Positions 1 through 39,078 of a DNA stretch of 39,078 nt are shown one piece after another; position 1 is the first letter of the stretch; each line of letters begins with the position of its first letter. Both the position numbers and the translations under genes were made by a program. The stretch spans positions 1-39,078 of the forward strand of contig DAIEQP010000013.1 in the NCBI GenBank assembly GCA_027347805.1, given 5' to 3'. The stretch comes from Ignavibacteria bacterium (lineage in GTDB: Bacteria > Bacteroidota > Ignavibacteria > Ignavibacteriales > Melioribacteraceae). The notes below the pieces were generated by a model. It did not search any database, had not been told where the DNA came from, and saw only the letters and a list, made by a program, of their open reading frames with translations.

Positions 1-2
1 AT

Positions 3-770
3 ATAACAAAGAGAAAACAGGCTGAAGAGGATATTAAAGTTTCTCTCAAAAAAGAAAAAGATCTTAACGAACTCAAATCCAAATTTGTATCATTTGTTTC
101 GCACGAATTTAGAACACCGTTGACTGCAATTCTTTCTTCGGCAGAAATGCTCGAAATGTACGGAAGCCAGCTTGATGAAGAAAAAAAGCAGAACCATTAT
201 TCTAACATCAAGAAATCAATAGATAATTTGATTGTGCTGCTTAATGATGTAACAGAAATAAACCGGGCTGATTCCGGAAAAATAAAAGTAAATCCTGAAG
301 TTTTTGAACTGGTAGGTTTCTTAAAAGAATTAACAGAAGAACTTTTAGTCGGTTTTCCTGATCATCCAGAACTAAGCTGGGATATTCCATTTGATTCGCT
401 TGAAGTTGATCTTGATCTCAAGTTATTTAGGCAACTGGCCAGCAATCTAATTTCAAATGCTATAAAATACACTCCCAAAGGAAAGAATGTTTATATATCG
501 GTAACCCAATCTGATGAAAGGTTCGTAATTGTTGTGCGTGATGAAGGAATTGGAATTTCTGAAGAAGATCAGAAAAATATTTTTGAGCCATTTATTCGAG
601 GAAGGAATGTCGCGAAGATAAAAGGAACCGGGCTTGGACTAGCGATTCTAAAGCGCGCTGTAAATTTACTTCAGGGCTCGGTTGAACTTAAGAGCAAAGT
701 TGGCGAAGGAACAATTATTTCTGCAAGCCTTCCTAAAAAAATTGAAAGTATGTTTAGAACAAAAATGTAG
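3..770 (+). CDS. PAS-associated sensor histidine kinase, C-terminal part (5' end outside window)
   Basis: Open frame from base 3 reads ITKRKQAEEDI...FVSHEFRTPLTAIL (PAC tail plus HisKA H-box), then N-box NLISNAIKYTPKG, DEGIGI and GTGLGLAI boxes; stop at 768-770. Confidence 0.93.
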   Translation: MTKRKQAEEDIKVSLKKEKDLNELKSKFVSFVSHEFRTPLTAILSSAEMLEMYGSQLDEEKKQNHYSNIKKSIDNLIVLLNDVTEINRADSGKIKVNPEVFELVGFLKELTEELLVGFPDHPELSWDIPFDSLEVDLDLKLFRQLASNLISNAIKYTPKGKNVYISVTQSDERFVIVVRDEGIGISEEDQKNIFEPFIRGRNVAKIKGTGLGLAILKRAVNLLQGSVELKSKVGEGTIISASLPKKIESMFRTKM

Positions 771-781
771 AGTGGTTTTGA

Positions 782-1864
782 ATGAAAAAAATTCTGATTG
801 TTGAAGATAATGATACAGTAAGAAACAATTTGGTCGATATACTGCAGATAAACAAATATGAAACAATATCGGCAGAAAATGGACTGGAAGGATTTCAGCA
901 AGCTCTGGAAAAATTGCCTGATCTAATTTTATCCGATATTATGATGCCGGTTATGGATGGATATGAACTGTTGAAAAAAGTTAGGGAAAGTTCACCAATT
1001 AATTTTACTCCATTCATTTTTTTAAGTGCAAAATCTACTTATAAAGATGTAAGATATGGAATGAATCTTAGCGCGGACGATTATTTATCTAAACCCTTTT
1101 CTGTTGCCGAACTGGTAAATGCGATAGAATCTAATTTAGCTAAATCAAAAAAAATGGATGCCAAAATTGATCAGTTAAAAGATAGTATTGCCTTTTCAAT
1201 TCCCCACGAACTTCGAACACCATTAGCTGCTATTCTTGGTTTTACAGGATTACTTAAAGATATAATTCAAAGCTCTGCCGATATAAATGATATGATGCTT
1301 ATGGCTGATAATATTTACGATTCGGGAATTAGGTTGAATAATGTAATTAATAAATTTATCCTTTATTCCGAATCTTCGTATGTGTTGCTCGATTCATCAA
1401 TGATAAAAAAATATAATGATTCTGAAATAGAATCGGTTGAAGCTTATGTTAGACCCGCAGCAATTAAAACATGCAGCAGACTTGGAAGGAGTACAGACCT
1501 GAAAATTGATTTTATGGATTTTCAGGTAAAAATGGATTTTCGGCATCTTGTATATATTGTCGAGGAGTTAATTGAAAACGCATGTAAATACTCGCAGACT
1601 GAATCAGAAATCAAAATATTGTTACGAAGAGAAAATGATTTCTGGACTTTTTCTGTTACAGACCATGGGATTGGAATGGACGCTCATCAGATAAAATCAA
1701 TCGGAACATTGAATCAATTTGATAGAAAAATAAACGAAGTTGCAGGTAATGGGCTTGGGCTTTCAACTTTAAAGAAAATAATTGAAATATATTCGGGGGA
1801 ACTTATAATTACCAGCGAACCTCAATCATATACAACAGTTACATTAAGGTTCCCCATCAAGTAA
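782..1864 (+). CDS. Hybrid protein: N-terminal response-regulator receiver plus histidine kinase
   Basis: KKILIVEDND...DLILSDIMMPVMDGYELL...KPF receiver, then PHELRTPLAAILGF H-box, ELIENACKYS N-box, DHGIGM, GNGLGLSTLKK. Confidence 0.93.
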   Translation: MKKILIVEDNDTVRNNLVDILQINKYETISAENGLEGFQQALEKLPDLILSDIMMPVMDGYELLKKVRESSPINFTPFIFLSAKSTYKDVRYGMNLSADDYLSKPFSVAELVNAIESNLAKSKKMDAKIDQLKDSIAFSIPHELRTPLAAILGFTGLLKDIIQSSADINDMMLMADNIYDSGIRLNNVINKFILYSESSYVLLDSSMIKKYNDSEIESVEAYVRPAAIKTCSRLGRSTDLKIDFMDFQVKMDFRHLVYIVEELIENACKYSQTESEIKILLRRENDFWTFSVTDHGIGMDAHQIKSIGTLNQFDRKINEVAGNGLGLSTLKKIIEIYSGELIITSEPQSYTTVTLRFPIK

Positions 1865-1912
1865 CACAAAAAATTTTTACAATTTATTTTCAATTCAATT
1901 CTCCTAATCGAC

Positions 1913-1939
1913 TAATCTTTTTGAGTAATTATCCGATAA
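1913..1939 (+). promoter_or_regulatory. Candidate sigma-28 (FliA) promoter upstream of HEAT-che unit
   Basis: TAATCTTT-N11-TCCGATAA; consensus TAAAGTTT-N11-GCCGATAA; exact spacing; intergenic. Confidence 0.6.
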
Positions 1940-2014
1940 TATCTTTGGTTTTCTGTACCTGAAAACTTGTATTGCAAAAGTTTGGGGTGTTTTAATGAAC
2001 AATTTTTTACACCT

Positions 2015-2028
2015 GGCTAATATTGGGC
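2015..2028. promoter_or_regulatory. Candidate activator operator (UAS), site 1
   Basis: GGCTAATATTGGGC, 12/14 match to the perfect palindrome at 31229; centre 69.5 bp upstream of the -12 G of the sigma-54-like element at 2078-2093. Confidence 0.5.
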
Positions 2029-2077
2029 AGTAATAAAGAAAAAAGTTGCGGAATTAACGCAAATGAATCATCCTGGT

Positions 2078-2093
2078 AGGCATAGTAGTTGAA
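2078..2093 (+). promoter_or_regulatory. Candidate sigma-54-like promoter (-24/-12) for HEAT-che unit
   Basis: AGGCATA-GTAG-TTGAA; shares 15/17 bases (GGCATAGyArTTGAAAA) with the element upstream of fliL. Confidence 0.45.
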
Positions 2094-2120
2094 AATAAAA
2101 TAAAAAAGCAGGACAGAATT

Positions 2121-3533
2121 ATGTCAGATCAAAATCTTGATGAACAAAAAAATATTGATGTTTTAGAAGTGTTTAAAACAGGTTCTGCCGAAGACAAGTA
2201 TGAAATTATTAATTCTTTATATTCTCAGGAATTGACAGAAGAACATGCGTCTGCACTTTCTGGATTAATAGCTGATGAAGATAAAGGAATCAGAAATTCT
2301 GTAACAATGCTGATGCTTGCAACTCAGAATCCAAGTTTTCCAAAGTATGTTGTTGAATATGTAAAATCCAAAGATATTTCTGTAAGAAATCTAGCCGGGG
2401 AAATATTAATAAAATTTGGCTCAGCCTCTGTCGATGCCATCATTCAATTCGATCATGAAAATGATGATGATAATCTTAAATTCATTATTGATGTGTTGGG
2501 ATTAATAGGCGATCAGCGTGCCGCATTATTTATAATGGGAATTCTCAGCGGTTCTGAAAACGATAACGTTATTCTTGCATGTATTGAAGCTCTGGGTAAT
2601 TTGCGTTATGAGGGTTCCGTTGATGTCTTGCTTTTGTTCTATGATCGTAATGAATTATACAAGCCTACACTTGTAGAGGCATTAGGAAAAATAGGTTCTA
2701 GGGAAGCACTCCAATTTCTTGTTTCCAAGTTTCCAAATGAAGATGAGTTAACTCAATATTCAATTCTCGAAAGCCTTGGTAATCTTGGTGATATAGAAAC
2801 ATTTTTCTTTCTCCTTGAACAAGTGAATACGATTTCCGGCCCGCTCGTTCTTCCCTTGATTACTTCTATTTCAATTCTTAAGGACCGTTTTAATCTTGAT
2901 ATACCATTCGATAACCGCATGAAAAGTTTGTTGATGTATACAATAAAGGAAGGAACTTTAGAGCATAAAAAAGTAGCGTTCAATTTGATAGAATCATTTG
3001 ATGATAAAGATATTTTGTTTACATGCTTGAATTTGGTGGGCGAAGATTATGCACTTGACGAGACAATAAAATCAAGAATTTTTAGAAACACCGAATATAT
3101 TTACCGAGAAATTGCTCGCGTAATTAATAGCAACCCCAAAAACCTGCGTCAAATACTTAATTTGTTCTCTCAGACAATTGCCTACATAAATGAATTCCAG
3201 ATAGAAGTAAATGTTTCTATCCTTGAAATTAAAGGAATAACCCAGGCGCTTAGCGGATTAATAAACAATCCTGATGAGGAAGTAAGAAGATCATCCATGG
3301 AATTATTGTTTATTCTGGATCCCGATACAGCGTTTATGTTTGTTGATTCAATGACACAGGATGAAAATATGTGGAATAGGTTAAGATTGGTTGAAGTATT
3401 GGAGAAATTTGAAACAGAAAAAATAGAATCGGTATTGCAAAAATTAGTAAATGATGAAGATGAAATGGTAAAAGACCGCGCACTATTTGTTTATAATTCC
3501 AGAATTAATAACGTATCTGAAACCAAGAATTGA
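2121..3533 (+). CDS. HEAT-repeat protein
   Basis: Repeated helical units, e.g. DVLGLIGDQRAALFIMGIL, EALGNLRYEGSVDVLL, EALGKIGSREALQFLV, ESLGNLGDIETFFFLL; overlaps cheR by 4 nt. Confidence 0.85.
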   Translation: MSDQNLDEQKNIDVLEVFKTGSAEDKYEIINSLYSQELTEEHASALSGLIADEDKGIRNSVTMLMLATQNPSFPKYVVEYVKSKDISVRNLAGEILIKFGSASVDAIIQFDHENDDDNLKFIIDVLGLIGDQRAALFIMGILSGSENDNVILACIEALGNLRYEGSVDVLLLFYDRNELYKPTLVEALGKIGSREALQFLVSKFPNEDELTQYSILESLGNLGDIETFFFLLEQVNTISGPLVLPLITSISILKDRFNLDIPFDNRMKSLLMYTIKEGTLEHKKVAFNLIESFDDKDILFTCLNLVGEDYALDETIKSRIFRNTEYIYREIARVINSNPKNLRQILNLFSQTIAYINEFQIEVNVSILEIKGITQALSGLINNPDEEVRRSSMELLFILDPDTAFMFVDSMTQDENMWNRLRLVEVLEKFETEKIESVLQKLVNDEDEMVKDRALFVYNSRINNVSETKN

Positions 3534-4444
3534 ATGATATGAATTCATCTCTAAATTTAAATACTGCTGGCCTGGCATCGAACATTGTAGCTCCCGGTGT
3601 AAAACAAATGTTAATGTCCGGTCAACTCTTTGAGGGGATTAGAAAATATATTTATGATAATTGCGGTATTTATTTCCAGGACAATAAAAAATATTTTCTG
3701 GAAAGCCGGCTCCAACGAAGAATGAATTACCTGGGTCTTAAAACTTACGAAGAGTATTTTGACCTGTTAAGATTTGGAGCTAATGGGGCTAACGAAAAAA
3801 AATATTTCTATGAAGCTATAACTATTAACGAGACATTTTTCTTCCGTAACCAGCCGCAATTAGATGCACTTGCATCCCAAATACTGCCCGAAATAATTAG
3901 TGCTAAATTAGCCGCGGGTAAAAATAAAATTAGAATCTGGAGTGCGGCAAGTTCATCAGGTGAAGAAGCTTATTCTATTGCAATGACTTTCACTGATTTA
4001 ATAAAACCGCGCTTCCCATCTATGGAACTTGAGGTGGTAGGTACCGATATTAACAGCGCGGTAGTTGAAACGGCAAATAATGCTGTTTACAGAGATTATT
4101 CAATTAGAAATACACCACCTTACTACTTAAAAAAATATTTTAAACCCTCTACTAACGGTTCATTCGAAGTTAATCCCGATATTAAAAAGATGGCTTCGTT
4201 TAAAATTATGAATCTCTATGATGATGCATCGATGAGAGCAATGTTCAATTTTGATGTCGTATTCTGTGCTAATGTTCTCATCTATTTTGATCTGGCATCC
4301 AAAATAAAAGTTGTGTCGCATTTGTACAACTCGCTTAATAAAGGCGGGTACCTTTTTATTGGATATTCGGAAACATTGCACGGAATATCGAGGGCTTTTA
4401 AGTTAATGAGTTTTCCAAATACTGTTGGATACAAGAAGGAGTAA
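3530..4444 (+). CDS. cheR: Chemotaxis protein methyltransferase CheR
   Basis: FFRNQPQLDAL...IRIWSAASSSGEEAYSIAM...VVGTDIN...FDVVFCANVLIYF...LFIGYSETL. Confidence 0.95.
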   Translation: MNDMNSSLNLNTAGLASNIVAPGVKQMLMSGQLFEGIRKYIYDNCGIYFQDNKKYFLESRLQRRMNYLGLKTYEEYFDLLRFGANGANEKKYFYEAITINETFFFRNQPQLDALASQILPEIISAKLAAGKNKIRIWSAASSSGEEAYSIAMTFTDLIKPRFPSMELEVVGTDINSAVVETANNAVYRDYSIRNTPPYYLKKYFKPSTNGSFEVNPDIKKMASFKIMNLYDDASMRAMFNFDVVFCANVLIYFDLASKIKVVSHLYNSLNKGGYLFIGYSETLHGISRAFKLMSFPNTVGYKKE

Positions 4445-4816
4445 ATGAATATGAAGAAGGTTATTCTAGTAGCCGATGATTCACCAACGATACGAAAATT
4501 TGTATCTGTAGCGCTCTCGGTTAGAGGATATGAAATTGTTTCATGCGCAGACGGCATGGAAGCAATTGAAATTCTGCCGACTCAAAAAGTTGATTTGGTA
4601 ATTACGGATCTTAATATGCCCAATGTAGACGGATTTGAATTAATCCTTTCAATAAGAAATAATGCTGAATATAAAGACATACCCATTATAGTACTCTCTT
4701 CGCTTGGTGCAACAGAAGATATTCAGCGCGGCTTGGAATGCGGAGCTAATTCATATTTAGTGAAACCATTCGACCCTAAACGTGTAGCTTACGAAGTTTC
4801 AAAATATTTAAACTAG
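4445..4816 (+). CDS. Response regulator receiver-only protein (CheY-like)
   Basis: VILVADDSPTIRK...DLVITDLNMPNVDGFELI...VLSS...VKPF. Confidence 0.93.
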   Translation: MNMKKVILVADDSPTIRKFVSVALSVRGYEIVSCADGMEAIEILPTQKVDLVITDLNMPNVDGFELILSIRNNAEYKDIPIIVLSSLGATEDIQRGLECGANSYLVKPFDPKRVAYEVSKYLN

Positions 4817-4824
4817 AGGTAAAC

Positions 4825-5208
4825 ATGGCACTTAAATTCTTGGTAGTAGATGATTCAGTAACAATGCGCAGAATTGTTCTCAACTCTTTAAAACAAATTG
4901 GTCATGAAGAATTTGTAGAAGCAGCTGATGGACGTGAAGCATTCACAAAACTTTCTGCCGATGACGGAATAAATTTTGTTATTACAGATTGGAATATGCC
5001 CGATGTAACGGGTTTGGATTTTGTAAAGCAAGTTAGAGCAAATCCAAAATATGCAAGCCTTCCAATATTAATGGTAACAACACGTGGAATGAAGGAAGAC
5101 ATTGTAGAAGCGCTTCAGGCAAAAGTGAATAATTATATTGTAAAACCTTTTACTCCGCAGGTACTAAGAGAAAAAATCGAACAAATAATTGCAACACCGG
5201 TTGCATAG
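4825..5208 (+). CDS. cheY: Chemotaxis response regulator CheY
   Basis: KFLVVDDSVTMRRIV...FVITDWNMPDVTGLDFVKQVR...MVTTRG...YIVKPFTP. Confidence 0.95.
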   Translation: MALKFLVVDDSVTMRRIVLNSLKQIGHEEFVEAADGREAFTKLSADDGINFVITDWNMPDVTGLDFVKQVRANPKYASLPILMVTTRGMKEDIVEALQAKVNNYIVKPFTPQVLREKIEQIIATPVA

Positions 5209-5217
5209 GGAGCCAAC

Positions 5218-6003
5218 ATGGAAGATGTACAAAAAATGCCGCAAATACCAAATATGCAGCAACTCTTCGAAAGACTGGGCGATCTTAAATCTTTCTTTGT
5301 TTATGGACAGAAACTGATCCCAACTCTTCAGAAAATTGTTGACTTTATGCAGGCAACTATACCATTACTTGAAACTGTCAACAAATCTATTACTGAAAGC
5401 ACAGGCAAGTTACCTAAAGCTGCTGTTCAAATTAATAGTGTTACAAATGCAACCGAAGTTGCTGTTACAGAAATTCTTGATGTTGTTGATGGCGCCACCA
5501 ACGATTTAATGACAATCATGAAAAAACTTGAATCGTTGCGTTCACGTGTTCAAAAACAGGGTGAGTCAATCCAAAGGTTGGTAGCAAAATATCCCGATGA
5601 TCCGGATATTAAAGAACTTGTACAAAATGGTTTGAATCCCGAAGTATTGCAGCAGGATTACACAGAAGTGATGAATTTATCGGAAAAAATTCAGGGCGGC
5701 CTCATGAATATTACTATTTCATTGCAGGTCCAGGATATTACTTCGCAGCAGCTTGCTTCTGCAAATCATTTGATGACTTCAATACAGACAAAATTATCAT
5801 CTCTCTTATTTGATATTGATACAAAAGAAATCATGAAACATCACATTGATACACATATTGATATTAGTAAAGACCTGGCATTTAATCCCGAGGCGAGATA
5901 TGATAAGAATCATGAGAATCAGGCATTTGTAGATACAGTTGTTACAGATAATCAAATTCAACAATCACAAAAAGATATCGACGAGTTATTTTCAAAAAAA
6001 TGA
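5218..6003 (+). CDS. cheZ: CheZ-like protein phosphatase
   Basis: Mostly helical; LQVQDITSQQLASANHLM fits the CheZ D-x-T-x-Q active-site signature; lies between cheY and cheA. Confidence 0.75.
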   Translation: MEDVQKMPQIPNMQQLFERLGDLKSFFVYGQKLIPTLQKIVDFMQATIPLLETVNKSITESTGKLPKAAVQINSVTNATEVAVTEILDVVDGATNDLMTIMKKLESLRSRVQKQGESIQRLVAKYPDDPDIKELVQNGLNPEVLQQDYTEVMNLSEKIQGGLMNITISLQVQDITSQQLASANHLMTSIQTKLSSLLFDIDTKEIMKHHIDTHIDISKDLAFNPEARYDKNHENQAFVDTVVTDNQIQQSQKDIDELFSKK

Positions 6004-7793
6004 GCGACTCAAATAAAAACCCGACTTTGATTGATCCCGAGATGAAGGAAATTGTCGAGAGTTTCATTGTTGAAACCAAAGAAATTCTCGAAAAACTTGA
6101 CGTTGATCTCCTTGAACTTGAAAGAAAACCTGAAGACAAAGATCTGTTAAATCAAATCTTTCGTTCGTTTCATACCATTAAAGGCACCTCAGGTTTCTTA
6201 GGACTTGAAGTTCTGCCTGAAGTAACACATAAGTGTGAAGACATTCTTAACAAGCTTAGAAAAGGTGAAGCCATTCTAAGCAGTGAATTAATGGATGGGA
6301 TTCTGTTGGCGTTCGATACCATTAAGCAGCTTGTCAATCAGATTGAAACTGAGCAGAATGAAAGTGTTGAAACAGAAAAAGTATGTCTTGTTCTTGAAGG
6401 ATTGCTTAATGAAATAGAAAATGGTAGTGAAGCAAAGGAAGAGAAAAAGGAAATTGTTGTTCCGGAAGAAATCTTGGCAAAAATTGAGGCTGAAGAAAAG
6501 AAAACTGTTCAGACGGAACAAATTGTAAATGAAAAACACCAGCGCGATGAGAAAAAAATTGATGCGATGGAAAAAGCCGCATCAGCACAAGTTAAAGAAA
6601 ATACAATTCGTGTTGATGTTGACAGGCTTGATGCACTTCTAGATATTGTTTCCGAACTTGTACTTGGCAGAAACAGATTGACACAGGTTAATTCGCAGTT
6701 TGCAATTCAGGATGAAGGAAACAAATTCACAAAAGATTTTGGTGAAGTAACAAAGCAAATTGATCTGATGACAACTGAACTTCAACTTGTTTCAATGAAG
6801 TTGAGAATGATTAAGATTGCAAAAATATTTAATCGCTATCCGAGAATGGTGCGTGATCTTTCAAAAGATCTAAACAAAGAAATTGAACTTGTTATTCGCG
6901 GTGAAGAAACCGAAGTTGATAAAAATTTAATAGAAGAAATAAATGATCCACTTGTTCACTTGATCAGAAACTCAGTTGATCATGGTGTTGAACAGCCCGA
7001 AGTTAGAATTAAAGCTGGTAAAACTCCCAAAGGAACTGTAATACTTTCTGCAGAGCAGCTCGGTAATAATATTGTTATTACAATTGAAGATGATGGTAAA
7101 GGAATGGATCCGGAAGCGCTGAAAGAAAAGGCGGTTTCAAAAGGTTTAATAACTCGGGAAAAGGCAAAAGAGTTAACAAAACAGGAAGCAATTAATCTGA
7201 TTTTCCTGGCGGGATTTTCAACTGCAGAAAAAGTTTCTAATGTCTCTGGCAGAGGCGTAGGAATGGATGTGGTAAAAACAAATGTATCCCGTTTACGCGG
7301 AATAATAAATATTGATTCCGAAGTCGGCAAAGGAAGCAAAATTACAATCAAACTTCCGTTAACATTAGCAATTATTTCCGGTATGATTGTAAAAGCTTTT
7401 GGCGAAGCGATGGTAATTCCGCTTGGATCTGTAATTGAAGTTCTGCGCGTAAATAAAGATCAGATTTATTCTATAAAAGGAAAAGAAGTAATTAAAGTAA
7501 GAGATTCTGTTCTTCCGCTTGTATCAATGAATGAACTGCTCGTTGGCAGAATGAATGGTCATCGTGGTAATGGAAATACATGGCAATATGTTGTTGAAGT
7601 AGGCATCGCAGAAAAACGTTATGGAATAAAAGTAGATGAATTAATTGGCCAGCAGGAAGTTGTAATTAAATCTTTAGGCAGCTATCTCGGTAAAATAGAT
7701 GGTATTGCCGGTTCAACAATTATGGGAGACGGAACTGTTGTTATGATTCTCGATATTCATGAATTATTTAATAGACTGGAACAAACCGTTTGA
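6000..7793 (+). CDS. cheA: Chemotaxis histidine kinase CheA
   Basis: P1 FRSFHTIKGTSGFLG; dimerisation/kinase HLIRNSVDHGVEQPEVR, DDGKGMD, GRGVGMDVVK; C-terminal CheW-like domain. Confidence 0.97.
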   Translation: MSDSNKNPTLIDPEMKEIVESFIVETKEILEKLDVDLLELERKPEDKDLLNQIFRSFHTIKGTSGFLGLEVLPEVTHKCEDILNKLRKGEAILSSELMDGILLAFDTIKQLVNQIETEQNESVETEKVCLVLEGLLNEIENGSEAKEEKKEIVVPEEILAKIEAEEKKTVQTEQIVNEKHQRDEKKIDAMEKAASAQVKENTIRVDVDRLDALLDIVSELVLGRNRLTQVNSQFAIQDEGNKFTKDFGEVTKQIDLMTTELQLVSMKLRMIKIAKIFNRYPRMVRDLSKDLNKEIELVIRGEETEVDKNLIEEINDPLVHLIRNSVDHGVEQPEVRIKAGKTPKGTVILSAEQLGNNIVITIEDDGKGMDPEALKEKAVSKGLITREKAKELTKQEAINLIFLAGFSTAEKVSNVSGRGVGMDVVKTNVSRLRGIINIDSEVGKGSKITIKLPLTLAIISGMIVKAFGEAMVIPLGSVIEVLRVNKDQIYSIKGKEVIKVRDSVLPLVSMNELLVGRMNGHRGNGNTWQYVVEVGIAEKRYGIKVDELIGQQEVVIKSLGSYLGKIDGIAGSTIMGDGTVVMILDIHELFNRLEQTV

Positions 7794-8854
7794 GAGATAA
7801 AATTGCTGTATTAATAGTAGATGATTCTGCGTTCATGCGAAAATCACTTTCAATTATGCTTGAAAGTGATCCTGGGATAACTGTTATTGGAACAGCAAGG
7901 AATGGTTTAGAAGGTGTAGAACTTGCATCCAAATTAAGACCGGATGTAATAACGCTTGATATTGAAATGCCTGTGATGGATGGCCTGACCGCCCTAAAAA
8001 AAATTATGACTGAATGCCCTACTTCAGTAATAATGGTAAGCTCAATTACAACCGAAGGTGCGCAGGCAACATTAAAAGCTTTAGAATACGGTGCTGTTGA
8101 TTTCATACCAAAAGAAATGTCATTTGTAAGTGTTAATATCAGCAAGATAAAAGATGATCTTATTGGTAAAGTAAAAGATATTGCAAGAACCAAACTTCTC
8201 AAAGCAAGATTAGACCGCATAAAAGAAATAGGTTCAAGACCAACACAAAAACCCAGAGTCACTTCATATTTAACAGAACTACCTCGCATTGGATATAAAG
8301 CTGTTGCATTGGGAATTTCAACAGGAGGCCCGTTTACTCTCCAGAAAGTTCTTCCTTTAATTTCAGAAAAAATGCAATTGCCAGTTTTTATTGTTCAGCA
8401 TATGCCGCCAAAATTTACTCAAACACTTGCGGATAGATTAAACGGTTTATGCAAGCATGAAGTTAAAGAAGCTCAGGATGATGAGGTTGTTAGAAGAGGT
8501 GTTATTTATATTGCCCCCGGCGGCTTTCATATGAAACTGCGGAATCCAGGCAATCCAACTATTACAATTTCAAAAGAACCTTCAGATACTCTTCATCGCC
8601 CGTCTGTTGATGTAATGATGGATTCGGTGATTGATATTTATGGTAAATATACGCTTGGCGTGATAATGACTGGTATGGGAAAAGATGGCTGTGAGGCTAT
8701 AAAAAAATTAAAATCTTTAGGCGGATATTCAATTGCGCAGGATGAAGAATCTTGTGTTGTTTATGGAATGCCCAAAGCAATAGTTGATGCAGGTTATGCC
8801 GATGTTGTTCTTCCTGCAGAAAAAATTCCTGAAATGATTAACAGAGTGGTGTAA
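7790..8854 (+). CDS. cheB: Protein-glutamate methylesterase CheB
   Basis: Receiver IAVLIVDDSAFMRKSL...LDIEMPVMDGL; esterase GISTGGPFTLQ, QHMPPKFT, MTGMGKDG. TTG start overlaps cheA stop. Confidence 0.96.
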   Translation: MRDKIAVLIVDDSAFMRKSLSIMLESDPGITVIGTARNGLEGVELASKLRPDVITLDIEMPVMDGLTALKKIMTECPTSVIMVSSITTEGAQATLKALEYGAVDFIPKEMSFVSVNISKIKDDLIGKVKDIARTKLLKARLDRIKEIGSRPTQKPRVTSYLTELPRIGYKAVALGISTGGPFTLQKVLPLISEKMQLPVFIVQHMPPKFTQTLADRLNGLCKHEVKEAQDDEVVRRGVIYIAPGGFHMKLRNPGNPTITISKEPSDTLHRPSVDVMMDSVIDIYGKYTLGVIMTGMGKDGCEAIKKLKSLGGYSIAQDEESCVVYGMPKAIVDAGYADVVLPAEKIPEMINRVV

Positions 8855-8855
8855 A

Positions 8856-9101
8856 ATGAGTGTAAAATTTGAAGATCCTTTATTCAAGGATTTGCATTCG
8901 AACAATAAAGCTTCAACAGGTAATCTTATAAAATCAGAAGATGTGCAATTAAAAGGCGCATCCAAAATTACTTTTGAAGAGGATGAAATAGATGGCATCA
9001 GAATAATGTTGAAGAAAGATGCCAATGATAATCTTAAAGAAATAAAATTTATTTGCTCTTGCGGACAAACAAAATCAATTATTCTTGATTATTCTGAGTA
9101 A
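8856..9101 (+). CDS. Small uncharacterised protein (81 aa) with C-terminal CxC motif
   Basis: ATG immediately after cheB stop; FICSCGQTKSIILDYSE C-terminus; no family recognised. Confidence 0.7.
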   Translation: MSVKFEDPLFKDLHSNNKASTGNLIKSEDVQLKGASKITFEEDEIDGIRIMLKKDANDNLKEIKFICSCGQTKSIILDYSE

Positions 9102-9113
9102 AAATTTTCAATT

Positions 9114-9127
9114 GGTTAATAATAGCC
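9114..9127. promoter_or_regulatory. Candidate activator operator (UAS), site 2
   Basis: GGTTAATAATAGCC (flanked TT...AA, giving TTGG...CCAA), 12/14 match to the 31229 palindrome; centre 70.5 bp upstream of -12 G at 9191. Confidence 0.55.
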
Positions 9128-9177
9128 AAGTCTAATCCCCGGAATCTCACATTTCTTCGTTTTTAAGACCTTTTTGC

Positions 9178-9193
9178 TGGCATTTTATTTGGG
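9178..9193 (+). promoter_or_regulatory. Candidate sigma-54-like promoter for flgB unit
   Basis: TGGCATT-TTAT-TTGGG with correct -24/-12 spacing, 30 nt before flgB. Confidence 0.5.
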
Positions 9194-9222
9194 TAATCAA
9201 ATAAAAAAGCTGAAAGGTTTTT

Positions 9223-9606
9223 ATGGCATCATCAGTCAAACTTCTTCAAAATCTTCTTGATTACTGTTCCGAAAAAAATAGGGTTGTCGCCCGGAATATT
9301 TCCAATATCGGTACAGAAGGTTACCAGCGCCAGGATGTTGTGTTCAAAGAAATTTTAAATGAAAGTTCTGATAACCTCCTTAAAACCAGTAACGGAAAAC
9401 ATTTATCGGGAATAACCGATTCACTAAACCAATCAAAGTTTGAATACACCACCGATCAAAACAATTCTATGGATTCCGGCATTAACAATGTGAATATCGA
9501 AAGAGAGATGAGTGAGTTAGCCGAGAATACTTTGCGATTCAAATTCGCTTCCAGAAAAGTTGGTGATTATTACAAGAATCTCCAAAAAGTTATTAAAGGA
9601 ATTTAA
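9223..9606 (+). CDS. flgB: Flagellar basal-body rod protein FlgB
   Basis: NRVVARNISNIGTEGYQRQDVVFKE and C-terminal NNVNIEREMSELAENTLRF; followed by flgC. Confidence 0.93.
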   Translation: MASSVKLLQNLLDYCSEKNRVVARNISNIGTEGYQRQDVVFKEILNESSDNLLKTSNGKHLSGITDSLNQSKFEYTTDQNNSMDSGINNVNIEREMSELAENTLRFKFASRKVGDYYKNLQKVIKGI

Positions 9607-9608
9607 AA

Positions 9609-10112
9609 ATGAAAATTGGCGGAAGTCTTTTTGGAATTAATTTCAGTGCACGCGGAATGGCAATCCAAAGAAAAAAAATGGATATCATTTCACAAAATAT
9701 TGCCAACGCAGATAATGTAAGGACAGAAAACGGCGAGCCGTATAAAAGAAAATATTTAAAAGTAGAAGATGAAAGAAAATCTTTTGCAGTTAACCTGGCT
9801 AATGAAGGACAGGCTTTAAGATTAACAACCAAAGGAGAAAATCATCTTCCTGTTTTACAAGGTGCTGAAGAACTGAGTATTTCTGCAGACCAGGGAAGAG
9901 TAGTATTGAATGAGCAAACAGATTCAAAACCGGGTGATATTGTTTATATGCCGGATCATCCCGATGCTGATAAAAATGGATATGTAGAGATGTCGAATGT
10001 AAATGTAATAAACGAAATGGTAGATATGATTGCAGCAACAAGAAGTTATGAAGCAAACTTACAAGCACTTAATTCTGCAAAAACAATGGCAAAAGATTCT
10101 TTGGAGATATAA
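9609..10112 (+). CDS. flgC: Flagellar basal-body rod protein FlgC
   Basis: GMAIQRKKMDIISQNIANADNVRTENGEPYKRK...MSNVNVINEMVDMIAATRSYEANLQALNSAK. Confidence 0.96.
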   Translation: MKIGGSLFGINFSARGMAIQRKKMDIISQNIANADNVRTENGEPYKRKYLKVEDERKSFAVNLANEGQALRLTTKGENHLPVLQGAEELSISADQGRVVLNEQTDSKPGDIVYMPDHPDADKNGYVEMSNVNVINEMVDMIAATRSYEANLQALNSAKTMAKDSLEI

Positions 10113-10115
10113 TAA

Positions 10116-10352
10116 ATGAAAGTTACTACAAATACTGTTGGAAATTATTCTCCCGCTTATTTTAAGCAAAACATTAATAGAGCCAACGAGACTCAAAAAG
10201 CTAAAACAGAAAACATTTCTTCTGATGAGAAGAAGTTTTTTGCAAATCTGTATCCTGCACAAAAAGAAGAAGTGATGGGATACGAGCTTTATAATGCAAA
10301 AGGGAAAGTTTCCGGAATGCATGTCGGTTCACTTTTCGATAGAAGAGGTTAA
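10116..10352 (+). CDS. Small uncharacterised protein (78 aa) between flgC and fliE
   Basis: ATG 3 nt after flgC stop, tightly packed in operon; no recognised domain. Confidence 0.7.
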   Translation: MKVTTNTVGNYSPAYFKQNINRANETQKAKTENISSDEKKFFANLYPAQKEEVMGYELYNAKGKVSGMHVGSLFDRRG

Positions 10353-10353
10353 A

Positions 10354-10644
10354 ATGAACATTAATGGAATTGGAGATTTAATTCCCAAAACAATTGAACC
10401 CGCAAAGAAAATGGGTGTTGAAAACAGCGGTTTTGGTGCAACCCTAACAGATTTTATTAAAGATGTAAATCAGTCACAATTGGATTCATCCAATATGGTT
10501 CAGGATTTTGTTAGCGGTAAAGGGGTTGAATTGCATGAAGTAATGATAGCCGGAGAAAAGGCCAAAACCAATGTTGAATTGCTAATGGAAATCAGAAACA
10601 AAGCAGTTGACATGTTCAAAGAATTAACAAGGATACAAATTTAA
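10354..10644 (+). CDS. fliE: Flagellar hook-basal body complex protein FliE
   Basis: FGATLTDFIKDVNQSQLDSSNMVQDFVSGKGVELHEVMIAGEKAKTNVELLMEIRNKAVDMFKELTRIQI; ATG at 10354 preferred over the ORF-track start 10294. Confidence 0.94.
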   Translation: MNINGIGDLIPKTIEPAKKMGVENSGFGATLTDFIKDVNQSQLDSSNMVQDFVSGKGVELHEVMIAGEKAKTNVELLMEIRNKAVDMFKELTRIQI

Positions 10645-10646
10645 TC

Positions 10647-12293
10647 ATGAACTCAAATCCTCTACAAGCATTCATTGGAATAATCAACAAGCTTAACCCG
10701 AAGCAAAAAATTATGCTCGGAGGCGGAATTCTCTTAACACTGGCTCTGCTTGCTGTTTTAATGTTTTTCCTGAATGAACCGAATTATACAACTTTATATT
10801 CGGGTCTATCTCAGGAAGATGCGGGAAAAGTTGTTGAACACTTAAACTCTCAGAAAATCCTTTTCAAGCTTGATGATAATGGTCAGACTATTAAAGTACC
10901 CAAAGAAAAAGTTTATGAGTTAAGACTAACATTAGCAGGAAAAGGAATACCCAGTTCTGGTGTTATCGGTTATGAAATATTTGATAAGTCCACAATTGGT
11001 ATGTCTGAGTTTATGCAGAAATTGAATTATAAGCGCGCTCTGGAAGGAGAACTTGCTAGAACAATTCAGCAGCAGGATGGTATAGCCGGCGTACGAGTTC
11101 ATATTGTGCTTCCACAAAAAACAATTTTCAGAGAAGAAGAAAAACAGCCAACAGCTTCAGTTGTTTTGAAATTAAAAACTAATTCAGCACCGCCAAAAGA
11201 AAATATTCAATCAATTGTAAATTTAGTTTGCGGAAGCGTTGAGGGATTAGTGCCTACGAAAGTTTCTGTTATTGATACACGCGGAAGAATACTTAATACA
11301 GATACTGAAGAGGGACCATTAGCATTTGCATCATCAAAACAATATGAAATTAAAAAATCTGTTGAGAACTATCTCGTTCAAAAGGCCCAGACAATTCTAG
11401 ATAATGTTCTCGGTTATGGTAATGCAATGGTTCAGATTAATGCAGATCTGAATTTTGATCAGGTTGAGAGATCGATGGAACAATACGATCCGGAATCTCA
11501 GGTGGCAGTAAGCGAGCAGACAATTAAAACAAATAACTCGGGGCGCCAGCAGGCAGATACTTCATCGGCAAACAACGAAAATTCTCTTACAAATTATGAA
11601 ATAAGTAAATCAATACAGAAAGTAGTGGAGGGCAGCGGAAATATTAAACGGTTAAGCGTTGCCGCTGTAATCAATGATATTCCCAAAGAATTTAAAAAAG
11701 GAAATAAAGTTGAAACTGTTTTTGAACCCAGAAATCCAGAACAACTTAAAAAGCTGGAAGAGATTGTTAAAAATGCAGTTGGTGTTGATGTAACTAGGAA
11801 TGATCAGTTTTCTATTGTAAATATTCCATTCGAAACAAAATTCAATGAGAAAGTAGAAGAACAAACTGCAACTACTGCAATTCCAAATACAAATGAAATG
11901 ATTAACCTTGTGTTCATTGTTGTTGCTATTATTTCATCTTTGTTGGTATTAAAGAGCTTAATGAAACGTTTGAAAACCGAAAAAATTGTTATCGGCACTG
12001 TAAATACAGGTGGCGCGGGTGTTGGTAATTTTTCATTTCAAAGCGATGTAATTGGAGGTGCGCTTCCCCCTGCAACTGATAAAAAATCTAATGCGCATCA
12101 GACAGCAAATATGATTTCAAATACACAAAAAAAGAAAAAGATGATGCTGCCAGTCGGAGATATTGAAGATGAAATTTCCGAGGAAGCAATGTTGAAAAAA
12201 AACCAGCAGGAAAAAATTATTAACTATGTATCCAAAAACCCAATGGATGCGGCCAAACTAATAAACGCGTGGATGCACGAAGATGAAATCTAA
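10647..12293 (+). CDS. fliF: Flagellar MS-ring protein FliF
   Basis: NYTTLYSGLSQEDAGKVVEHL...ELARTIQQQDGIAGVRVHIVLPQ...PTASVVLKLK; two TM segments. Confidence 0.97.
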   Translation: MNSNPLQAFIGIINKLNPKQKIMLGGGILLTLALLAVLMFFLNEPNYTTLYSGLSQEDAGKVVEHLNSQKILFKLDDNGQTIKVPKEKVYELRLTLAGKGIPSSGVIGYEIFDKSTIGMSEFMQKLNYKRALEGELARTIQQQDGIAGVRVHIVLPQKTIFREEEKQPTASVVLKLKTNSAPPKENIQSIVNLVCGSVEGLVPTKVSVIDTRGRILNTDTEEGPLAFASSKQYEIKKSVENYLVQKAQTILDNVLGYGNAMVQINADLNFDQVERSMEQYDPESQVAVSEQTIKTNNSGRQQADTSSANNENSLTNYEISKSIQKVVEGSGNIKRLSVAAVINDIPKEFKKGNKVETVFEPRNPEQLKKLEEIVKNAVGVDVTRNDQFSIVNIPFETKFNEKVEEQTATTAIPNTNEMINLVFIVVAIISSLLVLKSLMKRLKTEKIVIGTVNTGGAGVGNFSFQSDVIGGALPPATDKKSNAHQTANMISNTQKKKKMMLPVGDIEDEISEEAMLKKNQQEKIINYVSKNPMDAAKLINAWMHEDEI

Positions 12294-13323
12294 CGACAAA
12301 TTAATTATTAAAGACTCGAAAGAAGAAGTAACCGGTTTACAAAAGGCAGCAATGCTTATGGTTGCTCTTAATGTTGAAGCGGCTTCTGCCGTGTTAAAAC
12401 ACATGGATCCTGCGGATGTCGAAATGATTACCGCTGAGATTTCCAGAGTCAAAAATGTTTCATCAAAAACAGTCGATTCCGTTATATATGATTTCTACAA
12501 CATGGTTAACGCCCGCGAATATGTATTGGAAGGCGGTTTAGATTATGCTCAAGCCGTGCTCGAAAAAACATACGGACCATCGAAAGCTGTTGAAATAATA
12601 GATAAAGTAAAAAGGTTAACAACTTTAAAGGGTTTCGATGTTCTTAAACGCGCTGAACCTGCACAGCTGATAAACTTTTTAAATAAAGAGCATCCGCAAA
12701 CAATGGCGCTCATACTTTCACAGCTTTCACCAGATCAGACTGCAAATGCGCTTAGAGAAATTCCGGAAGAAATGCGGGTTGATGTTGCTTTCAGAATTGC
12801 TACACTTGGAAAGATTGCGCCTCAAACACTAAAACAAATCGAACATGTTGTTGATGAAATCGCCGGTGCATCAATGAGCCAATCCGTCGGCAAGCTTGGC
12901 GGAGCCAAATGTCTTGCTGCTATTCTTAACCGAGCGAATGTCGGTATGGCAAAAGAAATTCTTACAAGGTTGGAAGACCTTGATGCAGAAACATCTTATG
13001 AAGTGAAAAGGTTGATGTTCATCTTTGATGAAATTGTTAACATAAACGATAAAGATATTCAGAAAATTCTACGTGAAGTTGACAGAAAAGATCTTGCTTT
13101 GTCATTAAAAACCGCTGAAGAAAGATTACGCGAAAAGATTTTCAAAAATATGTCGGAACGTGCTGCAGATCTTTTGAAAGAAGAGTTGCAATACATGGGT
13201 ATGGTAAAATTGAAAGAGGTGGAAACAGCACAGGCAAGAATTATAGACATAATAAAATCACTGGAAGAACAGGGTGAAATATCCTTGAACTTGCGAGGTG
13301 GACCGGAAGAGATTTATGTCTGA
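12283..13323 (+). CDS. fliG: Flagellar motor switch protein FliG
   Basis: FLNKEHPQTMALILSQLSPDQTANAL...MFIFDEIVNINDKDIQKILREVD...LALSLKTA. Confidence 0.97.
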   Translation: MKSNDKLIIKDSKEEVTGLQKAAMLMVALNVEAASAVLKHMDPADVEMITAEISRVKNVSSKTVDSVIYDFYNMVNAREYVLEGGLDYAQAVLEKTYGPSKAVEIIDKVKRLTTLKGFDVLKRAEPAQLINFLNKEHPQTMALILSQLSPDQTANALREIPEEMRVDVAFRIATLGKIAPQTLKQIEHVVDEIAGASMSQSVGKLGGAKCLAAILNRANVGMAKEILTRLEDLDAETSYEVKRLMFIFDEIVNINDKDIQKILREVDRKDLALSLKTAEERLREKIFKNMSERAADLLKEELQYMGMVKLKEVETAQARIIDIIKSLEEQGEISLNLRGGPEEIYV

Positions 13324-13924
13324 TGTTATTAAACTAAATGCCCGTTCTAATAAAACAGGACTTAAAGTTGCGGGAATAGGAAACAGCAACTTTAGAGAGG
13401 ATGATTCAGATGTTTTTAAGAAACAGCTTGATGATTACTATAGAATGGGTTTTAAAGAAGGACAGGAAAAAACTAAAAGAGATCTTGAACAGGATTATTC
13501 AAACAGGTTGATACGTAAATATGAAGATGTTTACAACATTCTTCAGCAATATGATTCTCATTTGCAGGATCTTGAAAAAGCTTTTGAATCTCTGGTTATA
13601 GAAACCGCATTTGAGATGGCTAGAAAAATTGTTCAGCGCGAAGTAGAAAACAGATCGATGATAAATGAAAATGTTAAGGAAGCAATAAATAAAGTAATTG
13701 GTGCAAACGAAGTTAGGCTGAAATTAAATCCAGCTGACTATAATGAATTAACCGAAGAAAGTAAGAATATGCTGCATACAAGTTCGTTTCAAAAAATTAA
13801 AATTGATTCTGATGAAAGAGTTGAAAGAGGCGGCTGTTACATTGAAACTGAAATTGGCAGCGTAGATGCAAGGATATCAACACAATTAAATGAACTCAAG
13901 AAAAAATTGTTAGACTCGTTATAA
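13316..13924 (+). CDS. fliH: Flagellar assembly protein FliH
   Basis: GFKEGQEKTKRD...ETAFEMARKIVQREVE...VRLKLNPADY...CYIETEIGSVDARISTQLNELKK; ATG at 13316 likely true start. Confidence 0.9.
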   Translation: MSDVIKLNARSNKTGLKVAGIGNSNFREDDSDVFKKQLDDYYRMGFKEGQEKTKRDLEQDYSNRLIRKYEDVYNILQQYDSHLQDLEKAFESLVIETAFEMARKIVQREVENRSMINENVKEAINKVIGANEVRLKLNPADYNELTEESKNMLHTSSFQKIKIDSDERVERGGCYIETEIGSVDARISTQLNELKKKLLDSL

Positions 13925-13925
13925 A

Positions 13926-15260
13926 ATGATCTCAATAGTTGAAGAACTCCTGGAAAAGTATCAGCGTGTTATCGATAAAACCGAACCAATTCGAGTTAAC
14001 GGGAAGGTTATTGATGTTATTGGATTAGTAATTGTTTCGGTTGGTCCGAATGCTGTGCTGGGAGAAATATGCACTATTGTTGATCAGAATGGGGATGAGA
14101 TTTGTAAATCAGAAGTAGTTGGTTTCAAAAACGGAAAAGTATTGTCTATTGCGATTGGAGAAGTTCATAATATTTCTCCTGCATGTGAAATAAAAGCATC
14201 CGGTAAAAGTTTTTCAGTAGGTGTTGGAAAAGAATTGCTGGGCAGAGTTATTGACGGATTAGGAAATCCGCTCGATAATGCCGGCGAAATAAATTATGCA
14301 TCGTATAGAGAATCATATAGAGAGCCTCCAAATCCGCTTGAACGAAAAAGAATTGCAACTCCAATACAAACAGGAATAAGAACTATTGATGGACTTCTGA
14401 CAGTTGGTAAAGGGCAGCGTGTTGGAATTTTTGCAGGCAGCGGCGTTGGCAAAAGTGTTACTCTTGGTATGATTGCAAGAAATACAAGCGCCGATGTAAA
14501 TGTGATCGCATTGATTGGTGAACGTGGAAGAGAAGTAAGAGAATTTATCGAACGAGATCTTGGTCCTGAAGGATTGAAAAGATCGGTTGTTGTTTGTGCG
14601 ACTAGTGATAAATCACCATTAATAAGAATGAAGGGCGCATATGTAGCAACAACAATTGCAGAATATTTTCGTGACCTCGGCATGGATGTTATGCTGATGA
14701 TGGATTCGGTAACACGTTTTGCAATGGCGCAGCGTGAGGTCGGGTTAACAATTGGCGAACCGCCTACAACAAAAGGTTATACTCCTTCAGTATTTTCAAT
14801 GCTTCCAAAACTTTTGGAGAGAGCTGGAAATACTGACAAAGGTTCAATAACAGGTTTGTATACTGTTCTTGTTGATGGTGATGATATGACCGAACCAATT
14901 GCGGATGCTGTAAGATCGATCCTGGATGGTCACATTGTTCTATCAAGAAAAATTGCCAACAAGGGACAATACCCGGCGGTCGATACTCTTCAGAGTGTGA
15001 GTAGAGTAATGTCTGATATAATCGATAGAGAACATTATAACCGTGCAATGAAATTTAATGAGATATTAGCAACATATAGAGAAGCAGAAGACTTAATTAA
15101 TATCGGTGCTTATGTAAAGGGAAGCAATCCGCTTATTGATCATGCGCTTTCAAAGATCAGCCAGCTGCGGAGTTATTTAAAACAAGATGTATTCGAGCAG
15201 GCAAAATATGATCAATCGGTTGAAAGATTACATCAGATTATTGAATTACCGCTTGTGTAG
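13926..15260 (+). CDS. fliI: Flagellum-specific ATPase FliI
   Basis: FAGSGVGKSVTLGMIAR Walker A, IALIGERGREVREFIE, VMLMMDSVTRFAMAQREVGL. Confidence 0.97.
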   Translation: MISIVEELLEKYQRVIDKTEPIRVNGKVIDVIGLVIVSVGPNAVLGEICTIVDQNGDEICKSEVVGFKNGKVLSIAIGEVHNISPACEIKASGKSFSVGVGKELLGRVIDGLGNPLDNAGEINYASYRESYREPPNPLERKRIATPIQTGIRTIDGLLTVGKGQRVGIFAGSGVGKSVTLGMIARNTSADVNVIALIGERGREVREFIERDLGPEGLKRSVVVCATSDKSPLIRMKGAYVATTIAEYFRDLGMDVMLMMDSVTRFAMAQREVGLTIGEPPTTKGYTPSVFSMLPKLLERAGNTDKGSITGLYTVLVDGDDMTEPIADAVRSILDGHIVLSRKIANKGQYPAVDTLQSVSRVMSDIIDREHYNRAMKFNEILATYREAEDLINIGAYVKGSNPLIDHALSKISQLRSYLKQDVFEQAKYDQSVERLHQIIELPLV

Positions 15261-15267
15261 GTAAATA

Positions 15268-15705
15268 ATGGCAAAATATAAATTCCGGTTTCAATCGATT
15301 CTCTCTGTAAAAGAAATTATGGAGAAAAAAATCCAGGAAGAGATATCGGTAATTAATATGGAGATAGAAAACTGGAAAAAAAAATTACTTGTCTTGAGTG
15401 AAGAAAAAGCAAAAGTAATCAATAAAATAAGTGAGGGATCGGCTAAAGTATCGGAATATCAAAGTATGAAAATGTACGTATCGCATATAGAAAACAAGAT
15501 AGATCAAGCAAACAAAGAGACAGCAAATTGTATTAAAAGAAGAGAGCTTAAACAAAAAGAATTGATTGAGAAAAAAAAAGAAATTAAATCATTCGAAACA
15601 CTGAAAGAAAATGATTATCAAAACTATTTAACTGAAGAAAGAAAAAACGAATTAAAAATGCTTAACGAAGTAGCATTGAGAAATTTTAACGGGGAACCGT
15701 CGTGA
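15268..15705 (+). CDS. fliJ: FliJ-like flagellar export chaperone
   Basis: Coiled-coil, KYKFRFQSILSVKEIMEKKIQEE N-terminus, directly after fliI. Confidence 0.85.
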   Translation: MAKYKFRFQSILSVKEIMEKKIQEEISVINMEIENWKKKLLVLSEEKAKVINKISEGSAKVSEYQSMKMYVSHIENKIDQANKETANCIKRRELKQKELIEKKKEIKSFETLKENDYQNYLTEERKNELKMLNEVALRNFNGEPS

Positions 15706-16358
15706 AAGATAAACTGATTTACATCGTATCGTTTTTATTTGCATTTGTCCTGGTCAGCGGAGCGCTAATTTATTTTAACTCCATTTATAATAATATTTTT
15801 AAGTTCGATTTCTCCCCTGTTAAGGCACCTCTGCTTACACAAGTAAAAAATAATGATCCAGCGCAAAATCAAAATCCCGGAGCGGATTCCCTTAAGAAAG
15901 ATTCAACAAAAGTAAAAATTGATTCTCGTGCTGTAAAACCAGACTCGTCAAAACTGGGGACAATTGCAAAACAGGATTCAATAAAAAATGATAGCAAGAA
16001 AGAAAATTTAGCAAAAGGTAAAAAAGAAGAACCGAAAAATACTTTGGCACAAAACAAAAACGATAAAATTTCACAACAACCTGCAGCCAATTTAGTTCAA
16101 AGTGTTCAGTCAGCAATTCCCCCTTCTATTAACGACAAACTTAGTAAGGCAAAAAAAGATTCAATTTACAGCAGCTGGGTTAAAGAAACTGTAAAACTTT
16201 ATGAATCGATGGATTCCAAAAAAGCTGCTAAAGTAATTAAGGGATACTCCGATAATATCGCCAGAGATATTCTTCTAAAGATGAAGAAGAAAAAAGCGGC
16301 AGAGATTTTAGCCGAATTGAAACCGGAAGATGTAACAAGAATAATAAGTGTTAACTAA
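15702..16358 (+). CDS. MotE-like protein (TM, charged linker, MgtE-N-like C-terminus)
   Basis: N-terminal TM, long S/K/D-rich linker, then YESMDSKKAAKVIKGYSDNIARDILLKMKKKKAAEILAELKPEDVTRIIS; fliJ-x-fliK position. GTG start. Confidence 0.8.
   Translation: MKDKLIYIVSFLFAFVLVSGALIYFNSIYNNIFKFDFSPVKAPLLTQVKNNDPAQNQNPGADSLKKDSTKVKIDSRAVKPDSSKLGTIAKQDSIKNDSKKENLAKGKKEEPKNTLAQNKNDKISQQPAANLVQSVQSAIPPSINDKLSKAKKDSIYSSWVKETVKLYESMDSKKAAKVIKGYSDNIARDILLKMKKKKAAEILAELKPEDVTRIISVN
16229..16255 (+). promoter_or_regulatory. Candidate intragenic sigma-28 promoter reading into fliK
   Basis: TAAAGTAA-N11-TCCGATAA, exact consensus spacing, about 100 nt before the fliK ATG. Confidence 0.45.
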
Positions 16359-19045
16359 TGAACTTCAGTAATTTCTTCATAGACATGTTGAGCGGAAACG
16401 AGCCTGCAATTTCAGCCGGGCAGAAGAAAGCAGCAAATCCCGCATTTTTATTTTCTGATATTATGAAAGTCTGCGAAGATGAAACTTCAAATCCGCTGGA
16501 AAACATAACTGCTAAATCATTACTCGCAGATTCAAAGGAAATATTTTCTACATCCGATAATGTAATCGAAGTTGATCCGAAAGAGTTCGAAGCAATTTCA
16601 CAATTAGTATCGATGATTATAAATCAGTCTTCTGATCAACAGCCGAATGTTATCACACACTCAGTTGACGATGCAACAATTACTAAACAGCAATTCCTGA
16701 TTACAGAAAATAAACTTGTTAATCTTCTTTCAGATTTAATTGAAAAGGGAAATTCCTCACTTAATCCTGTAATTAGTCTTCTTCAATCAAATGAATCGAA
16801 TAAATCCATTTCTCTTTCTTTCAAAAGCGGTTCAAATAAACTGACAGTTTCATTTAACCCGATTAAAGTTGATGAATCTTATACAAATAATGTGATTAAT
16901 GATGAATTCGGATTTGTTAATAAACTGATTGTGAAGGAAGGATTTCTAAATGGCAGCAACGGAAGCCAGATAATCGATCATGATGCAGATGAAAATAGTA
17001 AACCGGAAAAATCTTTGACGACGGATGAAGATAACAAGATAAGTGATGATGCATCAGTGGTAATACCTTCACAAATCTTTTTCCGCGCCGAGATATTGAA
17101 GATTGTTAGCGAAAATCAGGGAAATAACGGAACTGTTGCCGGTTCAGAACAAGAAGGTAATGGAATAGTTTTTCCAAAGTATTATTCTTATAAAATTTTA
17201 GAACAAGAAAATAAGCCAGCAGCAGAAACTCAAAGTGTTAATAAATCTACTGGTGAAGGTTCTTCCGAAAAGAAACCAGCCGTTTTTGACATATCAAACA
17301 ATAAAATTTTAGTGCAGGACGAATCACTTTCATCACTAAAACAGGCTGAAAAAGAAAATGATGCAAATAAATATGTTTCAAATTATTCTGGAACAAATAT
17401 TTCCATATCCTCTGATGAGCAGAACGCTGGCGGCAATGCAAAATCATTATCAAGTCTGCTTGATGGATTAAGCGAAGAGGAAAAATCGGTATTTAAAAAT
17501 TTTGCATCGAAAGGTGAGATAAAGGAAATCAACTTTAAGAAAGAAATTTCCGGCCAGATTAATTCTGAAGAAGCTTTGAGAGACGCTGAAATTGGTTTGA
17601 ATAATATTATTAATACAACGTCCAAAAAGAATCTATTAAATGATGTTACAAATGCTAAACATGTTCAGGCCGCTAATTTAAGTGATATTCAAATTGATAC
17701 AGAAGCAGGGAATGTTACAGTAAAACAATTGGTAAATGAAACGCCATATTTAACCGGCACTCAGCAAATAATCCCGGAAGAGAAAACGATTTTAATAAAT
17801 AATGATAAAGCAGGATTTGACAGCAGCATCAAAATTGTAACTGAGCAGCAAATTGAAAAAGCATCTCAAAGCGTAGATACTTCAATTGCGCTAAAGAATT
17901 ATGATCAAGAATTACCTCTTTCAAAAGCTAAGCTTTTTGCTAAAATGAATTCGAAACTTGCGCTTAATAATGATATTAATACAGAAGTTCCTTACGCAGA
18001 TTCCAATCTTATTGAAGAAGACAATAGTAATTCAATAAAAAAAATTGTTTCTGATGAAAAAATAATTAATCAAGCTAGTTTTACTTATAATATTAAGCTT
18101 GAAAACAAGACTGGGGTACTCAAAGCCGCTCATCAAAATCAAGGTTTTGAGTTTAATGTATCGATGAAAAATTCGGAAAAGAAAGAAGAACAATCTCAGG
18201 TAAGTGCAAAAGTTGATACGAAACAACAAAATTTTTCAGAAGAAAATACAAATCCAAAAGTTTCTGCATCTCCCGAAAAGAAAATTGAAATAAATGTCGA
18301 AACCGGCGATAAAATGAAGATTGCGGCCAAGACTTTGGGAGTAGATAAAAACGAGTCTGCAATTCAAAGTGATTCAACTGTAAAACTGAATTTAAAAGAT
18401 GAAAAACATGCAAACACAAAAGACAAAGTTGAAATGAAAGAAAACTCCGGTGATGAAACTAAGTCAGTAAAACATACATCACAGGATTCGAAAAGTAATT
18501 TTGCTTCAGATGAAGAATCCACAAAGAAAAATTCTACAGAAACATTTAAGACAAATTTTGCAAATGCGATTACAACTGATTTTGAAGTTGAAAAAGCAAA
18601 AGTTTTTACAGAAGCAAAAACATTTCATGAATCTCCAAAAATTATTAAACAGAATGAGATTATTCCTGAGTTTTCAAAGCTAATACAGCAGGGACAAAAA
18701 CAAACATTAACTTTCCAGATTACTCCCGAAAACCTCGGTAAAGTTAAACTTACTGTTGATTTAGTTAATAATCAGATTCAGACAAATATTGAAGTAGAAA
18801 ATGAACAGGTTAAGCAATTTATTCAGACAAACATTGATCAGTTAAAACAAAATTTGCAGGCAAGCGGTATTCATGTAAATAATTTGAATATAAGTCTATC
18901 TGATTACAGTCAAAAAAGTACCGGCAAAATGTTTACTCAGAAGAAAAAGACAGGTATGCAAAACGAAAAAGAATTTAAGATAGAAGATGTAACCGAGCAG
19001 CCATTGAAAAAAATGGGTTATAACACTTACGAATATTTGGCGTGA
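16358..19045 (+). CDS. fliK: Flagellar hook-length control protein FliK (895 aa)
   Basis: C-terminal [63 protein letters not shown] (Flg_hook type); long low-complexity N-terminal region. Confidence 0.93.
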
Positions 19046-19055
19046 GGAAAATGAA

Positions 19056-19727
19056 ATGGTAGATCCAGTTTCAACATCGAATAATGTGACAACAAATGTA
19101 TCTGCAAATAAAAGTTCTTTGGGTAAAGATGATTTCCTAAAATTGATGATTGCCCAATTGAAAAATCAGGATCCTCTTAATCCAATGGATGGAACCGCTT
19201 ATGCTGCACAACTTGCTCAGTTTTCTTCACTGGAACAGCTGACCAATTTGAATTCCAACATCACCAAAACAATGGAAACAAATCAATCTCTTACACAATC
19301 AATTAACAGCACAATGCTTGCAACTTTGATTGGAAAGGATGTTAAGCTAAGCGGAAATGAACTTGAAATAGCTGGCCAGAAAAGCATTAAATTCGATTAT
19401 ACGTTACCTCAAGCGGCTGCTTCAGTTAGCTTAAAAATTTATAACAGCGCAGGGGCATTAGTAAAAACTATTTCCGGAGCGCCTAATTCTTTCGGCGACA
19501 ATAAACTTTCTTTGGATCTTTCCGATAATACCTTAGCAAATGGAAGTTATACATATTCATTGGAAGCAGTAGATGCAAATGGAAAATCGATTACAACAAC
19601 AGCGTATAAAGAAGGAACAATTAGTGGCGTTAGATACACGACTAATGGAACAGTACTTCTTATCGATGGTGCGGAATATTCGATGTCAACAATCGCAGAA
19701 ATTCTTAAATCGGGTAATGGAGGTTAA
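19056..19727 (+). CDS. flgD: Flagellar hook assembly scaffolding protein FlgD
   Basis: [45 protein letters not shown]. Confidence 0.97.
19502..19528 (+). promoter_or_regulatory. Candidate intragenic sigma-28 promoter inside flgD
   Basis: TAAACTTT-N11-TCCGATAA: 7/8 and 7/8 matches with exact spacing; next starts are 19733 and flgE at 20205. Confidence 0.5.
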
Positions 19728-19732
19728 GAATA

Positions 19733-20113
19733 ATGGCAGAAGTTAACGGCATCTCTGTTCCTTTTATTCCGATTGTTGGAAATGAAGAAATTTCCAAATC
19801 GAGAGTCGGCAGAGAATCGACAAATCGATTCGATGCGATTTTTAAAGAGGAACTTGAGAAAGTTAAATTTTCAAATCACGCATTAAAGCGTCTTGAATCA
19901 CGCAATATTCAGTTAAGCGATGTTGAGTTAAACAAAATTCAGGATGCAGTGCAGAAAGCAGAATCGAAAGGCAGCAAAGATTCTTTGGTAATGATGGATA
20001 AAACAGCGTTCATCGTTAATATACCAAACAAGACTGTTGTAACAGCTATTGATGTAGCTAATTCTTCAGAAAATGTTTTTACGAATATTGATAGTGTAGT
20101 TTTTGCAATTTAA
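19733..20113 (+). CDS. Flagellar operon protein of the TIGR02530 type
   Basis: FSNHALKRLESRNIQLSDVELNKIQDAVQKAESKGSKDSLVMMDKTAFIVNIPNKTVVTAID; flgD-x-flgE position. Confidence 0.9.
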   Translation: MAEVNGISVPFIPIVGNEEISKSRVGRESTNRFDAIFKEELEKVKFSNHALKRLESRNIQLSDVELNKIQDAVQKAESKGSKDSLVMMDKTAFIVNIPNKTVVTAIDVANSSENVFTNIDSVVFAI

Positions 20114-20132
20114 TTAACAAATAACATAAAAC

Positions 20133-20158
20133 AGAGCGGGACCTTCCAAGGACGCTCT
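20133..20158 (+). ncRNA. flgE leader hairpin 1
   Basis: AGAGCG (20133-20138) / CGCTCT (20153-20158), 6 bp perfect stem, 14-nt loop GGACCTTCCAAGGA. Confidence 0.55.
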
Positions 20159-20159
20159 A

Positions 20160-20187
20160 GATCTGGCCGACCGACTGAAGCTGGATC
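20160..20187 (+). ncRNA. flgE leader hairpin 2
   Basis: GATCTGGC (20160-20167) / GCTGGATC (20180-20187): 8 pairs including two G-U, 12-nt loop; directly abuts hairpin 1. Confidence 0.5.
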
Positions 20188-20204
20188 AAACTAAGGAGGA
20201 TCAC

Positions 20205-21902
20205 ATGGCACTCTTAACTTCTCTCTTCGCAGGCGTTTCCGGTTTACGTAATCACCAATCAATGATGGACGTTATCGGCAATAACATCGCAAATGTTAAT
20301 ACAATTGGTTTTAAAGGTTCACGCGTAACATTCAGCGATACATTTAATCAATTTGTCAAAGCAGGCACAAACCCAACTGAAACTACTGGTGGAACAAATT
20401 CATATCAAGTTGGTCTTGGTATGAAGATTAATTCAATTGACCGTAACTGGAACCAGGGTACTTTTGAAAGAACCGGCATTACAACAGATTTAGCACTTCA
20501 AGGACAAGGAATGTTTGTATTAAAAAGCAACGGGCAAAAATTCTTTTCACGCGCTGGTGCTTTTGTGTTTGATGCAAACGGAAAACTTGTAAGCCCTCAA
20601 AATGGTGCTGTTGTTCAGGGTAAAGTCGCAAGTGCGGATGGTGTTATCCCTCCTGGTAATAATCTTGAAGATATAGTTATTGATACCAATTTAAAATTGC
20701 CTGCTGTTCAAACACAAAACATTAAATGGGGCGGCAACCTGAAAAGTAATTCCGATTTAACAAGAACAGAAACTGTTACTCAAAGAGGAAATATTAATTC
20801 GTCGGCGTTAGTTGTTGCACCTGCTGTTGCACCTGCTGTTGATACTACAACTCCAACTAAAGTAACTGTATATAACGAATATGGTACTGCTTATACATTG
20901 GAAACTTCATATACAAAAACTGCTGCAAATACATACACAATGAATTGGGATGTAAAAGATTCTGATGGAACTTCAATTTTAACAACTCCAGGATCTATAG
21001 CCGGATTAGTTTTTGCCGATAACGGTTCCGGTACTTATGCATTGAATGCCGCATCTTTGGCAAAATTTGATGGTACTGCAAATCGTGTTAATGTTCCTAA
21101 TTCAAATGTTGATTTTATAATTGATGCTGAAACAATTACACAAAATTCAAGCACTGCAACTCTTAGTATTTCTGCTGACAACAACAGAATACCAAATGTT
21201 GTAAGTGGTTCAGTAACAGTTTACGATTCATTAGGAACATCACATCAGGTAACTATGAAATTTACAAAGATTGATGACAATCTTTGGACATGGACAACAT
21301 CTGTTCCAGCAACAAGTACAAGTGATGGTAAAATTGCTTCTGCAACCGGAACAATTTTGTTTAATGGTGATGGAACTGTAGATAGTGCAAACATTTCACC
21401 AAACAATCCGACATTTGCATTTACACCTAGCGGCGGTTCTCAAACAGTAAACATTGCACTTGATCTGGGCACAGGATTCAGTGGTGTAACTCAAACATCA
21501 GCAAGTTCGGTTGTAAGTGCATTATCACAAGACGGTTCACCATCCGCATCATTATCAAATTTGAATATTGATCAATATGGAAACGTTGTTGGTATTTTCT
21601 CAAATGGAAGTTCAAAATCTTTAGCACAAATAATGGTTGCTACTTTTAATAACCTAAACGGATTAATTAGCGCGGGCGATAACATGTATTCAGCATACGC
21701 AAACAGCGGCGAACCAAGAATTGGTGCTTTAGGTGAAGAAACAAATACTACGGTTCAATCCGGTGCACTCGAGCAGTCAAATGTAGATCTCTCTGAAGAA
21801 TTCACAAAAATGATTGTATCACAAAGAGGTTTCCAGGCAAATGCACGCGTGGTAACAACAGCAGATACATTATTACAAGAAATAACAAACTTAATTAGAT
21901 AA
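20205..21902 (+). CDS. flgE: Flagellar hook protein FlgE
   Basis: SLFAGVSGLRNHQSMMDVIGNNIANVNTIGFKGSRVTFSDTF...LEQSNVDLSEEFTKMIVSQRGFQANARVVTTADTLLQEITNLIR; strong SD AAGGAGG. Confidence 0.97.
   Translation: MALLTSLFAGVSGLRNHQSMMDVIGNNIANVNTIGFKGSRVTFSDTFNQFVKAGTNPTETTGGTNSYQVGLGMKINSIDRNWNQGTFERTGITTDLALQGQGMFVLKSNGQKFFSRAGAFVFDANGKLVSPQNGAVVQGKVASADGVIPPGNNLEDIVIDTNLKLPAVQTQNIKWGGNLKSNSDLTRTETVTQRGNINSSALVVAPAVAPAVDTTTPTKVTVYNEYGTAYTLETSYTKTAANTYTMNWDVKDSDGTSILTTPGSIAGLVFADNGSGTYALNAASLAKFDGTANRVNVPNSNVDFIIDAETITQNSSTATLSISADNNRIPNVVSGSVTVYDSLGTSHQVTMKFTKIDDNLWTWTTSVPATSTSDGKIASATGTILFNGDGTVDSANISPNNPTFAFTPSGGSQTVNIALDLGTGFSGVTQTSASSVVSALSQDGSPSASLSNLNIDQYGNVVGIFSNGSSKSLAQIMVATFNNLNGLISAGDNMYSAYANSGEPRIGALGEETNTTVQSGALEQSNVDLSEEFTKMIVSQRGFQANARVVTTADTLLQEITNLIR
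20814..20841. repeat. 12-bp tandem repeat, 2.3 copies, in flgE
   Basis: GTTGCACCTGCT at 20814-20825 and 20826-20837, then GTTG; encodes VAPAVAPAV. Confidence 0.85.
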
Positions 21903-21935
21903 TTATTTATTTGATCCTCCGATCATCCTTGGATA

Positions 21936-21965
21936 GGCGGCAGCTTAAATGGTTGCCGCCTTTTT
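21936..21965 (+). terminator. Rho-independent terminator after flgE
   Basis: GGCGGCA (21936-21942) / TGCCGCC (21954-21960) followed by TTTTT. Confidence 0.9.
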
Positions 21966-22006
21966 GTTTAATTACAGATATTGGAAGTGAAGGGAAGAAT
22001 ACAATT

Positions 22007-22020
22007 GTAGAATATTAACC
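22007..22020. promoter_or_regulatory. Candidate activator operator (UAS), site 3 (degenerate)
   Basis: GTAGAATATTAACC, 10/14 match to the 31229 palindrome; centre 71.5 bp upstream of -12 G at 22085. Confidence 0.35.
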
Positions 22021-22071
22021 ATTCTTTACTCCCCCAAAACAAAAAAACCGCATTTACAGCACAATTTTCCA

Positions 22072-22087
22072 TGGCATAGCAATTGAA
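22072..22087 (+). promoter_or_regulatory. Candidate sigma-54-like promoter for fliL unit
   Basis: TGGCATA-GCAA-TTGAA, one mismatch (-12 C to A) from TGGCAYR-N4-TTGCW; downstream of the flgE terminator. Confidence 0.5.
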
Positions 22088-22101
22088 AAATTCTAGTCAC
22101 T

Positions 22102-22653
22102 ATGGAACAGACAGAACAAAATCAAATAGCGAAACCAGAGGATTCCTTTTCAACACCAAAGAAAGGATTTAACTTAAAAATTCTTCTTTTCGGAATACCT
22201 GTTTTTATCGTTCAACTAATTGCAGTTTATTTTATTACAGCAAATTTTTTGTTGAACAGAATGCAAGCCAACGGAACGGCTGCTCAGAATCAAAACGAAA
22301 ACAAAGCCAAACCTGCCGAAGTAAAAAAAGAATCAAAACCGGTGGAGCTTGGAAAATTTATTTATATGGTTGATGACCTGATCATTAATCCAGCAAACAC
22401 TGATGGTAAAAGACTTCTTTTGTCTTCACTGGGATTTGATGTGGCAAGTGAACAAAGTAATGCAGAATTAAAAGCAAAAGACGTTTTATTAAAAGACGCT
22501 ATCATTTCTGTAATGAGCGGAAAAAGTTTAACTCAATTGGCAAATATGGCATACAGAGATACACTAAGAGTTGAAATAACAAAACGTGTAACTCAATTAA
22601 TGCCTGCCGTAAAAATTAACACAATTTATTTCAGTAAATATATTTTACAATAA
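22102..22653 (+). CDS. fliL: Flagellar basal body-associated protein FliL
   Basis: Single N-terminal TM; YMVDDLIINPANTDGKRLLLSSLGFDV...LKDAIISVMSGKSLTQL; followed by fliM. Confidence 0.9.
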   Translation: MEQTEQNQIAKPEDSFSTPKKGFNLKILLFGIPVFIVQLIAVYFITANFLLNRMQANGTAAQNQNENKAKPAEVKKESKPVELGKFIYMVDDLIINPANTDGKRLLLSSLGFDVASEQSNAELKAKDVLLKDAIISVMSGKSLTQLANMAYRDTLRVEITKRVTQLMPAVKINTIYFSKYILQ

Positions 22654-22655
22654 TT

Positions 22656-23642
22656 ATGGCAGAGATACTTTCACAACAAGAAATTGATGCACTGCTTAAT
22701 AACATAAAAAGCGGTGCTGAGCAAAAAGTCGAAATGACTTCCGAAAAGGAGGCAATACTTTTTGATTTCCGTTTGCCGAATAGAATTTCAAAAAATCAAT
22801 TACGCGTTCTAAGAAGTATTTTTGAAAACTTTGCAGAAAGTTTCAGCTCTTTTTTAGTTACTAAACTTCAATCTGTTGTAAATATAAATGTCACATCTGT
22901 CGATCAAATTTATTATTCAGAGTATTGTCTTTCGGTAGCAAATCCAGCGTGCTTATTCACATTCGATATTAAAAACACCGATGTAAAAGGAATTCTAGAA
23001 TTAAACAATGATTTAGCTCTTTCTCTTGTTGATAAATTGCTCGGAGGTAATGGCTTAGGAACAAAGCAGACAAAAATTATTACTCCAATTGAACAAAAAG
23101 TTTTAAGAGTTGTTGTTGAAAGAATAATGCAGGATCTAAAAAAAGGCTGGCAAACAATAGATCAGATGGATTTTGAAATTGAACGTTTTGAACCAGATAT
23201 CGATTTTGCACAAATCACTTCCCAAAGCGAATCTGTTCTTCTTATTTCTTTTGAAATCTTGATCGGTGAACAATCATTTTTGATGAATATTTGCTTTGCA
23301 ACATTCGCATTTGATGCAATTCTGGCCCGTTTATCTACACAAAAACTTTCTTCAGTGCGTGCTGTAAAACATTTTGGACAGACAGCACGTGATGTTTTGT
23401 CTCATCACATTTCAAGAACACAATTGCCAATAAGAGTTGAACTTGGTACAACCCGACTCTCAGTTCAGGAATTACTAGAAATGAAAGAAGGTGATGTAAT
23501 AAGACTTGAAACAAAAATCAGTGATGATCAAAAAGTCAGGACAGGTACGCAAATATTATTTACCGGTAGAATCGGTGTTTCAAACAATAAGAAAGCAGTT
23601 AAAGTGACAAGAAAATTATTAGAAGAACAAAAATCTATTTGA
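22656..23642 (+). CDS. fliM: Flagellar motor switch protein FliM
   Basis: EILSQQEIDALLNNI CheY-binding N-terminus; YDFRLPNRISKNQLRVLRSIFENFAESFSSFL-type core; C-terminal SpoA domain. Confidence 0.96.
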   Translation: MAEILSQQEIDALLNNIKSGAEQKVEMTSEKEAILFDFRLPNRISKNQLRVLRSIFENFAESFSSFLVTKLQSVVNINVTSVDQIYYSEYCLSVANPACLFTFDIKNTDVKGILELNNDLALSLVDKLLGGNGLGTKQTKIITPIEQKVLRVVVERIMQDLKKGWQTIDQMDFEIERFEPDIDFAQITSQSESVLLISFEILIGEQSFLMNICFATFAFDAILARLSTQKLSSVRAVKHFGQTARDVLSHHISRTQLPIRVELGTTRLSVQELLEMKEGDVIRLETKISDDQKVRTGTQILFTGRIGVSNNKKAVKVTRKLLEEQKSI

Positions 23643-23652
23643 GGCTTGAAAA

Positions 23653-24027
23653 ATGGATATTAATGATCTAAACATGAATGATGATAATTTATTAAACTCA
23701 AAAGCAGAAGGCTCTATGGCGCAGTTCGAAGAGTTTGATGATTCAACTCGTTCGGGCGGTGCATATAACGATAAACTTCATTTCCTGAAAGACCTTCCTA
23801 TGAATATCTTTATTGAATTGGGGAGAACCCAGATGCAAATAAAAGATATTCTGGAACTTGAACGCGGTTATGTTATTGAACTAGATAAACTTGCTAGTGA
23901 ACCAGTTGATGTGTTCGTAAACAATAAAAAAATTGCTGAAGGAGAAGTTGTTGTAATAGATAAACATTTTGGAATACGAATTACAAATCTAGTAGATCCT
24001 GCAAGCAGAGTTAAGGATATTGTATAA
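23653..24027 (+). CDS. fliN: Flagellar motor switch protein FliN
   Basis: LPMNIFIELGRTQMQIKDILELERGYVIELDKLASEPVDVFVNNKKIAEGEVVVIDKHFGIRITNL. Confidence 0.96.
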   Translation: MDINDLNMNDDNLLNSKAEGSMAQFEEFDDSTRSGGAYNDKLHFLKDLPMNIFIELGRTQMQIKDILELERGYVIELDKLASEPVDVFVNNKKIAEGEVVVIDKHFGIRITNLVDPASRVKDIV

Positions 24028-24368
24028 TGGGTTTCTTCGATATAGTTAAATCTATTGTTCCATTAGTCGTAGTGCTCGGGTTGTTATATGGAATATTGCT
24101 TCTCGTTCGCAAATATTCCTTTTCATTAAACAACAAAAAAAATAAAAACTTCAATGTTGATATTGTTCACAACCAGATTATTATGCCCAAGAAATATTTA
24201 TCTCTCGTAAGAATTAAAGATAAAATTCTTGTTCTTGGCATTAGCGAAAACAATATCTCGGTACTTAAAGAATTTGATTATGCTGATTTTTCAAGCGAAG
24301 AAAATGATGTTCAAAATCTGAAACCGAATTTTGTAGATATTCTGAAACAAAATTTGGGTATGAAATGA
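24027..24368 (+). CDS. fliO: FliO-like flagellar biosynthetic protein
   Basis: N-terminal TM, small cytoplasmic domain, located between fliN and fliP. Confidence 0.8.
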   Translation: MGFFDIVKSIVPLVVVLGLLYGILLLVRKYSFSLNNKKNKNFNVDIVHNQIIMPKKYLSLVRIKDKILVLGISENNISVLKEFDYADFSSEENDVQNLKPNFVDILKQNLGMK

Positions 24369-25126
24369 AAAAGAAATCTTTTTTTTTGATTTTATTTTTT
24401 ATCTGCTTACTCGCTGCTGATATAAGCGCACAACAAAAACCCACAACAATTCCTTTCCCTAAAATAAATCTTGGCGTTGGAACCGCAGAAAATGGAAACG
24501 ATGTTTCCGTTACGCTTCAAATTTTATTATTGATGACAATTCTTTCTCTGGCACCTTCCATAATTATTATGACTACATCGTACCTGAGAATAATTATTGT
24601 ATTTCATTTTTTGAAGAGCGCAATGGGGACACAACAAATGCCCCCTTCACAACTCCTGGCTGGGGTGGCGCTCTTCGTTACATTTTTTATTATGGCGCCA
24701 ACCTGGACAAAAGTTAATGATGAAGCGCTGAAACCGCTGATGGATAATAAAATTACTGTTCAGCAGGCATACGATAAAGGTATTGAACCGATCCGTCAAT
24801 TTATGTATAGAAATGTTAGAGATGAAGATCTAGAATTATTTATCGGACTTTCAAATCAGGCGCGTCCTAAAAACAGGAATGACGTTTCAACATTTATTTT
24901 AATACCTGCTTTTGTATTAAGTGAATTGCGTGCGGGTTTCATAATGGGATTTTTCATTTTCATTCCTTTCATAATGGTGGACATGATTATCTCGAGCATA
25001 CTAATGTCTATGGGTATGATGATGATGCCTCCAATGATGATTTCTCTACCGTTTAAAATTTTACTTTTCATCCTGGTTGACGGATGGAATTTGATTATTG
25101 GTTCTCTAGTTAGGAGTTTTCATTAA
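24365..25126 (+). CDS. fliP: Flagellar export protein FliP
   Basis: Signal peptide; LQILLLMTILSLAPSIIIMTTSYLRIIIVFHFLKSAMGTQQMPPSQLLAGVALFVTFFIMAP. Confidence 0.97.
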   Translation: MKKKSFFLILFFICLLAADISAQQKPTTIPFPKINLGVGTAENGNDVSVTLQILLLMTILSLAPSIIIMTTSYLRIIIVFHFLKSAMGTQQMPPSQLLAGVALFVTFFIMAPTWTKVNDEALKPLMDNKITVQQAYDKGIEPIRQFMYRNVRDEDLELFIGLSNQARPKNRNDVSTFILIPAFVLSELRAGFIMGFFIFIPFIMVDMIISSILMSMGMMMMPPMMISLPFKILLFILVDGWNLIIGSLVRSFH

Positions 25127-25395
25127 TGACCGAAGAATTAATTATAGAAGTTTTGAAAGATGTTTTTTTTACAACATTCATAATTCTCCTTCCAATTCTT
25201 GGAGTTTCGCTTATAGTTGGAATTTTTATTTCAATTTTTCAGGCGGCAACTTCAATTCAGGAAATGACATTAACCTTTGTCCCTAAACTTGTTGCTACTC
25301 TTGCAGTGATAATATTTTTACTGCCATGGATTATTGATAAGATGGTTGCGATTACAGTTAAAATGTTCACAATGTTTCAGAATGTATTAACATGA
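25126..25395 (+). CDS. fliQ: Flagellar export protein FliQ
   Basis: 89 aa, two TM; GVSLIVGIFISIFQAATSIQEMTLTFVPKLVA. Confidence 0.97.
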   Translation: MTEELIIEVLKDVFFTTFIILLPILGVSLIVGIFISIFQAATSIQEMTLTFVPKLVATLAVIIFLLPWIIDKMVAITVKMFTMFQNVLT

Positions 25396-26168
25396 CAGAA
25401 ATTTTACTTGCGGATTTTCTTTTGGTATTACTGATTTTCATCCGGCTTTTTGCAATGATGATGGCTGCTCCTGTTTTAAGTAATGCTGCTTTCCCGATGC
25501 TGGCAAGAATTTTTATAGCTTTCGTTGTAGCGTATCTAACATTTTTAACAATTGATAAAAGCCATATTGTAATTGATGCAAACCTTGTTTCATTAATATT
25601 AAGTGGAACTAAAGAATTTATTACCGGCTACATAATGGGTTTTGCTCTCAGTTTTATTTTTAACGGAATTTCATTCGCTGGTCATTTAATTGGTTACGAT
25701 ATGGGGTTAATGATGGCAGAGGTTATGGACCCCACACAGGAAACAAGTAACAATGTAATTGGTGAAGTGATTTTTTATGCAAGCACAATTTTATTTATTG
25801 TTATTAATGGTCATCATCATTTGATAACTGCTGTGGTATCTTCTTTCAAATTGGTTCCTGTCGCGAAGTATACAATTAATAAACCGGTAGTCGATCTGAT
25901 TATCAATTATGCATTTGGAGTTTTTATTATCGCGATCAAGATAGCCGCACCAATTATGGTTTCTTTTTTACTTATACATATTGCCGAAGGAATAATCGCA
26001 AAAGTAATTCCCCAAATACAAATATTTTTTGTTACTCAACCATTAAAAATCGGATTGGGATTTATTTTCTTAATTGGATTAGCTCCATTATTTGTTTTTG
26101 CAATAAAGAGTTTTTTAAACTGCTATGAATTACAACTTTCAGAATTAATTAAATCGATGGGTGCTTAA
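25392..26168 (+). CDS. fliR: Flagellar export protein FliR
   Basis: Polytopic membrane protein; FAGHLIGYDMGLMMAEVMDPTQ; between fliQ and flhB. Confidence 0.95.
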   Translation: MTEILLADFLLVLLIFIRLFAMMMAAPVLSNAAFPMLARIFIAFVVAYLTFLTIDKSHIVIDANLVSLILSGTKEFITGYIMGFALSFIFNGISFAGHLIGYDMGLMMAEVMDPTQETSNNVIGEVIFYASTILFIVINGHHHLITAVVSSFKLVPVAKYTINKPVVDLIINYAFGVFIIAIKIAAPIMVSFLLIHIAEGIIAKVIPQIQIFFVTQPLKIGLGFIFLIGLAPLFVFAIKSFLNCYELQLSELIKSMGA

Positions 26169-26169
26169 A

Positions 26170-27255
26170 ATGGCAGAAGCAGACGGCCAGGAAAAAACCG
26201 AACAACCTACTGGTAAGCGTATATCCGAAGCGCGAGACAGAGGACAGGTTGCAAAAAGTTTGGAGATCAATTCGCTTGCTGTTTTCGGCAGCGGACTGGT
26301 AATGATCTATCTGACCCGCGGTTTTATTGGTGATAATTTTCAAAGATTTTCCAAAGATATTTTTAACACACTGGATACTGTGAAAATCGATGCCAATTTA
26401 ATGCAAAGTTATTTTTTAAACTGGGTTCTCTTTTTTATTACGATTATTGGCCCGGTTGTTCTTACGATAGGTGTGGTTGCATTTATTAGTAATATCGCTC
26501 AGTTTGGATTTAAGTTCACAACAAAAGCATTTGAACCGAAATTCAGCAAGTTTAATCTGTTTGCAAATGTCAAGTCAATGTTGTTTTCAACCAACTCTCT
26601 TGTGGAAGTGTTGAAATCTGTAATTAAGCTTGGCATGATTGCTCTTTTTACTTACTACATTATTTCGGATTTAATCGGTCAGTCATTTCAGCTTGTTAAC
26701 TTTTCCATAGAAGAAATAATGGCATTTATGTTAAGTGCCGGATTTACTCTTATCTGGAAAATTGCATTGTTCTTTACTCTGATAGCAGCGACTGATTTTG
26801 TTTTTCAGCGTATTAAACATAAAAAATCCATAATGATGACAAAGGAAGAAGTAAAAGAAGAATATAAGCAGACTGAAGGTGATCCTAAAATCAAAGCTAG
26901 AATTCGTAAAGAAATGTTTAAAGCTGCTTCAAGAAGAATGATGAAAGATGTTCCTAAAGCTGATGTTGTAATTACAAACCCAACTCACTTTGCTGTGGCT
27001 GTTAAATATGATATGAATAAAGACGGAGCACCTAAAGTTCTTGCAAAAGGTATGGATGAAGTTGCTCAAAGGATTAAGAAAATTGCAGTTGAAAATAATG
27101 TTCCTTTGCATGAAGACGTTCAGCTTGCCCGCGCTCTATATAAAGCATGCGAGATAGGCGATGAAATACCATCGACACTTTTTAAAGCTGTTGCACAAAT
27201 TCTGGCATACATTTATCAAATGAAGAGAATTAAAAAAAGAAAGAGTATTGTCTAA
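26170..27255 (+). CDS. flhB: Flagellar export switch protein FlhB
   Basis: GQEKTEQPTGKRISEARDRGQVAKS and autocleavage motif NPTHFAVAVKY; ATG 26170 preferred over GTG 26161. Confidence 0.97.
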   Translation: MAEADGQEKTEQPTGKRISEARDRGQVAKSLEINSLAVFGSGLVMIYLTRGFIGDNFQRFSKDIFNTLDTVKIDANLMQSYFLNWVLFFITIIGPVVLTIGVVAFISNIAQFGFKFTTKAFEPKFSKFNLFANVKSMLFSTNSLVEVLKSVIKLGMIALFTYYIISDLIGQSFQLVNFSIEEIMAFMLSAGFTLIWKIALFFTLIAATDFVFQRIKHKKSIMMTKEEVKEEYKQTEGDPKIKARIRKEMFKAASRRMMKDVPKADVVITNPTHFAVAVKYDMNKDGAPKVLAKGMDEVAQRIKKIAVENNVPLHEDVQLARALYKACEIGDEIPSTLFKAVAQILAYIYQMKRIKKRKSIV

Positions 27256-27258
27256 GCG

Positions 27259-29313
27259 ATGAAGGGATTCGGAAAAAATAGCGATATTATTTTAGCATTT
27301 GGATTAATAATGATGCTGGGGCTGATGCTGGTTCCACTTCCTTCATTTATTCTCGATTTTTTACTTGCGGCGAATATTACTTTATCTGTGCTTGTACTTA
27401 TCGTTTCTCTATATATAAATTCTCCGCTGGATATTTCGGTGTTTCCGGGATTATTACTCGTCTTAACATTATTCCGTCTTGGATTAAATATCAGTTCAAC
27501 AAGATTGGTATTGATTGAAGGTTTTGCAGGAAAAGTAATTGAAGCAATGGGAACCTTTGTGGTAGGCGGAAATTATGTCGTTGGCTTTATCGTATTTATT
27601 ATTCTGGTAGTAATTCAATTTATCGTCATCGTAAAAGGTTCAGGAAGAATTTCGGAAGTTGCTGCGAGATTTACTTTGGATGCTATGCCGGGTAAACAAA
27701 TGGCTATTGATGCGGATTTAAATACAGGATTAATTACAGAAGCCGAAGCAAGAAAAAGAAGAGATATAATATCGCAGGAAGCAGAATTTTACGGCGCAAT
27801 GGATGGTGCAAGTAAATTTGTAAAAGGAGATGCAATTGCCGGGCTGGTTATTAACGGAGTAAATATAATCGGCGGATTTTTAATTGGTGTTGCCCAGCGT
27901 GGCATGTCGTTTACAGATGCTATTCAGAGTTATACAATTCTAACAATCGGTGATGGTCTTGTTTCGCAGATACCAGCTTTGTTAATTTCAACTGCAGCCG
28001 GTATGGTTGTAACGCGAAGTACATCCGGCACCGCATTAGATCTTCAGATGCGGACACAATTATTTTCGAATCCTCGTGTATTGGGTACCGTTTCTGGTGC
28101 ATCATTTATGTTTGCTTTAATTCCAGGTATGCCTACGCTTCCATTTATTGCGTTAAGTGTTATCATGGGATCGATATCTTATATGACAAAGAAAAATAAA
28201 CAGGCCCCAACACCTGTCGAAGATATAACTGAAGATGTAAAAACATCAGAACCGTTTGAAGAAAAGGTCGAACAATATTTGCAGGTCGATCCAATAGAAG
28301 TTGAAATTGGAAATGGATTAATTAGTCTGGTTGATGAAAAACAGGGCGGTAATCTTTTCCAAAAAATTTCTTCAACAAGAAAAATGATTGCGCTTGAATT
28401 TGGTGTTCTAATTCCTCCGGTTCGTGTTAGAGATAATTTACAATTATCTCCAAATGAATATATAATCAAAGTAAAAGGAAATATTGTCTCTTCATACGAA
28501 GTCTATCCTGATAGGATGCTCGCAATGAATCCTGGTAATTCAGTTGAATCAGTTGCCGGACTGCCAACTACAGACCCTGCATTTGGATTGCCAAGTTTCT
28601 GGATTGCACCTAATGAAAAAGAAAAAGCGGAAATGAGCGGATATACAGTTGTTGATTGTATTTCGGTTCTCACAACACACTTGCAGGAAGTACTGAAGAG
28701 AAACTTTGATAAACTATTGACAAGACAGGATGTTAAACAACTTCTTGAAAATCTTAAAAAAGAATACCCGGCTGTGGTTGAAGAAATTAATCCCGATGCA
28801 CTTTCTCTTGGAACAATTCAAAAAGTTTTACAAAACTTATTGAGAGAAAGTATTCCAATTAAAGATTTTGTTCAGATATCAGAAGCGCTGATTGATTATT
28901 CTAAAACAACAAAAAATGTTGATGTTCTGACAGAATATGTCCGCCATACAATTGGTGAAACAATAGGTAATCTTTACAAAGATCATAATGGAATAATTCA
29001 TGCTGCGGCTTTGAGTGAACCGTTTGAAGGCGCAATAACTAAATCTCTGCAGGCACAAAAAGACAGTGTTGTAACGCTTGGCTTGCCTCCTCAAGTATTA
29101 AGAGAGTTGAATAATCAGTTGCAGCTAATGCTTGAAAAATTCAACTCGCTTGGCTATCCGCCAGTGTTAATTACATCTGCAACTATTCGGCCATATTTTT
29201 ATAGATTAGTTGCAAGCAGTTTCCCTGAAATAATTATACTGTCATACTCAGAATTACCGGCAAATGTTGAACTTGAATTTCTTGGAAAGATAGAGGTTAC
29301 AAATGCAAATTAA
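27259..29313 (+). CDS. flhA: Flagellar export protein FlhA
   Basis: FPGLLLVLTLFRLGLNISSTRLVL, RFTLDAMPGKQMAIDADLNTGLI, long cytoplasmic domain. Confidence 0.98.
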   Translation: MKGFGKNSDIILAFGLIMMLGLMLVPLPSFILDFLLAANITLSVLVLIVSLYINSPLDISVFPGLLLVLTLFRLGLNISSTRLVLIEGFAGKVIEAMGTFVVGGNYVVGFIVFIILVVIQFIVIVKGSGRISEVAARFTLDAMPGKQMAIDADLNTGLITEAEARKRRDIISQEAEFYGAMDGASKFVKGDAIAGLVINGVNIIGGFLIGVAQRGMSFTDAIQSYTILTIGDGLVSQIPALLISTAAGMVVTRSTSGTALDLQMRTQLFSNPRVLGTVSGASFMFALIPGMPTLPFIALSVIMGSISYMTKKNKQAPTPVEDITEDVKTSEPFEEKVEQYLQVDPIEVEIGNGLISLVDEKQGGNLFQKISSTRKMIALEFGVLIPPVRVRDNLQLSPNEYIIKVKGNIVSSYEVYPDRMLAMNPGNSVESVAGLPTTDPAFGLPSFWIAPNEKEKAEMSGYTVVDCISVLTTHLQEVLKRNFDKLLTRQDVKQLLENLKKEYPAVVEEINPDALSLGTIQKVLQNLLRESIPIKDFVQISEALIDYSKTTKNVDVLTEYVRHTIGETIGNLYKDHNGIIHAAALSEPFEGAITKSLQAQKDSVVTLGLPPQVLRELNNQLQLMLEKFNSLGYPPVLITSATIRPYFYRLVASSFPEIIILSYSELPANVELEFLGKIEVTNAN

Positions 29314-30418
29314 AAAGTACGTAGCTGCATCATTAAAAGAAGCTACGCAGCAAATGAAAGATGAATTAGGCGGCGAAGCAATTATACTCGGCACTCGTGT
29401 AATTGAAAATGATAAGCGTTTCAATATGAAAAAGATGTATGAAATTACTGCCGGAATAGATCATACTGTGCCGTCTGATGCAAAAAAAACAAATAAAGAA
29501 AAAGTTTCTCAATCCGATAACTTTCATTCAGAACTTGAAGAGTTAACAAAGAAGATTTACGGTAAAGTTGAAGCAAAACAGGGCACAGAAAAGAAAAAAG
29601 TTAAATATGCTGATGCACAGGAAACAAAACAGGTTGATAAAGAAATTGAAGAAGTTGCAGATACTTTAGAAATGAGAGAAGTGCAAAAAAACCTGATTAA
29701 AACATTAACAAAACATCTTCATGATTCATCTCAGTTTATGGAGAGCTCCAATCTTGAAAATTATTTGTTGTCAAGTATGGCCTCGATGGTTCCGACTACA
29801 ACATTTAAAGTCAGCAAGAATAAATTGACTAAAATTGCACTTGTTGGCCCAACAGGAGTTGGTAAAACCACATGTATTGCAAAGCTCGCGGTAATTTCCA
29901 AAATAATTCACAAACTCAAAGTCGGTTTAATTTCCATTGATACATATCGCCTTGGTGCAATTGATCAGCTGAGAATTTTTTCTGAGATCAGTGATATTGA
30001 AATGGCTGTAGCATATGAACCGGAAGACATGCCTAAACTTTTGAAAAAATTCAAAGGAATGGATTTGGTGTTTATCGATACGGTTGGCCGAAGCCAGAAA
30101 GCAAAAGAAAATCTTGAATCGATTAAAAAATATTTGGATGCCGCACAGGTAAATGAAACTATTTTGGTGTTAAATTCTACTGCTTCAACGAGAACTATGA
30201 ATGATGTGGCTGAAAAATTCAAAGCGCTGAATTATTCTTCATTGATATTTTCAAAAGTTGATGAAGCTGTCGCTTACGGAAATATAATTAACATGACTGT
30301 TAATCATAATGTGCCTGTAATGTTTTTAACAAACGGGCAGGTTATTCCTGATGATATAATTTCGGTTAATCCATCGTTTATTGCTAATCTGGTTTATACC
30401 GGTAAACTATATAAATGA
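29303..30418 (+). CDS. flhF: Flagellar biosynthesis GTPase FlhF
   Basis: SRP-type G domain: VGPTGVGKTTCIAKLA, DTYRLGAIDQL, DTVGRSQ. Confidence 0.96.
   Translation: MQIKKYVAASLKEATQQMKDELGGEAIILGTRVIENDKRFNMKKMYEITAGIDHTVPSDAKKTNKEKVSQSDNFHSELEELTKKIYGKVEAKQGTEKKKVKYADAQETKQVDKEIEEVADTLEMREVQKNLIKTLTKHLHDSSQFMESSNLENYLLSSMASMVPTTTFKVSKNKLTKIALVGPTGVGKTTCIAKLAVISKIIHKLKVGLISIDTYRLGAIDQLRIFSEISDIEMAVAYEPEDMPKLLKKFKGMDLVFIDTVGRSQKAKENLESIKKYLDAAQVNETILVLNSTASTRTMNDVAEKFKALNYSSLIFSKVDEAVAYGNIINMTVNHNVPVMFLTNGQVIPDDIISVNPSFIANLVYTGKLYK
29494..29520 (+). promoter_or_regulatory. Candidate intragenic sigma-28 promoter inside flhF
   Basis: TAAAGAAA-N11-TCCGATAA, exact spacing. Confidence 0.35.
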
Positions 30419-30419
30419 A

Positions 30420-31262
30420 ATGAATGAGCAGGCATCAAGACTTATACAATTGCGGGAGCTGGAGGTAAGAGAAAATATTCTCTCTTCTTCCAAAATTATA
30501 TCTGTTTGTTCAGGCAAAGGGGGAACTGGGAAAACTTTTTTCGCCGCAAATTTTGCACAATCTCTCGCCGGTTTAGGCAAAAAGATTTTATTGGTCGATC
30601 TCGATCTCAATTTTTCTAACCTTAATGTTTTGTTAAATCAAACATCCGATAGTTTACTCTCCGAATTTTTTGAACAGAGAAAATCGCTTCAGGAAATTAT
30701 TTTTGATTATAGCGGCAATCTGAATTTAATTTTTGGCGATTCCGGCAGAAATGATTATCCAAGGGTTAGCCGAGAAATAATCAATTATTTTTTTATTTCA
30801 CTCAATAAAGTAATTGATAGGTATGATTATATAATTTTAGATTCATCTGCCGGGGCCGATGAAATTACTCTTCACCAGTTGATAAAATCTGATTATAATA
30901 TAATTGTAACTTCACCAGAGCCAACTGCAATAATGGATGCATATGTAGTAGTGAAATTATTGTCTTCGGAAAATTCATCATCCCTAAAATTTGTGGTTGT
31001 TAATAAATGTTTAGACAAAACAGATGCCGATTCTGCTTTTTCAAATCTCACATTGGCTACAAAACATTTTTTGGGGGACTCGCCAGAATTTCTCGGTTCT
31101 ATTTCATTTGACGCTGATGCACACAAATCAATTCTTAACCAGCAGCTGCTTGTACGTGAAAATCCGGATTCAAAGTCCGCAAAAGAAATTAAATCCATCG
31201 CAAATCAATTCGTCACTATCAATCAGGTGGCTAATATTAGCCGTCCTGGCCAAATAATCTAA
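30420..31262 (+). CDS. flhG: MinD-like ATPase FlhG/FleN
   Basis: NEQASRLIQLRE N-terminus, SVCSGKGGTGKTFFAANFAQ deviant Walker A, YDYIILDSSAGAD; ATG 30420 preferred over 30381. Confidence 0.94.
   Translation: MNEQASRLIQLRELEVRENILSSSKIISVCSGKGGTGKTFFAANFAQSLAGLGKKILLVDLDLNFSNLNVLLNQTSDSLLSEFFEQRKSLQEIIFDYSGNLNLIFGDSGRNDYPRVSREIINYFFISLNKVIDRYDYIILDSSAGADEITLHQLIKSDYNIIVTSPEPTAIMDAYVVVKLLSSENSSSLKFVVVNKCLDKTDADSAFSNLTLATKHFLGDSPEFLGSISFDADAHKSILNQQLLVRENPDSKSAKEIKSIANQFVTINQVANISRPGQII
31229..31242. promoter_or_regulatory. Candidate activator operator (UAS), perfect 14-bp palindrome, site 4
   Basis: GGCTAATATTAGCC, perfect dyad; centre 102.5 bp upstream of -12 G at 31338. Confidence 0.55.
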
Positions 31263-31324
31263 TTAAAATCGCCGTTTTTACTCATTATTTGAAGTTTTTT
31301 CATACTCCAAACGACTCAACCGTG

Positions 31325-31340
31325 TGGTATGCGGTTTGCA
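31325..31340 (+). promoter_or_regulatory. Sigma-54 promoter upstream of the fliA unit
   Basis: TGGTATG-CGGT-TTGCA matches TGGYAYR-N4-TTGCW fully; intergenic; predicted start near 31351. Confidence 0.75.
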
Positions 31341-31367
31341 AAACATAATACAAAAAAAGAAAATCTG

Positions 31368-31604
31368 ATGAATAAAATAGTATTACAGTTTGGGTTGTTG
31401 GTGTTCTTCTTCTCAGTAATATTTTTCACCCAGCGGGGCATGAGTCTGGAACGAATTCTTCTTAATTCATTTGCAATTTTCATCATAGTAACAACAATGC
31501 TTAGTGTTATTGTAATTGGTTTGATAAAAGCGATCAATAAAAATTCATTAAGCAAATTAAGTGACTTATCCGAACACTTAGCAGGAAACAAGGACAATGA
31601 GTAA
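31368..31604 (+). CDS. Small two-TM membrane protein between flhG and fliA
   Basis: MNKIVLQFGLLVFFFSVIFF...LLNSFAIFIIVTTMLSVIVIGLI; the ORF-track start at 31329 overlaps the promoter, so ATG 31368 is preferred. Confidence 0.7.
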   Translation: MNKIVLQFGLLVFFFSVIFFTQRGMSLERILLNSFAIFIIVTTMLSVIVIGLIKAINKNSLSKLSDLSEHLAGNKDNE

Positions 31605-32229
31605 CACTACGCTTTGGGCATCGTACAAACAAAAGCCATCGGCCGAATTAAAAAAGCAGATAGTTCTGAACTATGTTAATCTTGTTCATTATGTAATACA
31701 TAGAACAAATTTAATTCAGAACGGATTGCTTGATAGAAGAGATTTCTTTCAATTTGGAATAGAAGGCTTGAGCGAAGCTATCGACCGTTTTGACCCGGAC
31801 TACGGTACAAAGTTCGAGACATACGCAATTCAGCGTATTCGTGGAAAGATATATGATGAACTTAGAAAATATACTGATAAGTTCGAACCCACTCTTGACG
31901 CAGAAGCGACTACTATTTTCCCTACATCAACACTTTCTGTGAATCAATCAATCGGGGATGATGATGGAATGCAGTTGTATGAAATGCTTCCCAGCGATTC
32001 GGATAAACCCGATTCAATTCTTGAGAAAAAAGATTTGAAACAGAAATTATTGGAAATGATTAAAGATCTTAATGAAAGAGAAAGAACTATCCTTAGTCTC
32101 TATTATTATGAAGATCTTAACTACAAAGAAATCGCACAAGTGCTTAACATTACTGTTTCAAGAGTTTCACAGATTCACTCAAGAATATTAAATTCCTTAA
32201 AATTAAGACTGGCTGAATATAATGCTTGA
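31597..32229 (+). CDS. fliA: Flagellar sigma factor FliA (sigma-28)
   Basis: GLLDRRDFFQFGIEGLSEAIDRFDPDYGTKFETYAIQRIRGKIYDELRK (region 2) and LNERERTILSLYYYEDLNYKEIAQVLNITVSRVSQIHSRIL (region 4). Confidence 0.96.
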   Translation: MSNTTLWASYKQKPSAELKKQIVLNYVNLVHYVIHRTNLIQNGLLDRRDFFQFGIEGLSEAIDRFDPDYGTKFETYAIQRIRGKIYDELRKYTDKFEPTLDAEATTIFPTSTLSVNQSIGDDDGMQLYEMLPSDSDKPDSILEKKDLKQKLLEMIKDLNERERTILSLYYYEDLNYKEIAQVLNITVSRVSQIHSRILNSLKLRLAEYNA

Positions 32230-33109
32230 AATTAAAAATCCTGAATCCAGAGAGAAAATTAAAAAGCAACTCTCGAATATCGGAACATTGCCATCAGTAC
32301 CACAGATTATTACAGAAGTTTCTTCTTTATTAGATAACGAAAGAACTAGCGCTTCCGATTTATGCAAAGTAATTTCCAGAGATCAAGCAATTGTTGCAAA
32401 AATTTTAGCAGTTGCTAATTCACCTTTATATGGTTTACCAAGACGAGTTTCTACATTAGAATTTGCTGTTGTTATTATTGGCTTTGAACACATGCGTAAT
32501 ATTCTGGTTGCACTTTCTTTGGTGGAAGCATTCAAAAATAGAAGCACATCAACCTGGAATCATCAATTATACTGGATGCATTCTTTATTAACTGCAACAG
32601 CAGCAAAGAGAATTGCAGATGATCTCCGTTATCCAAAATCAGGAGAAGTTTTTACAGCCGCATTGCTTCACGATTTGGGACTGGTAGTTTTACAGCGTTA
32701 TATGAATTCGGATTTCAATAAAATTGTAAAACTGGTTGAAGAACAGCAAATGTCTCACATAAATGCCGAAGAAGAAATTCTCGGTTTTACACATCAGGAA
32801 ATAGCAGAATTTTTGTTGGAAAAATGGAATTTCCCCCCATACATAGCCGAAGCAGTTCTTTATCATCACAGACCTTCACTGGCAGATAAGGGAAAAGTGC
32901 TTTCATCGTTAATTCATCTTGCAGATTACATGACGCAAAAGTTAAACATTGGCGCTTTCAATTGGGATAACGAACTTCAGTTTGATGAAGGTGTTATAGA
33001 TATACTTGGTTTTGGAAGCATGGAATATCTTGATGGATTTATCAAAAGTTATGAACCGTTATTTAATAGTCATCTGGAATCTTTAACTGAAAACAATAAA
33101 ATAGTGTGA
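32222..33109 (+). CDS. HDOD-domain protein 1
   Basis: LPSVPQIITEVSSLLDN...ISRDQAIVAKILAVANSPLYGLPRRVSTLEFAVVIIG...ALLHDLGLVVL...YHHRP. Confidence 0.93.
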   Translation: MLEIKNPESREKIKKQLSNIGTLPSVPQIITEVSSLLDNERTSASDLCKVISRDQAIVAKILAVANSPLYGLPRRVSTLEFAVVIIGFEHMRNILVALSLVEAFKNRSTSTWNHQLYWMHSLLTATAAKRIADDLRYPKSGEVFTAALLHDLGLVVLQRYMNSDFNKIVKLVEEQQMSHINAEEEILGFTHQEIAEFLLEKWNFPPYIAEAVLYHHRPSLADKGKVLSSLIHLADYMTQKLNIGAFNWDNELQFDEGVIDILGFGSMEYLDGFIKSYEPLFNSHLESLTENNKIV

Positions 33110-33115
33110 GTAATT

Positions 33116-33997
33116 ATGGCAGCAATAACAACTGATTTGACGCAGAGACGTGAGAGAACAGAATTAATCTTAAAAAAGGTTAATACTTTAGCTCCGCTAC
33201 CAAAAATTCTGCAAGAAGTTTTACAGCTTTTAAACGATGTAAATACTAGCCCTCACTCTCTTGCAAAGGCAATTTCCAAAGATCAAAGTGTTGTTCTGAA
33301 GATATTGACAATTGCTAATTCTCCTTTTTATGGATTAACAAAAAGAGTTTCTTCGATCGAATTTGCAATTATGATTTTGGGTTATGATGAAATCAGAAAT
33401 ATAGTTTCTGCACTTTCACTTATGGAATCAATGAAAAATAAAAGCGATCAATATCTTGATCAGAAAAAATTCTGGATGCATTCTTATCTCACAGCAACAA
33501 TTGCCAAAAAACTTGCAATGGATATGGGATTGGAAAAACATGCCGAAGCTTTTATTTCGGGACTTCTGCATGATCTTGGAATTTCGGTAATTCACAGATT
33601 CATGCATTCCGATTTTGTAAGCATACATGAATTAGTAAACAACGGCATGAATTACAGCGAAGCTGAAATGCAGGTTATAGGAATTTCGCACGGTGAAGTT
33701 GGCGAATCATTACTTAAGTATTGGAACATTCCGGAACTGATTACTGAAATAGTAAAGAACCATCATCAGCCATATTTAGCTCAGACTTCTCCAACTTTAA
33801 CAGCTGTTGTTCATTTAGCAGACTACATGACTCAGATGCTGAAGATTGGCGAACTTCATTTAGATACTAACCTTGAATTGGATAATCATATTTTCTCAAC
33901 CCTTCACGTAAAAGACTTGGCAGAATTAGCACACTTTATTGAAGGATATCGTGAACCATTAAAAGCTCAGTTGGAATCTCTTAAATATTTAGTATGA
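33116..33997 (+). CDS. HDOD-domain protein 2 (tandem paralogue)
   Basis: LAPLPKILQEVLQLLND...ISKDQSVVLKILTIANSPFYGLTKRVSSIEFAIMILG...GLLHDLGISVI...NHHQP. Confidence 0.93.
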   Translation: MAAITTDLTQRRERTELILKKVNTLAPLPKILQEVLQLLNDVNTSPHSLAKAISKDQSVVLKILTIANSPFYGLTKRVSSIEFAIMILGYDEIRNIVSALSLMESMKNKSDQYLDQKKFWMHSYLTATIAKKLAMDMGLEKHAEAFISGLLHDLGISVIHRFMHSDFVSIHELVNNGMNYSEAEMQVIGISHGEVGESLLKYWNIPELITEIVKNHHQPYLAQTSPTLTAVVHLADYMTQMLKIGELHLDTNLELDNHIFSTLHVKDLAELAHFIEGYREPLKAQLESLKYLV

Positions 33998-35307
33998 GAC
34001 TAATTAAAGATAGAACCCGCGAATACGAATCTTTTCACAAATCGCTTCAGTACTTTTCTAAAAGTTCTGAAGTTAAAGGTGATTTAAAGCTTCTGAGTTT
34101 TGAAAACCATAGAAGTAATCAAAATCTTCTTGAAAAGTATTCATTTTTCATGCAGAATCTTACGTCATTCCAAAAAAGAGCTCGTGAAGCAAAAAACCTT
34201 TTGGATATTCATTCGTTGACGCAGGAATTTATAAGAAGAATTCTTCAATCGAAGGAAGTGGAAATATTTTTATTTAGTGATACAAACCGCCACTTAATTC
34301 CTGTAAATAAAAATGCTAACCCGAATCATATTAATTCGGTTAATAAAGCATACTCGGAAGGAATTTTGGAGTGGGTGTTTGAATCCAAGAAACCTACAGT
34401 TGTTCCTGATCTAAATTCATATACTATCAATGGTTCAAAAGTAAACCAGATGATATTCCCTATTTATGATGCACAGACTAAATATGGCGTTCTTTCGGTT
34501 TATACATCTAGTGTTAAAATATCAGACGATTCATTAGAAAATAGTTCAATACAAATAATTCTTGGAATTATTGTTCCGATAATTGTTTCACTTCGCCAGA
34601 AAAATTCAATTAATAAACTTTACCAGGAACTTCAGGTTTACCAGTCAAAAGTACATAACGATTTTGATGTTAATGCAATCGGCAATATGGCTGAAGGTAT
34701 AATTGAAGAGATTGGCACTCCTTTGCAGGTGATTCTCTCATTATCGGATTTAATTGAAAACGATTATCCGAAAATTGATAAAGAGATTACTGAAAAAATT
34801 AAAAAACAGGTAAACAAGGTTACCGAGCTGACAAACCGTTTAACGAAATTTGCCGACCTGAATAAACCGGCAAATAAAAATGCACAGCCATGTCAGTTAA
34901 ATAAGCTTGTAAAAGAGTTTAGAAATGTATTAAATGCTACTCTTCAAAATCTTGGAATGGAATGCGAATTGGATCTTGAGGAAAATATACCTCCGATTTT
35001 AACTGATCCAAACGATATTAAACAATTGCTTACAAGTCTTTTCTCTCTGCTTAAATCTGCCACAAAAAGGAACGGCGCTTTTATCATTCAAACAAAATAT
35101 ATAAAAGAGAGAGTGGTTTTATCCGTATTTACTACTGAACAGATTGAAGGATTGAACAGCGAAGGAGAAAATAAATCGACTGTTACTGTGAAATTAATTC
35201 ATGACTTGATGAGAAAAAATGAAGGAAGCGCTGAATTTAATGTGCTGCCGCTGAAAGGCACCATTATCCATTTAATATTTCCCTTAAAAAGGAAACTGGT
35301 TCTATGA
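33994..35307 (+). CDS. GAF-like plus degenerate histidine-kinase-like protein
   Basis: GAF-like N-terminal half (EGILEWVFESKKPTVVPDL...MIFPIYDAQTKYGVLSVYTS), then MAEGIIEEIGTPLQVILSLSDLI where the H-box His is Glu; N- and G-boxes not recognisable. Confidence 0.8.
   Translation: MRLIKDRTREYESFHKSLQYFSKSSEVKGDLKLLSFENHRSNQNLLEKYSFFMQNLTSFQKRAREAKNLLDIHSLTQEFIRRILQSKEVEIFLFSDTNRHLIPVNKNANPNHINSVNKAYSEGILEWVFESKKPTVVPDLNSYTINGSKVNQMIFPIYDAQTKYGVLSVYTSSVKISDDSLENSSIQIILGIIVPIIVSLRQKNSINKLYQELQVYQSKVHNDFDVNAIGNMAEGIIEEIGTPLQVILSLSDLIENDYPKIDKEITEKIKKQVNKVTELTNRLTKFADLNKPANKNAQPCQLNKLVKEFRNVLNATLQNLGMECELDLEENIPPILTDPNDIKQLLTSLFSLLKSATKRNGAFIIQTKYIKERVVLSVFTTEQIEGLNSEGENKSTVTVKLIHDLMRKNEGSAEFNVLPLKGTIIHLIFPLKRKLVL
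34556..34582 (+). promoter_or_regulatory. Candidate intragenic sigma-28 site
   Basis: TAATTCTT-N11-TCCGATAA, exact spacing. Confidence 0.3.
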
Positions 35308-35879
35308 AAAAATTTTTAATCATTACCCTGGTTTGTGCATCGATGGCTGTAGCGCAAAAAGTTGATTCAGTATATGCTTCAACTGATTCAATAAATATTA
35401 AAGCTCTTGTGCAAAAACAAATTGAGGATGCAAGAAACAAGAAAGCAGAAAATTTTTCGGATGCCCAGCCTGTAATACAGGCAAAAATAGAAGTTCCGGT
35501 TATTAAAAGTTTGCAGCCAAAAGAAACATCAAACACCATGATTAGTTATTTAATGAGCCAGCCGGTACAATATAAAATTTATGAAGTTGTTTCACTGATA
35601 ATAATCGGTTTTGTTCTCTTAAGAAGAATAATGAAAAATTTGGGCAAGAAATCGAAAAAGAACCTGAAAATTAAAATCGGATTGATGCGTGAAGAGAAAG
35701 TGGGAATGACGCAAACAAATCCAAAACTGGTTAAAATCAGAAAGGTTTTGAAAGATAATCTGGAAATATTTAAACAAGACGATCAGCAATTAGCAAAGAC
35801 AGCGCGACAGTTAAATGTTTCTCAGGGAGAATTACTTCTTGCAGCAAGATTAAAATTTTTTGAAATGAAGAAAATGTAA
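35304..35879 (+). CDS. Membrane protein with signal peptide, TM and small C-terminal helical (HTH-like) motif; SwrB/DUF6115-like by layout
   Basis: MKKFLIITLVCASMAVAQ signal; IYEVVSLIIIGFVLLRRI TM; QLAKTARQLNVSQGELLLAARLKF C-terminus; between fliA block and flgF. Confidence 0.7.
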   Translation: MKKFLIITLVCASMAVAQKVDSVYASTDSINIKALVQKQIEDARNKKAENFSDAQPVIQAKIEVPVIKSLQPKETSNTMISYLMSQPVQYKIYEVVSLIIIGFVLLRRIMKNLGKKSKKNLKIKIGLMREEKVGMTQTNPKLVKIRKVLKDNLEIFKQDDQQLAKTARQLNVSQGELLLAARLKFFEMKKM

Positions 35880-35888
35880 GAGGCAAAA

Positions 35889-36599
35889 ATGGTAAAAGGA
35901 ATATATACAGCCGGAAGAGGATTGGATTACAGAATAAAAAACATTGATGTTATTGCGAATAACCTTGCCAACTTGAATACAACCGGCTATAAAAGAGAAG
36001 TTCCTTTTTCTGAAGTGTTAAACCAGTTTGGTGATTATTCAGTTAAAAAAATTACCAGCCAGCAGCAGGGAGATATAATTCAGACTTCAAATCCTTTCGA
36101 TCTTGCAGTTTCAGGCGAAGGTTTCTTTGCTGTAAAAAATAAAGATGGAAATGTTGAGCTTACAAGAGATGGAAGATTTAAACTCAATGATGAAGGTTTC
36201 CTTGTAGATGCTAATCAGAATAAAGTAATGGGTAAACAGGGTGAAATTTCAATTGAGGAATCTGTAATTGAAAAAGATGCAACAATAAAAATAAATCGTA
36301 AAGGTGAAATTAAAGTTGGTGAACGGGTAATTGATACAATTCTTGTCGTAAATGTTGATGATCCGAATCAGATAGAACGTGCCGGCGGATCAAATTTTAT
36401 TGTTGGTGAAAACGGATACAATGAAGTGGATGAAGAACGTTATTCAATTTCACAGGGATTTTTAGAAGAATCAAATATTAACCCGATTGCCGAAATGGAA
36501 TCTATGATATCAATCAATAAAGAATATGAAACGACACAGAAAGTTATGAATGCGCTCGATGCTTCACTTGGCCAGGCAAACGAAATGGGTAAAGTATAA
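35889..36599 (+). CDS. flgF: Flagellar rod protein FlgF
   Basis: IYTAGRGLDYRIKNIDVIANNLANLNTTGYKREVPF...AVSGEGFFAVKNKDGNVELTRDGRF; 236 aa, precedes flgG. Confidence 0.88.
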   Translation: MVKGIYTAGRGLDYRIKNIDVIANNLANLNTTGYKREVPFSEVLNQFGDYSVKKITSQQQGDIIQTSNPFDLAVSGEGFFAVKNKDGNVELTRDGRFKLNDEGFLVDANQNKVMGKQGEISIEESVIEKDATIKINRKGEIKVGERVIDTILVVNVDDPNQIERAGGSNFIVGENGYNEVDEERYSISQGFLEESNINPIAEMESMISINKEYETTQKVMNALDASLGQANEMGKV

Positions 36600-36625
36600 T
36601 TAAGAAAAATTGACAGGAGTATAAA

Positions 36626-37426
36626 ATGTCTACAAGAGCACTAAGAACCGCAGCTTCTGGAATGTATGCTCAACAAATTAATATAGAAGTTGTATCAAAC
36701 AACATCGCGAATATTAATACTACCGGTTTCAAGAAAAATAAAGCTGACTTCCAGGATTTAATGTACCAGGAGGTTAATATTAATCCTTTGTCTTCTGCTA
36801 CACCGGGCGTTGAAGAAACATCTACTGCAAAAATTCAGATTGGTAATGGTGTTAAACCCGCATCATCATCAAAAATATTTGCTCAGGGAGATATTACTCC
36901 AACACAAAATCAGCTCGATCTTGCAATTCAAGGAGAAGGATTTTTCCAAGTGAAAAAATCTGATGGAACATTCGCTTATACGCGTGATGGTTCATTTAAA
37001 ATAAATGCCGAAGGGAAATTGGTTACCACAAACGGTAATGTTCTTGAACCGGGATTTATTGTCAATTCGGATGTTCAAAGTATTGAAATTGGTAAAGATG
37101 GAACGGTTGTAGCTCGAGAAGTCGGCGGTGGTTCAACAACACTCGGCAATATAGAGATGGCTAGATTTATGAACAACGGTGGTTTGATTGCGTTGGGAGA
37201 TAATTTGTATGGTGAAACAACTGCATCCGGTGCTCCAATTTTAGGTACACCAGGAGAACAGGGATTTGGTGAGATACACCAGGGATTTTTGGAAGCATCA
37301 AACGTTGATATTGTTGAAGAAATGATTGCGATGATAGCGGCCCAGAGAGCGTATGAAATCAATTCCAAGACAGTAAAGACAGTTGAAGAAATGATGACGA
37401 TGGCTAATAATCTTAAACGTGCATAA
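36626..37426 (+). CDS. flgG: Flagellar distal rod protein FlgG
   Basis: ALRTAASGMYAQQINIEVVSNNIANINTTGFKKNKADFQDLMYQ...GFLEASNVDIVEEMIAMIAAQRAYEINSKTVKTVEEMM. Confidence 0.97.
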   Translation: MSTRALRTAASGMYAQQINIEVVSNNIANINTTGFKKNKADFQDLMYQEVNINPLSSATPGVEETSTAKIQIGNGVKPASSSKIFAQGDITPTQNQLDLAIQGEGFFQVKKSDGTFAYTRDGSFKINAEGKLVTTNGNVLEPGFIVNSDVQSIEIGKDGTVVAREVGGGSTTLGNIEMARFMNNGGLIALGDNLYGETTASGAPILGTPGEQGFGEIHQGFLEASNVDIVEEMIAMIAAQRAYEINSKTVKTVEEMMTMANNLKRA

Positions 37427-37433
37427 TACTTAA

Positions 37434-38078
37434 ATGAAAACTTTGTTTTTAATATTGCTCGGATATGTTTCGCTTTTTGCAAATTCTTTTGATTCGCAAT
37501 TAAAAAGTTATTTGCAGAATAAATTTGCTGCATACGAAAAATTTGAATATCAGGTAATTCAATCGCCTAAAGATTTTTTCAAAATTGAAATTAATACAGA
37601 GAAAAATTTCAGACTTGTTAAAAACTATGCTTATGTGCCTATTAAAATTTATGATAAACAAAATTCATCCAGTCTATCGGTCTTAACAGTTCGCGTAAAA
37701 TTGTATAAAACAATTCTGGTCTCTGTTAAAAATATCAGCCAAAATGAACCGCTGGATTTATCATTGTTTGAAACAAAATTGGATGATGTTTCTTTATACG
37801 AAGATAGAACTGTTAATAGTCACGAAATAAAAAATAAAAGAAGCAAAGTACTGGTAAAATCAGGAACAGTTTTAACTAAAGAATTAATGGAAGAAATACC
37901 TTTAATAAATAAAGGGGATAAAGTTGTTATTCATGCAGGTAAAGATGGTGTTGATATTTCTGTTGATGCAATTTCACGTCAGGATGGATGTGCCGGAGAT
38001 GTAATCAGTGTTCAATCAAACAATAAAATATTTAAAGCAAAGGTAATTGATAAATTCAACCTAACATTGGTAGAATAA
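37434..38078 (+). CDS. flgA: Flagellar P-ring assembly chaperone FlgA
   Basis: Signal peptide, SAF-like domain: KSGTVLTKELMEEIPLINKGDKVVIHAGKDGVDISVDAISRQDGCAGDVISVQSNNKIFKAKVID. Confidence 0.9.
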   Translation: MKTLFLILLGYVSLFANSFDSQLKSYLQNKFAAYEKFEYQVIQSPKDFFKIEINTEKNFRLVKNYAYVPIKIYDKQNSSSLSVLTVRVKLYKTILVSVKNISQNEPLDLSLFETKLDDVSLYEDRTVNSHEIKNKRSKVLVKSGTVLTKELMEEIPLINKGDKVVIHAGKDGVDISVDAISRQDGCAGDVISVQSNNKIFKAKVIDKFNLTLVE

Positions 38079-38079
38079 A

Positions 38080-38655
38080 ATGAAAAAAGAATTATTTATA
38101 ATCAGTTTCGCTGCAATCACTTCAATGGCATTTGCGCAGAATATGAGAAAGAATTCTCAGTATTCTCTGTTCAGCGATAATAAAGCTACATCTCCTGGTG
38201 ATGCTGTTACAATTCTTGTTATTGAATCGACCCAGGCTTCAAATAATTCCGAAACTACTGCCGGCAGAAAAAGCGAACTTGGATTAAGCGCATCTGGTGC
38301 GGTTGGCAACGGATCAATACCTAATACTGCAATTTCATTGGGATCGAATAATGATTTCCAGGGAAGCGGTTCGACAAAAACAACTGGAATGATTAGCACA
38401 AAGATTAGTGCTACTGTTGATTCTATTCTTGCAAACGGAAACATGATTATTTCGGGAAACAAAAAAATTACTATCAATGGTGAAGATCAGGTTGTTCATA
38501 TAAAAGGTAAAGTTCGCCCATCAGATATTAGACCGGATAATTCAGTTTATTCCTATAATATCTCGGATGCCGAGATTTCCTTTGAAGGAAACGGAATAAT
38601 TAATAATGCTCAAAAACCGGGCTGGTTAACAAAAATTTTCAACTGGTTATTCTAG
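38080..38655 (+). CDS. flgH: Flagellar L-ring protein FlgH
   Basis: SLFSDNKATSPGDAVTILVIESTQASNNSET...ATVDSILANGNMIISGNKKITINGEDQVVHIKGKVRPSDI. Confidence 0.95.
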   Translation: MKKELFIISFAAITSMAFAQNMRKNSQYSLFSDNKATSPGDAVTILVIESTQASNNSETTAGRKSELGLSASGAVGNGSIPNTAISLGSNNDFQGSGSTKTTGMISTKISATVDSILANGNMIISGNKKITINGEDQVVHIKGKVRPSDIRPDNSVYSYNISDAEISFEGNGIINNAQKPGWLTKIFNWLF

Positions 38656-38662
38656 GTGCAAA

Positions 38663-39078
38663 ATGAAAAATAAAATTCTAACAATTGTCTTGATGATTTT
38701 ATTCGCAGCTAATTTAATTGTTGCGCAAAGAATAAAAGATATCGCTTACATAAACGGAAAAAATAATGAGCAGATAATTGGTTATGGCCTTGTTGTTGGT
38801 CTTGCAGGCACCGGCGACAGTTATCGTTCATCATTCACAATCCAGTCTGTAACAAGTATGTTAAAAAGATTCGGTGTTACTGTTCCACAAACAGATTTGA
38901 AAACCAAAAACGTAGCTGCTGTGATTGTAACCGCATCATTAAACAATAACTTAAAAGTAGGTGCCGAATTTGATGTAAATGTATCTTCGATGGGTGATGC
39001 AACAAGTTTGCAGGGCGGAGTTCTTTTGATGACACCACTTTCTGGTATGGCTGGTGAAGTTTATGGTTTTGCACAAGG
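38663..39078 (+). CDS. flgI: Flagellar P-ring protein FlgI, 5' part (runs off window)
   Basis: Absent from ORF track; ATG 38663 gives MKNKILTIVLMILFAANLIVAQRIKDIAYINGKNNEQIIGYGLVVGLAGTGDSYRSSFTIQSVTSMLKRFGVTV...SSMGDATSLQGGVLLMTPLSG. Confidence 0.95.
   Translation, partial: MKNKILTIVLMILFAANLIVAQRIKDIAYINGKNNEQIIGYGLVVGLAGTGDSYRSSFTIQSVTSMLKRFGVTVPQTDLKTKNVAAVIVTASLNNNLKVGAEFDVNVSSMGDATSLQGGVLLMTPLSGMAGEVYGFAQ

What the first reader, a model, noticed from the sequence alone, without database searches (positions are those of the whole stretch)
20133..20204. GC-rich tandem double-hairpin leader upstream of flgE
Positions 20133-20187 are about 60% GC (33/55 counted) in AT-rich surroundings. They form two abutting stem-loops: AGAGCG[GGACCTTCCAAGGA]CGCTCT and GATCTGGC[CGACCGACTGAA]GCTGGATC, followed by SD AAGGAGG. 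This does not match a c-di-GMP riboswitch or other leader I recognise. It looks like a structured regulatory RNA dedicated to the hook protein.
Basis: partly seen in the sequence, partly recalled or inferred. Interest (0 to 1): 0.75.

Follow-up and report, generated by a model that had tools for sequence, protein, structure and literature searches.

The report
New RNA leader for flagellar hook gene
The start of the flagellar hook-protein message in Ignavibacteria and related bacteria carries a previously undescribed folded RNA, two side-by-side hairpins with conserved loops, that is kept almost wherever a hook gene is found and disappears together with one neighbouring gene, which suggests a dedicated switch for making hook protein.

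Summary
In detail: two abutting stem-loops (20133-20158 and 20160-20187) lie between flg_new (TIGR02530) and flgE. One detail changes: hairpin 1 has a conserved internal loop (GGA/A) below an inner CCU/AGG stem, not an open 14-nt loop.

On one sequence the fold is only modestly better than chance (z = -1.7). Comparison settles it. In 48 diverse homologues 94.8% of pair cells are standard pairs and 16 of 17 pairs show compensatory changes. No Rfam family matches.

The element occurs in Ignavibacteria and other classes of the phylum, nearly always one copy directly upstream of flgE. Within the window's order, 60 of 60 genomes with FlgE have it. Rare extra copies precede flagellin (2), fliK (1) and a beta-helix-like secreted protein (1).

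It is not a CsrA site: genomes lacking CsrA and FliW keep it, while flagellin genes of the same genomes carry separate CsrA-type hairpins. In four FlgE-encoding genomes lacking flg_new the element is also absent, which reflects at least two losses.

Best explanation: a cis-acting translational control element for hook protein, bound by a dedicated protein. The flg_new product is the leading candidate but unproven. No function was tested.

The parts
20133..20158 (+). Hairpin 1: outer stem AGAGCG/CGCTCT, conserved 3x1 internal loop GGA (20139-20141) / A (20152), inner stem CCT/AGG, variable tetraloop TCCA
   Evidence: MFE fold; in 48 diverse homologues all 6 outer pairs and 2 of 3 inner pairs show compensatory changes; internal-loop GG invariant 48/48, opposite base A/G; tip stem length varies between species
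20160..20187 (+). Hairpin 2: 8-bp stem GATCTGGC/GCTGGATC with 12-nt loop CGACCGACTGAA (consensus N-GA-MY-GA-H-N-GA-N)
   Evidence: All 8 pairs show compensatory changes; GA/GA/GA of the loop 47-48 of 48; stem mostly 7-8 bp
20193..20199 (+). Shine-Dalgarno AAGGAGG of flgE; spacing from hairpin 2 is 5 nt here and varies up to about 40 nt in relatives
   Evidence: Sequence
20205..21902 (+). flgE, flagellar hook protein (565 aa), the controlled gene
   Evidence: NCBIfam: FlgE E = 3.5e-108; TIGR03506 above its cut-off
19733..20113 (+). flg_new (TIGR02530 family flagellar protein, 126 aa): neighbour of the element, absent in the flgE-bearing genomes examined that lack the element, candidate RNA-binding partner
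   Evidence: TIGR02530 113.8 bits, cut-off 83.2; weak DUF4258 match (34 of 46 homologues); co-absence with the element
20114..20132 (+). AT-rich unstructured spacer between the flg_new stop codon and hairpin 1; 16-36 nt between the stop and the matched core in relatives
   Evidence: Sequence; spacing in 50 named loci

Best explanation
20133-20187 is a new family of cis-acting mRNA leader. Two short hairpins placed end to end present two conserved recognition surfaces, the GGN/R internal loop of hairpin 1 and the GA-MY-GA-HN-GA apical loop of hairpin 2, at nearly fixed stem lengths, just before the ribosome-binding site of flgE (shown by covariation and conservation). A dedicated protein most likely reads these surfaces and sets flgE translation (or message stability) to suit hook assembly, as CsrA-FliW does for flagellin (inferred). 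The most likely binder is the product of the adjacent gene flg_new, TIGR02530 (inferred; about 0.35 by itself). Rare copies on flagellin and fliK would place other exported flagellar proteins under the same control (placement shown, effect inferred).
For: Covariation. Presence follows the hook gene: in the window's order the same 60 genomes have FlgE and the element; of 20 leaders of FlgE-bearing genomes that the model had missed elsewhere in the class, 18 carry a divergent element (15 by model at E <= 0.02, 3 by eye; one of the 15, L235, shows hairpin 1 only). Other classes of the phylum. Target set: flgE nearly always, plus flagellin, fliK. A shared trans factor is favoured because the same element sits on genes far from flgE. 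Conserved loops with freely varying stems suit a bound partner. Partner: flg_new precedes the element in 50 of 50 named loci where it could be located, is found in all 30 element-bearing genomes tested, and is absent from six FlgE-bearing genomes; in the four of these that could be inspected flgD is followed directly by flgE with no element. flg_new weakly matches DUF4258, a family placed in the RelE/ParE (BECR-fold) superfamily (PMC11980606), and has invariant His49, Arg53, Arg57, Lys79.
Against: No binding, expression or mutation data. flg_new and the element are adjacent, so one deletion could remove both. Structure search of flg_new gave no significant match (best E 0.26; fold-superfamily matches are only among the top weak hits) and the models are of moderate confidence. 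The variable distance to the SD shows no conserved switch that would hide it.
Confidence: 0.6

Rival explanations
1. A metabolite riboswitch (for example for a second messenger tied to motility): the two loops form a ligand pocket and ligand binding changes flgE translation.
For: Compact fold with strongly conserved unpaired bases and nearly constant stem lengths; known c-di-GMP riboswitches often precede motility genes (general knowledge).
Against: One copy per genome, almost only on flgE, no metabolic or signalling genes; no conserved terminator or SD-hiding alternative; spacing to SD varies widely; no Rfam riboswitch match.
Confidence: 0.12
2. A stability or processing element: the hairpins protect or define the 5' end of a flgE message cut from the long flagellar operon, raising hook protein output relative to its neighbours.
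For: Position between operon genes; stable hairpins; hook protein is needed in many copies (general knowledge).
Against: A plain stabiliser needs no invariant internal-loop and apical-loop bases across classes; co-absence with flg_new is not predicted.
Confidence: 0.15
3. A signal in the mRNA that brings exported flagellar subunits (hook, flagellin, FliK) to the export apparatus, i.e. localised translation.
For: The extra copies on flagellin and fliK are on exported proteins; flagellin mRNA localisation is reported in Campylobacter jejuni (title and abstract of PMC4894983).
Against: Other exported proteins (flgD next door in the window) lack it; most flagellins lack it.
Confidence: 0.07
4. A CsrA target repressed by CsrA and relieved by FliW.
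For: GGA triplets in hairpin 1 and SD; CsrA in 16 of 20 and FliW in 13 of 16 genomes tested.
Against: G299, G328 and G432 (97-100% complete) have neither CsrA nor FliW hits yet carry the element; the third base of GGA varies (A34 C11 T3) and sits in an internal loop; proper CsrA-type hairpins with ANGGA apical loops occur on flagellin genes of the same genomes.
Confidence: 0.03

Closest known systems
CsrA-FliW control of flagellin leaders (as in Bacillus subtilis hag)
   Same: Hairpin leader just before the SD of a highly produced exported flagellar protein; presumed translational control tied to export
   Different: CsrA sites are single hairpins with ANGGA in the apical loop; this element is a tandem pair with other conserved loops and persists without CsrA/FliW
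Termite-flg RNA motif (Rfam RF01729)
   Same: A conserved structured RNA with a flagellar name, listed as probably cis-regulatory (PMC2864571)
   Different: 106-position model gives no hit on the flgE leaders of the seven genomes searched; listed from termite hindgut only (PMC2864571)
flg-Rhizobiales RNA motif (Rfam RF01736)
   Same: Candidate cis-regulatory RNA named after flagellar genes (PMC2864571)
   Different: No match in Rfam scans; Rhizobiales only
FlbT binding to the flagellin leader in Caulobacter (own knowledge)
   Same: A flagellar protein that binds the leader of a flagellar structural gene
   Different: Other gene, other protein; FlbT presence was not searched here
RelE/ParE (BECR-fold) superfamily, DUF4258 (for the flg_new protein)
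   Same: Weak DUF4258 similarity over the conserved SxHAxxRLxxR stretch; helices followed by a beta sheet in the model
   Different: Below Pfam cut-off, no significant structural match; sits in a flagellar operon without an evident antitoxin

Membership tests
Any Rfam 15 family | Score at or above the family's gathering threshold | tested here: not met
   0 matches in the window; nothing relevant at E <= 5 to 10 on the leader and on homologous leaders
Termite-flg (RF01729) | Match to the RF01729 covariance model | tested here: not met
   Best 16.1 bits against cut-off 40 in seven genomes, none at flgE
CsrA-regulated leader | ANGGA in the apical loop of a hairpin | tested here: not met
   Hairpin 1 apical loop is variable; GGN is in the internal loop
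CsrA-regulated leader | CsrA present wherever the element is | tested here: not met
   G299, G328, G432 carry the element without CsrA or FliW hits
Riboswitch | Specific small-molecule binding | not testable with these tools
   No ligand assay; gene context gives no metabolite
Riboswitch | Expression platform (terminator or SD sequestration) linked to the fold | tested here: inconclusive
   No U-run after the hairpins; weak SD self-pairing in many leaders of the order but only 2 bp in the window
Conserved structured RNA | Compensatory base changes above controls | tested here: met
TIGR02530 flg_new (upstream protein) | Score above the curated cut-off | tested here: met
   113.8 bits against 83.2
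RelE/ParE (BECR-fold) superfamily (upstream protein) | Significant sequence or fold similarity | tested here: inconclusive
   DUF4258 18.2 bits against 25; Foldseek best E 0.26, TM-scores up to 0.44

The most novel reading that the evidence does not exclude
flg_new (TIGR02530) is a toxin-fold (RelE/DUF4258-like) protein turned into a specific RNA-binding regulator; together with the tandem-hairpin leader it forms a dedicated hook-protein control pair that acts in parallel to, and can replace, CsrA-FliW on flagellin genes.
Probability: 0.25. Interest if true: 0.85.

Novelty: new variant of a known kind. Interest (0 to 1): 0.72.

Why it matters
Control of flagellin by CsrA-FliW is well known; a dedicated RNA element for hook protein conserved across classes was not found in Rfam or in the papers searched. 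It would explain how these bacteria match hook protein synthesis to assembly, it offers a role for the unassigned family TIGR02530, and it makes a simple test possible: one leader, one neighbouring gene.

Tried and rejected
Rfam at gathering and permissive thresholds (nothing). Termite-flg as a relative (no). CsrA-FliW as the partner (rejected). A third, SD-hiding hairpin as a defining part: common in the order but 2 bp in the window, not kept in distant leaders. Anti-SD pairing by CCU of hairpin 1: not kept, since CCU becomes CCC or CUC in distant members. Solved-structure sequence search with flg_new (nothing). Fold search with two flg_new models (no significant match). Model hits L095, L185, L186 and pattern hits L123, L141 judged chance. 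The 'GA..GA..GA' counts were imposed by the search pattern and are not used; one search is used instead, with the caveat that model-selected rows lean to the model. Paper searches found no account of this element; subscription papers are not held.

Full report
What is there. The window is a flagellar and chemotaxis cluster. Around the finding the order is fliK-like (16358-19045; Pfam Flg_hook), flgD, flg_new (TIGR02530) and flgE. The gap between the flg_new stop (20113) and the flgE start (20205) holds two abutting hairpins at 20133-20158 and 20160-20187, then AAGGAGG and ATG. The stretch is 60% GC in a 35% GC window.

Relatives. A DNA search of 58 related genomes found the leader in 40, each followed by flgE where checked. 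The alignment gives 97% standard pairs and 83 double-change cells, far above shuffled and slid controls. A covariance model, R1, found it in further orders of the class, with a variant hairpin 1 (GGGCUGGACCU...AGGAAGCCC) whose tip stem varies in length. A broader model, R2, extended it to other classes of the phylum. In the final set of 48 diverse leaders, 94.8% of cells pair, 16 of 17 pairs show double changes and 246 cells are double changes, against 65 in shuffles and at most 55 on sliding. The unpaired bases are what is constant: GG of the internal loop 48/48, its partner A or G, and three GA steps of the apical loop 47-48 of 48. Stem lengths are narrow (hairpin 2 mostly 7-8 bp), as if the two loops must lie at set places; that reading is inference.

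Whose genomes. The search tool hides names, but an exact pattern scan of named genomes returned 70 records, nearly all Ignavibacteria, among them Stygiobacter, Melioribacter and Ignavibacterium. The contig lengths of Stygiobacter sp. RIFOXYC2_FULL_38_25 (119330) and isolate clean1192 (16004) equal those of two same-genus genomes, so the window most likely belongs to that genus. 68 of the 70 lie before flgE; the other two (L123, L141) lack hairpin 2 and are chance.

Dedication and co-occurrence. In a laxer search of 38 genomes, 34 have one copy only. The four extras precede a flagellin gene (G019, G007), a gene in the fliK position (G108) and a beta-helix-like secreted protein (G018). A genome with tandem flgE copies (G316) has a leader before each. 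In the window's order the same 60 genomes of the class sample have FlgE and the element. In the whole class 164 genomes have FlgE and 107 have a model hit. Of 20 flgE leaders picked from the difference by gene, not by motif, 18 carry a divergent element: 15 by model at E <= 0.02 and 3 by eye, one (L235) with hairpin 1 only. G063 likewise. Two, G273 and G637, do not.

The partner gene. flg_new precedes the element in all 50 named loci where it could be located by pattern. A family search found it in 30 of 40 genomes. The ten without it are four genomes without FlgE and six with FlgE: five of one family, f29, and G637. In the four of those six whose flgE region could be read (G273, G281, G296, G637), flgD is followed directly by flgE and the element is missing. 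G637 lies within a family whose other members tested have both, so there are at least two losses. Because gene and element adjoin, one deletion could take both, so this is support and not proof. The flg_new protein has a weak DUF4258 match (34 of 46 homologues), and DUF4258 is listed in the RelE/ParE (BECR-fold) superfamily (PMC11980606). Two AlphaFold models (mean pLDDT 71 and 79.5) gave no significant fold match, although small RNase and ParE-type domains of that superfamily stand among the top weak hits. I treat RNA binding by flg_new as a hypothesis.

What it is not. No Rfam family matches, including the flagellar motifs Termite-flg and flg-Rhizobiales. CsrA and FliW exist in most of these genomes, but both are missing from three element-bearing genomes, and the same bacteria carry textbook CsrA-type hairpins on flagellin genes, for example ATCAGGCAAGGATGCCTGGT in the window's own genome. 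In G019 and G007 the first flagellin gene has the hook-type element and the second the CsrA-type hairpin, which hints that the two devices do comparable jobs.

Mechanism. Shown: a conserved two-hairpin RNA with fixed loops before the flgE ribosome site, following flgE across a phylum. Inferred: it is read by a protein and sets flgE translation; flg_new is the likeliest reader. Riboswitch, stability element and mRNA targeting remain open and are listed with their tests.

Noticed in passing
L199-L221 (flagellin loci of 16 genomes), window's genome at L212: Flagellin leaders carry canonical CsrA-type hairpins (ANGGA apical loop) about 35-50 nt before the start, and CsrA and FliW are encoded: CsrA-FliW control of flagellin is likely in Ignavibacteria.
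   Followed up: partly
L199/L087 (G019) and L217/L088 (G007): In tandem flagellin pairs the first gene has the hook-type tandem hairpin and the second a CsrA-type hairpin.
   Followed up: partly
L177 (G316): flgE is duplicated in tandem, each copy with its own leader.
   Followed up: no
L187 (G108 C224:32235-32310): A copy of the element precedes a repetitive 663-aa protein in the fliK position (after fliI, fliJ and an MgtE_N-like gene).
   Followed up: no
L089 (G018 C28:98509-98569): A copy of the element precedes an ORF for a secreted, beta-helix-like protein; the start codon and N-terminus look odd.
   Followed up: no
window 20187-20204 and leaders L002-L040: The SD of many leaders of the order lies in a short self-complementary stretch (AACCTTAGGAGGTT), weak in the window itself.
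   Followed up: partly
window 15702-16358: An ORF with an MgtE_N-type domain between fliJ and fliK.
   Followed up: no
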